Source: Lentzea atacamensis
GTDB lineage: Bacteria > Actinomycetota > Actinomycetes > Mycobacteriales > Pseudonocardiaceae
NCBI RefSeq assembly: GCF_003269295.1
Contig: NZ_QLTT01000005.1
Coordinates: 124,001 to 188,000 of the forward strand
DNA: 64,000 nucleotides
Direction: 5' to 3'
Shown here: piece after piece, positions 1 through 64,000 of the stretch
Layout of the letters: each line of letters begins with the position of its first letter
Numbering within the stretch: the first letter of the stretch is position 1
The notes under the pieces: generated by a model
What the model was told of the DNA's origin: nothing
The model's database searches: none
The model's input: the letters and a program-made list of their open reading frames with translations, nothing else
Program-made: the position numbers and the translations under genes

Positions 1-2
1 CG

Positions 3-428
3 CCGCAGAAGACGACCGCGGCGATCGAAGCCGCCGGGCTGGTCGTGGCCCGGCCGGACGAGACGTTCATGCGGTGCTCGCTCGCCGGACACCCGCGGTT
101 CGACCCGCCGGCGGGCTATGCCGTGGAGGTGAGGAGGAATCCGGTCATCGGGGTGCGGGTGCTGACCCCGGACGGCGAGGAAGCGGCGAGCGGGCTGATG
201 GCCGTCGTCGGGGAAGACGCTGTCGCGCACCGCATCGAGACCGCGGAGGCACACCGGCGGCGAGGGCTCGGCAGCGTCGTCATGGGCACGCTGGTGCGGG
301 AAGCGCTGAAGGACGGGGCGGCGAACGGGTTGCTGTTCTCCTCGACCGACGGCGTGCACCTCTACCGCAGGCTCGGCTGGGAGAAGATCTCCGGCCTCGT
401 GGTGGCGCGCAACGAGGTCAGCCCGTAG
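3..428 (+). CDS. GNAT-family N-acetyltransferase, 5' end cut by window
   Basis: The reading frame is open from the first bases of the window and ends at a stop at 428, so the N-terminus is missing. A GTG at 45 lies inside the frame and is probably not the true start. The visible 140 or so residues include the acetyl-CoA loop of the GNAT fold (EAHRRRGLGSVVMGTLVREAL, the R/Q-x-x-G-x-G/A equivalent) followed by a C-terminal strand and the usual YRRLGWEK motif. The family transfers an acetyl group from acetyl-CoA to an amine; the substrate cannot be told from sequence. A strong terminator follows directly. Confidence 0.85.
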   Translation, partial: PQKTTAAIEAAGLVVARPDETFMRCSLAGHPRFDPPAGYAVEVRRNPVIGVRVLTPDGEEAASGLMAVVGEDAVAHRIETAEAHRRRGLGSVVMGTLVREALKDGAANGLLFSSTDGVHLYRRLGWEKISGLVVARNEVSP

Positions 429-430
429 AA

Positions 431-458
431 AGGCCCCCGGCGCGATCGCCGGGGGCCT
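431..458. terminator. Bidirectional hairpin terminator
   Basis: Two 12-base arms (431-442 and 447-458) pair perfectly around a CGAT loop. The hairpin sits between the stops of the convergent GNAT and DUF5130 genes. Confidence 0.8.
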
Positions 459-470
459 TCTCGGTGCAGA

Positions 471-950
471 TCAGGAACGCGGTGCGTTGCCCGCCTGGTC
501 GGTCAGCATGCGCAGGCCAGACACGAGGCCGCCCGCGAGGTCGCCCTCCTTGAAGGACGCCACCATGCTCATCACCGCGAGCTTGGCGCCGCGGTCGGCG
601 ATGCGGCGGTGCGACTCCTCGCCCGTCACGATCTCGACGACGCGCTCGCCCGGCGACACGGCCACGAGGACGTGGTGCGACGGACGGTCGGTGGAGGCGT
701 GCAGCTCTTCGGCGCGCTCACGCGAGGACGAGCCGAGCTCGCCCAGGTAAACGCTGAAGTCCAGGCCCGTGGTGCGGCTGGAGAGCGTCAGCGCCTCGTC
801 CAGCTGCGCGAGCTGGGCCGGCGTGAACGGCAGCTCCGGCGCGTGCGGCTCGTACATCTTCGCGACGGAGACACGGCCGCTGTTCGTCACGACCGCGCCG
901 AGGGGCAGCGTCGACGGGTCGACGGCCTCGATCGCCTTACCAGTTGCCAC
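471..950 (-). CDS. DUF5130 family protein (TPM-like; possible respiratory supercomplex factor)
   Basis: This 159-residue protein starts at GTG 950 with a GGAGG ribosome site at 956-960. It resembles the actinobacterial DUF5130 family, which has a TPM-like fold (conserved SGRVSVAKMYEPH near residue 25, HHVLVAVSPGERVVEIVTG in the middle). No signal peptide or membrane span is visible. It overlaps the 3' end of the ctaJ-like gene by 14 bases, so the two are translated together. From memory, the equivalent mycobacterial neighbours were both found with the cytochrome bcc-aa3 supercomplex; a role there is an inference from this pairing. Confidence 0.75.
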   Translation of the reverse strand: MATGKAIEAVDPSTLPLGAVVTNSGRVSVAKMYEPHAPELPFTPAQLAQLDEALTLSSRTTGLDFSVYLGELGSSSRERAEELHASTDRPSHHVLVAVSPGERVVEIVTGEESHRRIADRGAKLAVMSMVASFKEGDLAGGLVSGLRMLTDQAGNAPRS

Positions 951-1182
951 GGGCGCCTCCCTTGGCGGTCGAGCCCGACGTGGCGGGCTCGGCGGTGCTG
1001 TGGTGGTGCACGCTCAGCCCCGCGGGGTTCGCGCTCCACCACACCGGGGCGTAGCCCCACTCCTGGCCGGGCCGGTACCGGGGAATCCGGGTGGCCTTTG
1101 GCCTCACCGTCAGCAGCGCGATCACGCCGTACAGAGCCAGCGGGATCAGCGCGAAGACGAGGACGGTCTCCACGATGGTCAC
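937..1182 (-). CDS. ctaJ: Small aa3-type cytochrome oxidase subunit CtaJ-like
   Basis: This 81-residue protein starts at GTG 1182. It has one membrane span (about residues 4-27) and then a polar tail with the motif YRPGQEW.YAPVWWSANP, which I associate with CtaJ, the accessory subunit of the actinobacterial bcc-aa3 supercomplex. Homologues are short with one N-terminal helix, matching this length. It is followed, with a 14-base overlap, by the DUF5130 gene. The Ala/Thr-rich end (residues 62-81) is probably disordered. The assignment rests on motif memory and context, not alignment. Confidence 0.7.
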   Translation of the reverse strand: MTIVETVLVFALIPLALYGVIALLTVRPKATRIPRYRPGQEWGYAPVWWSANPAGLSVHHHSTAEPATSGSTAKGGARGNW

Positions 1183-1202
1183 GGCGGGTACGGTAGCCGA
1201 AC

Positions 1203-2405
1203 TCAGCCGCGCGTGAGCGGCCGGGCCAGCGTGATCGCGGTCAATCCCACGATCGTGCCCGCCACGACGTAGACGGCCCCCAGCGACGTCCACGACGCCA
1301 GCGGTCCGGCGAGGCCCGCGCCCAGCGGCGACAGACCCCACGCCAGCACGCGGTACGCGCTCGTCACGCGGCCCATCATCGGGCCTGGTGTGAGCCGTTG
1401 GCGGCGGGTCGCGGACAGCACGTTCCAGCCCGCGGACGCGACGCCGAAGAGCACGCACGCGAGCACGGCCACCACCAGCCACGGCACGAGGCCGAACAAC
1501 GCGAACGCGGCACCCAGCAGCGCCAGGAACCCGACCATCACCCGCCCGGCACCCCACCGGGACGCGAGCCGCGGGGAGACCCAGGCGCCTAGCAGAGCAC
1601 CGGCCGCCATGCACACGACCAGGCCGGGAACCACCGGTTCGGCGAGGCGGAGCACCTGGATGGAGTAGAGCGCCAGCATGGCGTTGACAGCCGCTGCACA
1701 GAGAGCTGTGATTGCGACCGCAACTACCAGTGACCGCAGACCAGGGGTCCGCAGCAGGAACCGCGCGCCCTCCACCAGCTGCCCGCGAAGATCGCCCCCA
1801 GATCGCTCTGGAGCGACGTCTGGCACGCGGGACACCAGCAGGGCGGCGACGACGAAGGAGGCGGCGTCCAGCGCGAAACAGGCGGCCGGCGCCCACCAGA
1901 ACAGGACCGCGGCGGCCAGCGGACCGGCGAGGTCCATGCCGACCGTCTCGACCGCGACGAACCTGCCGTTCGCCGCCTCCAGGTCGTCCGGCCCCGCCAG
2001 TTCGACGAGGAGGACCTGTGACGCCGAGTCCGCGAACGTCTCGGCGGAGGTCAGCACGAAAGCTGTGGCGCACAGGACGAGGACCGTCGCGTGTCCGGTG
2101 TGGACCGCCAGCGCGAGCAGTCCGGTCACCCCGGCGCGCAGCCAATGTGCCACCACGACAACGGTTCGGGGCCGCCAGCGGTCCACGAGCACCCCGGCGG
2201 GCAGCGCGATGAGCAACCACGGCAGCGTCGTGGCGACGGCCACCGCGGACACGGCGAGCGGGCTGCGGGTGCTCGCGGCGGTGAACAAGGGCAGCGCGAC
2301 GATGCGCACGCCGTCCCCGACGAGCGACACCGCCCAGGCGCCCGTGAGCGCTCGGAAACCACGTCCGTGCAGGCCATTCGCGGTATGACGCACGTCACGT
2401 TCCAT
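1203..2405 (-). CDS. MFS transporter (enterobactin-exporter/MFS_3-like)
   Basis: A 400-residue protein with about 12 hydrophobic spans and the MFS signature between helices 2 and 3 (GVLVDRWRPRTVVV). The layout and the motif near the middle of the chain fit the drug/siderophore exporter branch. It is 20 bases upstream of ctaJ on the same strand, so read-through is possible. Substrate unknown. ATG at 2405 gives a charged, short cytoplasmic N-terminus, as expected for this family. Confidence 0.85.
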   Translation of the reverse strand: MERDVRHTANGLHGRGFRALTGAWAVSLVGDGVRIVALPLFTAASTRSPLAVSAVAVATTLPWLLIALPAGVLVDRWRPRTVVVVAHWLRAGVTGLLALAVHTGHATVLVLCATAFVLTSAETFADSASQVLLVELAGPDDLEAANGRFVAVETVGMDLAGPLAAAVLFWWAPAACFALDAASFVVAALLVSRVPDVAPERSGGDLRGQLVEGARFLLRTPGLRSLVVAVAITALCAAAVNAMLALYSIQVLRLAEPVVPGLVVCMAAGALLGAWVSPRLASRWGAGRVMVGFLALLGAAFALFGLVPWLVVAVLACVLFGVASAGWNVLSATRRQRLTPGPMMGRVTSAYRVLAWGLSPLGAGLAGPLASWTSLGAVYVVAGTIVGLTAITLARPLTRG

Positions 2406-2612
2406 CAGTTTGAACGCTACAGAGCGTGTCCATACCGGCCAGTAGAGGCAATGAGTGCTCTCGTGCGGCGCAGCGGTTACACCCGGTCAGGCCTCACCCG
2501 GTCGGATGCGAACGGGTGCCGGTTTGGGGTCTTGTTCCCGGAACACCCACCTCTTAGCTTTTCACCTATACGGGTCTTGCGCACCCGCCCCGAGAGTCCT
2601 GGAGGACACAAA
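2406..2612. other. Divergent intergenic region with palindrome
   Basis: The 207 bases hold no gene. A 13-base near-palindrome TGTTCCCGGAACA lies at 2533-2545, and TATACG at 2567-2572 is a possible -10 element for the repeat protein gene. No clear -35 match is visible. Confidence 0.35.
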
Positions 2613-3290
2613 ATGTTCACGATGACCCGCCCCCAGGCCCTGTCCATCACTCTTCCGAGCTACAAGGACGATTCAGTGCGTATCACGGCAAGTGACTCCG
2701 TTCGCATCACGGCGAGCGACTCCGTTCGGATCACTGCGGCCGATTCGGTGCGCATCACTGCCGCAGACTCGGTGCGGATCACGATGGCAGACTCGGTCCG
2801 CATCACGGCGAGCGATTCGGTCAGGATCACGATGTCCGATTCGGTGCGAATCACTGCGCGTGAGGACTCCGTTCGGATCACCGCGCGGCAGGACTCGGTC
2901 AGGATCACGGCGCGTGAGGACTCGGTTCGCATCACGGCGAGCGACTCCGTCCGGATCACGATGGACGACTCGGTCCGGATCACGGCCCAGGACTCGGTGC
3001 GCATCACCATGGACGACTCGGTCCGGATCACGGCTCAGGACTCGGTGCGCATCACCATGGACGACTCGGTCCGGATCACGGCCCAGGACTCGGTGCGCAT
3101 CACCATGGACGACTCCGTGCGCATCACCGCGCACGACGACAGCGTCCGCATCACGGCCCAGGACAGCGTCCGCATCACGATGGACGACTCCGTGCGCATC
3201 ACGGCACACGACGACAGCGTCCGCATCACGGCACTCGACGACTCGGTGCGCATCACGGCGCGCCAGGACGACTTCTCCCTCGCGGCCTGA
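2613..3290 (+). CDS. DSVRIT octapeptide-repeat protein, unknown function
   Basis: The 225-residue protein starts at ATG 2613 with a GGAGGA ribosome site at 2601-2606. After a 19-residue leader (MFTMTRPQALSITLPSYKD) it consists of 24 copies of DSVRIT followed by two or three variable residues, giving 17 units of 8 and 7 units of 9 residues, and ends in DDFSLAA. Position 7 is only Ala or Met, and from unit 11 the two nearly alternate. There is no cysteine, signal peptide or membrane span. The alternating Val/Ile/(Ala,Met) against Ser/Arg/Thr predicts one short beta strand per unit with Asp at each turn, that is, a beta-roll or beta-solenoid. I do not recognise the family. The upstream frame is open to 2091 but the ribosome site fixes this start. 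Confidence 0.8.
   Translation: MFTMTRPQALSITLPSYKDDSVRITASDSVRITASDSVRITAADSVRITAADSVRITMADSVRITASDSVRITMSDSVRITAREDSVRITARQDSVRITAREDSVRITASDSVRITMDDSVRITAQDSVRITMDDSVRITAQDSVRITMDDSVRITAQDSVRITMDDSVRITAHDDSVRITAQDSVRITMDDSVRITAHDDSVRITALDDSVRITARQDDFSLAA
2670..3266 (+). repeat. In-frame tandem array of 24- and 27-base units
   Basis: Twenty-four units encode DSVRIT-x2/3. Because the period is a multiple of three, all other frames stay open, which gives false antisense frames here. Several units around 2960-3120 are nearly identical pairs (MD/AQ types), pointing to recent duplication by slippage or unequal crossing over. Confidence 0.9.
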
Positions 3291-3304
3291 CCCGACCAGG
3301 CAGA

Positions 3305-3973
3305 TCAGGCCGCGGGTTCACCCAGGTACGGCAACCACTGCGGATCAGCCTCGGCCACGCCGGCGAGCAACCGCCAGTGCGGGCCACGTGGCGCCGCGGG
3401 CACGACGCGCAGCCGCCACCCCAGTTCGGACAGCAGTTTGTCCGCCTTGCGGTGGTTGCACTTCGCGCAGCAGGCGACGCAGTTGGTCCAGGTGTGAGGT
3501 CCGCCACGCGAGCGCGGCACGACGTGGTCGATCGTCTCGGCCCGCCCGCCGCAGTAGGCGCAGCGATAACGGTCGCGGTGCATGAGCCCGGCACGGGTCA
3601 TCGGCACGCGACCGCGATAGGGAACGCGAACGTACGTGCTCAGCCGGATCACGGACGGCACGAGCACCTCGGACTTCGACGAGTGCAGCACCAGCCCTGA
3701 GGCGTCTCCGTGCACGACCTCGGCTTTGCCGCACACCACCAGCACGACCGCCCGGCGCAGTGACAACGCCGTGAGCGGCTCGAACGTGGCGTTCAGCAGC
3801 AGGACCTTGCGTCTTCCCCAGGGGAAAACCGCCGGCGTCTGACCGGAACCTTCCCCGTCTCGATCCCCATCGGGCACTGCCCGCAGCTCGGCCTGTTTTC
3901 GGCATGGGGGGACCGTCGACGCCATCTCGCCTGGTGGCGAGGCGCCGATAGGGGTCGGTTGTCGGTCTGGCAC
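3305..3973 (-). CDS. HNH endonuclease
   Basis: A 222-residue protein. The N-terminal 55 residues are low-complexity and may be over-called. After WGRRKVLLLNATFEPL comes a conserved actinobacterial module, then the HNH nuclease core near residues 140-190: CAYCG, TIDHVVPRSRGG, TNCVACCAKCNHRKAD. Both CxxC pairs of the zinc site and the catalytic DH are intact. The family is a widespread chromosomal housekeeping-type HNH protein in actinobacteria whose role is unsettled. The gene converges on the repeat protein gene with only 14 bases between the stops. Confidence 0.85.
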   Translation of the reverse strand: MPDRQPTPIGASPPGEMASTVPPCRKQAELRAVPDGDRDGEGSGQTPAVFPWGRRKVLLLNATFEPLTALSLRRAVVLVVCGKAEVVHGDASGLVLHSSKSEVLVPSVIRLSTYVRVPYRGRVPMTRAGLMHRDRYRCAYCGGRAETIDHVVPRSRGGPHTWTNCVACCAKCNHRKADKLLSELGWRLRVVPAAPRGPHWRLLAGVAEADPQWLPYLGEPAA

Positions 3974-4124
3974 GCGACCACCTCCACCGGTTCAGCCATA
4001 GGAGACCACACTTACCAGCAAAAAATCACGTGTGATAAGTGACGCGTCATGGATGTGTGATCGAACTGAAGGTGAACCAGCTCCCTATCGGAGATGGTTT
4101 TCATCACCCGCTACTCTTGACAAG

Positions 4125-6221
4125 GTGACAGAGGCACCCTCCACCCCCTTGCCTGCGACGGTCTCCTACCCGGTCGCGGAGCGGCTAAACCTCGTCGAGC
4201 AGATCCACGGTCGTGACGTGGCCGACCCGTACCGCTGGCTCGAGGACACGAGCGACCCGCGCACGGAGGCGTGGTCGCAGGCGCAGGACGTGCTCGCACG
4301 CTCCTGGTTGGACGCGATGCCCGGCCGTGCGCGCCTGGACGACCGGCTGAAGGAGCTGATGCGCACGGGGTCGGTGTCCATCCCGGCCTGGCGCGCGGGC
4401 AGGGCGTTCTTCACCCGCCGCGGCCCCGAGCAGGACCACCCCGTCGTCATGGTGCGCGAGACCGACGGCACCGAACGCGTGCTGGTCGACGTGAGCGCGC
4501 TCGACCCGTCCGGCAAGACCACGCTGGACGGTTGGTCGCCCAGCCTCGAGGGCACGCGCCTCGCGTACCAGGTGTCGATCGGCGGCAACGAGCACTCGCT
4601 GCTGCACGTCGTCGACGTCGAGTCCGGCGAGCTCATCGAGGGGCCGATCGACCGGTGCCGCTACTCCGCCATCGGCTGGCTGCCCGGTGGCGAGGAGTTC
4701 TACTACGTGCGCCAGCTCGACCCGGCGCTGCTGCCCGAGGACGAGAAGCTCTTCCACCGCCGCGTGTGGCGCCACCGCGTGGGCGCCGACCCCGCCACGG
4801 ACCTCAACGTGCACGGTGACGGCCTCGGCCACACCTACTACTACGGCCTCAACCTGTCGCAGGACGGCCGCTGGCTCGTCGTCAACGGCGCCCCCACCAC
4901 GATGCGGCACGACTCGGTGTGGATCGCCGACCTGCACGGCGACGGCGAGCTCAGGCCGATCATCCTGTCCGAGGCCGGTGAGCGCTGCGAGGCGTTCGTC
5001 GCGCGTGACGGCAAGCTCTACCTGCATACCTCGCTGAACGCACCGCGGCTGCGCCTGTGCGTGGCGGACCCGGCCAACCCCACCGAGTGGACCGAGCTCA
5101 TCAGCGAGGAAAAGGACTCCGTGCTGGACGGTGTGCGCTGGCTGAACGGCGACCTCGTCGTCCTGCGCACCCGGCACGCGGTGTCCGAACTGCACCTGCA
5201 CGACGCCGCGACCGGCGCGCACAAGCAGGTGATTCCGCTGCCCGGAACGGGTTCGGTGCACGGCATGTCCGTTGTGGACGCCGCCACCGGCCACGACCAG
5301 GACACGGTGTGGTTCGGGTGGACCGACTTCGTGACACCGCAGTCGGTGTACCGGTTCTCCGCGTCCACCGGCGAAACCGTGCTGCACGAGGCTGCTCCCG
5401 GCCGGGTCGAGCTGCCGTCCGTGACGACGCAGCAGATCGCGTACACGTCCAAGGACGGCACGACGGTCCGCATGTTCGTCGTGAGCGGTGAGCAGAAGCC
5501 CGACCTGCCCCGTCCCGCGCTGGTCACCGGCTACGGCGGCTTCGCGATCGGCCGCGGCCCCGGCTACGGCGCGACCACGCTGGCCTGGGTGGAAGCGGGC
5601 GGCGTGTGGGTGCACGTGTCGTTGCGCGGCGGCGACGAGGAAGGCGAGGAGTGGCACGTCGCCGGCATGCGTGCCAACAAGCAGAACGTGTTCGACGACT
5701 TCCACGCCGCCGCCGAGCGGTTGATCAGGGACGGCTGGACCACACCGCAGCAGCTCGCCATCATGGGCGGCTCCAACGGCGGTCTGCTCGTCGGCGCCGC
5801 CCTCACCCAGCGTCCCGAGCTCTACGCGGCCGTGGTGTGCTCAGCGCCACTGCTCGACATGGTGCGCTACGAGAAGTTCCTGCTCGGACGGTTGTGGGCC
5901 GAGGAATACGGCAGCGCGAGCGTTTCCGAGGAGCTCGACTGGCTGTTGTCCTACTCTCCGTACCACCGCGTGGAAGCCGATGTTGAGTACCCTTCGGTGC
6001 TGTTCACGGTGTTCGAGTCGGATTCTCGTGTGGACCCCAACCACGCCAGGAAGATGTGCGCGGCACTGCAGCACGCTTCGACAAGCGATCCGGCCAAGCA
6101 CCCGGTGCTGATCCGCCGCGAGACCGAGGTCGGTCACGCGGGCAGGTCGGTCAGCCGGACCGTCGCTCTCGCCGTGGACCAGTTGACGTTCCTGGCCAAT
6201 GCCACGGGCATGGAGTTGTAG
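4125..6221 (+). CDS. Prolyl oligopeptidase family serine peptidase (S9A)
   Basis: I choose GTG 4125, giving 698 residues. A -10 motif TACTCT at 4112-4117 ends seven bases before it, so the message is probably leaderless; the frame is open to 4032 but the extra residues are unlike the family. The N-terminal part (to about 415) is the beta-propeller, preceded by the family opening DPYRWLED. The C-terminal alpha/beta-hydrolase holds the triad: Ser550 in GGSNGG, Asp633 in SDSRVDP, His671 in VGHAGR. It cleaves short peptides after proline in the cytoplasm. No signal peptide. The mscS-like gene follows 13 bases later. Confidence 0.9.
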   Translation: MTEAPSTPLPATVSYPVAERLNLVEQIHGRDVADPYRWLEDTSDPRTEAWSQAQDVLARSWLDAMPGRARLDDRLKELMRTGSVSIPAWRAGRAFFTRRGPEQDHPVVMVRETDGTERVLVDVSALDPSGKTTLDGWSPSLEGTRLAYQVSIGGNEHSLLHVVDVESGELIEGPIDRCRYSAIGWLPGGEEFYYVRQLDPALLPEDEKLFHRRVWRHRVGADPATDLNVHGDGLGHTYYYGLNLSQDGRWLVVNGAPTTMRHDSVWIADLHGDGELRPIILSEAGERCEAFVARDGKLYLHTSLNAPRLRLCVADPANPTEWTELISEEKDSVLDGVRWLNGDLVVLRTRHAVSELHLHDAATGAHKQVIPLPGTGSVHGMSVVDAATGHDQDTVWFGWTDFVTPQSVYRFSASTGETVLHEAAPGRVELPSVTTQQIAYTSKDGTTVRMFVVSGEQKPDLPRPALVTGYGGFAIGRGPGYGATTLAWVEAGGVWVHVSLRGGDEEGEEWHVAGMRANKQNVFDDFHAAAERLIRDGWTTPQQLAIMGGSNGGLLVGAALTQRPELYAAVVCSAPLLDMVRYEKFLLGRLWAEEYGSASVSEELDWLLSYSPYHRVEADVEYPSVLFTVFESDSRVDPNHARKMCAALQHASTSDPAKHPVLIRRETEVGHAGRSVSRTVALAVDQLTFLANATGMEL

Positions 6222-6234
6222 GAGGCACGACCAC

Positions 6235-7137
6235 GTGACGAGTCCAGTGGATGACGTCGCGAACAAGACCGCGCAGGCGGTCGGGTTCTTCGAGAAGTAC
6301 GGCCCGATGATCCTGACGGGCGCGATCAAGATCGTCGTGATCCTGATCGTCGCCATGGTGCTCAGGGCCATGCTTCGCAAGGTCATCGACCGGATCACCA
6401 CCCCCGGCAAGGAAGGCAAGAAGCCGGGGCTGCTCAAGCCGTTGCGCGAGAGGGCGCCCCAGGCGCTCGGAAACCTGATCTCCGAGCGCAGGGAGCAGCG
6501 CGCCAAGACGATCGGCTCGGTGCTGAAGTCCGTCGTCACGATCATGATCTTCGGAATAGCGTTCCTGGAGATCATGATCGTGGTCGGCATGGACATCACG
6601 CCGATCCTGACCTCGGCGGGCATCCTGGGCGTCGCGCTCGGCTTCGGCGCCCAGAACCTGGTCAAGGACTTCCTGTCCGGCATGTTCATGCTGTTGGAGG
6701 ACCAGTACGGCGTCGGCGACGTCGTGGACCTGGGCCCTGCGACCGGCACCGTCGAGGCCGTCGCGCTGCGCACCACGACGATCCGGGACACGAGCGGCAC
6801 CGTCTGGTACGTCCGCAACGGCGAGATCCTGCGCGTCGGCAACTCGTCGCAGGGCTTCGCGGTCGCCGTCGTCGACCTGCCGCTGAGCTACGGCGCGAAC
6901 CTCGCGGAGGCCACCCAGGTGCTCGAGCGCAAGGTCGCCGAGGTGGCGGAGAAGGATCCGGTCAAGTCGGACATCACGGCCAAGCCCGACGTCCTCGGTG
7001 TCGAGAAGTTCACGCCGGACGGCATCACGTTGCGCGTGACCGTGAAGACGCGGCCCGGCCGGCAGTGGGCGGTCCAGCGTAACCTGCGCGCGCAGCTGAT
7101 GCCCGCGCTGGAGGAGGCCGGCTTCACCGCCAAGTAA
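6235..7137 (+). CDS. Small-conductance mechanosensitive channel family protein (MscS)
   Basis: A 300-residue protein starting at GTG 6235 with GGAGG at 6221-6225. It has membrane spans around residues 20-45 and 95-150, and then the pore-lining and beta-domain signature [35 protein letters not shown] typical of MscS. The C-terminal cytoplasmic vestibule follows. It releases solutes on osmotic downshock. It probably shares a transcript with the peptidase gene just upstream. Confidence 0.9.
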
Positions 7138-7276
7138 GACGCACGCGGCGCCGGGTGAGTTAGAACACCCATTCGAGACGATGATCACTCGGCGTCCTGC
7201 CAGCTCACGCCTGTGTGGCGGAACCAATAGCCGGGGCGGCCTGCGGGCGGTGGCTCGCGTGAGTCAGGATGGTTGT

Positions 7277-7660
7277 GTGGGCAACCCGGTGAGCTTCTTC
7301 GAACAGGTCGGTGGCGAGGAGACGTTCCACCGCATCGTGGCGCGCTTCTACAAAGAGGTGAAGGCCGACGACGTCCTGCTGCCCCTGTACCCGGAAGAGG
7401 ACCTCGGACCTGCGGAGGAGCGCCTGCGGCTGTTCCTCATGCAGTACTGGGGCGGCCCCCACACCTACTCGGAGAACCGGGGCCACCCGAGGCTGCGGAT
7501 GCGTCACGCGCCGTTCAAGATCGGACCGATCGAACGCGACGCGTGGCTGCGCTGCATGCGGATCGCCGTCGACGAGGCAGGGCTCGACGAGGCCCACCGC
7601 AAGCAGCTCTGGGACTACCTGGAGATGGCCGCGAACAGCCTGATGAACAGCTGGTCTTGA
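7277..7660 (+). CDS. glbO: Group II truncated haemoglobin GlbO
   Basis: The 127-residue protein begins at GTG 7277 with AGGA six bases upstream; an in-frame GTG at 7259 is an alternative. It carries family landmarks: [29 protein letters not shown] with the haem-contacting residues, and ERDAWLRCM. The Tyr of the B10 region, the Trp of WGGP and the proximal His of HAPF are present. GlbO-type globins bind oxygen and are linked to respiration and redox protection. The GH13 gene follows 57 bases later. Confidence 0.93.
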
Positions 7661-7717
7661 TCGCCCGTCACCCGATCGGTCCCTTTCGCAGCGAGACGAA
7701 TGGCAGGATGACTCCCC

Positions 7718-9310
7718 GTGCGACGATCCTCCGACCTCACTCCCGAGATCGCCGAAGAGTCCGCCTGGTGGCGTGACGCCGTCTTCTACCAGGTGTACGT
7801 GCGTTCCTTCGCCGACTCCAACGGCGACGGCGTGGGCGACCTCGACGGCATCCGGTCCCGCCTCGGCTACCTGGAACTGCTCGGTGTCGACGCCCTGTGG
7901 CTCACCCCGTTCTACCGCTCGCCCATGGCCGACCACGGCTACGACGTCGCGGACCCGCGCGACGTGGACCCGCTGTTCGGCGACCTGGCCGCGTTCGACC
8001 GGCTGGTCGCGGACGCGCACGAGCACAACATCCGCGTGACCGTCGACCTGGTCCCGAACCACACGAGCGACCTGCACGAGTGGTTCCAGGAGGCGCTGCA
8101 GGCCGGCCCCGGCAGCATGGAGCGTTCGCGCTACATCTTCCGCGAGGGCCGCGGCTTCGACGGCTCCCAGCCGCCGAACAACTGGGTCTCCGTCTTCGGC
8201 GGCCCCGCCTGGACCCGCGTGCCCGACGGCCAGTGGTACCTGCACCTCTTCGCGCCCGAGCAGCCCGACCTCAACTGGGACCACCCGGAGGTCCGCGCCG
8301 ACCTGGAGCACACGCTGCGCTTCTGGCTGGACCGCGGCGTCGACGGCTTCCGCATCGACGTGGCGCACGGCATGGCCAAGCCGGAAGGCCTGCCGGACAT
8401 GGAGATCCGGGTGCAGGTTCCCGGCGTGCTGTCCGACGACGTCCACGACCCGCGCTTCGACAACGACGGCGTGCACGAGATCCACCGCATGATCCGCAAG
8501 GTCATGGACGGCTATCCCGGCACCATGGCGGTCGGCGAGATCTGGGTGAAGGACGACGAGCGCTTCGCCGCCTACGTCCGTCCCGACGAGCTGCACCTGG
8601 GCTTCAACTTCCGCCTGGTCGAGGCGGGCTTCGACGCCGACGCGGTCCGTTCCGCGATCGAGCACTCGCTGGGCGCGGTGGCCCTCGCCGGTACGCCCGC
8701 CACGTGGACGCTGTCCAACCACGACGTCGTGCGCCACGTGACGCGCTACGGCGGTGGCGCCCTGGGCGAGCAGCGGGCCCGTGCGATGACGCTGGTCGAG
8801 CTCGCGCTGCCGGGCGTGATCTACCTCTACAACGGCGAAGAGCTCGGCCTGCCGAACGTGGAGCTGCCGGACTGGGCCCTGCAGGACCCGACCTGGGAGC
8901 GTTCCGGCCGCACCGAGCGCGGCCGTGACGGCTGCCGCGTGCCGATCCCGTGGGAGGGCACCACGCCGCCGTTCGGGTTCTCCACGGCCGTCAACACCTG
9001 GCTGCCCCAGCCGAACGAGTGGGACCACCTCACGGCGGAAGCTCAGCTGGAGGACCCCGGTTCGATGCTGTCGCTGTACCGCCAGGCGCTCGAGCACCGG
9101 AAGTCCAACGCGGCTTTCGCGGGCGACGAGCTGGAGTGGTACGGCGCCCCGGCGGGCTGCTTCGCGTTCCGGCGCAAGGGTGGCGGCCTGATCTGCGCGC
9201 TGAACACGTCCGGTGCGTCGGTGCCGCTGCCGCCCGGTCAGGTGCTGCTGTCGTCCGGTCCGATGGACGGCGACCAGCTGCCTCCGGACACGGCGGTCTG
9301 GCTGGTCTGA
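7718..9310 (+). CDS. GH13 alpha-glucosidase / oligo-1,6-glucosidase-like
   Basis: A 530-residue protein starting at GTG 7718. The GH13 barrel begins at once (WWRDAVFYQVYVRSFADSNGDGVGDL). The conserved regions are VDLVPNHTS, DGFRIDVAHG with nucleophile Asp214, VGEIWV with acid/base Glu274, and SNHDVVRH with Asp336. No signal peptide, so it acts inside the cell on short alpha-glucosides such as maltose or maltooligosaccharides; the exact linkage is not predictable. A hairpin terminator follows the stop. Confidence 0.9.
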   Translation: MRRSSDLTPEIAEESAWWRDAVFYQVYVRSFADSNGDGVGDLDGIRSRLGYLELLGVDALWLTPFYRSPMADHGYDVADPRDVDPLFGDLAAFDRLVADAHEHNIRVTVDLVPNHTSDLHEWFQEALQAGPGSMERSRYIFREGRGFDGSQPPNNWVSVFGGPAWTRVPDGQWYLHLFAPEQPDLNWDHPEVRADLEHTLRFWLDRGVDGFRIDVAHGMAKPEGLPDMEIRVQVPGVLSDDVHDPRFDNDGVHEIHRMIRKVMDGYPGTMAVGEIWVKDDERFAAYVRPDELHLGFNFRLVEAGFDADAVRSAIEHSLGAVALAGTPATWTLSNHDVVRHVTRYGGGALGEQRARAMTLVELALPGVIYLYNGEELGLPNVELPDWALQDPTWERSGRTERGRDGCRVPIPWEGTTPPFGFSTAVNTWLPQPNEWDHLTAEAQLEDPGSMLSLYRQALEHRKSNAAFAGDELEWYGAPAGCFAFRRKGGGLICALNTSGASVPLPPGQVLLSSGPMDGDQLPPDTAVWLV

Positions 9311-9317
9311 GGCTGAC

Positions 9318-9345
9318 GCCTCGGGTGTGGTCTCACGCCCGAGGC
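9318..9345. terminator. Hairpin terminator after GH13 gene
   Basis: Arms 9318-9329 and 9334-9345 pair over 12 bases with one G-T wobble around GTCT. It overlaps the 3' end of the convergent ltrA pseudogene. Confidence 0.7.
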
Positions 9346-10418
9346 TTGTCCTCCGCCGCCAGCAGGACGCCGAACACCAGCACGAGGGTCGCGACCTGCG
9401 CGATGGCCAGCCACAGCCCGACCGGCACGGTGGCGAGCGCGGCGATGGCAGCGATGATCCGGAAGCGGTTGGCTCCGATCTTCAGCCGCCACCGGAAGTA
9501 GATCTGCCCGGCGAGGAAGAGCGCGGCTCCACCGCCGAGCGCCAGGGCTCCGCTGAGGTGCTCGGTGGCGTGCCCGATGGTCTCTTCACCCCGACGCACA
9601 CGACGACCATGCCGAGCAGGAGCGGCGCATGCGCCCAGCCGAACGCCGACAGGGCCGCGCGGGCCCGGTCGGACGGCGCCATCGCCGCGAGGCTGTGCTC
9701 GGCGCGCAGGTCCTGCTCGCCGCCGAAGTGGCACCACCACAGCTGGTAGGCCAGCGCGAGACCCAGCAACGCCGCCACCACGAGCTACAGGTTGAGCGGT
9801 AGCCCAGCCGCGCCGATGCCGATCGCGATGATCACCACCAGTCCGTGCCGCTCGACGAAGTGGGCCGGCCTGATCCGGAACTCCCCGTGCCGCCGGTTGA
9901 CGTACGGCGACACGATCATGAGCACGACCGCCGCCGACCAGGCGACCGCTCGCCAGGTGCTGGGCAGGAACCCGCCAGCGAACACCAGGCCCGCGGACCC
10001 GAGGTTGAACGGCGCCAGCCGCGCCATGGCCGCTGCCGAGCCCGGCCCGCCCGCCGAGATGAACAACCCGGAGTGCACCAGGTTCACGATCAGGTAGCCG
10101 ACGCCGAAAGCGATCCCGGCCGCACCGAAGGCGTTCGGAATCGCCAGCGCGATGACCAGGAACCCGCCCATACCCGCGATGAGCAGCAGCCGTCGCACCG
10201 TGGTGTTCGGCGTGACGGCGTTCGTGAGCCAGACGTAGCCGAAGTACATCCAGAGGATCACGAACAGCATGATCACGACCTGCGCGAAGCCGAGCGGCGA
10301 CGTGTCGTCGGCCAGGTCTTGGTCAGCTGCGTGATCGTGAAGACGAAGACCAGGTCGAAGAAGAGCTCCAGCGTCGAGACCTTGTACTCGCGTGCGGTTC
10401 GGCGGACACGCGCGACAT
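9333..10418 (-). pseudogene. Decayed low-temperature-requirement A (LtrA) family membrane protein
   Basis: Read in pieces, this encodes an LtrA family protein: STLELFFDLVFVFTITQLT near the start, then GFAQVVIMLFVILWMYFGYVWL, HGLVVIIAIG, and a C-terminal set of spans ending AAEDKPRA. Damage seen: a one-base loss near 10390 separating ATG 10418 from the family core, a one-base loss near 10320, an in-frame gap of about seven codons near 9820 where the usual GES(I/V)VAIG is missing between two ATCGCGATCGG-like repeats, an in-frame TAG at 9785-9787 where Glu is expected, and a one-base loss near 9595. With this many lesions it is not a functional gene. Sequencing error is unlikely to explain all five. 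Confidence 0.85.
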
Positions 10419-10442
10419 CGTGCCGCGATCATCCGCTCCGAA

Positions 10443-11072
10443 TCAGACGATCAACGGCAGCATCGAGTGCCGGCGCCGGACCACCGCGCCGTACCTGGCG
10501 TCGATCCGCAGCCACGAGTCGGTCGCGGTGACCCGCACGTCGCCCTCCTCGCCGAGAAAACCCATGCCGGACAACGCGAACAGGCACCGCAGCGGAATCT
10601 TCACGTCCAACCCGGACCCGCTGACCGTCAGCACCGTCTGGTCCAGCAACGAGGCCGGCGGCGTGCCCTGCGGACCGGTGTTCTCCCGTGCCACGGCAAC
10701 GCCCTCGTCCGCGAGCTTCGACACGACCTCGACCGGCAGCCGATCGACCATGAGCCAGCCCTCCGCGGGCGGCAGGGCCGAGCGCCACATCAGGTCCTTG
10801 GCGGGGCCGGGATCGATGCGCTCGTCGCGCATGACCGCGAGGCCCGTCAGCAGCTCCGATCCCGACACCGTGACGTCGGCCGGATTCGCCTGTCCCGCAA
10901 CGGTTCGCGTGGCAAGCGTGTCGAACGGCGTGGCTACCCACGCGTCGAGCAGTTCTTCGTTGCGGTTGCGCAGCCGCACCACGGTCTGCCCGTCCAACCG
11001 CACGGCACGCGCCGCGAACGCTCCGAGATCGTCTCTCTCGGCCGCGTCGGCCAGCACCAGCTCAGGCACCAT
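10443..11072 (-). CDS. Conserved actinobacterial hypothetical protein
   Basis: A 209-residue soluble protein with no signal or membrane span. I recognise no catalytic motif. It overlaps the upstream thioesterase gene by 11 bases, so the two form an operon. The chain is rich in short strands with a hydrophobic tail. Function unknown; co-translation suggests a link to acyl-CoA or lipid turnover, but this is inference only. Confidence 0.75.
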   Translation of the reverse strand: MVPELVLADAAERDDLGAFAARAVRLDGQTVVRLRNRNEELLDAWVATPFDTLATRTVAGQANPADVTVSGSELLTGLAVMRDERIDPGPAKDLMWRSALPPAEGWLMVDRLPVEVVSKLADEGVAVARENTGPQGTPPASLLDQTVLTVSGSGLDVKIPLRCLFALSGMGFLGEEGDVRVTATDSWLRIDARYGAVVRRRHSMLPLIV

Positions 11073-11493
11073 TACCCCCTGCTCGCCATCCGGCGAGGAA
11101 GTCGCGCTCGGCGTCGGTGAGACGACGCGGCCGCGCGGTGGTCACGTTGTAGGGCACCATGAGCGTCTCCGCCTTGGTGACCACGGGACTGTTCGCCTCC
11201 CGGCTGCCGCGCACCACGTAGTCGAGGGTGAACGACGCCGACTTCAGGTCCCGCACGGACATCTCGACCACGATGTCCTCGCCGGTGAAGACGATCGGCG
11301 CGAGGTAGTCGACGAAGAGCTTCGCCACGACCATCCCCTCCGCCATCTCCTTCACCCCGTGGCGGGCCGCCTCGGTGAACAGCAGCTCGATCCGGGCCTC
11401 TTCCAGCAACGTCACGGTGTTCGCGTGGTTGACGTGGCCGAACGCATCCATGTCCGACCAACGCGGTCGCACACCAGTGACGAAGACACCCAT
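11062..11493 (-). CDS. Acyl-CoA thioesterase, 4HBT hotdog family
   Basis: A 143-residue hotdog-fold protein. The 4HBT signature DMDAFGHVNHANTVTLLEEAR occupies residues 14-34, with the catalytic Asp in the DxDAxGHVNHA motif. It fits the family length (130-150). It would hydrolyse an acyl-CoA or acyl-carrier thioester in the cytoplasm; chain preference unknown. First gene of a two-gene operon with the overlapping hypothetical downstream. Confidence 0.88.
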   Translation of the reverse strand: MGVFVTGVRPRWSDMDAFGHVNHANTVTLLEEARIELLFTEAARHGVKEMAEGMVVAKLFVDYLAPIVFTGEDIVVEMSVRDLKSASFTLDYVVRGSREANSPVVTKAETLMVPYNVTTARPRRLTDAERDFLAGWRAGGNGA

Positions 11494-11589
11494 GCAGGGA
11501 CCCTACCCAGCACCACGCCCACGTCACGAGCCGCCTCCTCGGCGGGCTGTTCGCACGGTGTTCGAGTCCGTGGTGCTCTGATACGCGTC

Positions 11590-11621
11590 GGGGCGCCGCG
11601 GAGGGATCTCCGCAGCGCCCC
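11590..11621. terminator. Hairpin terminator after NAD-GDH gene
   Basis: GGGGCGC at 11590-11596 pairs with GCGCCCC at 11615-11621, extended internally by GCGGAG/CTCCGC. It lies just past the stop of the glutamate dehydrogenase gene. Confidence 0.7.
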
Positions 11622-11633
11622 GTTCCGGCGTCT

Positions 11634-14600
11634 CTACCTGACCATGCTCCGCACCTGACGTGCGGCGACGGACAGGGTGGCCAGGTCCAGCTGGCGGACC
11701 CGGTTGATCTCTTCCAGCGCCCCGCGCGAGCGAGCCAGGCGGGAGGCGTTGGCCTGCTCCCACTTGGCGATCTTCTCGCTCGCCGTGTCGCCCAGGTCGC
11801 TCGCCCTCAGCACGTCGAGGGTGATGGCCCGCAGCGACGAGTAGAAGTCGTCGCGGAGAGCCAGGCGGGCCAGGGCGTGCCAGCGGTTGCCGCGCTCCAG
11901 GCTCGTCACCGAGTCCAGCATGTGGTCGATGTCGAGGTGGTCGGACAGCGCGAAGTACAGCTCGGCGGTCTCCCGGTGCGAGCGCTCCGGGCCCATGCCG
12001 GCGGACGGGCCGATCTCGCGTTCGGCCAGCTCGGCGATCTCGGTGACGTCGAGCAGGCCGTACATGTAGAGCAGCGCGGCGACCTTGCGGGCGAGCTCGG
12101 CAGGGACGCCCTGCTCGACGAACCCGTCCGCCTTGCCCGCGACCACGTCGTACTCCTTGCCCTGCAACAGGTCCAGGGCGGAGGGGCTGAGCTCGGAGAC
12201 CACGCCGCGGAAGCGGTTGATCGTCGAGCCCACCGCGAGCGGCTGCGGGCGGTTGGAGAGCAGCCAGCGGGACGCGCGGTCCAGCAGGCGACGCGTCTCC
12301 AGCACCATGTTGTCCTGCACGGCCGTCGGCACCACGTTGTCCAGCGCCTGGATCTCACGCCAGATCGCGGGCAGGTCGAAGACCTCGGTGACCACGGCGT
12401 AGGCGCGGACCGCGTCGGTCGCCGACGCGCTCATCTCCTCGGCCAGGCGGAACGCGTAGGACACGCCGCCGCCGTCGACCACCTCGTTGACGACCACCGT
12501 CGTGATGATCTGCCTCGCCAGCGGGTGGTTCGGGATCGCCGCGCCGAAACGCTCGCGCAGCAGGGTCGGGAAGTAGTCCGGCAGCTTGTTCTTGAACGTG
12601 TCGATCGTCGGAATGTCGCTCTGGAGCAGCTCTTCCTTCAGGGTGAGCTTGGTGAACGCGAGCAGCGTCGCGAGCTCCGGCGAGGTGAGGCCGTCGCCGT
12701 TCTTCTCCAGCGCCTTGAACTCCGCCACGCTCGGCAGCGCCTCCAGCTCGCGGTTGAGCGCGCCGCGCGCCTCGAGGTCGGCCGTGAGCCGCGCGTGCAC
12801 CGACAGCATCGGTGCGGCGTGCGCCCGGCTGACGCCGAGAACGTTGTTCTGCGAGTAGTTGTCGGCCAGCACGAGCTCGCCGACCTCGTCGGTCATCTCG
12901 CCGAGAACCTGGTTGCGCTGCTGCTGCTCCAGCGATCCCTCCCGGACCAGGTGGTCCAGCAGGATCTTGATGTTGACCTCGTGGTCGGAGCAGTCGACGC
13001 CGGCGGAGTTGTCGAGCGCGTCGGTGTTGACCTTGCCGCCGGTGCGCGCGAACTCGATGCGGCCGCGCTGGGTCAGGCCCAGGTTGCCGCCCTCGCCGAT
13101 GACCTTGACCCGCAGGTCGGCGCCGTTGACGCGGATCGCGTCGTTGGCCTTGTCGCCGACGTCGGCGTGCGACTCGGTCGACGCCTTGACGTACGTGCCG
13201 ATGCCGCCGTTCCAGAGCAGGTCGACCGGCGCGAGCAGGATCGCCTTCTTCAGCTCCGGCGGGGACAGCTTCACCACGCCTTCCGGCAGTCCCAGCGCGA
13301 CGCGGGCCTGCTCGGAGATCGGGATCGACTTCGCCGACAGCGGGAAGATGCCGCCGCCCTCGCTGATCAGCGAGCGGTCGTAGTCGTCCCACGACGAACG
13401 CGGCACGTTGAACAACCGCACGCGCTCGGCGAACGACGTGGCGGCGACCGGGTTCGGGTCGATGAAGATGTGCCGGTGGTCGAACGCGGCCACGAGCCGG
13501 ATGTGCTCGGACAGCATCATGCCGTTGCCGAAAACGTCACCGGACATGTCGCCGATGCCGACGACGGTGAACTCCTCGGTCTGCGTGTCCACACCGAGCT
13601 CGCGGAACGAGCGCTTCACGCTCTCCCACGCGCCCTTGGCCGTGATGCCCATGGCCTTGTGGTCGTAGCCGATCGAGCCACCGGAGGCGAACGCGTCGCC
13701 CAGCCAGAAGCCGTAGCTCTGGCTCACGCCGTTGGCGATGTCGGAGAACGTCGCGGTGCCCTTGTCCGCGGCCACCACCAGGTACGTGTCGTCGCCGTCG
13801 TAGCGCACGACCTGCGGCGCGGGCACGACCTCGTTGTTGATCAGATTGTCGGTGAGGTCGAGCAGTCCGGAGATGAACATCTTGTAGCAGGCGACGCCCT
13901 CGGACATGAAGTTCTCGCGGTCGATGCCGGGGTCGCCCGTCGCCGGGATCGGGCGCTTGACGACGAAGCCGCCCTTCGCGCCGACCGGCACGATCACCGC
14001 GTTCTTCACGGCCTGCGCCTTGACCAGGCCGAGGATCTCGGTGCGGAAGTCCTCGCGGCGGTCGGACCAGCGCAGACCACCACGCGCGACGCTGCCGAAG
14101 CGCAGGTGCACGCCCTCGATCCGCGGCGAGTACACGAAGATCTCGAACTTCGGCCGCGGCGCCGGCAGGTCCGGGATCGCCTGCGGGTCGAGCTTGACCG
14201 ACAGGTACGGGCGGCCGTTGCCCTCCGCGTCGCGGAAGAAGTAGTTCGTCCGCAGCGTGGCGTTGATCAGCGTGAGCAGGCTGCGCAGGATCCGGTCCGC
14301 GTCGAGGCTCGTCACGTCGTCGATCAGCTTGCCGGTCTCGACGACCATCGTCTCGGTGCGGTCGGCGCGCGTGGCGTCGTCGAGCCGCGGGTCGAACCGG
14401 GCCTCGAACAACGCGACCAGCGCGATCGCCACGCTCGTGTGGCTGAGCACCGCGTCCTCGATGTAGTCCTGCGAGTACGGCGTGCCGGCCTGGCGCAGGT
14501 ACTTCGCGTAGGCGCGGAGCATCGCGGCCTGCTGCCAGGTGAGCCCGGCCTGCAGCACCAGCGAGTTGAACCTGTCGACCTCGGCCTCACCGCGCCACAC

Positions 14601-16574
14601 GGCGGCGAACGCGTTCTGGAACCGCTCGCGCACGTTCTCGAGGTCGGCCTCGGACAGCTGGGCCAGCGCGGCCTCGTTGATGCGCAGGCCGAAGTCGTAG
14701 ATCCAGCACTGCACGCCGTCCTCGCGCGCGATCTCGTACGGCCGCTCGTCGACGACGATCACGCCCATGCGCTGCAGCATCGGCAGCACGTCGGACAGCG
14801 TGATGCCCTCACCGGTGACGAACAGCTTGAAGCGCCGCTCCCCCGGCTCGGCGTCCTCGGGCACGTAGAAGACCATGTCGAGGTCGCCCTCGGCGAGCGC
14901 CTCGATGCGCCGGTAGTCCTCAAGCCCGGTGCTCGCCGGGAAGTCCTCCTTGTAGGCCTCCGGGAACACCGAGGCGAACCGCTGCCCCTGCTCGGTGGCC
15001 GACTCGGCACCGACGCCGTCGTCACCGACGACGGCCTCGACCATGCGGTCGTCCCAGCTGCGCACGGCCTCGGCGAGCTTGTTCTGGATCGCCTGGGTGT
15101 CCGGCTCCAGCACGCGGGCCGGATCCGTGTGCACCATGAAGTGCACGCGGGCGAGAGCGGACTCGCCAATGCGCGCGCTGTACTCCAGGTTCAGGCCACC
15201 GAGCTCGGCGAGCAGCACCTCCTGCATCGCGAGGCGGCTCGTCGTCGTGTAGCGGTCGCGCGGCAGGTAGACCAGGCACGAGAAGAAGCGCCCGTACGGG
15301 TCACGCCGCAGGAACAGCCGCAGCCGCCGCCGTTCCGCGAGCGCGATGACGCCCGTCGTCGTCTGGTAGAGCGTGTCGGCGTCCACCGAGAACAGCTCGG
15401 TGCGCGGGTAGTTCTGGATCACCTCGAGCATCCGCTGCCCCGAGTAGGACTGCAGCGGGAAGCCGGCGCGGTGGATCACGTCGCGCACCCGGCGCTCGAT
15501 CACGGGGATGTCGAGCACGTCCTCGTGCAGCGCCGTGGTGCTGAAGACACCGAGGAACCGGTGCTCACCGGAGACGTTGCCCTCGGCGTCGAACGTCTTC
15601 ACGCCCACGTAGTAGGGGTAGACGCTGCGGTGCACGCTGCTCTGCGCACTCGCCTGGGTCAGCACCAGCAGCTCGGGGCTGAGCGCCTGCGCGCCGTTGT
15701 CCGGCCCTGCGGTGAGGCTGCGCGCCGCGAGGCTGTCCTGCCGCAGCACACCGAGCCCGCTCGCGAGCACGGCCCGCAGCGCGGGTTCGCCGTCCTCCCG
15801 CACCAGCTCGTACTGCCGGTAGCCCATGAAGGTGAAATGCCCGTCCGCGAGCCACTTGAGCAGCTTCGCGCCGTCCGTGGTGGCCTCGGACGAGTCCTTC
15901 TCGAGCTCGTCGGCCAGCTGCAACGCCGTCGACACCATGCGGTCGGTGTCCTCGACGACCTCGCGGACGTCGTTCAGCACCGTCAGCAGCCGGGTCTCCA
16001 GCTCACGCGCCCGATCGGGGTCGGTGATGAGGTCGACCTCGATGTTCATCCACGACTCGGCCAGCGCGTCGGCGGGCGGGTCGGACGGATCGGCGGTCGG
16101 CAGCACCTCGGTGCGCTCACCCGTCACCGGGTCACGCCGCACGACGACGATGGGGTGCACGACACGCTGCACCTGCACACCACCACGCGTGAGCTCGGAC
16201 GCGACCGAGTCCACGAGGTAGGGCATGTCGTCGGTCACGACCTGAACCACGGTGACCGGGCACTGCCACCCGTCGGTGGCCCGTGTCGGGTTCAGAATGC
16301 GCACCACGGCGCGTCCGGGAACGCGGCTCTCAGCGAGCTGGTAGTTCGATCGCACCGCTCCGACCAGGTCCACCGGGTCGTCGTCGATGACTTCCTCGGC
16401 GGGCACGTGCCGGTAGAAGAGGCGGATCAGATCAGCGAGTTCGGGGGCATTGGCGGCGGCCCGTTCGATCAGCTCGTCACGGACCTGCTCAGGACTGGCC
16501 GGTCGACTCCCGCCATCCGCGGCGGTTACCGCGGAGACGTCGTCGGTTCGGGTCGGGGCTCCAGTCGAGGTCAT
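11634..16574 (-). CDS. NAD-dependent glutamate dehydrogenase, 180-kDa class
   Basis: A 1646-residue protein starting at ATG 16574. Length and order match the large NAD-GDH class of actinobacteria: a long N-terminal regulatory region with ACT-like parts (to about residue 700), then the catalytic domain with RGGLRWSDRREDFRTEILGLVKAQAVKNAVIVPVGAKGGFV around 830-880, the Rossmann part (VVGIGDMSGDVFGNGM), and a long C-terminal domain. It converts glutamate to 2-oxoglutarate and ammonia with NAD, a catabolic role. The regulatory N-terminus of known relatives responds to amino acids. A long frame on the opposite strand is a codon-bias shadow. Confidence 0.95.
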   Translation of the reverse strand: MTSTGAPTRTDDVSAVTAADGGSRPASPEQVRDELIERAAANAPELADLIRLFYRHVPAEEVIDDDPVDLVGAVRSNYQLAESRVPGRAVVRILNPTRATDGWQCPVTVVQVVTDDMPYLVDSVASELTRGGVQVQRVVHPIVVVRRDPVTGERTEVLPTADPSDPPADALAESWMNIEVDLITDPDRARELETRLLTVLNDVREVVEDTDRMVSTALQLADELEKDSSEATTDGAKLLKWLADGHFTFMGYRQYELVREDGEPALRAVLASGLGVLRQDSLAARSLTAGPDNGAQALSPELLVLTQASAQSSVHRSVYPYYVGVKTFDAEGNVSGEHRFLGVFSTTALHEDVLDIPVIERRVRDVIHRAGFPLQSYSGQRMLEVIQNYPRTELFSVDADTLYQTTTGVIALAERRRLRLFLRRDPYGRFFSCLVYLPRDRYTTTSRLAMQEVLLAELGGLNLEYSARIGESALARVHFMVHTDPARVLEPDTQAIQNKLAEAVRSWDDRMVEAVVGDDGVGAESATEQGQRFASVFPEAYKEDFPASTGLEDYRRIEALAEGDLDMVFYVPEDAEPGERRFKLFVTGEGITLSDVLPMLQRMGVIVVDERPYEIAREDGVQCWIYDFGLRINEAALAQLSEADLENVRERFQNAFAAVWRGEAEVDRFNSLVLQAGLTWQQAAMLRAYAKYLRQAGTPYSQDYIEDAVLSHTSVAIALVALFEARFDPRLDDATRADRTETMVVETGKLIDDVTSLDADRILRSLLTLINATLRTNYFFRDAEGNGRPYLSVKLDPQAIPDLPAPRPKFEIFVYSPRIEGVHLRFGSVARGGLRWSDRREDFRTEILGLVKAQAVKNAVIVPVGAKGGFVVKRPIPATGDPGIDRENFMSEGVACYKMFISGLLDLTDNLINNEVVPAPQVVRYDGDDTYLVVAADKGTATFSDIANGVSQSYGFWLGDAFASGGSIGYDHKAMGITAKGAWESVKRSFRELGVDTQTEEFTVVGIGDMSGDVFGNGMMLSEHIRLVAAFDHRHIFIDPNPVAATSFAERVRLFNVPRSSWDDYDRSLISEGGGIFPLSAKSIPISEQARVALGLPEGVVKLSPPELKKAILLAPVDLLWNGGIGTYVKASTESHADVGDKANDAIRVNGADLRVKVIGEGGNLGLTQRGRIEFARTGGKVNTDALDNSAGVDCSDHEVNIKILLDHLVREGSLEQQQRNQVLGEMTDEVGELVLADNYSQNNVLGVSRAHAAPMLSVHARLTADLEARGALNRELEALPSVAEFKALEKNGDGLTSPELATLLAFTKLTLKEELLQSDIPTIDTFKNKLPDYFPTLLRERFGAAIPNHPLARQIITTVVVNEVVDGGGVSYAFRLAEEMSASATDAVRAYAVVTEVFDLPAIWREIQALDNVVPTAVQDNMVLETRRLLDRASRWLLSNRPQPLAVGSTINRFRGVVSELSPSALDLLQGKEYDVVAGKADGFVEQGVPAELARKVAALLYMYGLLDVTEIAELAEREIGPSAGMGPERSHRETAELYFALSDHLDIDHMLDSVTSLERGNRWHALARLALRDDFYSSLRAITLDVLRASDLGDTASEKIAKWEQANASRLARSRGALEEINRVRQLDLATLSVAARQVRSMVR

Positions 16575-17011
16575 CTTCAGGCGACTCCACGCTATCCGGC
16601 ACCTCTGTGTGCCGGGTCCGCCCCCACCCTAGATGGGACTGGGGCCGTCACCGGCAACGGGAGGGGCACTGACGGACCACTGAATCGTGGGCTGAATCGA
16701 GTCACATCATCAGTGGCGACAAGGCGTTCCGCATGCTGGACCACCCGTCCACGGCGACGGCGGCGGGCGGCCCACGTCGATCCTCCGGATCATGGGCCCG
16801 GCGGCCTCTTCCTGGCCGCCGGACCGAAAAACTCACACGCCCGGCCGCACCCGGCCACCCGACCAGCGGGTGGGCCCCGGCACTCCGGGTGCACATGTCC
16901 CGGCTCCGGCATCACGTGCCTGCCGGCATCACACGTCCGGCTGGAAATGTGCTTCCGCTTCCGGCCGCGCCCGTTCCAGCAGATCTCGGAAACTCGACGA
17001 CCGAATGCGGA
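16575..17011. other. Intergenic region upstream of NAD-GDH
   Basis: The 437 bases contain no convincing gene, RNA or repeat. It must carry the dehydrogenase promoter near 16600-16700, but I could not single out -35/-10 elements. Confidence 0.4.
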
Positions 17012-20000
17012 TCACATACCTGGCAGGGTCCACCCCGCGGGCCCGTCCGGCCGGACGGGACGGATGGGACCGGTGCTCTCGTTGTCCGGCGTGGCACCCA
17101 CGGGGACGATCGGACCGGTCTTCTCCTGCTCTGATTCCGGCCGCTCAGCACCGAAGGGTGTCTCCGGGCCGGGCTGGGCAGCGGGTTCCGCCGAGGGCTG
17201 CTGCGTAAGGAAGTACGCCGGGGCGTCCGCAGGTTGTAAGACGGGCTGCTGCGACGCCCCTGGCCGGAACACGGAGTCGCTGGGCTGCGCCGCGCCGAAC
17301 TGGCCAGGGCTGTAGAGCGAGTCCGCACCGGGCTGCTCGGCTTCGGGCCGTTGTGCCGAGTAAGGCTGGTCCGGCACGTCGGATTGCCCGGCGTCCGACC
17401 ACTTCGAGGCGCTCAGGTCGGAGGCATCGAGCTGCTCCTCGTCGGAGCGGCGGCCGGTTTCGTAGGCGACGAGCGCTTCGGCGAGCAGGTCGGCGAGGCT
17501 GAGGTCGCTCGGCTTGCGGCGACTGCTGGGGCGGCCCGATCGGGTGCCGGACTCGTCCATCTCCGTGGCCGGCTCGCCGTCGGCCGGCGTGGTGAGGCCG
17601 GACTCGGCTGCCGCCTCGCTGTGCGTGGCGGTGCCGGGCTCGGTGGTGCCGAACTGTGGGGTGGAGTCCGGTTGGGTGGCCGGCTCGGACTCCGTGGAGA
17701 AGAAGTTGTACTCCGGAGGCGAGCCGGGCTGGGTGGGTGAGCCGAATCCGGTGCTGGAGGCCGGAGGTGCCGGATCGAAGCTGAGGCCGGTGGGAGAGCC
17801 CGCGTCCGAGCCGAACCCGGCACCCACGCCAGGATCGCCGGACACCCCCGAACCGAACCCGGCACCGGTCGCGGAGTCGGCAGACGCGGCTGATCCGACC
17901 CCGGTGCTTGCGGCGGGATCCGCGGACCTCGCGGCCGGATCGAAGCCGGTGTCCACGTCCGAGTTCCCGAAGCCGGTCGGGTCCGATGGGGTCGGCCGGC
18001 TCGCGCCGGTGGGGATGTTGGGTTGGGTGGCCGGCTCAGAACCGGCGCCGGTTCCCGGACCCGTGAACATCACCAGGTTGGAGCTGACGTCGTAGTCGGG
18101 CGCGATGTCGAAGTTGGCCCAAGCACCCGGATCTGGCTGGGGGCCCTGGTCGGTGGCGTCGGGCTGGGGGATTCGGCTGAACCCGGCGCCGGTGGGATCA
18201 GACTGCGCGGAAGGGCCGGGCTGGGCAGGCGTGGCCGGGTCGGGCTGGCCGACATGAGCCGACTGCGTGCCGAAAGTGGATTGCGGCCCGAAGTTCGTCT
18301 GCGCGCCGAACGTGGGCTGCGCGCCGAAGCTGGTCTGAGTCCCGAAGGTCTGTTGCGTGCTGAACCCGGTCTGCGTACCGAAGCTCGGCTGACCACCAGG
18401 GCTGGGCTGAGTGCCGAAGCCGGACTCCGCGCCGAACCCCGGCTGGGTGCCCTGGCCGGGCTGGGTGCCGTAGGCCTGATCTGAGGTGAGGTTCGTGCGG
18501 ACCGGGGTGGTCGGGAGGGCGGAGGTGTCGTCCTCCCGCTCCACGTCCGCGGAGCTCAGGAACGTGCTGGAGAGCAGGTCCGGCTCCGGGGAGGGCGGGA
18601 TCTCGTCCGGGGTGGGCACCGGCGGGATCGGGTCCGGGATAGGCGGGAACGGCTTGCGCTCCGGGTTCGGGGTGGGGTCCGGCGTCGGCTGGGCCGGGTC
18701 GGGGGGTTCCGCGGGGTCTGGGGACGGGATTGATGCCGTTGACCACTGCGGGGTGCTGAAGTCGAAGCTCGTGTAGTCCGGGGTGGGGAGCTTGCGCTCG
18801 TCCTGATCCGGCGGGGAGGTCGGGAAGCCGGCGGCCGGGGTGTGCAGCGGGTACGCCGGATCGTCGGTGTGGGGACCGAAGTCCGGGGCCGCTGGAGGGC
18901 GCGAGAACGCCGCGGCCAGGCCCGAGCGGGACGGTGTGTCCGCGGTGCTCGGGTCGGCGAAGTAGTCCGGGCCGGTTGAGGTCTCCGGCGCGGAGTGGGC
19001 GCCGGGGTCGGCGAAGTAGCTGGGCGACTGGTCGTCCTGGCGCAGGCGGGACGGTGGTTCGACTCGCCACGACGGGGTTTCCGGCTGGGCTTCGGTGTCC
19101 GGGGCTCGGCGTCGGCCGCCTGCTCGCAGGCCCTGGGCCTTGAGCATGTCCATGACGCTCTCCGGCTGGGCTCTGGAGGCCTCCTGGCGGGCCGCGGCCT
19201 GGCGGGCGGCCTCTTCGGCTGCCTCGCGTTCCATCCTGGCTTGGCGGGCGGCCGCTTCGGCTGCCTCGCGTTCTGCCGCGGCTCGTAGTTCGGCGCGGGC
19301 CTGGCGCTCTGCCTCGATCTGGCGGCGGGCCTCGCGCTGCAGCTCCATGAGCTGTTGCTCGACCTTGCGCTTGCGTTCCTGTTCCGGCGTCAGCGCAGGG
19401 GTTTCGGCAGGCGCGGGTGGTGGTGGTGGTGGTGTCGGGGCGGTGGCAGGGGTGGACGGCTGGTCGTCGTCGATCTCGCCCGCGGCCACTCGGGCGGCGC
19501 GGCGGCGGCCGCTCACCATGGCGCCCGCGGAGGCGATCAAGCCGGAGGCCGGGACTGTGCGGTCTGATGAGGATGCTGCTGGAGGTTGGGGTTCCACTGG
19601 GTCCGGAGTCTTGTCGTCGGGTTCGCCGAACGGCTGGACCATGCGCCACCGGTCGGCGGCGTGCTGGCGTGCCGCGGACAAACCCTCCACGGTCATGTCT
19701 TCGGCAGCTCTGCGGGCGCGCTTGACCTTCAGTCCGTCGCCCTTGCGGACCTGGACCGGGCGCCACTGGCGGAGCTGTTGTTTCAGTGCGGCGGACAGGA
19801 TGCCGTCGGAGACCATCTGCATGCCGTCGATCGGGCGGAGCAGGCTCGCCAGCTGCTGGTGCAGGTCGGCCGGCTGGCGGTGGACGCCGGAGAACTCCGC
19901 GGCGAGGCGTGCGCGCACCGCGTAGACGGCGCGGGCCCGGCGGCGTTCGGCGGCGTGGGCGGAGCGCAGGTTCGTGAGCGCGTCGGCCAGGTCGCCGGAC

Positions 20001-20941
20001 ACCTCGTGCACGTGGGCCAGCGCCAGCAGGCTTTCCGCGAGGAGCGTGTCGAGCTGGTGGCGTTCTGCGCTCGCGGCGGCTTCGCGAAGCATTTCGCGGG
20101 CCAGCGCCACGCGCCCCGCCGGCAGGTGGACACGTGTGGCGAGAGCCAGGCGGAGCCAGCCCGTCGTCGACGCCGACGGTGCGCGCACCGGGCGGTCGAG
20201 CATCGGGGTGCCGACCTCGCTCGCGTCGAGGAGGCGGTTCGCGTCCATCAGCGCGAGCACCAGCTCCAGCGTGAGGCGGCCCATGCCCTGGCCGCTGTCC
20301 GCCGACGGGTCGGCGAACCGGCTGAGCAGGTCGAGGCCTTCGCGGGCGGCGCCGATGGCGGCGGCGATGTCGCCCCACCGGCGGTGCTGGGCCGCCTGCA
20401 CCGCGCGGATCAGGCCGCGAAGCAGCAGGCGGGTGTCGTCGTCGAGCGTCGCGTCGGCGACGTAGAGCTGGTCCGCCTCCGCCAGCGCCTGCGTGGGTTC
20501 GTCGCCGCGGCCGACCGTGACGAGGCATTCGCTGGCCTGCACCAGCGCCGAGGCCCGCAGTTCCGCGGGCACGTCCGGCGCTTCCAGCACGGGCGTCACC
20601 GCGGCGAAACCCGTCAGCGGTGCTCCCACGGACCGCGCGCACGCCGCGAGTTCCACCCGCAGCAGCCACGCGGTCTCGTGTTCACCGGCGGTCTCGGCCG
20701 CCTTCAGCGCGTCGATCGCCCGGTCGGCGATGCGGACGCCGCGGCCGACGCGGTTGCCCGCGAAGACCACGACCGACTCCGCGCGGAGCCGATCGGCTTC
20801 GTCGTGACGGGCGGAGGCGAGCGCGAGTGCGCGCTCACCCAGCACCAGAGCGAGCTCCGGTGCCCGCCAACGCAGCCGCCAGGCGGGCACGACCAGCGTG
20901 CTCACCTCGACGTTCGCCTGCGTCTCGCCCCTCGCCGCCAC
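17012..20941 (-). CDS. Large three-part protein: helical repeats, coiled coil, disordered FG-like tail
   Basis: The 1309-residue protein starts at GTG 20941, 18 bases after ettA. Residues 1 to about 390 are alanine-rich helices resembling TPR-like repeats. Residues about 515-600 form a charged, Ala/Glu/Arg-rich coiled coil. From about 600 to the end the chain is Pro/Ser/Gln/Gly-rich and disordered. Residues about 825-900 hold a run of Phe-Gly units such as FGTQTSFGAQPTFGAQ. No membrane span, signal or enzyme motif. Such architecture suggests a scaffold or a condensate-forming protein. I do not recognise a named family. Confidence 0.75.
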   Translation of the reverse strand: MAARGETQANVEVSTLVVPAWRLRWRAPELALVLGERALALASARHDEADRLRAESVVVFAGNRVGRGVRIADRAIDALKAAETAGEHETAWLLRVELAACARSVGAPLTGFAAVTPVLEAPDVPAELRASALVQASECLVTVGRGDEPTQALAEADQLYVADATLDDDTRLLLRGLIRAVQAAQHRRWGDIAAAIGAAREGLDLLSRFADPSADSGQGMGRLTLELVLALMDANRLLDASEVGTPMLDRPVRAPSASTTGWLRLALATRVHLPAGRVALAREMLREAAASAERHQLDTLLAESLLALAHVHEVSGDLADALTNLRSAHAAERRRARAVYAVRARLAAEFSGVHRQPADLHQQLASLLRPIDGMQMVSDGILSAALKQQLRQWRPVQVRKGDGLKVKRARRAAEDMTVEGLSAARQHAADRWRMVQPFGEPDDKTPDPVEPQPPAASSSDRTVPASGLIASAGAMVSGRRRAARVAAGEIDDDQPSTPATAPTPPPPPPAPAETPALTPEQERKRKVEQQLMELQREARRQIEAERQARAELRAAAEREAAEAAARQARMEREAAEEAARQAAARQEASRAQPESVMDMLKAQGLRAGGRRRAPDTEAQPETPSWRVEPPSRLRQDDQSPSYFADPGAHSAPETSTGPDYFADPSTADTPSRSGLAAAFSRPPAAPDFGPHTDDPAYPLHTPAAGFPTSPPDQDERKLPTPDYTSFDFSTPQWSTASIPSPDPAEPPDPAQPTPDPTPNPERKPFPPIPDPIPPVPTPDEIPPSPEPDLLSSTFLSSADVEREDDTSALPTTPVRTNLTSDQAYGTQPGQGTQPGFGAESGFGTQPSPGGQPSFGTQTGFSTQQTFGTQTSFGAQPTFGAQTNFGPQSTFGTQSAHVGQPDPATPAQPGPSAQSDPTGAGFSRIPQPDATDQGPQPDPGAWANFDIAPDYDVSSNLVMFTGPGTGAGSEPATQPNIPTGASRPTPSDPTGFGNSDVDTGFDPAARSADPAASTGVGSAASADSATGAGFGSGVSGDPGVGAGFGSDAGSPTGLSFDPAPPASSTGFGSPTQPGSPPEYNFFSTESEPATQPDSTPQFGTTEPGTATHSEAAAESGLTTPADGEPATEMDESGTRSGRPSSRRKPSDLSLADLLAEALVAYETGRRSDEEQLDASDLSASKWSDAGQSDVPDQPYSAQRPEAEQPGADSLYSPGQFGAAQPSDSVFRPGASQQPVLQPADAPAYFLTQQPSAEPAAQPGPETPFGAERPESEQEKTGPIVPVGATPDNESTGPIRPVRPDGPAGWTLPGM

Positions 20942-20959
20942 GACGTCGCCGTTGCCCTC

Positions 20960-22636
<1,677 letters not shown>

Positions 22637-22901
22637 GGCGGCGATCGTAGAGCGGTGTCCGGAGGCCACTGACCTCGGTCGCCGACAAGCAGCCGTTCAG
22701 CCCCGGATCGAGCGCCACGCGAGTCGGTGACCAGCCCGTTCCATTCGAACATGAACAACTGTCGGCGATCGGTCCTCGTCGGCTCCGATCTACGAGCTTC
22801 CCTCCTTCTCGGATCGCGGTGCGTACATCTTGTCCGGCGGCGCTGCCGGATCGGGTGGGATCGGGGAACTCCCGTGTGCGGTTGCCCCGAAGGGCGCAAG
22901 A

Positions 22902-23315
22902 TCAAAACGGCACGGGTTCCTCGGCGAGATCATCGCTCACCCGCGGTTCAACGACGGGAGCGGAGCCGAGTGACTGCACCCGGCTCAGATCCAGCCCGAC
23001 GTGGAGCGCGTCCAGGTTGACGGCCGTCCGTTTCACGTCGTCCTTCTCGTAGTGACGCATGCGCAGCTTGCCCTGGACGATCACGGGATCCCCCTTGGAC
23101 AGCGCGGTCTTCACGCTGTCGGCGAGCTTGCGCCAGCACGACACGCCGAGCCAGAGCGACTCCCCGTCCTCCCAGTCGCCGATCGAGGTGTTGTACCGGC
23201 GCTCGGTCGACTGGATGCGGAAGTACGCGTTGGTCTTGCCGTCCTCGCCGTACTTGTACGAGATCTCGCTCGCCACCTGACCAACGACGGTGACCAGCGT
23301 GGAATTCCAGGACAT
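22902..23315 (-). CDS. ssb: Single-stranded DNA-binding protein, second actinobacterial type
   Basis: A 137-residue OB-fold protein starting at ATG 23315 (MSWNSTLVTVVGQVASEI). Conserved strands include YFRIQSTERRYN and LWLGVSCWRKLA. The C-terminus ends DDLAEEPVPF, an acidic tip with terminal Pro-Phe like the partner-binding tail of main SSB, although the linker is short. Actinobacteria often carry a main SSB in the rpsF operon and a shorter paralogue such as this one, linked in Streptomyces to chromosome segregation in spores. It stands alone here, supporting the paralogue call. Confidence 0.88.
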   Translation of the reverse strand: MSWNSTLVTVVGQVASEISYKYGEDGKTNAYFRIQSTERRYNTSIGDWEDGESLWLGVSCWRKLADSVKTALSKGDPVIVQGKLRMRHYEKDDVKRTAVNLDALHVGLDLSRVQSLGSAPVVEPRVSDDLAEEPVPF

Positions 23316-23498
23316 CGGGTTCTTGCCTCCAGGGTCGCGGGGTTGCTGCTCCAGGTTGCTCCGGGAGGGGTGGAGGCGAGTGGGGTGGACGGGGGATCTG
23401 TGGATTACTCGCGGGTTGTGGACAGGTCGGGATCTTCGACGGCCAGGAACCGCGGAATTGTCGGACCTGTGTGCTAGAGCGGCGCTGGAGCGCGCGAG

Positions 23499-23546
23499 TG
23501 AGTGAGCGCCCACTCATTGACATGAGTGAGTACTCACTCATACAGT
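23499..23546 (+). promoter_or_regulatory. Promoter with two TetR-type operators
   Basis: A perfect 20-base palindrome ATGAGTGAGTACTCACTCAT (23522-23541) fills the spacer between TTGACA (23517-23522) and TACAGT (23541-23546). A second imperfect palindrome TGAGTGAGCGCCCACTCA (23499-23516) sits directly upstream. The GTG start at 23553 is six bases past the -10 element, so the message is leaderless. Binding by the encoded TetR protein would block RNA polymerase. Confidence 0.85.
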
Positions 23547-23552
23547 GGTGGC

Positions 23553-24161
23553 GTGTCAGAGGAACCACGCCGCCGCCGCGCCCCCGCGATGAGCCCGGAA
23601 GATCGCCGCGAAGCGATCCTCCAGGCCACGTTGCCGCTCGTCCTGAAGGCCGGCGCGAACGTCACCACCAGCCAGATCGCCGCCGCGGCCGGTATCGCGG
23701 AAGGCACGGTGTTCCGCGTCTTCAAGGACAAGGCGGAACTGCTCGACGCGTGCATCCAGCGCGCGCTGCACTCTGACGAAGAGGTCGCCCGCCTCGCGGC
23801 GATCCCGGCGGACGTGCCGTTGGAGCAACGGCTGACTGCGGGTGTCGCGACGTTCAGCGGCTACCTCGACCGCATGTGGGGCGTCATCGGCGCGTTGCGC
23901 GAGTCCGGCTACCAACCGCGCGACGAGGACCACAAGAAGCACAAGGGACCGCCGATCGGCATGCAGCAACTGACCGAAGCGGTCGCCGGCCTGTTCGGCG
24001 ACGCGGACCTGCGCGTCGGCCCCGATCTCGCCGCGCGGATGCTGCTCGGCGCCGTCTTCACGAACCGCATGGGCGCGGGCTTCGGTCAGATCGCCGCCGA
24101 ACCCGCCGACATCGTCGAACTTTTCCTGCACGGCGCACTCAAGGGGGAAACAAATGAGTGA
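23553..24161 (+). CDS. TetR-family repressor of the adjacent ABC exporter
   Basis: A 202-residue protein starting at the leaderless GTG 23553. The N-terminal helix-turn-helix is clear (TTSQIAAAAGIAEGTVFRVFKDKAELLDA); the C-terminal ligand domain is family-variable. It overlaps the ATPase gene by 8 bases, so the regulator and exporter are one operon that the regulator likely represses through the palindromes at 23499-23541. A substrate of the exporter is the probable inducer. Confidence 0.92.
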   Translation: MSEEPRRRRAPAMSPEDRREAILQATLPLVLKAGANVTTSQIAAAAGIAEGTVFRVFKDKAELLDACIQRALHSDEEVARLAAIPADVPLEQRLTAGVATFSGYLDRMWGVIGALRESGYQPRDEDHKKHKGPPIGMQQLTEAVAGLFGDADLRVGPDLAARMLLGAVFTNRMGAGFGQIAAEPADIVELFLHGALKGETNE

Positions 24162-25077
24162 GCTCATGATCGAAGCCACGGACGTGAGCAAGCGATTCGG
24201 TGACGTGCACGCACTCGACGGCGTGAGCGTCACCGCGAAGAAGGGCACCGTTCTCGGGCTCCTCGGCCACAACGGCGCCGGCAAGACCACGCTGGTCAAC
24301 ATCCTCACGACGATGCTGCCGCTGTCCGGCGGCAGCGCGCGCGTCGCGGGGTTCGACGTCGTGGGACAAGGCCACGAGGTCCGCAGCCGCATCGGCCTGA
24401 CCGGCCAGTTCGCCGCCGTCGACGAGCAGCTCAGCGGCCACGACAACCTGGTGCTGATCGCCCGTCTGCTCGGGGCCGGCCGCAAGCAGGCCCACCAGCG
24501 CGCGGACGACCTGCTGGAGCAGTTCGACCTCACCGACGCCGCCAAGCGCAACGCCAAGACGTACTCCGGCGGCATGCGGCGGCGTCTCGACCTGGCCGCG
24601 TCCCTGGTCGGCAGGCCAGAGGTCCTGTTCCTCGACGAGCCGACCACCGGCCTCGACCCCGCGAGCCGCCTGGCGATGTGGGAGATCGTCGAGAAGCTCG
24701 TCGCGGACGGCACCACCGTGCTGCTCACGACGCAGTACCTCGACGAGGCCGACCGCCTCGCCGACACGATCACCGTGCTGTCCCACGGCAAGGTCGTCGC
24801 GTCCGGCACCAGCGCCGAGCTCAAGGCCCAGGTCGGCCAGCGCACGGTGACCGTCGCCCTCGACTCGGCGTCCGATGTGGACACCGCGCTGAAGGCGATC
24901 AACGCGGTCGGGCTCCACCCCGTCGCAGAGGGCCTCACCCTCACCACGCCCGTGAGCGCGTCACGAGATCTCGCGACGGTCGTGCGCGCGTTGGACGACA
25001 ACGGCTTGGAGGCCCACGAAATCGGCCTCGCAGAGCCGACCCTGGACGACGTCTACCTCACTCTCGCCGCGAACTAG
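24154..25077 (+). CDS. ABC transporter ATPase, DrrA-like drug exporter
   Basis: A 307-residue nucleotide-binding protein: Walker A GHNGAGKTT, Q-loop GLTGQFAAVDEQLSG, signature YSGGMRRRLDLA, Walker B VLFLDEPTTGLD, H-loop replaced by Gln (LLTTQYLDEADRLAD) as is typical of the DrrA branch. The C-terminal DUF4162-like region follows. It pairs with the permease that begins 8 bases downstream. Likely exports a hydrophobic drug. Confidence 0.92.
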   Translation: MSELMIEATDVSKRFGDVHALDGVSVTAKKGTVLGLLGHNGAGKTTLVNILTTMLPLSGGSARVAGFDVVGQGHEVRSRIGLTGQFAAVDEQLSGHDNLVLIARLLGAGRKQAHQRADDLLEQFDLTDAAKRNAKTYSGGMRRRLDLAASLVGRPEVLFLDEPTTGLDPASRLAMWEIVEKLVADGTTVLLTTQYLDEADRLADTITVLSHGKVVASGTSAELKAQVGQRTVTVALDSASDVDTALKAINAVGLHPVAEGLTLTTPVSASRDLATVVRALDDNGLEAHEIGLAEPTLDDVYLTLAAN

Positions 25078-25085
25078 GGGGAATC

Positions 25086-25883
25086 ATGGCGACCTTGACC
25101 TGGCACGGCAGCAGCTATCCGACACAGGTTCTGGTGCTGACTGGCCGTTCTCTGCGCGCACTCCTGCGCACGCCCGCACTCGTGTTCTTCAGCGTGTTGC
25201 AGCCGTTGATCATGCTGACGCTGTTCAGCCAGATCTTCAGCAGCATCACGTCCACGGCGAACTTCCCGCCGGGCATGACCTACATCAACTTCCTGCTGCC
25301 CGCGATCCTCGTGAACACCGCGATGCAGTCCTCTCTCGCGTCCGGCATCGGACTCGTGCAGGACATGTCGAACGGTGTGCTCGCGCGATTCCGTTCGCTG
25401 CCCATCAGACCGAGCACGGTTCTGCTGGCCCGCAACCTGTCCGACGCGGTCAGGACGGCGTTCCAGCTCGTGCTGATGATCGCGTTCGGCGTGCTGGTGT
25501 TCGGCTTCCGGCCGGACGGCGGCATGCTCGGCACGCTCGCCGCCCTGGGCCTCGCACTGGTCGTGGGATGGGCGCTGAGCTGGGTGTTCATCGCGATCGC
25601 CGCGTGGGTGCGCAAGGCGGAGCTGATGCAGACCGTCGGCTTCCTGGCGATGTTCCCGCTGATGTTCGCGTCCAGCGCGTTCGTGCCGATCAACGGCCTG
25701 CCCGGCTGGCTGCAGGCGATCGCGAAGGTCAACCCGCTGACCTACGCGGTCGACGCCGCCCGCAGCCTGGCGCTGGCCCACCCGATCACCGGGGTGGCCG
25801 GAGCGCTGGTCACGAGCGGCGCGATCGCGGCGATCGGAGCGTTCTTCGCGGTCCGCGGCTTCCGCAGGCCCCTGTCCATCTAG
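25086..25883 (+). CDS. ABC-2 type permease, DrrB-like
   Basis: A 265-residue protein starting at ATG 25086 after GGGGGAA. It has six predicted membrane spans and the ABC-2 motif FSSAFVPINGLPGWLQAIAKVNPLTYAVDAAR near the C-terminus. It is the membrane partner of the ATPase just upstream. Its TAG stop shares the palindromic CTAG with the stop of the convergent CtaG gene. Confidence 0.92.
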   Translation: MATLTWHGSSYPTQVLVLTGRSLRALLRTPALVFFSVLQPLIMLTLFSQIFSSITSTANFPPGMTYINFLLPAILVNTAMQSSLASGIGLVQDMSNGVLARFRSLPIRPSTVLLARNLSDAVRTAFQLVLMIAFGVLVFGFRPDGGMLGTLAALGLALVVGWALSWVFIAIAAWVRKAELMQTVGFLAMFPLMFASSAFVPINGLPGWLQAIAKVNPLTYAVDAARSLALAHPITGVAGALVTSGAIAAIGAFFAVRGFRRPLSI

Positions 25884-27811
25884 TCCTTGCCCGCCATCTT
25901 GCGGAGCATCGCGTTGTAGGCCTCGAGGTCGGCGTCGCCATCGGCGTCGGCCTTGCGGTCCAGCCTCTTCGCCTCACGGGAGTCCTGCCGCGCCCACTGC
26001 GTGAGCAGGGCGACCATCACCACCAGCAACGGGATCTCCCCCGCCGCCCAGGCGATGCCGCCGCCGAGTCGCTGGTCCTCCAGCAGGTTCTGCACCCACG
26101 GCAACGACAGGTTGCGGTAGAACTGCTCGCCGATGACGTTCGCGGAGCTCATCAGCACGACGCCGAAGAACGCGTGGAACGGGATCGACGCGAACAACAG
26201 CCCCAACCGGCCGAGCGGCGGCAGCTTGTTCGGCGACGGGTCCACGCCGATCACGGGCCAGTAGAAGACGTAGCCCGCGAGGATGAAGTGGGCGTTCATC
26301 GCGAGGTGCGCCCAGTGGAACGGCAGCGCAGCCTCGAACAGCCCCGAGAAGTACAGGGCGTAGAAGGAACCGACGAACAACGCCAGCGCCACGAAGGGGT
26401 TCGTCAGCACCCGCGCGACCGGTGAGTGCACGAAGGCCAGCAACCACTCTCGCGGCCCCGGCACCTCTTTGTTGACCGGCAACGCGCGCAACGCCAGCGT
26501 CACCGGCCCGCCCAGGACGAACAGGATCGGCGTCAGCATGGACAGCACCATGTGCGCTTCCATGTGCACGCTGAACATCGCCGGCGAGTACCGGCCCATC
26601 CCCGACGACGTGGCGAACAAGAGAGAGAAACACCCGCACAGCCACGCAACGGTCCGCCCGATCGGCCATTTGTCGCCGCGCTTGCTGAGCCGGCGCACGC
26701 CCAGCACGTACAGCAGCGCGAGAACCAGCGCCGCCGTGCCGTAGATCAGGTCGAAGCGCCAGTCGAAGAGGATGCGCGCCAGCGTCGGCGGCCCGTCGAG
26801 GTCGTAACCGATGGCGATCTCCGTGCGGCTGGGCAGTTCGACGCTGCCGCCGGGAGGAGGCGTGCGGGCCAGCGCCACGGCCAGGCCGATCGTGAACATC
26901 ATCAGCAGAACTTCGAGACCGGCGAGCTTGAGCAACGCGTGGGGCTTCCCGTCGACCACGCCCTTCACGCCGCGTTCGCGCTGGAAGTAGCCGAACACGC
27001 CGAGCAGCAGCAGGCAGGCCACCTTGCCGAGCGTCAGCCAGCCGTACGTCGAGGTCACGAGGTCGACCGGTGTGATGCGCACGAGCGCGTTCACCACACC
27101 CGAGACGGCCATGACGATCCAGCAGACCAGTGCCAGCTTCGAGAACCTCGTGGCGGCGAGGGGAAGGTGCGCCCCGCCACGCCTGCCGTGCGCGAGCAAC
27201 GCGATGAGGCCGCCCACCCACAACACCGCGGCGACGAGGTGGAACAACAGGCTGTTCGTCGCCATGTCGTGCGAGCCGCCCGACGACGAGTGGCCGGTGA
27301 CCGCGACCGGCACCAGCGCGAAGATCGCCAGGAACAGCAGCACCGTCGCCCACGCCCACGACAGCACCAAGCGGCAGCCCAGTGCGATCAAGCTCACGAT
27401 GATCGCCGTCAGCAGCCACGCCTTCGACTGCTCCAGCAGCATCGCAGTCGCGATCATCTGACTGAACGTGAAGTCACCGACCGGCCGGTCGATCGCGGCC
27501 GCCGTGTTGAACGGCACCGACAACACAGCGCCGACCAGCCACACGAGCGCGAACCACCCAGCCGTGCGCATCGCGGCGTAGCCGTCAGCTGCGAGAGTGC
27601 CGGACTTCTGCGGTGGGACGAGGAACGCCGCCAGCAGCAACGAGCCGATGGTCACCACGGCGCCGGTCTCGGTCAGCACGCGCACGACGAGCAACCCTGT
27701 CGGAGGGTTGGGCGAGAGCGCGCTCAACGCAACGGCGACGAGTGCCGCCACCGCGAAGCCGATGACGACGAGGGGCACCAATCCCGTTCTGGTGGAGCGT
27801 TCGATTGCCAC
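25880..27811 (-). CDS. CopD-CtaG fusion: copper transport / cytochrome c oxidase assembly protein
   Basis: A 643-residue membrane protein starting at GTG 27811. The N-terminal half (about 1-320) has eight or so spans with CopD-like features (LLFHLVAAVLWVGGLIAL). The C-terminal half matches the caa3-type CtaG domain, with FSVHMEAHMVLSMLTPILFVLGGP, HWAHLAMNAHFILAGYVFYWPVIG and GEQFYRN. The His/Met clusters are likely copper ligands. The fusion is common in actinobacteria and is linked to copper delivery to cytochrome oxidase. It fits the ctaJ-like gene elsewhere in the window. Confidence 0.88.
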   Translation of the reverse strand: MAIERSTRTGLVPLVVIGFAVAALVAVALSALSPNPPTGLLVVRVLTETGAVVTIGSLLLAAFLVPPQKSGTLAADGYAAMRTAGWFALVWLVGAVLSVPFNTAAAIDRPVGDFTFSQMIATAMLLEQSKAWLLTAIIVSLIALGCRLVLSWAWATVLLFLAIFALVPVAVTGHSSSGGSHDMATNSLLFHLVAAVLWVGGLIALLAHGRRGGAHLPLAATRFSKLALVCWIVMAVSGVVNALVRITPVDLVTSTYGWLTLGKVACLLLLGVFGYFQRERGVKGVVDGKPHALLKLAGLEVLLMMFTIGLAVALARTPPPGGSVELPSRTEIAIGYDLDGPPTLARILFDWRFDLIYGTAALVLALLYVLGVRRLSKRGDKWPIGRTVAWLCGCFSLLFATSSGMGRYSPAMFSVHMEAHMVLSMLTPILFVLGGPVTLALRALPVNKEVPGPREWLLAFVHSPVARVLTNPFVALALFVGSFYALYFSGLFEAALPFHWAHLAMNAHFILAGYVFYWPVIGVDPSPNKLPPLGRLGLLFASIPFHAFFGVVLMSSANVIGEQFYRNLSLPWVQNLLEDQRLGGGIAWAAGEIPLLVVMVALLTQWARQDSREAKRLDRKADADGDADLEAYNAMLRKMAGKD

Positions 27812-27846
27812 GTCCAGGAGCCTACGACCCTCTAGTGTTGCGCCGT

Positions 27847-28362
27847 GTGAGCCGTTCTCTCCTCCTCCTTCTCGCCCTGTTGGCTGTTGCCGGTTGCTCC
27901 TATCGCATCCAGGGCGAACCCGTCGCGGCTCCGCTTCCGCCGCTCGCGATCGCGACGCCGCGCAAGACGGCGGGCATCGACCCGTGCGGGCTCGTCACGG
28001 AGAAGGACCTCAAGCCGATCGGGACGCTGCAGTTCAGGCCGGCCCCGCGCGCCGAGATGCCGAACTCGTGCCTCTTCACGCTGAAGGAGAACGCGTACGT
28101 GGTGGTGGCGGTCCCCTACCGCTCGTTCGACGAGTCGAAGAACACCCAGAAGAAGGGCCGCGAGGTCCAGACCGCCAAGCACGCCACGTGGCTCAGCTGC
28201 GGCCAGCAGGAGAAGGACATGGTGTGCACGGCGACCATCGCCGTGACGCGCAACGAGTCGCTGTTGGTCGCCGTTGGCATGAACGGCGCCACTGAGACCA
28301 AGGCCCGCGACCTGCTGGAGCCGATCGGCCAGGAAGCACTCAGACGGATGCCGGCTGCCTAG
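27847..28362 (+). CDS. DUF3558-type lipoprotein
   Basis: A 171-residue exported protein. GTG 27847 is leaderless, eight bases after TAGTGT (27833-27838). It opens with a lipoprotein signal and lipobox LAVAGC, with the lipidated Cys near residue 16. The rest (DPCGLVTEKDL, a pair of internal cysteines) resembles the DUF3558 family common in Pseudonocardiales and mycobacteria. The function of that family is unknown. Its end overlaps the convergent MFS gene by 23 bases. Confidence 0.8.
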   Translation: MSRSLLLLLALLAVAGCSYRIQGEPVAAPLPPLAIATPRKTAGIDPCGLVTEKDLKPIGTLQFRPAPRAEMPNSCLFTLKENAYVVVAVPYRSFDESKNTQKKGREVQTAKHATWLSCGQQEKDMVCTATIAVTRNESLLVAVGMNGATETKARDLLEPIGQEALRRMPAA

Positions 28363-29515
28363 CGGCCCGCCTGGCGAGCCACGTCGCCGGGATGATCAGC
28401 GCGGTGACCAGCGCCACGAACCCGAGCGACACCACGAGAGAGCTGACGTGCGCGAGCCCGCCCACGATCGGCGGCCCGGCGAGGAACCCGGTGTAGGCGA
28501 TCGTCGTGACGAGGCCGAGCTCGCGTTCGCCGCCGCTGCCGTCGGCGCGTTTGCCGGTTTCGCTCGCGAGGTCCATGACCACGGGGAACGAGAACGCGAG
28601 CCCCAGCCCTGCCAGGCCGAACCCGAGGTACCCGGCTGCGGGAACCGGCACCGTGGCGGTGACCGCCAGCCCCGTCGCGGCGAGCCCACCGCCCGCGGCG
28701 AGGAGTCGGTGGGGCCCAAGCGTGCGTTGGATCGGTTCCCCGAACCACCGTGCGAGCGCCATCGTGATGGAGAAGCCCGCATAGGCGTATGCACCCGCCG
28801 CGTCGCCCATGCCGCGCTCACGAACCATGAACAACGCCGACCAGTCTGCCGCCGCCCCTTCCGCGATGGCACTGCACAGCGCAACGCTCGCCAACAACCA
28901 GAGAACCGGGCTCTTGAGCACGTTGCTACGTTCAGTGGCTTCTTCCCTATGGCGCTCCCCCACTCCTCCGGGAATCTTCTTCGCGATGAGCGCCGTGATG
29001 ATGAGCCCGACCACTGCGGCCATGAGGAAGTGCTTCATGGGTGTCCAGTGCGCCTGAGCGGCGGCGGCGCTGCCCAACGAGCCGATGAGGCCGCCGAAGC
29101 TGAAGCCCGCGTGGAACTGCGGCATCAACGGCCGTTGCAGGTCACGGACGACGACGACCGCAGCGACGTTCATCGACACGTCCATCGCCGCGACGCTCGC
29201 ACCAAGCGCGATGAGAGTCAGCCCGAACTGCACCGTTGACTGCGATAGCGCAAGCACGGGCAAAAGGAGCGGACTGAGGAGGCTGCTCGCTATCAGAACC
29301 CCGCGCGACCCGTGAACCGCGCAGATCCGTGCGGCGACCGGTGCCGTGACGGCCAGGCCGACACTCGCCCCGAGCAGCGCCAGGCCGAGGCTGCCCACCT
29401 CCGCGCCGACCTGCTCGGCGAGCGCGGGCACGCGAGAGGCCCAGGTGCCGAAGACGGCGCCGTTCAACAGGAAGACGACGAAGGTGGCCAGGCGTGGGGA
29501 CATGCGTTCCAGCAT
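28340..29515 (-). CDS. MFS transporter, likely sugar-type, regulated by adjacent LacI protein
   Basis: A 391-residue, 12-span protein. It resembles the small MFS group that includes YbjJ and fucose-permease-like members (FGTWASRVPALAEQVGAEVGSLGLALLGASVG; AMDVSMN). The ATG at 29515 lies three bases from a LacI-type palindrome, and the LacI gene is divergent, so the transporter is very probably its target. Substrate unknown; a sugar or sugar-like metabolite is inferred from the regulator class. Confidence 0.85.
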   Translation of the reverse strand: MLERMSPRLATFVVFLLNGAVFGTWASRVPALAEQVGAEVGSLGLALLGASVGLAVTAPVAARICAVHGSRGVLIASSLLSPLLLPVLALSQSTVQFGLTLIALGASVAAMDVSMNVAAVVVVRDLQRPLMPQFHAGFSFGGLIGSLGSAAAAQAHWTPMKHFLMAAVVGLIITALIAKKIPGGVGERHREEATERSNVLKSPVLWLLASVALCSAIAEGAAADWSALFMVRERGMGDAAGAYAYAGFSITMALARWFGEPIQRTLGPHRLLAAGGGLAATGLAVTATVPVPAAGYLGFGLAGLGLAFSFPVVMDLASETGKRADGSGGERELGLVTTIAYTGFLAGPPIVGGLAHVSSLVVSLGFVALVTALIIPATWLARRAARQPASV

Positions 29516-29517
29516 GA

Positions 29518-29531
29518 CTGAAGCGCTTCAG
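29518..29531. promoter_or_regulatory. LacI-family operator
   Basis: CTGAAGCGCTTCAG is a perfect 14-base palindrome with the central CG usual for LacI-family sites. It lies directly before the MFS start and 45 bases before the LacI start, so one site can control both. Confidence 0.85.
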
Positions 29532-29576
29532 AGTCGCCAGGTAATTCGGTGCGATCTCTCGCATACGATGCTTTCC

Positions 29577-30656
29577 GTGGAGTCCGATCGCCGACGCAGG
29601 CCGACGCTGGACACCGTCGCCGCAGCGGTCGGGGTTTCCAGGGCAACGGTGTCGAACGCGTACAACCGGCCCGACCAGCTCTCGTCGTCGTTGCGCGAAC
29701 GCATCCTGGAGACGGCGCGCTCTCTGGGCTATGCGGGCCCTGATCCCGTTGCACGCTCTCTGGCCACACGGTCGTCAGCAGCCGTGGGTTTCATGCTGCC
29801 GCAGGGCCTGTCCGGCGCGTTCTCGGATCCGGCGCTGTCCATCGTGCTCGACGGCCTGGCCTCGACCGTCGACGGCCACGACCACAGCCTCGTCCTGATG
29901 CCCGGCGACTCCACGGGAGGCCCACGTCCCTCGATCGTGTCACGCGCACAGGCGGACGTGATGGTGGCGTACTCGCTCCCGGACTCCGCACCGGCGTTGG
30001 ACGCGGTGGCCGCCCGCGGGCTTCCGCTGGTGGTGATCGACCAACCGGTGCTGCCGGGCTCGGCACGGGTCGAGGTGCAGGACCACCTGGGCGCGTCGCT
30101 CGCGGCGTCGTTCCTGCTCGAGCTCGGTCACTCCTCGTTCGGCATCCTGACGTTCTCGCTACACCCGGACGGCGTATCCGGCCCCGTTTCCCACGAGCGC
30201 CGTTCGGCCGTGCCGTTCCGCGTGAGCCGCGACCGCCTGGGCGGCTACCTCGACACTTTGGCAAAAGGCGGGGTCCAACCGGACAATGTTCCGGTGTGGG
30301 AGGCGCGCGGCAGTGATCGCGAGCTCGGACGTCTCGGCGCGCGGTGGTTGCTCACCCGCACGCCACGCCCGAGCGCTCTGCTGTGCGCGTCGGACCAGCT
30401 GGCCTTCGGCGCCCTCCAAGCCGCCCGCGACCTGGCCTTGACCGTCCCGCGAGACGTTTCCGTCGTCGGCTTCGACGACGTCCCCGAAGCGACCTACAGC
30501 GATCCGCCACTGACTACCGTGCGTCAACCCCTGGCCGAGAAGGGCCGCAGAGCGGGCGAGCTGGCGCTGAAATTACTGGCCGGCGGCAGACCGCCGCGGC
30601 CCACGAGGCTCGACGTTTCACTCGTGCAGAGAGCCTCGACGGCCCCACGGACGTGA
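29577..30656 (+). CDS. LacI-family transcriptional regulator
   Basis: A 359-residue regulator. I prefer GTG 29577, seven bases after TACGAT (29564-29569), as a leaderless start; ATG 29568 is the alternative. The N-terminal helix-turn-helix and hinge are typical (TLDTVAAAVGVSRATVSNAYNRP, then GPDPVARSLAT). The periplasmic-binding-like effector domain follows to the end. Likely represses itself and the divergent MFS gene through the palindrome at 29518-29531. Confidence 0.9.
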   Translation: MESDRRRRPTLDTVAAAVGVSRATVSNAYNRPDQLSSSLRERILETARSLGYAGPDPVARSLATRSSAAVGFMLPQGLSGAFSDPALSIVLDGLASTVDGHDHSLVLMPGDSTGGPRPSIVSRAQADVMVAYSLPDSAPALDAVAARGLPLVVIDQPVLPGSARVEVQDHLGASLAASFLLELGHSSFGILTFSLHPDGVSGPVSHERRSAVPFRVSRDRLGGYLDTLAKGGVQPDNVPVWEARGSDRELGRLGARWLLTRTPRPSALLCASDQLAFGALQAARDLALTVPRDVSVVGFDDVPEATYSDPPLTTVRQPLAEKGRRAGELALKLLAGGRPPRPTRLDVSLVQRASTAPRT

Positions 30657-30784
30657 TACGCGTCACGTTTGGAGCGTTTTCGTCACCCATTTGGACGTAG
30701 GGCGGAAACAGTCGATCGACTTCGGACGATGTGTCCGTTGGGGGCAGCGGCGACCACAGTTCGTGGCCGCTTCGGTCTCCTCAA

Positions 30785-30857
30785 GCCTCCGTAGCTCAGT
30801 GGAGAGAGCGAGGGACTTCTAATCCCGAGGTCGCAGGTTCGAATCCTGCCGGGGGCG
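30785..30857 (+). tRNA. tRNA-Arg (anticodon TCT)
   Basis: Acceptor GCCTCCG pairs with CGGGGGC (one G-T), the D stem is GCTC/GAGC, the anticodon loop is CTTCTAA with TCT in the middle, and the T arm is GCAGG TTCGAAT CCTGC. CCA is not encoded. The top pair of the anticodon stem is an A-G mismatch. The 3' part is the integration site of the downstream element. Confidence 0.95.
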
Positions 30858-30858
30858 C
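30815..30858 (+). repeat. attL core, 44 bp
   Basis: Runs from the anticodon loop to just past the tRNA 3' end. It is identical to 48984-49027. The identity is typical of tyrosine-integrase elements that use tRNA genes and rebuild the gene on entry. Confidence 0.95.
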
Positions 30859-30869
30859 CCAGATGGAAT

Positions 30870-30905
30870 AGGGCCTCTGACCTGCAAGAACAGGTCAGAG
30901 GCCCT
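30870..30905 (+). terminator. Terminator downstream of tRNA-Arg
   Basis: Perfect 15-base arms (30870-30884 and 30891-30905) around CAAGAA. A close variant lies past attR at 49037-49070, so the element appears to have brought a matching terminator. Confidence 0.85.
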
Positions 30906-30983
30906 CCTCCTTGCTCCAGGCTTTGTTGATCTTCAGGGCTGTTCGTGGTGCCGTGCGTGGTGCGAACGGGCTACCGTCGCACC

Positions 30984-32561
30984 ATGACGAAGCGCAAAGC
31001 AGGCCCCAAGAGCCGCAAGCGCGGCCGGATCGAGACCCTCCCCAGCGGCGCGCTGAGGGTCAGTGTCTACGCGGGCATCGACCCGCTGACGAAGCTCCGG
31101 CACTACCTCAAAGAGACCATTCCGGCCGACCACCCCGAACTGTGGGACGAAGCCGAGCGAGTACGGACACGCCTGCTCAACCAAGTTGACGAGCAGCACA
31201 ATCCCCGCACAAAGGCGACGGTCAATCAGCTCATGGACGAGTACCTGGCGAAGGTGGACGTCGATACGAGCACGAAGATCGGTTACGAGCGGGCAGCCCG
31301 GAACCACATTCGCCCGCTCTTGGGTCGCTTGCAGGTGGGCAAGCTGGACGGCCACACGCTCGACTCGTTCTACTCGACATTGCGCACGTGCCGTGCCCAT
31401 TGCGGTGGCAAGGGCAAGTTCATCGAGCATCGAAAGAAGCCGCACGACAAGAGCGAGTGCGATGACCGATGCAAGCCACACGCGTGCAAGGGCTTGGCTG
31501 ACTCCACGATCCGGCAGATCCACTCAATCCTCAGCGGCGCGCTTGAGCGCGCGATTCGGTGGGGCTGGATCACCGTCAACCCGATCGAGCAAGCCGAACC
31601 GCCGAAGACTCCGACTCCAAACCCGCATCCGCCCGAGCCTGAGGAAGCGGCCTCCATCGTGAATGAGGCCTTCAAGGACTTCGCCTGGGGTGTGCTGGTG
31701 TGGCTCGCCATCATTACTGGCGCACGACGCGGCGAGCTGTGCGCACTCCGATGGGACTGGCTCGACCTCAACAAAGCGGTATTGAGGATTCGCACCAGCA
31801 TCGGCCAAGAGGGCGCGAAGACGTGGGAGAAGGACACGAAGACTCACCAGCAACGCCGGATCGCCCTTGACCAGGAAACCGTTGACCTCCTGCGCGCGTA
31901 CCGTCAGCATTGCGAAGAACTCGCCAAAGAGATGGGACAGAAGATCGCACGTGACGGCCGGATCTTCTCCACATCGACCGACCACAGCACGTGGCTGAAG
32001 CCTGACTCCGTCTCGCAGAGGTTCTCCCGGATGTGCGACAAGCTGGAGATCGAGACCAGCTTGCACGCACTGAGGCACTACTCGGCAACCGAACTCATCG
32101 CGGCGGGTGTCGACCCGCGCACTGTGGCGGGACGCCTCGGCCACGGTGGAGGCGGCGCGACAACGCTTCGCGTGTACTCAGCCTGGGTGTCGGAGGCTGA
32201 TCAGCGCGCGGCAGGGAACCTGAGCGGAAGGATGCCCAGCGCGCCGATCTCCTTCGATGCGGACGGCAGCGCCACCATTACCGTCACGCCTGAGATTCGC
32301 GGCCCGTACCAGCAAATCGCCGCTGACCTACGTGGCGCCATCGTGTGCGGCGCATTGAAGCCGGGCGACACCCTTCCGACCGTGGTCGAACTCTGCCAGC
32401 GCTACAACGTGGCCGCGGGAACCGCGAATCGCGCGGTAGCCGAACTGAAGGCCGATGGACTGGTGACAGCGAGCCGAGGAAAGCGCGCGGTAGTCGCCCC
32501 GCTGAGTGAGTCGAGCTTCGCGAACGTCGTCAGTCTGAGGAGCAAGCGCGCGGGCGAGTAA
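30984..32561 (+). CDS. Tyrosine site-specific integrase with C-terminal GntR-type domain
   Basis: A 525-residue protein. ATG 30984 is six bases after TACCGT, so probably leaderless. It has an N-terminal arm-binding region, a SAM-like core-binding domain (about 80-215) with an unusual Cys/His-rich insert (CRAHCGGK...CDDRCKPHACKG), and a catalytic domain with Arg248 (TGARRGEL), His361-Arg364 (LHALRH) and Tyr398 (LRVYSAW). After the catalytic domain, residues about 432-505 form a GntR-like winged helix (YQQIAADLRGAIVCGALKPGDTLP). It integrates the element at tRNA-Arg. Confidence 0.93.
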   Translation: MTKRKAGPKSRKRGRIETLPSGALRVSVYAGIDPLTKLRHYLKETIPADHPELWDEAERVRTRLLNQVDEQHNPRTKATVNQLMDEYLAKVDVDTSTKIGYERAARNHIRPLLGRLQVGKLDGHTLDSFYSTLRTCRAHCGGKGKFIEHRKKPHDKSECDDRCKPHACKGLADSTIRQIHSILSGALERAIRWGWITVNPIEQAEPPKTPTPNPHPPEPEEAASIVNEAFKDFAWGVLVWLAIITGARRGELCALRWDWLDLNKAVLRIRTSIGQEGAKTWEKDTKTHQQRRIALDQETVDLLRAYRQHCEELAKEMGQKIARDGRIFSTSTDHSTWLKPDSVSQRFSRMCDKLEIETSLHALRHYSATELIAAGVDPRTVAGRLGHGGGGATTLRVYSAWVSEADQRAAGNLSGRMPSAPISFDADGSATITVTPEIRGPYQQIAADLRGAIVCGALKPGDTLPTVVELCQRYNVAAGTANRAVAELKADGLVTASRGKRAVVAPLSESSFANVVSLRSKRAGE

Positions 32562-32567
32562 GGCTGC

Positions 32568-33518
32568 TAGGGCGTGTCCGCCGGAACGCTGATCGTGGGG
32601 TTTGATCAAATTGCGTTGTGGCGCGTGGTGATCTGACGGATGCGGAGTGGGCGATCCTGGAGCCGTTGCTGCCGGCTCCGAAGCCGGGTCGTGGCGGCCG
32701 GTGGGGTGATCGTCGTCGGGTGATCAACGGAATCCTGTGGCGCATGCGGACAGGCGCTCCGTGGCGGGATGTGCCGGAACGGTACGGGCCGTGGAAAACC
32801 TGTTATGAGCGTTATCGCCGGTGGGCGGCGGACGGGACGTGGGCGCGGCTCAAGCGGCAGGTCCAGGGCCGGGCCGAGGCCGAAGGGGACATCGACTGGA
32901 ACGCCCAGGTCGATTCCACGATCGTGCGCGCCCACCAGCATGCGGCGGGTGCTCGTAAAGGGGGCTGAGCCCGGAGGAATCGCGGGCAGCCCGGGGCCTT
33001 GGCGGTCACGGGGTGGTTTGACGTCCAAGATCCACACTATCGGCGAAGGACGCGGAAGATCGCTGGCGACCCGGGTCACTCCTGGTCAGGCCGCTGATAC
33101 CAAGCAGCTGGAGTCGTTGCTGGAGGACATCGCCGTGCCCCGGCCCGGCAAGGCCGGTCGTCCGCGCAAGCGTCCGGACTCGCTGACCGGGGACAAGGCC
33201 TACGGCAGCAAGGCCAATCGCGCCCTGCTGCGGAGCAAGAAGATCAAGGCGGTGATCCCCGAACGCCGGGATCAGGTCAGCAACCGGCTACGCAAGGGAT
33301 CCAACGGTGGACGGCCGCCATCGTTCGACAGCACCCGGTACAGGCAGCGCAACCAGGTCGAGCGAGGGTTCAACCGCCGCAAGCAGTTCCGCGCAGTGGC
33401 CACCCGCTACGACAAGCTGGGCAGCCACTGGCAAGCCACCAACGACCTGATCGAGATCATCGACTGGATCCGCGCTACACCAGACAAAACCCGGTCATGA
33501 CCCGGCGGACACGCCCTA
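32568..33518 (+). mobile_element. IS5-family insertion sequence
   Basis: Perfect 17-base inverted ends: TAGGGCGTGTCCGCCGG at 32568-32584 and its complement at 33502-33518. The outer TA may be the target duplication, leaving 15-base ends. It lies between the integrase gene and a Nudix gene, whose stop codon falls in the right end. Confidence 0.9.
32618..33500 (+). CDS. IS5-family transposase in two overlapping frames
   Basis: The first frame (32618-32968, 116 residues) carries the N-terminal DUF4096-like part (DLTDAEWAILEPLLP, INGILWRMRTGAPWRDVPERYG) and the first catalytic Asp (QVDSTIVRAHQH). The second frame, ending at 33500, carries GGLTSKIHTIGEG, DKAYGSK and the Glu region RYRQRNQVERGFNRRKQFRAVATRYDK. 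Joining them needs a +1 (or -2) shift, most likely at AAAGGGGG near 32959-32966. This can be programmed frameshifting, known in IS5 subgroups, or a simple indel. All three DDE positions are present. Confidence 0.85.
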
Positions 33519-34199
33519 AAGGTCCAACGCCTTCAGCACCGGCCGGTAGATGCGGTCGGCCGGGATGAGACCGACCAAGCGCGACTTGTCCACCCACATC
33601 ACGTCCGCGTTCTCGAACGCGTCGATGTTCTTCGCCACGCCGGCGACGTAGTCACAAAGCACGTAGTCGCAGAGAACCCGCGTCGCGGGATGCAGTCGCG
33701 TCCCGAGTCCCCCACGCACGACGCAGTGAACATCCGTCTCGCTGAGCGTTTCACGGACGGCGATCGTCTCTGGTGCCGCACCAGGCTTGACCATTCCGGC
33801 TGGAAACTGCCATCCAGCCGAACCGTCGTCACCACGGCGACGCACGATCAACACCTCTGATCCCCTCAACACGACCGCTATTGCCACGCGCAACGGGTGG
33901 GCGGCGGAGTGCGTGTCTGGCCGTCGAGGCGGCGACAGCAGTTCAGCAATCGGCATACCGAAGATGCGTTCGAGCAACCGGGCGTTGGCAGGACGCACCG
34001 GCCCCAGCGGCGTTCCGTCTTTCCGAACTCCGGCGACCAGCCGTAGAAGATGCCGCACGCTCAGCGTGCCCGGCTCGTTGTGTTCGCGAGCGAAGTCCAT
34101 CGCGAACTCCACGAACTCCTCATAGGTCAACTGTCGCGCCTTGATCTGCTCTTCGAGCACGGTGCGGGCAGGTGTCGCCGTCAACGTCGTCCCGGTCAT
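33516..34199 (-). CDS. HTH-Nudix regulator, 3' end at IS boundary
   Basis: A 227-residue protein from ATG 34199, preceded by GGGAGG. The N-terminal part (to about 90) is XRE-like and the C-terminal part is a Nudix domain. The Nudix box (GMVKPGAAPETIAVRETLSETDVHC) is degenerate: the first Glu and one of the paired Glu are replaced, as in the paralogue at 44757. The TAG stop uses TA plus G from the IS end, and the protein ends a few residues earlier than its paralogue. Nudix proteins of this kind serve as transfer immunity factors (Pif) in pSAM2; the same role is inferred. Confidence 0.8.
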   Translation of the reverse strand: MTGTTLTATPARTVLEEQIKARQLTYEEFVEFAMDFAREHNEPGTLSVRHLLRLVAGVRKDGTPLGPVRPANARLLERIFGMPIAELLSPPRRPDTHSAAHPLRVAIAVVLRGSEVLIVRRRGDDGSAGWQFPAGMVKPGAAPETIAVRETLSETDVHCVVRGGLGTRLHPATRVLCDYVLCDYVAGVAKNIDAFENADVMWVDKSRLVGLIPADRIYRPVLKALDL

Positions 34200-34301
34200 C
34201 CCCGACCTCCCCACCAGTGGCGCTCAAACGGCGCACTCATGGCATCCGTATGTCATGTTCATCAGCCTGGGTCAACGTCAGGCTTGATTTCAGTCTGGCA
34301 C

Positions 34302-34322
34302 AGACCCTCTCCAAGAGGGTCT
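34302..34322 (+). terminator. Hairpin upstream of small membrane protein gene
   Basis: AGACCCTC (34302-34309) pairs with GAGGGTCT (34315-34322) and is followed by TTT. It lies 36 bases before the next gene and could terminate or attenuate transcription entering from upstream. Confidence 0.5.
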
Positions 34323-34358
34323 TTCGAGTGCCTCGTTCACGCGGACAGAGGCGGGTGG

Positions 34359-34688
34359 ATGACGGTGTGGAGCGAACTGGCAAAGGACTCGGGCGGAATC
34401 GCACTCTTCGTGATCTGGCTCGTGCTGCCGCTCGTGTACGTGATTGCGCTCGGCCGCAGGTACGTCCGGCAAGCCCGAGAGGCGGCCCAGGAAGCGACAT
34501 GGGCGAACGAGGAGGTTCAGGCCGTCTTGGAAGACCTCCAAGACGCCATAGAGCCTGATGAGAGCGATCAGCCCACTGTGCCGACAGCCCGCGCGGAAGA
34601 CACCTGGGAACTTCCTCGGGTCGAACGACCCGAGCGCGTCGGGAAGCACCGGCTCGACCGTTCAGAGGTGGCGTCGTGCCTGAAGTGA
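34359..34688 (+). CDS. Small single-span membrane protein of the island
   Basis: A 109-residue protein starting at ATG 34359. One hydrophobic span (about residues 13-32, GIALFVIWLVLPLVYVIALG) is followed by a charged, acidic cytoplasmic tail with helical character. It overlaps the next small gene by 13 bases. Such proteins are common in actinomycete integrative elements, often near spread genes; I cannot assign a function. Confidence 0.7.
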   Translation: MTVWSELAKDSGGIALFVIWLVLPLVYVIALGRRYVRQAREAAQEATWANEEVQAVLEDLQDAIEPDESDQPTVPTARAEDTWELPRVERPERVGKHRLDRSEVASCLK

Positions 34689-34924
34689 CTCCCGCTGCCC
34701 TTCTCGTACGCCTTCGCCGTGGCGTCGTTGGCGAGAGGGAACGAACTTGTCACGTTGTTCCCGTGCCGTCCGGCGACACGATGCCGACTTCACTCGTGGC
34801 GTACTGCGGTCTGGTGATCCTGCCCGGCACGGTGGAGCTGCTGAGCGCGCCTGAAGGGATGCCGTGCGTTGACTGCCTGTTCCGCAGTCCACTTCCTCCC
34901 GCTCCGATCAGGGAGATGCAGTGA
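34676..34924 (+). CDS. Small Cys-containing hypothetical protein
   Basis: An 82-residue protein from GTG 34676. It contains a CH near residue 24, a CG near 44 and GMPCVDC near 61-67, arranged like a small zinc-binding site. It overlaps both neighbours (13 bases upstream, 4 downstream), so the three are co-translated. Function unknown. Confidence 0.65.
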   Translation: MPEVTPAALLVRLRRGVVGERERTCHVVPVPSGDTMPTSLVAYCGLVILPGTVELLSAPEGMPCVDCLFRSPLPPAPIREMQ

Positions 34925-35145
34925 TCATCGAGCGACGCTTCCAACTCGCGCCACTGACCGACGAGATGCTGACGCGCGTTCAGCAGTACGCAAACCTCTC
35001 GCCGGATGAGGCCCTGTCGGTTCTGGTGCGGTACGGCTTCGTCGCCTACCGCATGACCGTGCTGCATCAGTTCGGCATGGACCCGAGCACCGGTTCTCTC
35101 CTCGACCTCCCGGAACGCCCGGACCAGGACCACCAGCCTGAATGA
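34921..35145 (+). CDS. Small hypothetical protein, possible DNA-binding partner
   Basis: A 74-residue protein from GTG 34921, overlapping the preceding stop by four bases (GTGA). It has a short helical segment (LTDEMLTRVQQYANLSPDEALSVLVRYGFVAYRM) of the type seen in ribbon-helix-helix-like or adaptor proteins, with an acidic tail. No firm family. Confidence 0.6.
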   Translation: MIIERRFQLAPLTDEMLTRVQQYANLSPDEALSVLVRYGFVAYRMTVLHQFGMDPSTGSLLDLPERPDQDHQPE

Positions 35146-35224
35146 GGCTGGTGCGGGAGTCGACGCGGCGCGCGCAGCCGCGTCGGCTCCCTCTTCATCG
35201 CGTCACCACGGAGTTAGCCGAACG

Positions 35225-36097
35225 ATGCCCAAAGGGTTCAAGTCCAACCTTCAGAACCGCGAGGTCGCGCGTGCACTTGCCTTGTGGCGTAAGGAAAGCG
35301 GCTTGAGTCTGGCCGAGGTGACCAAGCGCGTGCACTGGTCATCGGCCAAGACGTCGATGCTGCAGAACGGCCTGGTCCCGATCACCGATGCCGATGTCAT
35401 GGCGCTTGCCCTGGTCTATGAGATCGACGACGTACGGCGGGAACCGGTGTTCTGGGGTGCGCAGCGGGCACGTGATCCCCGGATGTTCGACCTCGTGACC
35501 GGCGGCACGGCGTCATGCGTCCAGTGGACCTACTCCGAGGTAGAAGCCGAGGCGAACTATGTACGGACAGTGGCGCTGGACGTGTTGCCGCCGTTGGTCT
35601 GGACGCCCGAGTACTCGGCTGCGATCAGGGGCGTACAGGTCGAAGCCGTCTCCGAGCAGGGGCACCGCTTCTACCCCAACAGACACCGCGAACAGGTGGT
35701 GGAGCAACTGAGCGACGGTCCGTCACTCCGGATGGATCTCGTTCTGGGCGAGGCGGCATTGCGACGTCCGGTCGGCGGTGCGCTGGTGATGGCGGACCAG
35801 TTGTTCCAGCTCGCGTCGTTCGCTCAACTCGCCGGCGTGCGGGTGTTCCTCGTGCCAGACAGGGTTGGTGAGCTTGCGCCGATGGCCTCGTTCGCGGTGC
35901 TGTCGTTCCGAGAGGCGCAGTTTGACGACGTGGTGCACTTCGACTGCCCGCACGGCGAAACGTGGCTGGAGAACGAAGCTGAGCGGGGGCCGTACCTGGA
36001 CACGTTCAAGCGGCTGATGTTGGCAGCGCTCCCGGCCGCCGTGACGACGGGAGCGATCGTGAAGGCCGCACAGCACTTCAAGGACATCGCACACTGA
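35225..36097 (+). CDS. XRE-family regulator with DUF5753 domain
   Basis: A 290-residue protein from ATG 35225 with GGAG upstream. N-terminal helix-turn-helix (ALALWRKESGLSLAEVTKRVHWSSAKTSMLQNG), then the DUF5753 domain (about 100-280; LPPLVWTPEYSAAIRG, FAQLAGVRVFLVP, VVHFDCPHGETWLE). This family is abundant in actinomycetes and often pairs with a small DUF397 protein, but none is adjacent here. The large inverted repeat right after its stop could be its operator. Confidence 0.85.
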   Translation: MPKGFKSNLQNREVARALALWRKESGLSLAEVTKRVHWSSAKTSMLQNGLVPITDADVMALALVYEIDDVRREPVFWGAQRARDPRMFDLVTGGTASCVQWTYSEVEAEANYVRTVALDVLPPLVWTPEYSAAIRGVQVEAVSEQGHRFYPNRHREQVVEQLSDGPSLRMDLVLGEAALRRPVGGALVMADQLFQLASFAQLAGVRVFLVPDRVGELAPMASFAVLSFREAQFDDVVHFDCPHGETWLENEAERGPYLDTFKRLMLAALPAAVTTGAIVKAAQHFKDIAH

Positions 36098-36113
36098 CCG
36101 GCCGTCGCCAAAG

Positions 36114-36178
36114 ATTCGTGACTAGTTTCGTGACACGACCGGCTACGCTCGCCGTGCGTCACGAAACTAGTCACGAAT
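36114..36178. promoter_or_regulatory. Perfect 21-bp inverted repeat flanking a promoter
   Basis: Left arm 36114-36134 and right arm 36158-36178 are exact complements with a 23-base spacer. Each arm itself holds two copies of TTCGTGAC. A TACGCT -10-like element (36144-36149) lies in the spacer, and the next gene starts at 36192. This looks like a double operator or iteron pair controlling the downstream gene. Confidence 0.8.
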
Positions 36179-36191
36179 TGGGTGGTGTGTC

Positions 36192-36836
36192 GTGAAGTGC
36201 ACGGGATGCGGACAACCGTTGGCGACAGGGTCGAAGCGCGGGCGACCGGCCCGCTATCACAACGCAGCATGTCGGCAGCGTGCCCGACGCGCCCGTGTCG
36301 CCGCCCGTCACGGGGACGTCTTGGCGGCCGTGGCCGCTGTCGAGGCTGCGGCTGCCGAGGTGCGTCACGCGGTACTGACAGACGGCGACGCGGACCAGGT
36401 CGCCCGTCAGCTCACGCGTGCCGCTGCTGAACTCGCCCGGCTCGTGACACCGACTCCCGCTGTCGAGCCGGTCGAACCGCCCGCACCCGCTGTCACGAAA
36501 CCTGCCACGGAAGCGAAGCCGCGAACGAGCCGCTCCGCGCGATCGACGCGACCTGCTCCGCTGGACCTGGACACGGTGCGGCTCGAACGCTCGTCGGACC
36601 CGACGCGGACAGGTTGGCGAGTCTTGGCCGGGAAGACAGACGCGCCGGTCCTGGTGGGGTTCTTGGAACCGGTGTTGTCGGTGACAGGGCGACGTAGTAG
36701 CCGCTGGGCAGCGCAGACCGCAAGCATGACTCGCGTGCACGGTGGACCGTGGCGCAACCGGATGGACGCTCTGGCGCGTCTGGTGGACGACTACCAGCGT
36801 GCCACGGCGCGACCACGGCGACACACGATCACATAA
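36192..36836 (+). CDS. Zinc-finger-like small protein of the island
   Basis: A 214-residue protein from GTG 36192. The N-terminus has Cys3-x2-Cys6 and His23-x3-Cys27 (RYHNAACRQRARRAR), a plausible zinc finger followed by basic residues suited to DNA binding. The middle is alanine-rich helix, then a Pro/Ala linker, and the C-terminus is a small basic domain. Similar proteins occur in actinomycete integrative elements. The inverted repeat upstream may be bound by it. Function unknown. Confidence 0.7.
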   Translation: MKCTGCGQPLATGSKRGRPARYHNAACRQRARRARVAARHGDVLAAVAAVEAAAAEVRHAVLTDGDADQVARQLTRAAAELARLVTPTPAVEPVEPPAPAVTKPATEAKPRTSRSARSTRPAPLDLDTVRLERSSDPTRTGWRVLAGKTDAPVLVGFLEPVLSVTGRRSSRWAAQTASMTRVHGGPWRNRMDALARLVDDYQRATARPRRHTIT

Positions 36837-36843
36837 ACCGTGT

Positions 36844-36873
36844 GTCGCAGGTTCGAATCCTGCCTGGGCACCA
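36844..36873 (+). repeat. tRNA 3'-end-like fragment, internal att remnant
   Basis: The T-arm GTCGCAGGTTCGAATCCTGCC (in two parts, 36844-36864) is identical to the tRNA-Arg T-arm, but the next bases TGGGCACCA differ and end in CCA. No matching 5' tRNA half precedes it. It is best read as an attachment-site scar from another tRNA gene. Confidence 0.75.
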
Positions 36874-36889
36874 CCTTTCGTCGGGTGAA

Positions 36890-36934
36890 ATCAAGCTCTG
36901 ACCAGCGGCAACGCGGTCAAAGCTTGATCTTTTT
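36890..36934 (+). terminator. Rho-independent terminator after the tRNA-like fragment
   Basis: ATCAAGCT (36890-36897) pairs with AGCTTGAT (36921-36928), with an inner TGACC/GGTCA stem, and is followed by CTTTTT. This is the arrangement expected behind a tRNA gene. Confidence 0.8.
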
Positions 36935-37170
36935 AGGCAGTCACCGTCAGCGGGAATCTGCCCCGTTTGCCGCCGTCTACGGACTCACCACGGACTGGCG
37001 TTCCCGACGAGACCCACCCTTGCAACTCCGCACCCGCCGCCGGATCGCCCAAGCGACGACTTGGCTCCTCAGTGACATCTGCTGCGCCAACTCGACCGCC
37101 GATCTTGGTCAGCGGATGCCCAGGCGGAATCCTGAAGCACAAACGCGCAGGAACACCTAGAATCGCTCGG

Positions 37171-38430
37171 ATGACGTCGTCGCCAGCGCTAGTAAATCTC
37201 CCGCCCCAAGCTTTCAACATGCTAGTCATGTCATGGGTCCAAGCTCTCGCCACCAAAGAACTAGAAGTAGAAAACGGCGAGCAGTCAGGAACAATATCAC
37301 CTTCTACCGGCGTTTCGAGTCAATGGACATTCACCCGAGCCGATGGAGTTGGATTTAAGGTCCAGCGGTCAGCGGACGATTCAACGTGGATCATCGTCGC
37401 CGACACCGACCTGAATCGATCCAAAGTTGGTTCGATTATCGAGCGCGCCGTCAACGCTGCCTCCAGACAGGAATTCGGGGAAGTGCAGTGCTATAGAGCG
37501 GAACTCACATCCGACATACCAGGAGTTAGAGAGCTACTGACATCGCAGTTTATGCGACTAATGAGCGAAAAGGTCTACATCGAAGGAAGGAGAAGACTTG
37601 GCGACATCGCAATTCTTACCTTCAAGCCAGAAGGGCCAGCCGATGACAATCCCTTCCATGTTCCAAGAACGACAATTTCGGTCCACATGTTCGTGCCAGC
37701 ACCTTGTGTCAGCCCATTCAGCGACAAGATCGCCACAGATCTGATCGAGACGATCAGATTGATCAGCACTTTTGCCATGGGACGTCCAGTAGATTGGTCT
37801 ACTGCGGTTTCTGTTCCCGCAACAGAAGACGAGGCCAGAGACGCCACCGAAGTCCGATTCGATCCAGCCGTACTAACCCTCGCGCGAAACGGCGTACCTC
37901 TCGACATCTTCGGACTCACCGGCACAGCGAGTCCAGAGGTGATGCAAAAAGTACGAAGCTCTCTAATCTCTTACGATGCCGCAATCCGACAGACAAACCC
38001 TGACGTGGCGACCATACTATTTGTCGCCGGCATGGAGGCGCTCACTATTCCAGCAACCGAATGGCGCCGACAACGGCCGGTTGCCCGATTCGTTCAGGCG
38101 GTGAACGAGCTATGCCCAAACGTCATCGACGCAATCATTGCTCACCTGAACTTCGGCACCGCTTTTGGTATAACCCTACGGGGAGGCGCCCAGAAGAAGC
38201 GCAAGGCGTTCCTCGACAAGGTATACGATCTTCGATCAACTCCAGTGCACTCGGGACCAAGTCTGTTCTCAAATCCGATGATGGCGGGAGCACAGCCAGG
38301 AACGCAACGAGTGGCGCTACTCTCAGAGCTGCACTACCAGCACGTGTTGGCATATATCTCATCACCTCGATCATCCCTGATCGGCCATCCGGAGATTGCC
38401 CCTGGAACCGCCCCCGGCTTGAAGCAATAA
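37171..38430 (+). CDS. Apea-like HEPN domain protein, candidate defence ribonuclease
   Basis: A 419-residue soluble protein from ATG 37171; the longer open frame upstream has different composition. The C-terminal third is helical and contains KVYDLRSTPVHSG with Arg355-x4-His360, the RNase motif of HEPN domains, in the context typical of Apea-like HEPN proteins. The N-terminal part is an uncharacterised alpha/beta region, as in that family. HEPN RNases act in toxin, abortive infection and phage defence systems. The gene is less GC-rich than the core genome. It converges on the PD-(D/E)xK-like gene, 39 bases apart. Confidence 0.7.
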   Translation: MTSSPALVNLPPQAFNMLVMSWVQALATKELEVENGEQSGTISPSTGVSSQWTFTRADGVGFKVQRSADDSTWIIVADTDLNRSKVGSIIERAVNAASRQEFGEVQCYRAELTSDIPGVRELLTSQFMRLMSEKVYIEGRRRLGDIAILTFKPEGPADDNPFHVPRTTISVHMFVPAPCVSPFSDKIATDLIETIRLISTFAMGRPVDWSTAVSVPATEDEARDATEVRFDPAVLTLARNGVPLDIFGLTGTASPEVMQKVRSSLISYDAAIRQTNPDVATILFVAGMEALTIPATEWRRQRPVARFVQAVNELCPNVIDAIIAHLNFGTAFGITLRGGAQKKRKAFLDKVYDLRSTPVHSGPSLFSNPMMAGAQPGTQRVALLSELHYQHVLAYISSPRSSLIGHPEIAPGTAPGLKQ

Positions 38431-38469
38431 GGATTAGAACCCGAGCAACCCTTCAATCGTTCGCGTGGT

Positions 38470-39654
38470 TCACCTCGCAAACGGTTCACCGAGTGGCCAA
38501 GGGCTAGGAAGACCCAGTGACAAACGCGCAGGCTCGGTAGCCTCATTGAGCGCTACCACACCGTTCAAAAAACTGACATTCCTCCAACAATTCGGCACCG
38601 GAATGGACTCGAGGGCGAATGGATTGCCCCAATAGGTTGGAGTGCGGTCCGCCCAATTCCATGGATGGCAGGCGTGAACGGCCAGAACTCCAACAACGCC
38701 GGTGTATCTAGGGTTCAGAGGTCCACCCCAAAATCCGTCTTCCTCTCTCACCTCCCACGAGCGCCAAACCTTATTTTCGTCAAATTCACCCGCCTCACGC
38801 ATAGTGCCATACAAGGCGTGCTCCATATCCTCCTCACTATATGACCAGCTGTCAGTCCCCACCGCTATAAGGTAAGGCCGGTCGAACTTGCCATAGGCAG
38901 AGCCCTTCCCTTTCAGCGCAACCAAGATCGGCCTGACGTCATCAGAGATCCTGAAGCCTTCCATGATCACACCAAGCGTTCTACCGCTTGCCCTCTCACG
39001 ACTTTTCTGACTTCTTGGAAGCACATGAATATAGACGACCCAGTCGTCACGCCTCCACACCATCGACGGAGACCTCCTCCCGTCATTGCCACCGATCTTG
39101 TACGCATTGATCTCGTCGACATCCAATCCCGTAACCCAGGTAAGGATGTCTCGCTTCATCACTCGAACAGGGGGAGCACCTGAGCCAACCCTCTCGATAT
39201 TGACCGCAAGAAAAATCTCAGAAACGCCCAGATTGTTGATCGCGTCCAGCACGACGCCTTTAGCATTTCTTACCGGAGTACCCGCATCACGGTCAAAAAC
39301 CCTACATGCTTCTACGTAGAACGAGTGACCGTTCCCCACCGCCAGAAAGTCTGGCTTTCTAGACGTCCCCGCGACACTCGGATGACATTCGACCTCATAA
39401 TCCAAGCCGAGGAGCATCTCGTGGAGGTACAGCTCCCACAGCGCGGCATGAACATTGCGATCGGTATTTTTGTCGCGAATACGGGACCGAAGGTCTTTTT
39501 GGCCTCCGGCAGGAAACCGTAGTAGCCAGCGCTCTATAACCTCCCTGACCTGGTCCCAATACTCTCCTTTAACACGGTTCAAGAACACCGCAAACGACTC
39601 AGAGTTGCCCTGCTCGCTGGCATCGTGGCGAACGATCTCGTCAAAGACCTTCAT
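38470..39654 (-). CDS. PD-(D/E)xK-like nuclease-fold protein, candidate defence effector
   Basis: A 394-residue protein from ATG 39654, six bases after a CATAAT -10 motif (leaderless); the frame runs upstream to 39804 without conserved sequence. Residues about 65-120 have the nuclease-fold pattern: a Glu-rich helix (ALWELYLHEMLLGL), then KPDFL with Asp102 and FYVEAC with Glu115. The usual Lys is replaced (EAC), a known variation. The remaining 270 residues are unrecognised, with many aromatic residues. Lower GC than the flanks. A restriction-like or abortive infection role is inferred from fold and location. Confidence 0.6.
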   Translation of the reverse strand: MKVFDEIVRHDASEQGNSESFAVFLNRVKGEYWDQVREVIERWLLRFPAGGQKDLRSRIRDKNTDRNVHAALWELYLHEMLLGLDYEVECHPSVAGTSRKPDFLAVGNGHSFYVEACRVFDRDAGTPVRNAKGVVLDAINNLGVSEIFLAVNIERVGSGAPPVRVMKRDILTWVTGLDVDEINAYKIGGNDGRRSPSMVWRRDDWVVYIHVLPRSQKSRERASGRTLGVIMEGFRISDDVRPILVALKGKGSAYGKFDRPYLIAVGTDSWSYSEEDMEHALYGTMREAGEFDENKVWRSWEVREEDGFWGGPLNPRYTGVVGVLAVHACHPWNWADRTPTYWGNPFALESIPVPNCWRNVSFLNGVVALNEATEPARLSLGLPSPWPLGEPFAR

Positions 39655-39936
39655 CCAGCCATTATGGGGGGAGCTGTCGGCGTTGCGGCAGGAGTTTACC
39701 GATGGCTGCTCAAGCGGGCGGATGCGTTGTTCGAGCTGACCGCGTTGCGCGTGATGCTGAGGCGCAACGTCACCAATCAGGCCAAGAGCGCATTCGACAA
39801 GCACTCGATCTTGGCGTTGATCATCTCACGTTGACCGTCGATGCGTTTCGCAATGGATGATCGTGTGGTGACAGGTCCGGCCGTGTGCCGCGCCCACGTC
39901 GAGATGGCGCGGCATACGGCCGTTTTCCCGTCGTTG
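39655..39936. other. Non-coding stretch before repeat cluster
   Basis: I see no supported gene. An open frame on the plus strand (39625-39834) overlaps the start of the nuclease-like gene and has no recognisable product; it may be a fragment. Confidence 0.35.
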
Positions 39937-40061
39937 TGACGGGTCACCCGTCACGCGTCACACCCGTCACGGCGGCCCGTTTCCGCTGGTGAGCATCGGT
40001 TTGGCACCCGTCACGGGGCGTGTGACGGGTGACGGGTCCGGTGGGACGGGTTGTGACGGGT
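39937..40061. repeat. TGACGGGT octamer cluster, candidate clt/TraB-recognition locus
   Basis: Exact TGACGGGT at 39937, 40023, 40030 and 40054, exact complement ACCCGTCA at 39946, 39962 and 40006, and one near match GGACGGGT at 40044: eight copies in 125 bases, the last touching the stop codon of the FtsK-like gene. In Streptomyces plasmids the TraB translocase binds 8-bp repeats located at this position. Confidence 0.85.
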
Positions 40062-42229
40062 CAGCGATCATCGTCGATCACCTCCGCCTCGATCACTGCG
40101 GCGTCGCGAGCACGCTGGATCGCCGCGCGGATATCGGCGACCGCGTAGCCGCGCACCTGCTTCACGCCGTCCTCTGTGGGCACGCGGCCACGGGTGGGAC
40201 TACAGCCGAACGCGGCCATGTCGAGCCCGAACGCCTTGGGCTCGACTCCCAACGCGTCCACGAGTTCGGCGGTGGGTACGAAGTCCCGTCCGTCGTCGCT
40301 GCCGAGATCGTCGGCCAGGTAGTCCACAACGGACACCAGTGGTTCCGGTAGCTCGATCTCGTCCACGCGTTTGGCGGCGGCGGGTGCGGGTGCACCACCA
40401 CCAATGGCCTTCGCCACGGCCGCGTGGTCGAACACCGGTTGCGATGCCTGCCCCGCCGCGTGCCCGGTGAGCGTGCCCTCCGCCTCGCGCAACGCTCGCC
40501 CGCGTTGGCAGATCTCCCGCCAGTCCTCGTTGGCCATGTAGAACGTGCGCACGGTCAGCGCGAGTAAATCGGCGCCTGCTTGGGTCTCGCCGTCCGGCCG
40601 CAGGATGCCCACGCCCTTGTGGGAGGGCAGGAGACGACTGGAGTCGTACCCGCGCGTGTTCATCTGCTCGCCCAGGATGATGTTGCTGTCGCGCCAGTCC
40701 ATCACCCGCAACGCGAACCGCGACCCGAGCACCGCGCGCAAGTTGGACGGGATGGTCTTGCTGTCCGGCCGCTGCGTCGCGAGCACGAGGATCACACCGG
40801 CCGCCGGCGCCTTCTTCGCCAACCAGGTCAGCAACTCGCCGATGTACTCGCCAGCGGTGAGCTTCTTCCCTTGCACCTCAACGGGAGTACGGTCCTCTAG
40901 CGGAATCTGCACCTCGTCCACGACCAGGGCCGTGATCGGCATGTCCAGGGCTGGATCACGCGACATGTCCGGCGTCACCTTCGACTCAGGACACGTCAGG
41001 TCATCGAGATCCTGCATCCTGCGGTACCGGCCCTGGACGTCCGCGACCAGTTCCACGAGCCAATCCAGAAACGCCAACACGTGCTCGCTGTCGTCGCCGG
41101 ACATGAACCGGTGCGCCACCTGCTCGGCAGCCTTCCAATCCTTGCCGTTCTTGAAGTCCGCCACGTACAGGCGCGTGTGCGGGTCCAAGATCAAGCCCGC
41201 GGCCGCCAGCCGTTCGGCCATTGTCTTGCCCTGCCTGGGAATCGCGCCGATGAGCACAGACGTCCACACCAACGGCAGGTCGATCCGGCGGCCGCGTGCG
41301 TCGGTGCCGAACGGCACCGGCCGCCACGCATCCCACCGGTGCACCCCGAGCAATGGCGTCCGGATGGGCGGCTTCGCGTACGGGTCCTCATCAGCCACCC
41401 ACATCGCTACCCGCCCGGCATGCCCGCCGTTGCCGCGCACCCGCTCCACGCTGAGCTGGATCTCATCCACCGCCAGGGCGGACGCGAGTGCTTCACGATG
41501 CTTCACGACATCGGCCGCCTTACGGGTCGCGGGCAGATCGACCGTGACCGCCCATCCCTCACCCCTGCGCGTGGCCCGGTCGACCAGGCGCAGGGTCTCG
41601 TCCTTCCCGATGAGCTTGGCGTCCCGGAACGCGTCCACGAGTACCTGAGGGTCCATCGTCCAAGTGAGCGTGCGAGGACCCGCGAGCACTGCCTTGCGTC
41701 CGGGACTGCCGTCCTTGCGCCTGCCGAGGATCGCCAGCGCCACCGACGCGCTACCGCCGGCGATCCACAGCACCCGGTGCCCGTACACGAGATCGAGCAC
41801 CGCGACCACGACCGCCACCGTGGCCACGGTCGCCCCGGTGACCTTCCACCGGAACAGCGTCAGCTCTCGGATGTCGGTGAACTTGTCCGCGAGCTTCTCC
41901 GACTGCTCGGCTGCCTCCCGGTAGTCCCGCACGGTCACCCATGAACGCCACCACCGGACCGCGACCACCAGGCCGCGCACGACCGCGCCCATGAGCCGGA
42001 ACGGTGAACGCAGCACGGCCACCACGAGATCCTTCACGGCCTGCACCGCGTGAACGCGATCCTTCGCCCACAACGGCACACGCGGTGAACGCCGCCACCA
42101 GTTCACGACTCGCCGACGCCACGACGTCTGCTCGACTGGCGGGACGTCGTTCACGAACTCGCCTTCGAGCACCGCACGCGCAGGCAGGGAGGAGTCCACG
42201 CCAGCCAGTTCCCGACCGTCGTTCGTCAT
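40061..42229 (-). CDS. FtsK/SpoIIIE-like DNA translocase, conjugal transfer protein (TraB type)
   Basis: A 722-residue protein from ATG 42229. Two or three membrane spans lie around residues 60-185. The motor domain has Walker A GAIPRQGKT (Lys near 333) and Walker B ITALVVDEVQ (near 438), with VILVLATQRPDSKTIPSNLRAVLGSRFALRV. The C-terminus (about 650-715) is a small helical, winged-helix-like domain, the part that reads recognition octamers in TraB. Such proteins move double-stranded plasmid DNA between hyphae. Its start overlaps the upstream gene by four bases. Confidence 0.9.
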   Translation of the reverse strand: MTNDGRELAGVDSSLPARAVLEGEFVNDVPPVEQTSWRRRVVNWWRRSPRVPLWAKDRVHAVQAVKDLVVAVLRSPFRLMGAVVRGLVVAVRWWRSWVTVRDYREAAEQSEKLADKFTDIRELTLFRWKVTGATVATVAVVVAVLDLVYGHRVLWIAGGSASVALAILGRRKDGSPGRKAVLAGPRTLTWTMDPQVLVDAFRDAKLIGKDETLRLVDRATRRGEGWAVTVDLPATRKAADVVKHREALASALAVDEIQLSVERVRGNGGHAGRVAMWVADEDPYAKPPIRTPLLGVHRWDAWRPVPFGTDARGRRIDLPLVWTSVLIGAIPRQGKTMAERLAAAGLILDPHTRLYVADFKNGKDWKAAEQVAHRFMSGDDSEHVLAFLDWLVELVADVQGRYRRMQDLDDLTCPESKVTPDMSRDPALDMPITALVVDEVQIPLEDRTPVEVQGKKLTAGEYIGELLTWLAKKAPAAGVILVLATQRPDSKTIPSNLRAVLGSRFALRVMDWRDSNIILGEQMNTRGYDSSRLLPSHKGVGILRPDGETQAGADLLALTVRTFYMANEDWREICQRGRALREAEGTLTGHAAGQASQPVFDHAAVAKAIGGGAPAPAAAKRVDEIELPEPLVSVVDYLADDLGSDDGRDFVPTAELVDALGVEPKAFGLDMAAFGCSPTRGRVPTEDGVKQVRGYAVADIRAAIQRARDAAVIEAEVIDDDR

Positions 42230-43071
42230 CGCACGCCACCTCCGTCCGATGGGGGTGTGTCGGTCAGCTCGGCCGCGAGCGTTGCGGCGAGCCGAGACGA
42301 CAGGCCACGCGAGCACCTGGTGACCTCACGGACCCACGCCGGACTCACCACGACACCAGGCGACCACGCTTCACGCGCAACCGTCAGGTAGTCCGCGAAG
42401 GACACTCGGCCGTTGCTGCGCTTGTTGTTGCGCTGCTTAGGTTTCACCGATTCATGAACGGCCTTTGTGGGCAAATCCGCGGTGACTGGTGAGACGCGTG
42501 CGGACGCTTCCGTGAACGCCGCCGAGACAGCCTCGGTGAGCTTGTCCCGCAGGTCCGTCACTGCCTCTGCGGCGACGAACACCACGAGCGGCGGAACCGA
42601 GTGCAACACGACTCCGGACACCGAACCGGCCGCCCACGAGTGCCAGGTATTCATGACGTACGTGGCCGCGAGCGTGAACCACTTCGCCCGCCGCGTCCAC
42701 GCACCCGTACGCACCTGATACCGCGCGGTCACCTGCTCGGCCCGCAGGATCGCCAGCAACACCAGCGACACCGTGGGATCAAGCAACCACGCCGCCAGCC
42801 ACGGCAACGACCACGCCGGCGTACCTGCCGCCGCGAACGACTGCACGTTGGTCATGGTGAACCCGAGACCCAACACGATCCCCGCCCAACACAAGCGGTC
42901 CACCTGAGCGCGCACGCGCTCCACCCGCAACGCGATCACGTCCGGGTGCGTGGCGTACGCACGCAGTTCCGCCGCCTCCGCCGCATCGGCCGCGAGTCGC
43001 TCGGCCGCCGGGGCGGCGGGTGGCCGCCCGAAGGCGGCCACCCCTTCCCTGACCCTTGTGAGCGTGTTCAT
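42226..43071 (-). CDS. DUF2637 membrane protein (Spd-like)
   Basis: A 281-residue protein from ATG 43071. Around residues 55-190 it has four predicted membrane helices with the DUF2637 pattern (WAGIVLGLGFTMTNVQSFAA; WLLDPTVSLVLLAILRAEQ). The soluble C-terminus is basic and carries a helical region (RVSFADYLTVAREAWSPGVVVSPAWVREVTRCSRGLSSRLA) that may bind DNA. It overlaps both neighbours by four bases in the transfer operon. DUF2637 proteins are typical of actinomycete conjugative elements and are thought to help plasmid spread. Confidence 0.85.
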   Translation of the reverse strand: MNTLTRVREGVAAFGRPPAAPAAERLAADAAEAAELRAYATHPDVIALRVERVRAQVDRLCWAGIVLGLGFTMTNVQSFAAAGTPAWSLPWLAAWLLDPTVSLVLLAILRAEQVTARYQVRTGAWTRRAKWFTLAATYVMNTWHSWAAGSVSGVVLHSVPPLVVFVAAEAVTDLRDKLTEAVSAAFTEASARVSPVTADLPTKAVHESVKPKQRNNKRSNGRVSFADYLTVAREAWSPGVVVSPAWVREVTRCSRGLSSRLAATLAAELTDTPPSDGGGVR

Positions 43072-43397
43072 CGCCGACCACCCCGCCGGGGCGAGTCGTC
43101 CCACGCCGTGATCGTGAGAGCACGGGTCAGCGTGTACGCGGCAAACAGTGCGGGCAGGCCCAGCACCACGAGCAACAACACCGTGTCGCCCCGATGCGTG
43201 ATCACCACCCACTGCACACCCACGATGACCCCAGCCATCAGCAGCACGCGCCCGGTCAGTGAGAGCAGTCGGGCACCCTTGCGGGCTGCGTCGGCGGCTG
43301 CCTTCGCCCGGCGGGAACTCGCCCGCCAGACCCACAGCACCAGCAACATCACGCCCAGAGCGGCGAGCAGCTGCGTCAGTGTCACGTTAATCGTCAC
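43068..43397 (-). CDS. Small membrane protein of transfer operon
   Basis: A 109-residue protein from GTG 43397 with GGAGG upstream. It has three hydrophobic spans (about 8-24, 45-63, 70-90) and a charged loop after the first. It overlaps the DUF2637 gene by ATGA. Likely a spread (Spd) protein; no specific family recognised. Confidence 0.75.
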   Translation of the reverse strand: MTINVTLTQLLAALGVMLLVLWVWRASSRRAKAAADAARKGARLLSLTGRVLLMAGVIVGVQWVVITHRGDTVLLLVVLGLPALFAAYTLTRALTITAWDDSPRRGGRR

Positions 43398-43399
43398 GA

Positions 43400-43756
43400 T
43401 TACTGCCCTCCGTCCCGGTCCTCGTTCATCCGGTCGCGGCGGGCACGCCACACCCGGTAGAGCGCACGGCGGTCCTCTCCTGTCAGTCCGCCGCACACGC
43501 CGAACTGGTACTCACCAGCAAGGCGCAACTCCCACTCCAGGCAGAGCCTCCGCACCGGGCACGGCTCGCACAGACGAGCCGCCAACTCCCGATCGGTGAT
43601 CTCCTCGGCCTGCCACTCCGGCTGTTCCTCGGTGGACCACAACCACATGCACGTGCCGTCACGCGTGACGATCTCCATCAGGACCGCGTCGGGCACCTTG
43701 GCGTAGCGGTCGAGCTCGGCCGCGATCACCTCGTAGTAGTTCTCCGGGTTCACCAC
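43400..43756 (-). CDS. WhiB-family iron-sulfur regulator
   Basis: A 118-residue protein from GTG 43756. It has the Wbl cysteines: one in DGTCMWLW and then CEPCPVRRLC (CxxCx5C), followed by the turn GVCGGLTGEDRRAL, where GVWGG is usual. These ligate a 4Fe-4S cluster; Wbl proteins partner sigma factors. Its place as second gene of the transfer operon, overlapping the excisionase-like gene by 7 bases, suggests that transfer is tied to redox or development signals. Confidence 0.88.
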   Translation of the reverse strand: MVNPENYYEVIAAELDRYAKVPDAVLMEIVTRDGTCMWLWSTEEQPEWQAEEITDRELAARLCEPCPVRRLCLEWELRLAGEYQFGVCGGLTGEDRRALYRVWRARRDRMNEDRDGGQ

Positions 43757-44025
43757 GCACCCCCGGTCTTCCGCTCGAACTCGCGAGCCTCGCGGCGCTC
43801 GGCAGCGATGCGCGCGGGATCGACGAGACCACCGGTCTCCGTGGCCTGGGCGAGCAACTGATCAAGCGCCACGGCGGGCACCACGTAGCGGGTGCGCAGT
43901 TGGACAGCGGGGAAGTCCCCTTCCCTGATCACTCGGTAGAGCGTTGAGGGTGCGACGCGCAGAATCCGCGCCGCCTCCCGAACTGTGTAGAACGCCGGAC
44001 GGGCGTTCTCGGGCTTGCCATTCAT
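43750..44025 (-). CDS. Excisionase-family (MerR-like) DNA-binding protein
   Basis: A 91-residue protein from ATG 44025. The N-terminal winged helix (FYTVREAARILRVAPSTLYRVIREGDFPAVQLRTRYVVPAVALDQLL) is the excisionase family. It heads the five-gene operon that ends with the translocase. It may act as Xis for the integrase 13 kb away or as operon regulator. In pSAM2-type elements xis sits next to int, so its distance from int is unusual. Confidence 0.82.
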   Translation of the reverse strand: MNGKPENARPAFYTVREAARILRVAPSTLYRVIREGDFPAVQLRTRYVVPAVALDQLLAQATETGGLVDPARIAAERREAREFERKTGGAW

Positions 44026-44075
44026 GACGTTGGTTCCCTTTCGGGCAAGGCTGGATAATTTAAGACGAAGATTCA

Positions 44076-44089
44076 GGATGATTTCATCC
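44076..44089. promoter_or_regulatory. Candidate operator between divergent transfer and XRE genes
   Basis: GGATGATTTCATCC: six-base arms around TT. It lies in the 170-base divergent region and is a likely binding site for the XRE regulator encoded at 44196. Confidence 0.55.
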
Positions 44090-44151
44090 CACCCAGATGC
44101 AAAGGGAGCCAAAACCGCGGGCACCAAGCCGTTATGCGGCCCGCGGAATTG

Positions 44152-44190
44152 CCTCCGCGCTACGCTCGGCAGTGAGGCGGAGCGCGGAGG
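44152..44190 (+). promoter_or_regulatory. Inverted repeat spanning promoter and ribosome site of XRE gene
   Basis: CCTCCGCGCT (44152-44161) is the exact complement of AGCGCGGAGG (44181-44190), which contains the ribosome site GGAGG. A TACGCT -10-like element (44161-44166) overlaps the left arm. It may be an operator, or a hairpin hiding the ribosome site in longer transcripts. Confidence 0.6.
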
Positions 44191-44195
44191 AATAC

Positions 44196-44621
44196 GTGAC
44201 GGAAGACTGGGGCGCAGTCGCAAGAGCGATCAACCAGCGCATGTCCGAGCTGGGCATGAATCAGCGCGAACTCACGGAACGCTCGCAAGTCTCGAAGGCG
44301 ATCGTTGGCGAACTTCAGAACAACAAGGTTCAGCGCCGCCGCAGTGAACGCACGCTCGAAGCGCTCTCCGTCGCGCTCGACTTGCATCCCAACCACCTGC
44401 ACGCCGTGCTGTCCGGCCGCCGGCCACCGCAGGCGGGAGAGCCTGCCGCACGGGATGACGACATCCCCGGTCGTCTCTCCGTGATCGAGCACCAGTTGCG
44501 CGAAATCCTGGATCGACTCGGCGGAATCGACGCTCTGACTGATCAGGTAAAGGAGATCAGCGCGAATGTCGAAACCGTCGTCGAGCGGCTGGATATCAAC
44601 CGCAAACGGCCCGATCGGTGA
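44196..44621 (+). CDS. XRE-family regulator with coiled-coil tail
   Basis: A 141-residue protein from GTG 44196, five bases after GGAGG. The N-terminal helix-turn-helix (INQRMSELGMNQRELTERSQVSKAIVGELQNNK) is followed by a tail with heptad-like leucines and isoleucines (about 95-135) fit for dimerisation. It is divergent from the transfer operon and is the best candidate for its repressor. Confidence 0.82.
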   Translation: MTEDWGAVARAINQRMSELGMNQRELTERSQVSKAIVGELQNNKVQRRRSERTLEALSVALDLHPNHLHAVLSGRRPPQAGEPAARDDDIPGRLSVIEHQLREILDRLGGIDALTDQVKEISANVETVVERLDINRKRPDR

Positions 44622-44756
44622 GGTGTTCAGATGGCTGTTTCTCATGCCAATGAGTCAACGCCGAATGCGCTGCGCCAACCATGCACGAGCAGTACATCTC
44701 CAGTGCACGAGGCTTACATCGAGACTACATTTGCCGACGTGAGGCAGGTCTAGGCC

Positions 44757-45425
44757 GTGGATTTGGTGCGCGAGTGGACTGGCCGCAAGGCGTGCGCGCT
44801 CCAGGCTGCGTTACGCGAGACAAACGACTCGTTCGCCGCGCGTCTCGGCATTCCGGCCCGCACCGTGGTGAGCTGGCACCAGAAACCAGACCTCAAGCCG
44901 AGAACGGCCCAACAGCAACTTCTTGACGTTCTCTTGGAGCGTGCCTCGCCCAACGAGCGCGCGAGGTTCGCGGCAGAGCTGGCCGACGACTCCTCGAATG
45001 ATCAACTCGACGACCCGACAGGAAGCGGTCACGCTCTCAGAGTCGCCGTTGCGGTCGTGGTTGACGATACAAATGTCCTTGTGGTTCAACGGCGCGACGA
45101 CAGCGGAAATATGTCCTGGCAGTTCCCCGCCGGAATGATCAAACCAGGCGTATCGCCTGAAACTGTCGCCGTGCGCGAAACACTGGGCGAGACGGCCGTT
45201 CATTGCAGGGTCGTCCGACACCTTGGCGGCCGCTTGCACCCTGTGACCAACGTGTACTGTGTGTACCTTCTCTGCGAATACCTAGGCGGAGAGGCGCAGA
45301 ATATGGATGTTGCGGAGAACGTCGGCGTGACCTGGACACCTAGCAACAGGCTGACCCGGTTCATCCCTGCGGAAACAATCTTTCCACCGATCTTGGAAGC
45401 ATTGGAGGTGCTAGACAGTGAGTGA
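44757..45425 (+). CDS. HTH-Nudix regulator, Pif-like candidate
   Basis: A 222-residue protein from GTG 44757. The N-terminal part is helix-turn-helix-like (FAARLGIPARTVVSWHQKP), the C-terminal part Nudix. The Nudix box GMIKPGVSPETVAVRETLGETAVHC lacks the first conserved Glu and has Gly for one of the paired Glu, so hydrolysis is doubtful. It is a clear paralogue of the 33516-34199 protein, including the replaced residues. It overlaps the next Nudix gene by 8 bases. In pSAM2 a Nudix protein, Pif, blocks transfer into cells that already hold the element. Confidence 0.8.
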   Translation: MDLVREWTGRKACALQAALRETNDSFAARLGIPARTVVSWHQKPDLKPRTAQQQLLDVLLERASPNERARFAAELADDSSNDQLDDPTGSGHALRVAVAVVVDDTNVLVVQRRDDSGNMSWQFPAGMIKPGVSPETVAVRETLGETAVHCRVVRHLGGRLHPVTNVYCVYLLCEYLGGEAQNMDVAENVGVTWTPSNRLTRFIPAETIFPPILEALEVLDSE

Positions 45426-45837
45426 ACAGACACCTGACGACGAGCGACCGCCGATCGCCGCCGCTGTTATTACACAGGACGGCGGGGTCTTGCTCGTCAG
45501 GCGTCGTGTCAAAGAGGGAAGTCTCTCTTGGCAGTTCCCCGCCGGCGAGGTCGAATCCGGCGAATCACCCGAATCTGCGGCTGCACGCGAAGCCAACGAG
45601 GAGACCGGTATCACGGTAAGCAACGGAAAGTTGCTCGGTGAACGCGTGCACCCCAACACCGGGCGCACAATGATTTACGTTGCGTTCGACTCCGCCGAAG
45701 GCGAAGCAAGCGTCGTGGACGACGACGAACTTGATTCGCTCGCATGGGTGAAGCACAGCGAGCTGACAACCTACGTTCCGTATCCGTTCTTCGGTCCTGT
45801 ACAAGCACACCTTGACGAAGTCCTGTCCAACAACTGA
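45418..45837 (+). CDS. Nudix hydrolase
   Basis: A 139-residue single-domain protein from GTG 45418. The Nudix box is fully canonical: GEVESGESPESAAAREANEETGI, with all catalytic Glu. It would hydrolyse a nucleoside diphosphate linked to another group; substrate unknown. It is co-translated with the degenerate HTH-Nudix protein upstream, so a catalytic and a non-catalytic Nudix protein may work together. A strong terminator follows. Confidence 0.9.
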   Translation: MSEQTPDDERPPIAAAVITQDGGVLLVRRRVKEGSLSWQFPAGEVESGESPESAAAREANEETGITVSNGKLLGERVHPNTGRTMIYVAFDSAEGEASVVDDDELDSLAWVKHSELTTYVPYPFFGPVQAHLDEVLSNN

Positions 45838-45847
45838 TGTGAACAGA

Positions 45848-45882
45848 GAAGGTCCCGGCGTTGCGCGCACGCCGGGACCTTC
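45848..45882. terminator. Bidirectional hairpin terminator
   Basis: Perfect 14-base arms (45848-45861, 45869-45882) between the convergent Nudix and MFS genes. Confidence 0.85.
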
Positions 45883-45905
45883 GACTATTCGTCTGTCGCT
45901 ACCTT

Positions 45906-47150
45906 CTACTCCCTGACCTGTTGATCACCGACAAGTGGTTCTTCGACACTGTCGTTCTGTGAATGACCTATCGACATACCTGCGCGCAACAACAGCGGAA
46001 TCGCAACCAGTCCCACCGCCAAGGTTCCAGCGCCCGCCAGCTGCAATGCATGTCCGCCGCCGAACGCAGAGGACAACGGACCACCCAATCCCGTGCCAAT
46101 GATGTGTGCACTGTTAAGCATTGCTCCAGACGATGCGAATGCACGACCACGCATGTGCGATGGCACCTCGGCGTGTACGAGGTTGCGAATCGCTAGCCCC
46201 TGCACGGTGTTGCAGACACCGGTCAGCAGGAAGCTCGCAAAGGCCAAGACGTACGAGCCGAACGATCCTGCTGCGAGGAGAGCTGCTCCCATAGCTACGC
46301 TAGCCGTTACGAGCGCTGTCGTTTGCTTGGCAATCGGGATGCGTGGTGCGACAAACGCCGCAGCGATCGTCATTCCAGCAAGGTGCGCCGCTACCAGTAG
46401 GCCATAACCGAGATCGCCTGCCCGCAACTGTTCCTGACTGAAATATACCCGCGCGACGGTCAAGACAGCAGTAAACACGATCGCAGTAGCAAGTGTCGGC
46501 ACAGCCACACGAAGGACCGCATTCTTACGGATGAGGCCACTACCCTGGCGAACCTGATCGCGCCATTTGAGATGCTTCTGCGAGGCGTCCGGGAACCGCC
46601 GGACTTTCAAGGTTGCTATCAGGACTGCCATAACAACAAATGAGAGAGCATCACACAGAAGGACGGCCCGCTCCCCAACAAACGCAATCAACACGCCCGC
46701 AAGTGCTGGTCCTCCGATCGTGCCAGTGGTGCGGAAGAGTTCGAGCCGCGCATAACCGGCCGGAACCCTGTCTTCGCCGACAACAGCAGGCACCAACAAG
46801 GCCAGCGCCGGCGACACCAACGCCAAACCGACCCCGATGAGCGCGACCAACAGCAGAGTGATCCCGAGCCCATCAACGAACGCGAGTGCCGCCACAAGGA
46901 TGGCCTGCAGGCTCAGCACCACAGCGATGAGCCTGGTGCTCTCGAATCGGTCCACCACCGTCCCGACCACAGGAGCCAGCAACACCATCGGCAGCACGCC
47001 CGCGATCACCAGCGCAGAGATCGCGACACCCGGTCTGCCCTCCCCGTACAAGCGGAGCGTGAGCACTACAAGGAGCATCTCGTCGCCCATGGCCGACAAG
47101 CCGTATCCGGAGGCGATCAAGGTCAGAGTCATGCGGGAGCTATTGGGCAC
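45906..47150 (-). CDS. MFS transporter, island cargo
   Basis: A 414-residue, 12-span protein of the MFS_3/macrolide-efflux-like type (GTVVDRFESTRLIAVVL; PSHMRGRAFASSGAMLNSA). I prefer GTG 47150; TTG 47156 in the same frame is possible. GATACT five bases upstream is a candidate -10. The start is buried in a perfect inverted repeat (47146-47166). It may give resistance to a drug. Codon use is less GC-rich than in the core genes. Confidence 0.82.
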   Translation of the reverse strand: MPNSSRMTLTLIASGYGLSAMGDEMLLVVLTLRLYGEGRPGVAISALVIAGVLPMVLLAPVVGTVVDRFESTRLIAVVLSLQAILVAALAFVDGLGITLLLVALIGVGLALVSPALALLVPAVVGEDRVPAGYARLELFRTTGTIGGPALAGVLIAFVGERAVLLCDALSFVVMAVLIATLKVRRFPDASQKHLKWRDQVRQGSGLIRKNAVLRVAVPTLATAIVFTAVLTVARVYFSQEQLRAGDLGYGLLVAAHLAGMTIAAAFVAPRIPIAKQTTALVTASVAMGAALLAAGSFGSYVLAFASFLLTGVCNTVQGLAIRNLVHAEVPSHMRGRAFASSGAMLNSAHIIGTGLGGPLSSAFGGGHALQLAGAGTLAVGLVAIPLLLRAGMSIGHSQNDSVEEPLVGDQQVRE

Positions 47151-47166
47151 GATCAAGTATCGTGCC
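47146..47166. promoter_or_regulatory. Inverted repeat over the MFS start
   Basis: GGCACGAT (47146-47153) and ATCGTGCC (47159-47166), with a five-base spacer, overlap both the candidate -10 element and the start codon. It is likely an operator or a translation-controlling hairpin. Confidence 0.7.
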
Positions 47167-47401
47167 AGAAACCGAAGTTTTCCGGTACACAGGGAATAAA
47201 GCTCGTGGTGGCGCAGATCTTACAGAAATCGAAGATCGCCACACTAAACGCTCACTAAACTCTATCGGGCCAATTGACACCACATGGCGACCGTGGCAGA
47301 GTTGAACACCGTCAAGAGCTGGGGGGCGATTTGATAGTTCTTAGGCACTCGAATTCCCACGCCCGCCGGCTTCCCTTGCACGGAGATAAGTGGGGTATTA
47401 A

Positions 47402-47803
47402 ATGACTGCCACCCTTGACACCGAAGGCATTGTCCGAGAACTGATCCTCTGGGGCGAGGAAGCCCCTGGCCGCCGAGGCGACCGTACGGTTGTCGCCCAG
47501 TCCTACTGTGACTTCACGTTGGAAGACGATGCGGCAGTGGACCGCTGCATCACCGCGCTCCGCGCGTCCGACGAGAAGCTCGCCAAGAACCCCGGCACGA
47601 TGTACAACTGGCAGCGCACGTGGCTCCAGCGGCACGAGGGCGGGGGCGGCACGGTCAGCTTCGGTGTGGCCTGGTACGACGAGGAGTTCTTCAACGACAA
47701 GAAGAACGTCTTCATGGAGCGGATGCACGACGCGATCTTCAGCAAGATCGGCATCTCCGCCGACGCGGTCCACGTCTCACATTGGCGGGTCGTCGCCAAC
47801 TAA
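47402..47803 (+). CDS. Hypothetical protein, unknown
   Basis: A 133-residue protein from ATG 47402. Soluble, no signal, mixed alpha/beta, with many Trp residues (WGEE, NWQRTW, VAWYDEEFF, HWRVV). I recognise no family. It stands alone with 230 bases of upstream non-coding DNA and a strong terminator after it. Confidence 0.65.
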   Translation: MTATLDTEGIVRELILWGEEAPGRRGDRTVVAQSYCDFTLEDDAAVDRCITALRASDEKLAKNPGTMYNWQRTWLQRHEGGGGTVSFGVAWYDEEFFNDKKNVFMERMHDAIFSKIGISADAVHVSHWRVVAN

Positions 47804-47831
47804 GGCACGCCGCTGATCAAGTAACCGAAGG

Positions 47832-47863
47832 TCGGCACGTGGTTCAGTTGAGCCACGTGCCGA
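47832..47863. terminator. Bidirectional hairpin terminator
   Basis: Perfect 11-base arms (47832-47842, 47853-47863) between convergent hypothetical genes. Confidence 0.8.
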
Positions 47864-47888
47864 TCTCACAGCCGCACCAAACCCGCTC

Positions 47889-48209
47889 TTAAATCAGCAC
47901 ATCGGCAAGGCGTTGCCGAACTACGCCCGTGTGCAGAAGATCAGGGATCGGAATCCCGCCCACGATCTGTCGCGTGCTTGAGACCTCACCAAGCCCGGCT
48001 GAAGGCAGCAGCTCCAGTAGCTCAACAGAACGGGTAGCCCAGATCTTTGCCAGGTCGAACCGACGCCGACCGTCAACATCCTCGTTGCGGTAGCGGAACG
48101 CGAGCGCGTATGCAGTCTCGGCGGCCGCACGTTTGTCGGTGACAAGTTCGCGATCGAACGCCAACTCAAGCGCTTCGATCGAGATCACGCTTTCCGCATC
48201 ACCGACCAT
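47889..48209 (-). CDS. Hypothetical helical protein downstream of ndk-like gene
   Basis: A 106-residue protein. ATG 48209 has GAGGGGG upstream; an alternative start at 48248 would overlap the kinase gene. It is mostly helical (ALELAFDRELVTDKRAAAETAYALAFRYRNE) with no recognised motif. The 16-base gap makes it the second gene of an operon with the ndk-like gene. Confidence 0.6.
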   Translation of the reverse strand: MVGDAESVISIEALELAFDRELVTDKRAAAETAYALAFRYRNEDVDGRRRFDLAKIWATRSVELLELLPSAGLGEVSSTRQIVGGIPIPDLLHTGVVRQRLADVLI

Positions 48210-48225
48210 GGCTGTACGCGCCCCC

Positions 48226-48735
48226 TCAGTACGCGAACTTCTCGGCAAGAGTTTCGTACTCGAACTGCTCGGAAGCGTCGAACCAAAGCTCCACTTCGTA
48301 CTTCGCTTCCTCAGAGTTGCCGGACGCGTGAACGAGGTTCATGACAGCCTTGCCGCTAACCTCAGACGACGCCTTCGTCTGGTGCGCAAAGTCGCCTCGC
48401 ACGGTGCCCGGAGCGGCCTGATCCGGGAAAGTGCTACCGATTATCTTCCGTACCTTGGCTACCGCGTCCACACCTTCGAGCGCGAGCGCGAGAACCGGAG
48501 CACTCTGCATGAAACCAGCAGTGCAGTTGTAGATCTCCGCACCAGCGCGGTCTTCGAGGTCGAAGTAGTGCTTGCGGGTGAACTCCGCGTCCATGTGCTT
48601 CATCTTGACGCCGACAATCTTCAGTGCGGCATCCTCGAAGCGAGTGATAATGCGGCCCGCCAGGCCACGAGCGAGCGCATCAGGCTTCAGCAGAACAAGA
48701 GTCCGTTCAACACCAAGGTCCAGCGAATCAGACAT
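48226..48735 (-). CDS. Nucleoside diphosphate kinase-like protein, island copy
   Basis: A 169-residue protein from ATG 48735. N-terminal ERTLVLLKPDALARGL and the active-site region NLVHASGNSEEAKYEVELWF match NDK, with the catalytic His kept but the usual HGSDS changed to HASGN. It is about 30 residues longer than the housekeeping enzyme. NDK balances nucleotide triphosphates. A second copy on a mobile element is unusual; it may be an element-specific nucleotide enzyme. Confidence 0.85.
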   Translation of the reverse strand: MSDSLDLGVERTLVLLKPDALARGLAGRIITRFEDAALKIVGVKMKHMDAEFTRKHYFDLEDRAGAEIYNCTAGFMQSAPVLALALEGVDAVAKVRKIIGSTFPDQAAPGTVRGDFAHQTKASSEVSGKAVMNLVHASGNSEEAKYEVELWFDASEQFEYETLAEKFAY

Positions 48736-48983
48736 ATGTCTTCCTTCCGCAGAGGCTTGTGACGGGAATGCTACCGACGCCGACGACAACTCTTCCGTTG
48801 GTAGACTGAGACGGCAACTCAGACGGCCACCAAACCATCCACTATGGACAGTCGAGAGGCTCCCAGAGCCGTGGTGCGGGTCGTGGTGCGAACTGTGCTG
48901 AAACTGTGACCACAGAGACCCATATCGAACTTCGCACCACACCATAAGTGCTGGTAGACCCACCGAAGACGCCCGTATGGATC

Positions 48984-49027
48984 ACTTCTAATCCCGAGGT
49001 CGCAGGTTCGAATCCTGCCGGGGGCGC
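48984..49027 (+). repeat. attR core, 44 bp
   Basis: An exact copy of the tRNA-Arg 3' portion (30815-30858), without the tRNA 5' half. It marks the right end of the integrated element. Confidence 0.95.
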
Positions 49028-49036
49028 TCCACGAAG

Positions 49037-49070
49037 TGGCCTCTGACCTGCATGGACAGGTCAGGGGCCA
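49037..49070 (+). terminator. Original terminator of the tRNA-Arg locus
   Basis: TGGCCTCTGACCTG (49037-49050) pairs with CAGGTCAGGGGCCA (49057-49070) with one G-T pair, followed by TTTCTTTT. It is close in sequence to the terminator just inside attL. Confidence 0.85.
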
Positions 49071-49084
49071 TTTCTTTTCGATCT

Positions 49085-49345
49085 TGTGTCTGGTGGAGTA
49101 GCGAGGGGTCAGCACCGGCTGCACCAGCCGGCGCCGTTCCACACCGGTGCGCGCATTGATCAGAGCGATCAGCAGGTCGACCGCCTCATCTCCCACCTGG
49201 TCCGACCGGAGGCTGACCGTGGTGACGGCCGGAGTCGTCGTCGCGTAGTCCGGATCTTCGCTGATGCACGCCACCAGCAGGTCCTGCGGCACCCGGAGCC
49301 CGTGCTGCCGGGCGGCGGCGAGGATGTTGTGGTCGTGCGGTCACG
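49085..49345 (-). pseudogene. LacI-family regulator remnant
   Basis: Only the C-terminal effector part is readable (ILAAARQHGLRVPQDLLVACIS; TVSLRSDQVGDEAVDLLIALI; LVQPVLTPRYST). An in-frame TGA precedes it near 49345, and the frame runs on through the terminator and attR instead of stopping, so both ends are lost. No helix-turn-helix is nearby. Confidence 0.8.
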
Positions 49346-49504
49346 GCCTCCAGGGTGGGACGCCGCCAGGCAGGCGTGCTCTTCATGTCGATCCCAACAG
49401 CCTGTGCCAGCTTGTGGTCAAGACGTCAATCACTCAACGTACCGGGCTACAGCGGCCCGGTCGGCCGCTGGACCCGCAGTGTCATGTGGACAAGAGGGGA
49501 AGCG

Positions 49505-50842
49505 GTGGAGGCGAGGATTTCACAGGTGCGGCAACGGGCCGTACCTCCGGTCGTTGCGGCGCGGTGGGCGCTGTGGACGTTTGTCGTCGTCAACTTGTTG
49601 ATCGTCGAGCTGCTTTTCCTCACCGCGGGGACCGGCAAGAACGAGGTGCTCACGGTCGCCAAGTTCTTCGGCCTGCACGCCGCCGTGCTGATGCTGTTCC
49701 AGTTGCTGCTGGTGGCGCGGCTGCCGTGGCTCGACCGGCGGATCGGCATGGACCGGCTGACGGTGTGGCACCGGTGGGTCGGCTTCACCCTGCTGTGGAC
49801 CGTCCTCACGCACGCCGTGCTGGTGGTGCTGGGCTACGCGAGGCTCGATGACGCGTCGATGACGAAGACGTTCTTCGCGCTGGCCGGGGTGCCGGCCTCG
49901 CTGCTCGGGATGGGCGCCGCGACGATCATCGTCGTGGTCGCCGCGGTCTCTGCCCGGTATGTGCGGCGGCGGTTGAGGTACGAGACCTGGCACGGGCTGC
50001 ACCTGCTGCTGTACCTGGCGCTGGGGCTGGCGTTCGTCCACCAGTTGCTGGAGACGACGACCTTCAACTCCTCCGCGCTCGCGAAGACGTACTGGTGGGC
50101 GCTGTGGCTGTTCGCGTTCGGGGCGCTGGTCGTGGGGCGGATCGTGATGCCTTTGTGGCGCAACGCCCAGCACCGGTTCGAGGTCGCGGAGGTCGTGCGG
50201 GAGTCGGACGACGTGGTGTCGGTGCACGTCACCGGCCGTCACCTGGACAAGCTGCCCGCCAGGGCCGGGCAGTTCTGCATCTGGCGGTTCCCGGGGCACA
50301 ACCACTGGTGGCTCGCGAATCCGTTCTCGCTCTCGGCGGCGCCCGACGGCCGCGCGTTGCGGCTGACCGCGAAGGCGGTGGGCAGCGCCAGTGCCGGGCT
50401 GCGGCACCTCCCGGTCGGGAGCCGTGCGTTCGTCGAGGGGCCGTACGGGGCGTTCACCTCGTTGCATCGGACGCGGCCCGGCGCGCTGCTCATCGCCGGA
50501 GGGGTGGGGATCACGCCGATTCGGGCCCTGCTGGAGGAGGAGTCGGCCGGCGACGTGGTCGTGCTCTACCGGGTGCGCAGCGAGAGCGACGCCGTGCTGG
50601 CCGACGAGGTGCGGGCACTGGTCGAGGAGCGCGGCGGGCGTCTGCACCTGCTCACCGGTCGCACGGCGGAAGGGCTTTCGCCGTTCGAGCCGGAGAGTCT
50701 CCGTGCCCTGGTCTCCGACATCACCGAACGGGACGTGTACGTCTGCGGCCCGCCCGCGATGACCTCGGCCGTGCTCAGCTCCCTGCGCGCGCTGAAGGTT
50801 CCCCGCCGGCAGGTGCACTCCGAGCGGTTCGGCCTGGCCTGA
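49505..50842 (+). CDS. Ferric-reductase-like transmembrane flavocytochrome
   Basis: A 445-residue protein. GTG 49505 follows AGAGGGGA; ATG 49484 is possible. Six membrane spans (about 15-220) carry the His pairs expected for haem (FFGLHAAVLM, WHRWVGF, LTHAVLV, WHGLHLLLYLALGLAFVHQ). Then come an FAD-binding domain (WLANPFSLSAAP) and an NAD(P)-binding domain (LIAGGVGITPIRALLEE, VYVCGPPAMTSAV). It moves electrons from NAD(P)H across the membrane; the acceptor may be ferric iron or oxygen. The FMN-protein often paired with such enzymes is not present. Confidence 0.88.
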   Translation: MEARISQVRQRAVPPVVAARWALWTFVVVNLLIVELLFLTAGTGKNEVLTVAKFFGLHAAVLMLFQLLLVARLPWLDRRIGMDRLTVWHRWVGFTLLWTVLTHAVLVVLGYARLDDASMTKTFFALAGVPASLLGMGAATIIVVVAAVSARYVRRRLRYETWHGLHLLLYLALGLAFVHQLLETTTFNSSALAKTYWWALWLFAFGALVVGRIVMPLWRNAQHRFEVAEVVRESDDVVSVHVTGRHLDKLPARAGQFCIWRFPGHNHWWLANPFSLSAAPDGRALRLTAKAVGSASAGLRHLPVGSRAFVEGPYGAFTSLHRTRPGALLIAGGVGITPIRALLEEESAGDVVVLYRVRSESDAVLADEVRALVEERGGRLHLLTGRTAEGLSPFEPESLRALVSDITERDVYVCGPPAMTSAVLSSLRALKVPRRQVHSERFGLA

Positions 50843-50876
50843 CGAGCGACGGCGGGAGGGCTGGTTAACCTGCCGT

Positions 50877-51242
50877 GTGGACAAGACGCGGTTGGGCATC
50901 GGGCTGGTCATCGGCGTGCTCGTGGTGCAGACGCTGGCCTGTCTGGTGTGGAGTCCTGATGCGACGCTGACCGGGATCGGTCTCGCCTTCAACGCGGTGG
51001 CCGCGGTGTCGGCCGGGTTGTTCGTGCGGCGGGGCGGGCGGGCTGCCTGGGTCGTGGCCGGGTGGTGCGCCGGGTTCTTCGGCTGGCACGTGGCGGGGCT
51101 CGGCGAGCTGGCCGGCTGGTGGACGACCGGGATGGACGCGGCGTTTCTCGTGGCGTCGCAGTACCAGGTCTCGGTCGTCTACCAGGCGGTGATGGCCACG
51201 GCGGCCGGGTTCGCCGTGCACCTGTTGTTGCCTCGGCGCTAG
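50877..51242 (+). CDS. Small four-span membrane protein
   Basis: A 121-residue protein from GTG 50877, with TAACCT at 50866-50871 as possible -10 for a leaderless message. Four hydrophobic stretches fill most of the chain. I recognise no family. It follows the reductase gene by 34 bases and may belong with it. Confidence 0.7.
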   Translation: MDKTRLGIGLVIGVLVVQTLACLVWSPDATLTGIGLAFNAVAAVSAGLFVRRGGRAAWVVAGWCAGFFGWHVAGLGELAGWWTTGMDAAFLVASQYQVSVVYQAVMATAAGFAVHLLLPRR

Positions 51243-52039
51243 CGCCAGGTGTTGGCCACGTAGGTGTCGAAGCTGGTGGCCGGGCGACCCAGCAGGCGGC
51301 TGACGTCGTCGGTCGGGGTGGCGAGCAGGCCGTCGCGCATGGCCTCGAACATGCCGTTCAGTTCGGCTGTCTCCTCCTCGGAAACGCCGTAGGACAGCAA
51401 AGTCTCGCGGTACTCGGCCGGGGTCAGCTTGACCAGCTCGATGGTCGGGGAGATCTTCTGCAGCGCCGCGGCGAAGGTGATCGCTTCGGGGCCGGTCAGG
51501 TTGTAGGTCTGGCCGTCGTGTTCGCCGTCGGACGTCAGGACGACCGCCGCCACCTCGGCGATGTCCTGGACGTCCACGAACGGTTCCGGCGTGTCGTCGA
51601 CCGGGAGGGACAGGCGGCCGGCCCGGACCTCGGACTCCCAGATCTCCTCGGAGAAGTTCTGGTTGAAGTTGTTGGCGCGCAGCACGGTCCAGGACAGGTC
51701 GCTGGCGTGCAGTGCCCGTTCCGTCGCGGCCATGCCCTGGAACAACTGCTCGGGGGTCTCGTCGAGGCCCCGGCCGGAGAGGGCGACGAGACGGCGGACG
51801 CCTTCGGCCTGGGCCAGTTCGACGAACGGGGCAGCCGCGGCCGGGTCGGACGGGGCGATCACGTAGGCCGCGGTGACGCCGTGCAGGGCAGGTTTCCAGG
51901 TGGACTCGTCGGACCAGTCGAAACGGATCGCGCTGGAGCGGGAGACCGGGCGGACCTCGACGCCGGACTCTTCGAGGGTGCGGACGACGCGGCGTCCGGT
52001 CTTGCCGGTCGCGCCGATGACCAGGATCTCTTGTGACAT
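51239..52039 (-). CDS. NmrA/SDR-type NAD(P)-binding oxidoreductase
   Basis: A 266-residue protein from ATG 52039. It opens with the nucleotide motif ILVIGATGKTGRRVV (GxxGxxG) and has the NmrA-like order AYVIAP, SGRGLDETPEQLFQGMAATERALHAS, WTVLRANNFNQNF. The SDR Tyr-x3-Lys is not present, as in NmrA members, some of which sense NADP rather than catalyse. It is divergent from an AraC regulator, a common arrangement. It overlaps the preceding membrane-protein stop by four bases. Confidence 0.88.
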   Translation of the reverse strand: MSQEILVIGATGKTGRRVVRTLEESGVEVRPVSRSSAIRFDWSDESTWKPALHGVTAAYVIAPSDPAAAAPFVELAQAEGVRRLVALSGRGLDETPEQLFQGMAATERALHASDLSWTVLRANNFNQNFSEEIWESEVRAGRLSLPVDDTPEPFVDVQDIAEVAAVVLTSDGEHDGQTYNLTGPEAITFAAALQKISPTIELVKLTPAEYRETLLSYGVSEEETAELNGMFEAMRDGLLATPTDDVSRLLGRPATSFDTYVANTWR

Positions 52040-52127
52040 GGGACCAAGCCAACGCGACGGGGCCGCGATCGACCATGGGTGAAAGTTCATCGATGATGTT
52101 CGATCGTTCTTCACTATCCTGGGTGGC

Positions 52128-52889
52128 ATGGAGGCGTTCGACGAACTGCTCCGCGGAGTGCGCGCGGATGGTGCTGGGGTGCGTCGGGTCGAGGTGGCCG
52201 GGAGGGAGGTGGTCTCAGGCCTCACGTTGTACGCGGTGGCGTCGGGTTCACTCCGGGTCCTGGACCAGACCGCGAAGGCCGGGGACATCGTGGTGGTGCA
52301 GGGAACCGTTGCCGTGGAAGGGCTTGCGACGGTCATCAGCGGTACGTACGACGTGGTGGGGGCTGTGGCGCGCCGGCTCACGGCGGTGTTGCCCGCCGCG
52401 TTGGTCGCGCCCGGATCCGACGAGTGTGCGGACTTCTACTCGAACGTCGGCACCGCGTGGCCGGGTGTGGTGGCGGATCGGCTGCTGGACTGGATGATGG
52501 TGTGCGCGTTGCGGGAGTGGTTCGACCGCGAGCACGGCACCGGATGGCTGGCGGCGCTCGGGGACGAGGTGGTCGGACCGGTCCTGCGTGCGATGCACGC
52601 GGAGCCGGCGCGGGCGTGGACGCTGGCGTTGCTGGCCAAGGAGGCAGGGGTGGCGCGGACGACGCTCGCCGGGCGGTTCGCGCGGCTGGTCGGGGTGCCG
52701 CCGCTGACGTACCTGACCGAGTGGCGGATGGCCCTGGCCGCGGACCTGCTGACGGAGTCTTCCGCGACGGTGGCCGCGGTGGCGCGGCAGGTCGGGTACG
52801 CGGACGCGTTCGGGTTCAGCGCCGCGTTCAAGCGCGTGCAGGGCGTGAGCCCTAGCGAGTGCCGCAGCCGGTGCGTCGCGACTGCGTGA
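52128..52889 (+). CDS. AraC-family transcriptional regulator
   Basis: A 253-residue protein from ATG 52128. An N-terminal cupin-like sensor (about 1-125) is followed by a C-terminal double helix-turn-helix (WTLALLAKEAGVARTTLAGRFARLVGVPPLTYL; TVAAVARQVGYADAFGFSAAFKR). This is the AraC_6/cupin type that often regulates a divergent NAD(P)-binding oxidoreductase, as here. Its end overlaps the convergent LysR gene by 38 bases. Confidence 0.9.
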   Translation: MEAFDELLRGVRADGAGVRRVEVAGREVVSGLTLYAVASGSLRVLDQTAKAGDIVVVQGTVAVEGLATVISGTYDVVGAVARRLTAVLPAALVAPGSDECADFYSNVGTAWPGVVADRLLDWMMVCALREWFDREHGTGWLAALGDEVVGPVLRAMHAEPARAWTLALLAKEAGVARTTLAGRFARLVGVPPLTYLTEWRMALAADLLTESSATVAAVARQVGYADAFGFSAAFKRVQGVSPSECRSRCVATA

Positions 52890-53535
52890 CGTCCAGGCAG
52901 CAGCGGACGAACTCCGCCGCCGCCTCACCGGCGTCCGGCAGCCAGGCGACGCCGACCTCGCTGGGACTGATGCCGGTCACCGGTACGCAGTCCACGATCT
53001 CGTCCCGGTGAGCCAGCGGATGAGCGGAAGACAAGGCCACGCAACGAGGTTCGGTGAACAACGACCGGACACCGAACGCATCCTGGCCGGGGAAGGGCAA
53101 CCGCAGCAACGCGACGGGCACCTCGGCGCTGGCGAGGCCCGCGGTCGCGTCCGTCCACGACGCCTGCCGCAGGTCGACCCGCCAGTCCGGCCTGCGTCGC
53201 GCGAAGGCGGCGACGATGTCCGGCGTGGCCTCGTTCGCCGCACCGGCCAGGAAACCGACGCGCAGCACACGCGCGGCGCTCCTGGTGTCGCGCACCGCGG
53301 TGTCCCAGTCGGCGAGCACCGGTGGCACCCGCGCGGCGAGGGTGTGGCCGGCCTCGGTGAGCGTCATACCGGTGCTGGACCTGGTGAAGAGCCGCACGCC
53401 CAACTGCGATTCCAGGTGCTTCAGCTGCTTTGTGAGCGATGGTTGTGACACGAAGAGCCGATGCGCCGCGCGCGTGAGGTTGCCCTCCTCGGCGATGGCG
53501 GCGAAGTACCGCAGCAGTCTCGTGTCCACGTCCAT
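52852..53535 (-). CDS. LysR-family regulator, short effector domain
   Basis: A 227-residue protein from ATG 53535. The N-terminal helix-turn-helix is complete (RYFAAIAEEGNLTRAAHRLFVSQPSLTKQLKHLE). The effector domain is shorter than the usual 200 residues: after HRDEIVDCVPVTGISPSE it runs straight to a short C-terminus, so about 60-70 residues of the family are missing. Either a natural short type or a decayed copy. No divergent target gene remains next to it. Confidence 0.8.
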   Translation of the reverse strand: MDVDTRLLRYFAAIAEEGNLTRAAHRLFVSQPSLTKQLKHLESQLGVRLFTRSSTGMTLTEAGHTLAARVPPVLADWDTAVRDTRSAARVLRVGFLAGAANEATPDIVAAFARRRPDWRVDLRQASWTDATAGLASAEVPVALLRLPFPGQDAFGVRSLFTEPRCVALSSAHPLAHRDEIVDCVPVTGISPSEVGVAWLPDAGEAAAEFVRCCLDVTQSRRTGCGTR

Positions 53536-53565
53536 GCCGTCAGGTTATGGAGATGGACATCAACC

Positions 53566-54129
53566 TCAGGTGAGCACACGAGAGAGTTGGTGATCTACCA
53601 AGTCTTCCGCGGCTTCCGGCGTGACCTGACCTATCAGCACCTGAAGCATCAGGCCGTCGACGAACGCCAGCAACGCCATCGCGTCCCGCTTCGGATCACC
53701 GCCGGGACGCACCGCGGTGATCATCCCCGCCAGCCACGCCACCATCTGCTCGTTGCCCTCGTGCAACGGCACTCCGAGACGCGGCTCGACCACGGCCTGC
53801 GCCAGGAATGCCGCGAGCACCGGGGCCTCCGCGCGGGCGTCGGGACTCAGGGGCAGGAGCTCGAGCAGGATCGCGCGCAGGTACTTCGCGGGGTCGTCCG
53901 AGTGCACCGCGCCCAGCCGGGCAGCCACGCGTTCGCTGATCAGGTCGAACGCGAACATCAGCATCTCGTCCACGGTCGCGAAGTAGTGCTGGACGCGCCC
54001 CATGGACACGCCCGCCTCCGCGGCCACGTGACGCAGGCTCACGGCGTTCAGGCCTCGTGCGGCGATCACCCGGCACACGGCGTCGCCGATCTGGCGGCGG
54101 CGTTCGTCGTGGTCTACCTGCTTGGGCAT
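53566..54129 (-). CDS. TetR-family regulator
   Basis: A 187-residue protein from ATG 54129. The helix-turn-helix SLRHVAAEAGVSMGRVQHYFATVDEML is typical, and the C-terminal domain resembles the TetR_C_6 type. Two palindromic operators lie in the 86-base gap to the divergent methyltransferase gene, so it probably represses that gene and itself. Confidence 0.9.
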   Translation of the reverse strand: MPKQVDHDERRRQIGDAVCRVIAARGLNAVSLRHVAAEAGVSMGRVQHYFATVDEMLMFAFDLISERVAARLGAVHSDDPAKYLRAILLELLPLSPDARAEAPVLAAFLAQAVVEPRLGVPLHEGNEQMVAWLAGMITAVRPGGDPKRDAMALLAFVDGLMLQVLIGQVTPEAAEDLVDHQLSRVLT

Positions 54130-54139
54130 GCGGCATCTC

Positions 54140-54194
54140 CAATGCGATCGCATTGCATCCTACGCACAACCTGTTTTACGATGCGTTCGCATTG
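54140..54194. promoter_or_regulatory. Two TetR operators between divergent genes
   Basis: CAATGCGATCGCATTG (54140-54155) is a perfect 16-base palindrome. CGATGCGTTCGCATTG (54179-54194) differs from it at two positions. Spacing is 39 bases. One site is close to each gene. Confidence 0.85.
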
Positions 54195-54215
54195 CAAAAA
54201 CGTCAGGGGGACGTC

Positions 54216-54854
54216 ATGCAGCTCTGGGACTTCGCCGCACTCACCTACTACCGCGTGCTCGACCGGTTCGCAGGGACGCTCAACACGCTCGCGGTCGACA
54301 AGCTCGAGCTGGAGCCCGGCGAGGCCGTGCCCGACATCGGGTGCGGGACCGGGGCGTCGATCCCCGCACTCGTGGAAGCCGTTGGGCCGCAAGGACGTGT
54401 GGTCGCGATGGACTTCAGCCCGCGCATGGTGGCCATCGCCAGGAGACGGGCCGCGAAGTGGCCGAACGTCGAGGTGCGCCTGGCCGACGCGTGCACCACC
54501 GACCACGGAGCCGGGGAGTTCGACGCGGCGGTGGCGCTCGGGGCGTTCAGCGCGATGCCCGACGTGCCGGCAGCGATCGCGAACGCGGCCGACGCGCTGC
54601 GGCCGGGCGGGCGGTTGTTCGTGTTCGACGTGCGGCTGGCAAAGAAGACGCGGACTACCCGGTTCCTGCGGGCGGCCTACCGGAGGATCGCCGGGTTCAC
54701 CGGCGCCGACGTCGTCGAGGAGCTTCGGAACGTGTTCGAGCGCGTGGAACCGGTGTTCCGGATCGAAGGTGACACCACGACGGTGGTCATGGCCAGGAAG
54801 CTCACGGATACGGCCACGGGTTCGGCGTGCACACCTTGCCGTCCTTCGGGATGA
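54216..54854 (+). CDS. Class I SAM-dependent methyltransferase
   Basis: A 212-residue protein from ATG 54216 with AGGGGG at 54205-54210. The SAM-binding motif is DIGCGTGASIPALVEAVG (about residues 36-53), followed by VVAMDFSPRMV and LRPGGRLFVFDV, the order seen in UbiE-like methyltransferases. Substrate unknown. Controlled by the divergent TetR protein. The last 53 bases overlap the convergent DUF3152 gene. Confidence 0.88.
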   Translation: MQLWDFAALTYYRVLDRFAGTLNTLAVDKLELEPGEAVPDIGCGTGASIPALVEAVGPQGRVVAMDFSPRMVAIARRRAAKWPNVEVRLADACTTDHGAGEFDAAVALGAFSAMPDVPAAIANAADALRPGGRLFVFDVRLAKKTRTTRFLRAAYRRIAGFTGADVVEELRNVFERVEPVFRIEGDTTTVVMARKLTDTATGSACTPCRPSG

Positions 54855-55605
54855 CCGCGCCCTGGGGAACACCGTTGGTGATGTGGACGATCTCGTCGTT
54901 GGACACGCTGAACGTCTGCTGCATCATCACCGGAGCGGGGGCACCCGAAACCTCGCAGGCGCGGTGGCCCTGGCCGAAAGCGTGGCCGGTTTCGTGGTTG
55001 ACCACGTACTGGCGGTACGAGGTCAGGTCCGGGAGGAACGCGACGGCTCCGCGGAACCAGCGGGCTGCGCTGAGGAAGACGAGGCCGCCCTCCCGGCACG
55101 AGACGTCGACCGGGATCTCGTAGCCGCACACGGCACGCGCCGTCTGCTGCGAGGTCAGCCTGATCCGCAGCGAGGCGGGGCCGGAGACGCGTTGGACCGA
55201 ACGGGCGCCGCGCGCCGTCCAGCCGCGCGGGTCGGCGAGAGTCGCGTCCACGAAGGACGCGAAGGCCTGTTCGTCGACGGTGATGCCGTCCTCGACCTCG
55301 ACGGCGTAGGTGCGCAGCGGGCCCGTGCCGACGACCGGACCCGATCCCGGTACCACGTGGAACGTGCCGGTGCCCGACACCGGGTATTCCGGGCCGTCGG
55401 GCAGCTCCGAACTGGACGTGTAGACACGAGGTGGCGGGGCCGCGGAGGAAGGTGGGGCCGGAGAAGACGGGGCCGCAGAAGAAGGTGTGACGGAGGACGG
55501 CGTTGTGGCCGGGGCGGCCGCTGGGGACGTTTCGCCTGCCAGTTGGGATGTCGTGAGCAACAGCGCGGTCAGTGCCGTCGCCCCCAGGACCAGGTGCACC
55601 TTCAT
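54802..55605 (-). CDS. DUF3152 secreted zincin-like protein
   Basis: A 267-residue protein from ATG 55605. It has an N-terminal signal (about 1-25), a Thr/Ser/Pro/Ala linker (about 28-60), and then a DUF3152 domain with HETGHAFGQGH (about 206-216), the HExxHxxGxxH zinc motif of metallopeptidases. Paired cysteines suggest disulfides. It is likely a surface or secreted protease-like protein; proteolysis has not been shown for most members as far as I know. Confidence 0.87.
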   Translation of the reverse strand: MKVHLVLGATALTALLLTTSQLAGETSPAAAPATTPSSVTPSSAAPSSPAPPSSAAPPPRVYTSSSELPDGPEYPVSGTGTFHVVPGSGPVVGTGPLRTYAVEVEDGITVDEQAFASFVDATLADPRGWTARGARSVQRVSGPASLRIRLTSQQTARAVCGYEIPVDVSCREGGLVFLSAARWFRGAVAFLPDLTSYRQYVVNHETGHAFGQGHRACEVSGAPAPVMMQQTFSVSNDEIVHITNGVPQGAVIPKDGKVCTPNPWPYP

Positions 55606-55684
55606 GACGACAAGCCTCGCCGGAACTGATGAAGAACCTGTTTACGTTCCGCTTGACTGTCGTGAAGGACTGCATACTGCAGTG

Positions 55685-56350
55685 GTGTGTGCCCACATCC
55701 TCGTCGCCGAGGACAACGTTCACCAGGCGGAGCTCGTGCGCCGGTACCTCGAGCACGACGGGCATTCGGTGGTGGTCGTGCACGACGGCCGGGCGGCGAT
55801 CGACGAGACGCGGCGGCGGAACCCCGACCTGCTGGTGCTGGACGTGATGATGCCGCTGGTGGACGGCATCGACGTGATGCGCGCCATCAGGACCGAGTCG
55901 GACGTGCCGATCGTGCTGCTGACCGCACGGTCCACTGAGGACGACGTGCTGCTCGGGTTCGACCTGGGGGCGGACGACTACATCACCAAGCCGTTCCGGC
56001 CGCGGCAGATGGTGGCGCGGGTGCGGACGATCCTGCGGCGCACCGGGCGGGCGCGCGAAACCAGCGCGACCGTGCTCAAGGTCGGCGACCTGACCATCGA
56101 CCCCGTCCGGCACGAGGTGCACATCAAGGACGAGCTCATCAGCCTCACGCCCGCGGAGTTCCGGTTGCTCGCGAAGATGGCAGCGCAGCCGCAGCGGGTG
56201 TTCACGCGGGAGCAGTTGCTGGAGGACGGGTTCATCACGGCACGCACGGTCGACGTGCACATGATGAAGCTGCGGCGCAAGATCGAACAGGATCCGCGCC
56301 GGCCCGAGCGGCTGCTGACGGTCTACGGGATCGGGTACAAGCTCGCATGA
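55685..56350 (+). CDS. OmpR/PhoB-type response regulator
   Basis: A 221-residue protein. GTG 55685 is six bases after CATACT (55673-55678), consistent with a leaderless start; GTG 55682 is the alternative. Receiver domain: Glu9-Asp10, phospho-acceptor Asp53 (LDVMMP), Thr in LLTAR and Lys in ITKPF. The C-terminal winged helix (LTPAEFRLLAKMAAQPQRVFTREQLL; VDVHMMKLRRKIE) binds DNA. Overlaps the kinase gene by ATGA. Confidence 0.94.
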   Translation: MCAHILVAEDNVHQAELVRRYLEHDGHSVVVVHDGRAAIDETRRRNPDLLVLDVMMPLVDGIDVMRAIRTESDVPIVLLTARSTEDDVLLGFDLGADDYITKPFRPRQMVARVRTILRRTGRARETSATVLKVGDLTIDPVRHEVHIKDELISLTPAEFRLLAKMAAQPQRVFTREQLLEDGFITARTVDVHMMKLRRKIEQDPRRPERLLTVYGIGYKLA

Positions 56351-58068
56351 AAAGCCTGCTGGTCCGGTTCTTCCTGTTCTCGCTGGTGATCGCGGCGTGT
56401 TCGATCGCGGTCACGGCGTGGCTCGCAAGCCAGGCGACGACCGGCACGATCCGCCAGCAGCAGGGTGAGGCGCTCGAGACGGACGCGCAGATCTTCGACG
56501 AGGTGCTGAAGTACGCGGCTACGCACGACAGCTGGGCGGGCGCACAGTCCGAAATGGACAGAATCGCGCGACAGCACGGCCGCCGCATCGCGCTGACCGA
56601 CCACAACGGCAAGAAGCTCGTGGACACCGGCGACGCGAGCTCGCCACAGCTGCCCATCACTCCCAAGGCGATCGTCGACCCGCTCAACGTCAACGGCAAG
56701 ATCGACCCGAGGGCGGTCGGGCCGTTCAAGCTCACCGACGAGGAGCACGACAAGCTGCACGCCTACGCCACGCAACTCTCCTCGTGCAACCCGCACATCA
56801 AGATCGTGGAGGCGCCCAACGGGCGGCCGCGGCTCTCCAACGACGAACCCGGCCGGCCCTCGTTGTGGGAGGACTGCGAGGTGGGCAACCGGCTTTACAC
56901 GCTCACGGCGACGGAGACCGCCGCGTACAGGGAGCTGCAGACGCTGTTCTCGGAGTGCCTCGCCACGCTGCCGGGAGACCCGCAGATCCTGAGCAAGAGG
57001 CCGCCCCAGGTGACGTTCGACTGGGAGATCACGACGGTCCGCGACTCCTCGCCGGAGGTGGGCGCGTGCATCGAGACCGCGCGGCGCACGCAGCTGGAGC
57101 CGTACGTCGCCGACCAGGCCCAGCTGTTCCTCACCCCGCTGGCCGGTGAGGAGCCGAGGTCGATCGACCTGTCGACGACCGGCGTCACGCGGATCACGCT
57201 GGTGGCACTGGGAATCCTCGCGCTGGCGGGGTTCGCGTCGTGGATCACCGCGACGCAGCTGGTGCGGCCGATCCGCGCGCTCACCGCCGCCACCAAGCGC
57301 ACCGCGGAGGGCGACCGCACCGCGCGGGTGGACGGCGGCGCGGGCGAGATCGGTGAGCTGGCCAAGTCGTTCAACGCGATGTCCGAGAAGCTCGCCGAGA
57401 CCGAACGGCAGCGGCAGGTGTTGGTCAGCGACGTCGCGCACGAGCTGCGCACTCCGCTGGGCAACATCACCGGCTGGCTGGAGGCGACGCAGGACGGGCT
57501 GGCGGAACCCGACCCCCACCTGATCGACATGCTGCTGGAGGAGTCCCTTCTGCTGCAACGACTCGTGGACGACCTGCACGACCTGGCGCAGGCCGACGCC
57601 GGCACGCTCAAGCTCCACCGGGAACCGATCGCGCTGGACGACGTCGTGGACCAGGTCGTCAACGCGCAGCAGAACCGCGAGATCCTGCTGCGCGCCGAAA
57701 CCACGCCGGTGCACCTCACCGCGGATCCGGTGCGGCTGCGGCAGGCGCTCGGCAACCTCGTCGCGAACGCCGTCCGCTACACCCCACCCCGCGGCGAGGT
57801 CGTCGTGAAGCTGTTCCAGGTCAAGGACAGCGCGGTGCTCGAAGTCGCCGACACCGGCAGCGGCATCGCACCGGACGACCTGCCGCACGTGTTCGACCGG
57901 TTCTGGCGCGCGGACAAGTCCCGCAGCCGCACCACGGGCGGCAGCGGGCTCGGCCTCGCGATCACCCGGCACCTCGTGGAAGCCCACGGCGGCACGGTGT
58001 CGGTGACCAGCGAGCTCGGTGAGGGCTCGGTGTTCCGCATCGAACTGCCGCTCAGCCACCAGCGGTGA
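56347..58068 (+). CDS. Sensor histidine kinase
   Basis: A 573-residue protein from ATG 56347. Membrane span 1 is near 7-28 and span 2 near 281-303, enclosing a 250-residue external sensor with four cysteines (about 147, 177, 204, 241) that could form two disulfides. Then HAMP (about 303-355), the phospho-acceptor His365 in SDVAHELRTPLGN, and the ATPase domain with NLVANAVRYTPP, DTGSGI and GGSGLGLAI. The cognate regulator is the overlapping upstream gene. The signal is unknown. Confidence 0.94.
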   Translation: MKSLLVRFFLFSLVIAACSIAVTAWLASQATTGTIRQQQGEALETDAQIFDEVLKYAATHDSWAGAQSEMDRIARQHGRRIALTDHNGKKLVDTGDASSPQLPITPKAIVDPLNVNGKIDPRAVGPFKLTDEEHDKLHAYATQLSSCNPHIKIVEAPNGRPRLSNDEPGRPSLWEDCEVGNRLYTLTATETAAYRELQTLFSECLATLPGDPQILSKRPPQVTFDWEITTVRDSSPEVGACIETARRTQLEPYVADQAQLFLTPLAGEEPRSIDLSTTGVTRITLVALGILALAGFASWITATQLVRPIRALTAATKRTAEGDRTARVDGGAGEIGELAKSFNAMSEKLAETERQRQVLVSDVAHELRTPLGNITGWLEATQDGLAEPDPHLIDMLLEESLLLQRLVDDLHDLAQADAGTLKLHREPIALDDVVDQVVNAQQNREILLRAETTPVHLTADPVRLRQALGNLVANAVRYTPPRGEVVVKLFQVKDSAVLEVADTGSGIAPDDLPHVFDRFWRADKSRSRTTGGSGLGLAITRHLVEAHGGTVSVTSELGEGSVFRIELPLSHQR

Positions 58069-58858
58069 TCAGGTCCATGTTGATCATTCCGGCGGCCTGG
58101 GCACCCTGCGCGGCGGCGACGATCACGATCGCGGCCGGGTCGGTGACGTTGCCCGCCGCGTAGACGCCGGGCACGCTCGTGCGGCCCTTGTCGTCCGTGC
58201 GCACGAACGGGCCGACCATCGTCTCCTCGGTCTCGGCGCCCAACGCCAGCAGGAACTCGTCGCGCGGTTTGACCGGCGCGGAGTAGACGAGCGCGTCGGC
58301 GGGGATGCGCCGCGAGCCGGAGATCACCGCGACCAGGCGGTCGTCCTCCACCTCGATGCCGTCCACCGACGGAACGTGCGTGACGTCGTCCGACCACTGC
58401 CGGACCAGCGCGACCTTCATCTCCTCGCCGAACACCACGAGCCGCTGGTCGCGGACCTCGTAGCCGTGGCAGTACGGGCAGCTGAAGACGTCGCGGCCCC
58501 AGCGGTCCCGCAGCAGGTCCGGCACCTCGTCGACCAGGCCCGTCGCGAACAGCAACCGCTTCGCGTGCACGGTTCGCCCGGTCAGCTCGACCGCGAACCC
58601 GTCATCGAGCTTCGCGACACCGCGGACCGTGTCGTTGACGATCTCTCCGCCGTAGCCCTCGACCTCGGCCCGACCGTGCTTGAGCAGGTCCAACGGCGAG
58701 AGCCCGTCACGAGAGAGGTAGTTGTGCATGTGCGCGGCCGGCTTGTTGCGCGGCTCGGCACCGTCGACCACGAGCACGCTCCGGCGTGCCCTGGTCAGCA
58801 TCAGAGCGGCACTCAGCCCGGCCGCTCCCCCACCGATGATCACCACTTCGTAGTCCAT
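58052..58858 (-). CDS. Thioredoxin-reductase-like FAD oxidoreductase, shortened NADPH domain
   Basis: A 268-residue protein from ATG 58858. FAD-binding parts are intact (VVIIGGGAAGLSAALMLTRARRSVLVVDG at the start; TSVPGVYAAGNVTDP near the end), and the redox pair is CPYC (about residue 130). The nucleotide domain is shorter than in relatives of about 300 residues: VVFGEEMKVALVRQW lacks the GxGxxG/A loop and the following strand region is missing. It may use a donor other than NADPH. It is divergent from an XRE-cupin regulator with a shared operator, and overlaps the kinase end by 17 bases. Confidence 0.85.
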   Translation of the reverse strand: MDYEVVIIGGGAAGLSAALMLTRARRSVLVVDGAEPRNKPAAHMHNYLSRDGLSPLDLLKHGRAEVEGYGGEIVNDTVRGVAKLDDGFAVELTGRTVHAKRLLFATGLVDEVPDLLRDRWGRDVFSCPYCHGYEVRDQRLVVFGEEMKVALVRQWSDDVTHVPSVDGIEVEDDRLVAVISGSRRIPADALVYSAPVKPRDEFLLALGAETEETMVGPFVRTDDKGRTSVPGVYAAGNVTDPAAIVIVAAAQGAQAAGMINMDLITAGG

Positions 58859-58887
58859 GACTGAACTGTGCGGTCGACAGGACAGTT

Positions 58888-58907
58888 TTGGCAACGTAAG
58901 TTGCCAA
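58888..58907. promoter_or_regulatory. Operator between flavoprotein and XRE-cupin genes
   Basis: TTGGCAAC and GTTGCCAA flank GTAA in a perfect inverted repeat, one base before the ATG of the regulator. A further half site GGCAAC overlaps that start codon. Confidence 0.85.
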
Positions 58908-58908
58908 T

Positions 58909-59469
58909 ATGGCAACAACCGTGGGGCAGAGGCTCGCCGCGCTGCGAGCCGAGCACGACCTGACGCTGGCCGCGTTGTCCGAGATGACAGGCATCTCGAA
59001 GTCGACGCTGTCCCGGCTGGAGACCGACCAGCGCAAGCCGACGCTGGAGCTGCTGCTGCCGTTGTCGCGGACCTACCAGGTCTCGCTGGACGACCTCGTC
59101 GGCGCGCCGGAGGTCGGTGACCCACGCGTGGTGATGAAGCCGCGCGAGCTCGCGCACGGACGGGTCGGCATCCCGCTGACCAGGTCGATCGGGCCGCTGC
59201 AGGCGTGGAAGATGATCATCAAGGACCCGGTGCTGCACGAGCCGCGCGTGCACGAGGGCTACGAGTGGTTCTACGTGCTGAGCGGGCGGATCCGGCTGCG
59301 GCTCGGCGACAAGGAGGTCGTGCTGCGCGCCGGCGAGGTCGCGGAGTTCGACTGCCGGCAGCCGCACTCGTTCAGCAGCGCGGACGGCAACCCCGCCGAG
59401 ATCATCAGCCTGTTCGGCAAGCAGGGAGAACGCATCCACACCCGCGCGGCGCCGCCGAAGGGGCCATAG
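58909..59469 (+). CDS. XRE-family regulator with cupin domain
   Basis: A 186-residue protein from ATG 58909. N-terminal helix-turn-helix (LRAEHDLTLAALSEMTGISKSTLSRLE) and C-terminal cupin (about 105-175; HEGYEWFYVLSGRIRLRLGDKEVVLRAGEVAEFDCRQPHSF). This type often sits next to a flavoprotein oxidoreductase that it controls, as here. The start lies next to the operator, so it is probably self-repressing. Confidence 0.92.
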   Translation: MATTVGQRLAALRAEHDLTLAALSEMTGISKSTLSRLETDQRKPTLELLLPLSRTYQVSLDDLVGAPEVGDPRVVMKPRELAHGRVGIPLTRSIGPLQAWKMIIKDPVLHEPRVHEGYEWFYVLSGRIRLRLGDKEVVLRAGEVAEFDCRQPHSFSSADGNPAEIISLFGKQGERIHTRAAPPKGP

Positions 59470-59476
59470 TGGAGCC

Positions 59477-59746
59477 ATGTGCCGAAACATCCGGGTGCTC
59501 CACAACTTCGAACCGCCGGCGACCCCCGACGAGGTGCAGGCCGCGGCGCTGCAGTACGTGCGGAAGGTGAGCGGGGCGGCGAAACCGTCGGCGGCCAACC
59601 AGGCCGCGTTCGACAAGGCGGTCGCGGCGGTGGCGGCGGCCACCCAGGAGCTGCTCGACGCGCTGGTGACGACGGCACCGCCGAAGGACCGTGAGGTCGA
59701 GGCGGCGAAGGCCAAGGCGAGGGCCGCGGAGCGGTACGGGCGCTAG
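59477..59746 (+). CDS. DUF2277 family protein
   Basis: An 89-residue protein from ATG 59477. It starts MCRNIRVLHNFEPPATPDEV and ends with a long helix, the conserved pattern of DUF2277. A CATAGT motif six bases before the start, overlapping the preceding stop, suggests a leaderless message. Function of the family unknown; the conserved Cys2 is notable. Its stop overlaps the convergent gene by four bases. Confidence 0.9.
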   Translation: MCRNIRVLHNFEPPATPDEVQAAALQYVRKVSGAAKPSAANQAAFDKAVAAVAAATQELLDALVTTAPPKDREVEAAKAKARAAERYGR

Positions 59747-60000
59747 TTCCGGACGCGGGTGTCCAGGTACATGCAGATCAGCTTGGCCGCGACGCCCGCG
59801 GAGCCGACGATGAAGGCCTGGTCGGGACCGAGCGTGAGGGCGATGGTCCACAGCAGCAGCGCGATCAGCACGAGGATGACCGTCACCTGCACGGCGTGCG
59901 GCCACTGGGCGAGGTGGACGAGCCACCTCGTCGGCTGCCTCGGCTGCGGAACCTCCACGTCACCCGCACTATCGGGTGAACGCTCCGCCTTGACCGCCAT
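59743..60000 (-). CDS. Small two-span membrane protein
   Basis: An 85-residue protein from ATG 60000. Residues 1-25 are polar, followed by two hydrophobic spans (about 35-57 and 62-78). No motif recognised. Confidence 0.7.
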   Translation of the reverse strand: MAVKAERSPDSAGDVEVPQPRQPTRWLVHLAQWPHAVQVTVILVLIALLLWTIALTLGPDQAFIVGSAGVAAKLICMYLDTRVRN

Positions 60001-60314
60001 CTCTCTCCTCGCTCCGTTTACTCCTGCTGGACCTATTCTCCTTAGTTGATCTTCTACGGAGTGTTACTTCCGCTTGTCGTGCGGTGAGCGTTGCGTGAGC
60101 ATCGCCGAACGGCAGACGAACGGTCATCGACGTGATCGGTTGCCGGTCCGTCACCGTCCGTTTACAGAATGAGGTCCACGTCGCAACTTTGTGTGCCACC
60201 CAATCGGGTAATCGTTCTACCCTGCGTAATCGTTACACCGTTCGGAGTAGCACCGTTTTTGTCAGACCCCTCGGATAACGTCGGGTGAAGAGAGCGGTAC
60301 GAGGGGAGAAAACG
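60001..60314. other. Intergenic region with 18-bp-spaced direct repeats
   Basis: No gene is supported. GTAATCGTT occurs at 60208-60216 and again at 60226-60234, an 18-base period that suggests a regulator bound on one face of the helix upstream of the gene at 60315. The stretch is less GC-rich than average. Confidence 0.45.
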
Positions 60315-60965
60315 TTGCCGGACAACAACGTCAGCGTCACCGCACTGTCGTTCACCGAGTACGTCATGAGCGGCCAGCGTGGACGCATCAACATCGTGTC
60401 GGAACAGCGGGGGATGTATCTGACCGACGACCCCAAGGTGTGCGGGTTCTACAACCCGATCCGCGACGCCATGCGACGAGCGGTCAACTCGACCGAACCT
60501 GAACTGGAGCTGAAGAAGGCGATTCTGGGCGCGAACAGGACCGGACAGCCGCGCGCGTTCGAGGAGATCGCGGACGGGTTCCTGCCCTGGCTGGCGTCGT
60601 TCAAGGCCACCGGGGTGCCGGTCGAACCGGCGACCTACCGGGTCGGCGACCTCACGCTGAAGGTCCGCCCGCACCTGGGGCTGCGCAAGAAGGACGGCTC
60701 CACCTACGCGGTGCTCGTGCACACCAAGGAGGTGCCGCTGACCAGGGAGGCCGCGAACGTCGGGCTGCGGATCCTGCAGCACACCATCTCCGACACGCTG
60801 CCGGGGGCCACACCGATGGTGCTCGACGCGCGGCGCGGCAAGGCCTACCAGATGCCGGTGCGGACGAACCTGGGGAAGCTCGACGTGCTGATCGCCGCCG
60901 AGGCGATGGGCTACGTGACGCACTGGCAGCTGTCCGGCCTGTTCGAGTCGGTCCGGGCGGTGTAG
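60315..60965 (+). CDS. Conserved hypothetical protein
   Basis: A 216-residue soluble protein. TTG 60315 has a well-placed GGGGAG (60303-60308); GTG 60285 in frame is the alternative. It has no signal, membrane span or motif that I recognise. Conserved-looking parts are GRINIVSEQRGMYLTDDPKVCGFYNPI and LKVRPHLGLRKKDGSTYAVLVHTKE. The spaced repeats upstream suggest regulated expression. Confidence 0.7.
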   Translation: MPDNNVSVTALSFTEYVMSGQRGRINIVSEQRGMYLTDDPKVCGFYNPIRDAMRRAVNSTEPELELKKAILGANRTGQPRAFEEIADGFLPWLASFKATGVPVEPATYRVGDLTLKVRPHLGLRKKDGSTYAVLVHTKEVPLTREAANVGLRILQHTISDTLPGATPMVLDARRGKAYQMPVRTNLGKLDVLIAAEAMGYVTHWQLSGLFESVRAV

Positions 60966-60975
60966 GGGAACGGGT

Positions 60976-61006
60976 GACGCGGCCCGTCTGGGGGTCGGGC
61001 CGCGTC
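60976..61006. terminator. Hairpin terminator
   Basis: Perfect 11-base arms GACGCGGCCCG (60976-60986) and CGGGCCGCGTC (60996-61006), just past the hypothetical gene stop. Confidence 0.8.
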
Positions 61007-61068
61007 CCCCGTTCTGCCGGGGGCAGAGTCGTCGGCGCAGGCGGACGGACTGAGGCAGTCTCGGGGAC

Positions 61069-61794
61069 ATGAGCACGACAGGCCTGGGGTTCAGCGGCGA
61101 GGTCGCCGGCTACTACGCGAAGTTCCGGCCCGGCTATCCGCCGCCGGTCATCGACGCGTTGGTCGCCGAGCTCGGGCTGACCGGCGACGACGTGGTGCTC
61201 GACCTCGGCTGCGGCACCGGCCAGCTCGCCGTCCCGCTGTCGGCACGCGTGCGGCGCGTGCTCGCGGTCGACCCGGAGCCGGACATGCTGGCCCATGCGC
61301 CGAAGTTGCCGAACGTCGAGTGGCGCGTCGGGTCGGACGCGGACGTACCGGAGCTCGGCCGGTTCGACGCGGTCGTGGTCGGGCAGGCGTTGCACTGGAT
61401 GGACCACGAGCGGCTCTTCCGGCAGGCCAGGACGCGGAAGTTCGCGATCATCGCCAACGGGACGCCGTTGTGGCGGCAGCACCCGACGATCCGGCGCGTG
61501 CTCGAAGAGTGGTTCGGCAAGCCGATGACGGCCGGCTGCGGCACGGACTCCGAAGCGCGCCGGCGGTATGCGGACGCACTGCGCGAAGCCGGTCACGAAC
61601 CTCGCGAGTGGACCGTGAGCTACTCGCACGAGCACACGATCGAAGAACTGGCGGGCAGCCTGTTCTCCGCCATGTCACCGGACACCCTGCCGAAACCGGA
61701 CGAACGCCCGCGGTTCCAGGAGAGGCTCCGCGAGGCGATCGGGAACGACAGCTACGTCGAGCCGATCACGGTGGTGGTGATCAGCACGCCTTGA
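61069..61794 (+). CDS. Class I SAM-dependent methyltransferase
   Basis: A 241-residue protein from ATG 61069. SAM motif LDLGCGTGQLAVPLS (about 45-59), then AVDPEPDML and ALHWMDHE, the Methyltransf_11/25-like pattern found with trans-aconitate methyltransferase relatives. Substrate unknown. Its end overlaps the convergent HNH gene by 14 bases. Confidence 0.88.
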   Translation: MSTTGLGFSGEVAGYYAKFRPGYPPPVIDALVAELGLTGDDVVLDLGCGTGQLAVPLSARVRRVLAVDPEPDMLAHAPKLPNVEWRVGSDADVPELGRFDAVVVGQALHWMDHERLFRQARTRKFAIIANGTPLWRQHPTIRRVLEEWFGKPMTAGCGTDSEARRRYADALREAGHEPREWTVSYSHEHTIEELAGSLFSAMSPDTLPKPDERPRFQERLREAIGNDSYVEPITVVVISTP

Positions 61795-62422
61795 GCATCG
61801 AGGCCAGCGCGTCGTGCTCGGCCTGGTCCGCGGTGAGCTTGTAGGTGATCTTCACCGAGATCCAGTGCTGCGCGTAGGTGCACCAGTAGGCCTGTGCCGG
61901 CGGCTTCCACTTCGCCGGGTCCTGGTCACCCTTGGCGCGGTTGGACTTCGCGGTCACCGCGATGAGCTGGATGCCACCGAGATCGTTGGCGAACGTCTTG
62001 CGCTCGTCGTCGGTCCACTTGTCCGCCCCGGAGCGCCACGCCTCGGCCAGCGGCACCATGTGGTCGATGTCCGCCTCACCGGCGTCCCTGATCACCACGT
62101 TGTCGTAGGCACTGTTCCAGGTGCCGGAGACCGCCTTGCAGTCCTTGTCCGACTTGACGTCGGTGCCCTGGCGCTGCAGCACGATCTCCCTGGTGTCGCA
62201 GGAGTTTCCCTGCGAGGACCAGTGCGGGAAGCGGTCGCGGCTGTAGCCGGCCATCTTGCCCTCCGGCGCGATCGTCAGCGCGCCGAGATCGGACGAACCG
62301 ACCGGAGCGGACCCGGTCGGCGCCGGCGGATTCTCCTTCGAGGACTGGAGATTCGTCAGGTACCAGCCCAGTGCCACGAGCAGCACGAAGACCACCAGTG
62401 ACGTCACCGCCGCGCGATTCAT
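61781..62422 (-). CDS. Secreted or membrane-anchored HNH-family nuclease (DUF1524-like)
   Basis: A 213-residue protein from ATG 62422. N-terminal hydrophobic anchor (AVTSLVVFVLLVALGWYL) then a linker, then the nuclease-like domain: YSRDRFPHW, SCDTREIVLQR, DIDHMVPLAEAWRSG with the catalytic DH, and NLGGIQLIA-type and SNRAKGDQDPAKW segments. This family is widespread and exported in actinomycetes; it probably degrades extracellular DNA. Confidence 0.88.
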   Translation of the reverse strand: MNRAAVTSLVVFVLLVALGWYLTNLQSSKENPPAPTGSAPVGSSDLGALTIAPEGKMAGYSRDRFPHWSSQGNSCDTREIVLQRQGTDVKSDKDCKAVSGTWNSAYDNVVIRDAGEADIDHMVPLAEAWRSGADKWTDDERKTFANDLGGIQLIAVTAKSNRAKGDQDPAKWKPPAQAYWCTYAQHWISVKITYKLTADQAEHDALASMLKAC

Positions 62423-62485
62423 GCGCTCATGATCGAGCATGCCGATCACGGACCGATCAACCGGCCTGTGATCGGCATGTCGTCG

Positions 62486-63433
62486 TTATGGACGCGACGT
62501 CAGGTAGCCGCCCATGTTCTTGAAGTACTCGTGCGCTTTGAGCTCGGTGCCGTCGGCGGTCCGAACCTTCTTGACCAGCAACGCCTTGCTGCGCCCGCGC
62601 CGGGCCTCGGCACCGGCGACGATCGCCACGCCGTCGCCCTCCCGGTAGAAGATCCGGCCGGGAGTGCCGCCGTACACGGCCTGCGACACGTCGGCCTCGA
62701 TGATCTCCAGACGCTGGCCGCGGTGGAAGCAGAACGCGCTCGGGTACGGCGCACACTGCGCGCGCACGAGCCGGTCCAGCTCCTCCGCGGTCCAGGTGAA
62801 GTCGATCCGCAGGTCCTCCTCCGCACGCTTGTGGAAGAACGAGGCCTGCGAACGGTCCTGCTTGGTGAAGTCGGTGCGGCCGGAGGCGATCTCGGCGAGA
62901 CCGTCGACGGTGATCGGGCCGAAGAGCTCCAGCGTCTTGGCGAAGAGGTCCGCCGTCGTGTCGCGCGGGCCGACCGGAACCGCGCGCTGCAGCACGATGT
63001 CGCCGGCGTCGAGCGTGTCGTCCATCATGTGCGCCGTCACGCCGACTTCCTTCTCGTCGTTGAGCAGCGCCCAGATCAACGGAGAGAAGCCCGCGTACTT
63101 CGGCAGCAGCGAGTCGTGCACGTTCAGCGTCCCGTGCTTGGGCAGCGCGAAGACCTGCGGCGGGATCCAGGTGCGCCAGTTGCAGGCGACGATCACGTCC
63201 GGCTCGGCGGCCTTGAGCTTGTCGAGCAGCTCCTGGTCCTCCGGCCGCTCGCGGACGACCACCTCGACACCGTTCTCACGGGCCAGGTCCTCGACGGAAT
63301 CGCTCCAAATCTTCTCGTACGCGCCCTCACCCCTGGGGTGGGTGACCACCAGGACCACCTCGTGCTCGGACGCCAAAAGTGCCTGCAGGGTGCGATGACC
63401 CCAGGTCTGGAACCCGAACATGACGACCCTCAC
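62486..63433 (-). CDS. N-hydroxyornithine-type formyltransferase, siderophore biosynthesis
   Basis: A 315-residue protein from GTG 63433. It has the formyltransferase fold of methionyl-tRNA formyltransferase: CNWRTWIPPQVFALPKHGTLNVHDSLLPKYAGFSPLIWALLNDE, with the Asn-His-Asp set represented by N, H and D (NVHDS; DAGDIVLQ). The divergent gene is an ornithine N-monooxygenase, so the likely substrate is N5-hydroxyornithine, forming a hydroxamate. Iron boxes lie in the shared promoter region, predicting repression by a DtxR-type iron regulator. Confidence 0.88.
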   Translation of the reverse strand: MRVVMFGFQTWGHRTLQALLASEHEVVLVVTHPRGEGAYEKIWSDSVEDLARENGVEVVVRERPEDQELLDKLKAAEPDVIVACNWRTWIPPQVFALPKHGTLNVHDSLLPKYAGFSPLIWALLNDEKEVGVTAHMMDDTLDAGDIVLQRAVPVGPRDTTADLFAKTLELFGPITVDGLAEIASGRTDFTKQDRSQASFFHKRAEEDLRIDFTWTAEELDRLVRAQCAPYPSAFCFHRGQRLEIIEADVSQAVYGGTPGRIFYREGDGVAIVAGAEARRGRSKALLVKKVRTADGTELKAHEYFKNMGGYLTSRP

Positions 63434-63460
63434 GGGGTTCTCTCCTTCACTTCGGTGAGA

Positions 63461-63514
63461 TACGGTCAGGCTAACCTAACCGATGGCTTGCCAGGGCAGC
63501 TTAGGCTGCCCTAA
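63461..63514. promoter_or_regulatory. Two iron boxes (DtxR/IdeR-type)
   Basis: TACGGTCAGGCTAACCTAA (63461-63479) matches the IdeR consensus at 16 of 19 positions. GCAGCTTAGGCTGCCCTAA (63496-63514) matches at 14 of 19. They lie 35 bases apart in the 92-base gap between divergent siderophore genes. Confidence 0.88.
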
Positions 63515-63525
63515 GTTCGGTGCTC

Positions 63526-64000
63526 ATGCATCCGATCTACGACATCGTCGGCATTGGGTTCGGTCCCTCGAACCTGGCGCTCGCCATCGCTCTGACCGAG
63601 CACAACGAGCAGGCCGGAACCCCTGTCACCGCGGTGTTTCTCGAACGCCAGGAAGCGTTCGGCTGGCATCGGGGCATGCTGCTCGACGACGCCACCATGC
63701 AGGTGTCGTTCCTCAAGGACCTGGTCACCATGCGGAACCCGACCAGCCGTTTCTCGTTCCTCTGCTATCTCAGGGACCGCGGCCGGCTCGTCGACTTCGT
63801 CAACCACAAGACGCTGTTCCCGCTGCGCGTCGAGTTCCACGACTACTTCGAGTGGGCGGCGGCGCAGGTCGACGACCTGGTCACCTACGGCGCCGAAGCC
63901 GTTGGCGTCGAAGCGATCCAGGACGACCTGTTCGAGGTGACCACGGCCACGGGTGACGTGTACCACGCACGCAACCTCGTCTTCGCCACCGGACTGCGGC
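63526..64000 (+). CDS. Lysine/ornithine N-monooxygenase, 3' end cut by window
   Basis: Starts at ATG 63526 and runs open to the window edge (158 residues visible of about 440). It has the FAD motif VGIGFGPSNLALAIAL and the family features FGWHRGMLLDDATMQVSFLKDLVTMRNP and FSFLCYL of the SidA/PvdA/IucD group. These flavoenzymes hydroxylate the side-chain amine of ornithine or lysine. With the divergent formyltransferase this points to formyl-hydroxyornithine for a hydroxamate siderophore. Confidence 0.95.
   Translation, partial: MHPIYDIVGIGFGPSNLALAIALTEHNEQAGTPVTAVFLERQEAFGWHRGMLLDDATMQVSFLKDLVTMRNPTSRFSFLCYLRDRGRLVDFVNHKTLFPLRVEFHDYFEWAAAQVDDLVTYGAEAVGVEAIQDDLFEVTTATGDVYHARNLVFATGLR

Follow-up and report, generated by a model that had tools for sequence, protein, structure and literature searches.

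A window of 64,000 nucleotides from Lentzea atacamensis contains a cluster of octamers that abuts the 3′ end of an FtsK-like translocase gene. The question raised by this locus is whether the cluster serves as a clt locus, the site at which a TraB-like motor is loaded for conjugative transfer, as the initial annotation had proposed, or whether it belongs to replication or transcription instead.

The host element

The cluster is part of an element that is integrated at tRNA-Arg and bounded by 44-bp att repeats. Its main features are as follows.

30815..30858, + strand: attL; 3′ portion of tRNA-Arg(tct), 44 bp matching attR exactly
30945..32561, + strand: tyrosine integrase that ends in a GntR helix-turn-helix domain
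36844..36864, + strand: partial att copy of 21 bp, the third copy, within the element
40061..42316, − strand: TraB/FtsK-like DNA translocase of 751 aa with a predicted C-terminal winged helix
42226..43335, − strand: ORF upstream of traB, probable membrane protein located where an Spd protein would be (judged by location and inspection)
43400..43756, − strand: WhiB-type regulator
43750..44223, − strand: excisionase-type helix-turn-helix protein
48984..49027, + strand: attR, copy of the 44-bp repeat

In addition, the element encodes a DUF5753 regulator, two Nudix proteins, and an MFS protein, and the ORF upstream of traB has no match in Pfam or NCBIfam. The element has the integrase and the att sites that characterize an AICE. 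Pfam recognized no replication protein among 17 ORFs within the att repeats, which are a subset of the ORFs of the element (three further scanned ORFs fall outside the repeats), and none among 10 ORFs of the region of a sister element in the same genome. Elements without a replicase are classed as defective AICEs in the available part of PMC9513070; because no Rep was recognized, the present element may be defective. A stem-loop of the form CTGACCTG...CAGGTCAG follows both att copies (30877-30898 and 49043-49064), and three such stem-loops occur genome-wide. Its stem resembles the clt core word described below, perhaps by chance, or perhaps as part of a tRNA terminator.

The octamer cluster

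The cluster is composed of the following parts, listed from the traB end outward.

39937..40061, − strand: octamer cluster, candidate clt; order in the sense of traB ++++- [core] ---+, one-mismatch copies included
40054..40061, + strand: exact TGACGGGT; base 40061 is shared with the traB stop codon
40044..40051, + strand: one-mismatch octamer GGACGGGT, inside the cluster
40030..40037, + strand: exact TGACGGGT
40023..40030, + strand: exact TGACGGGT
40006..40013, − strand: exact TGACGGGT, inverted relative to the four traB-proximal octamers (40023-40061)
39978..39992, − strand: single-copy conserved core TCACCAGCGGAAACG (consensus TGACCWGCGNAAAC)
39962..39969, − strand: exact TGACGGGT, first octamer past the core, spacing 8 nt
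39953..39960, − strand: one-mismatch octamer TGACGCGT, inside the cluster
39946..39953, − strand: exact TGACGGGT
39937..39944, + strand: exact TGACGGGT
39869..39876, + strand: one-mismatch octamer TGACAGGT, outside the cluster, 60 bp beyond

Hence, the 125 bp of the cluster hold seven exact copies of TGACGGGT in both orientations, as originally annotated, and two one-mismatch copies. The annotation had counted one near copy; near copies do exist, but there are two inside the cluster and a third beyond it. The last octamer was also said to reach the translocase stop codon, and indeed the stop codon of the traB-like gene (40061-40063) overlaps it by one base. The window contains 10 exact copies of TGACGGGT, as compared with a mean of 3.13 and a maximum of 7 in 100 dinucleotide shuffles, and more than one copy per 125-bp stretch never occurred in 60 shuffles of the window. 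Pairs of copies at most 30 bp apart, in either relative orientation, are found in the whole genome only in this cluster and in that of the sister element on contig C2 (530152-530276), which lies beside a second traB 94% identical to the one in the window.

In chromosome segregation, FtsK is steered by short polar words (KOPS) that are spread over the chromosome. The motor in the window is likewise of the FtsK family, whereas its octamer, unlike the scattered KOPS, is clustered. The genome-wide count suggested along with the clt proposal gave 258 copies of TGACGGGT in 9.3 Mb, versus 133 for the pattern read backwards; since this density of 1 per 36 kb is lower than in the window dinucleotide shuffles (1 per 20 kb), no general enrichment of TGACGGGT is seen, and a KOPS-like use is not supported. 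Past the cluster, a strong hairpin is formed by 39878-39894 and 39906-39922, with 17-nt arms that are 94% complementary and no evident T run; the folding energy of 39870-39932 is −43 kcal/mol.

The TraB-like motor and its C terminus

The motor matches Pfam FtsK_SpoIIIE with 26.1 bits (cut-off 24), and NCBIfam NF041214 (plasmid TraB) partially, with 29.9 bits as against a cut-off of 800. By sequence, its relatives among PDB entries are FtsK motors, which represent the nearest solved structures. The small C-terminal domain that had been noticed on the translocase is predicted to be a winged helix in an AlphaFold2 model (48-row alignment), with pLDDT above 90 in the winged helix, a helix at residues 693-702, and a wing from about residue 708. 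Within the modelled C-terminal piece of 145 residues, the helices correspond to 76-83 and 87-96 and are accompanied by a two-strand wing; 69 residues have a pLDDT of at least 90, and the mean is only 72.5 because the first 45 residues of the piece are disordered. Foldseek returned no match to this model below E 0.001 (best E 0.036), and its weak matches include many winged-helix-type regulators among the 50 listed.

Clusters at the traB ends of related elements

A search of related genomes gave a match in 168 of 199 genomes, from which 80 of the listed places were taken, and the best 80 of 112 named loci were kept. Including the window and the sister element, the comparison set comprises 162 loci, 128 of which are distinct by TraB; the eleven nearest relatives by TraB among the best 80 of the 112 named loci are all from Lentzea. 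Each locus was scored by its best 8-mer between −60 and +260 relative to the traB stop, with at most one mismatch allowed, and a score of at least 5 was considered strong. A strong cluster is present at the traB end in 54 of the 128 distinct loci, with 6 further loci scoring 4.5 and 68 scoring lower. Among 640 shuffles, none reached 5 and five reached 4.5, and none of 128 stretches inside traB reached 4.5. The largest ORF downstream of the cluster differs among the loci.

The octamers themselves vary. Most of the clusters carry GTGACGGGT, and others GGGACGGG(T), GAGACGGGT, GTGACGGC, GGGACGGC, or GGGACAGG; TraBs that are 44-49% identical to that of the window are accompanied by other words, for example, TTCCGACC and GTTCCGGC. 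TGACGGGT differs from GACCCGGA of the Streptomyces plasmid pSVH1, as noted with the proposal of a new octamer specificity. As TGACGGGT is the commonest word in a family of related octamers, however, it does not represent a new specificity standing by itself.

Loci without a strong cluster have a different downstream neighbor. In 53 of these 74 loci, the 800 nt that follow traB encode the N terminus of a serine recombinase, compared with 0 of the 54 with a cluster, so that cluster and recombinase are mutually exclusive (Fisher 4e-19, a p-value that is too small because the loci are related). In L050-L056 and L161-L165, for example, a large serine recombinase begins about 150 bp past traB, with no octamer cluster. 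In cluster-less elements, a weak sliding scan over 20 loci (20 kb each) and 29 named ones without a cluster found no clt; it returned mainly GC-rich words, and as background scores reach 9.0, it may overlook clusters elsewhere in these elements.

A conserved core within a polar layout

In contrast to the repeated octamers, the core occurs once per array. With a first consensus that was typed after inspecting some of the loci, cores with at most four mismatches were found in 41 of the 54 cluster loci; shuffles predict 5.3, and the opposite strand has 1 of 54. The 74 remaining loci yielded 14 such cores versus 6.9 expected. A weight matrix built from 40 distinct sequences gives up to 1.7 bits at core positions and 0.1-0.5 bits in the flanks.

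The layout count covered 50 of the 54 loci with a cluster (at least 55% TraB identity), 44 with a core of at least 10 bits and 6 without. The octamer that comes first past the core is in the "-" orientation in all 44 scored loci, at a spacing of 5-8 nt in 41 of them. Octamers left of the core are mostly "+" (125 "+" and 35 "-"), and those on the right mostly "-" (94 "-" and 55 "+"). The single pattern seen most often is +++ [core] --+ (5 loci), with the window showing ++++- [core] ---+.

No description of a conserved clt core was found in the available parts of PMC3583192, PMC4170104, PMC3218068, PMC9513070, and PMC12857230, and among the papers listed in a literature search for TGACCTGC, none concerned clt by title. 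The fixed polar layout around a conserved core is possibly a new feature.

Comparison with known plasmid clt systems

As a positive control, pSVH1 carries four direct copies and one inverted copy of GACCCGGA within about 110 bp past the traB stop, which bears out the earlier statement that pSVH1-type 8-bp repeats are located at the end of traB. It resembles the cluster in the window in several points: the array directly follows traB, four direct copies and one inverted copy precede the core, one inverted copy follows it (at most one mismatch), and the pSVH1 core TGACCTGCGCAAACA is an exact match. The octamers, on the other hand, are different (GACCCGGA versus TGACGGGT), which places the window outside the pSVH1 octamer class; pSVH1 is not integrated but a plasmid carrying an annotated rep, and the two TraBs are only about 31-35% identical over the motor. 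According to the part of PMC3583192 at hand, TraB of pSVH1 reads its 8-bp motifs through helix α3 of the C-terminal winged helix.

These data bear on the alternative that the array is an iteron-type replication origin, whose octamers would be bound by a replication initiator. Iterons are short clustered repeats as well, and the origin of pWTY27 has such repeats, which are separate from its clt (PMC3583192, in part). However, Pfam recognized no replication protein in the ORFs scanned in either element (an unrecognized Rep is possible), and the annotated rep of pSVH1 is situated about 2 kb away from the octamers. Because the cluster remains at the traB stop in 54 loci while the downstream ORF varies, a clt is favored, and an iteron origin appears highly improbable.

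Ten further plasmid records were compared, nine picked from a set of 117 and one from another set. The short core word TGACCTGC is present in nine of them, and the remaining one has TGATCTGC; seven of the nine encode TraBs that are 60-75% identical to that of pSVH1. The best octamer beats ten shuffles in 9 of the 11 records that include pSVH1 (the exceptions being L249 and L255), and in records with an exact core, octamers on either side of it mostly point in opposite directions.

More distant systems share less. In pIJ101, TGACCTGC is found at 6887 amid GCAAC/GTTGC words, adjoining the ORF 6966-7208, which we take to be korB (hypothetical in the record). The plasmid holds two further copies of TGACCTGC, and by the weight matrix, the copy at 6887 is not among the best five of its strand. 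PMC3583192, as far as available, places the pIJ101 clt near korB and describes 5-bp repeats; unlike the window cluster, this clt is away from the 3′ end of traB and has no octamer array. The clt of pWTY27, consisting of the last 16 bp of traA and 159 bp beyond, is bound by TraA in vitro and required for transfer (same source, in part). Compared by this description only, it overlaps the end of a tra gene and contains repeated short words, as does the window cluster, but its word (the 7-bp TGACACC) is a different one.

Class-wide distribution of the core

A class-wide search with the TraB of pSVH1 covered 296 genomes, 93 of which matched. It yielded 47 usable loci after one was left out for being too short and three were dropped as already counted or belonging to the window family set. 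In the 200 nt past the stop, 13 of the 47 have exact TGACCTGC on the traB strand and none on the opposite strand; the word is found in 1 stretch inside traB, and shuffles give 0.14. Allowing one mismatch, the numbers become 22 on the traB strand, 5 on the other strand, 12 inside traB, and 5.6 in shuffles. The first batch had been inspected beforehand; among the 20 loci taken after the word was fixed, 3 carry it exactly. Repeated octamers beat all ten shuffles in 23 of the 47 loci; arrays are less distinct in this set, and no common octamer polarity is evident. The class-wide evidence for the core is weaker than that from the window family and the pSVH1-type plasmids.

It is rather unlikely, though a reading of some weight, that the site is a clt whose core is non-functional, being retained by common descent or as a common genomic word. 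Many of the loci are related, and the first consensus was typed with some of them in view. TGACCTGC occurs 917 times in the genome of the window, and CTGACCTG forms hairpins after both att sites. The weight matrix beats all 40 shuffles in only 5 of the 28 first-batch class-wide loci, the one-mismatch word is also frequent within traB (12 of 47 stretches, next to 22 of 47 loci), and pIJ101 has the word three times, with the copy near the presumed korB outside the best five. On the other hand, the information content is 0.1-0.5 bits in the flanks as compared with up to 1.7 in the core, and past the stop of the class-wide loci, the exact word is on the traB strand in 13 of 47 cases, with none on the opposite strand. 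As 917 genomic copies correspond to a chance occurrence of about 1% per locus, the 3 of 20 later-taken loci exceed expectation, and the word recurs in 9 of the 10 later plasmid records, although seven of their TraBs are close to that of pSVH1.

Covariation of octamer and winged helix

The residues CSS after a conserved Cys are found in all 6 loci with a GGC-type octamer and in none of the 48 others, a pattern that was spotted after the fact. On the motor tree, the octamer and CSS traits each change three times, and two independent pairs on well-supported branches agree, which are too few for a covariation test. Of 684 columns, the one holding the first residue of the predicted recognition helix comes second for octamer position 8, but the columns covarying best with position 2 fall in the motor. 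The partial correlation between octamer and winged helix given the motor is 0.24 (p 0.001), and that between octamer and motor given the winged helix is equally 0.24 (p 0.01), with one motor segment reaching 0.31. Covariation was not accepted as proof of octamer reading, since the winged helix does not stand out against the other parts of the protein, and the relation between octamer and winged helix is suggestive only.

A probable clt-type loading site and its possible mechanism

Taken as a whole, the comparisons make it very probable that the cluster is a clt-type TraB loading site with an octamer of its own. It is located in and beside traB of a mobile element, it contains several copies of a short repeat (within 7-9 bp), and the Tra protein ends in a winged helix in the AlphaFold2 model, with weak Foldseek matches. 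The clt assignment of the initial annotation is further supported by the traB-end clusters in 54 of 128 loci, by the octamers of pSVH1 at the same place, and by the layout and core common to pSVH1-type plasmids. Against it are the 74 of 128 loci without a strong cluster, the score of the motor far below the NF041214 cut-off, the possibly defective state of an element in which no Rep was recognized, the covariation shared with the motor, and the class-wide TraB loci, of which 23 of 47 exceed their shuffles for repeated octamers.

An operator or terminator array, acting with a regulator or at the transcription end of the tra operon, would fit the strong hairpin past the cluster and the several helix-turn-helix proteins encoded by the element. 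The array, however, is downstream of the operon, at no promoter position; in pSVH1, TraB sites occupy the corresponding position (PMC3583192, in part), and the layout with its core is retained where the octamers change. Such a role is, therefore, very doubtful.

For Streptomyces TraB, DNA binding by the winged helix, hexamer formation, and pumping of double-stranded DNA are described (PMC3583192, PMC4170104, PMC12857230, each in part). By analogy, the TraB-like FtsK-family motor acting at the clt-type site would read the octamers via its predicted C-terminal winged helix, assemble on the cluster as a hexamer, and pump the circular double-stranded element into a neighboring cell. The polarity switch within the site would make motors load in opposite directions on its two arms, and a host factor or a conserved portion of TraB may contact the core, which is constant while the octamers change. 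Whether this extends to a grammar shared by actinobacterial clt loci is close to an even call and is put forward tentatively: lineage-variable octamers would form an ordered, polarity-switching array around the unchanging core TGACCWGCGNAAAC, with motors loaded oppositely on each arm and a conserved second reader at the center. If so, TraB loading on two arms would resemble a two-armed chromosome pump.

Under the clt reading, the TraB-octamer system of Streptomyces plasmids would also operate in a broad Pseudonocardiaceae family of integrated elements. Its dozens of naturally varied octamer-motor pairs offer material for working out the recognition code, and the core and polar layout provide concrete positions for asking how an FtsK-like protein chooses, loads, and orients double-stranded DNA.

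Neighborhood of the cluster

Beyond the cluster, the stretch 36844-39930 begins with the 21-bp partial att copy and continues with about 3 kb of lower GC content (56%) containing two ORFs of unknown family. In L001, the sister element, a homologue of the ORF that ends at 36836 in the window directly follows the cluster. The two Nudix genes are adjacent (44757-45837) with an 8-bp overlap, and the ORF 33516-34214 appears related to them by eye. The protein encoded by 38470-39804 has no Pfam match; PADLOC, applied to five proteins of the element, gave two weak matches only, both to this protein, namely PD-T7-5 (20 bits) and PD-T7-1 (17 bits). The neighborhood of the sister element (L001:106-2811) encodes a NACHT protein with an NNH1 domain, a kind that is linked to phage defence.
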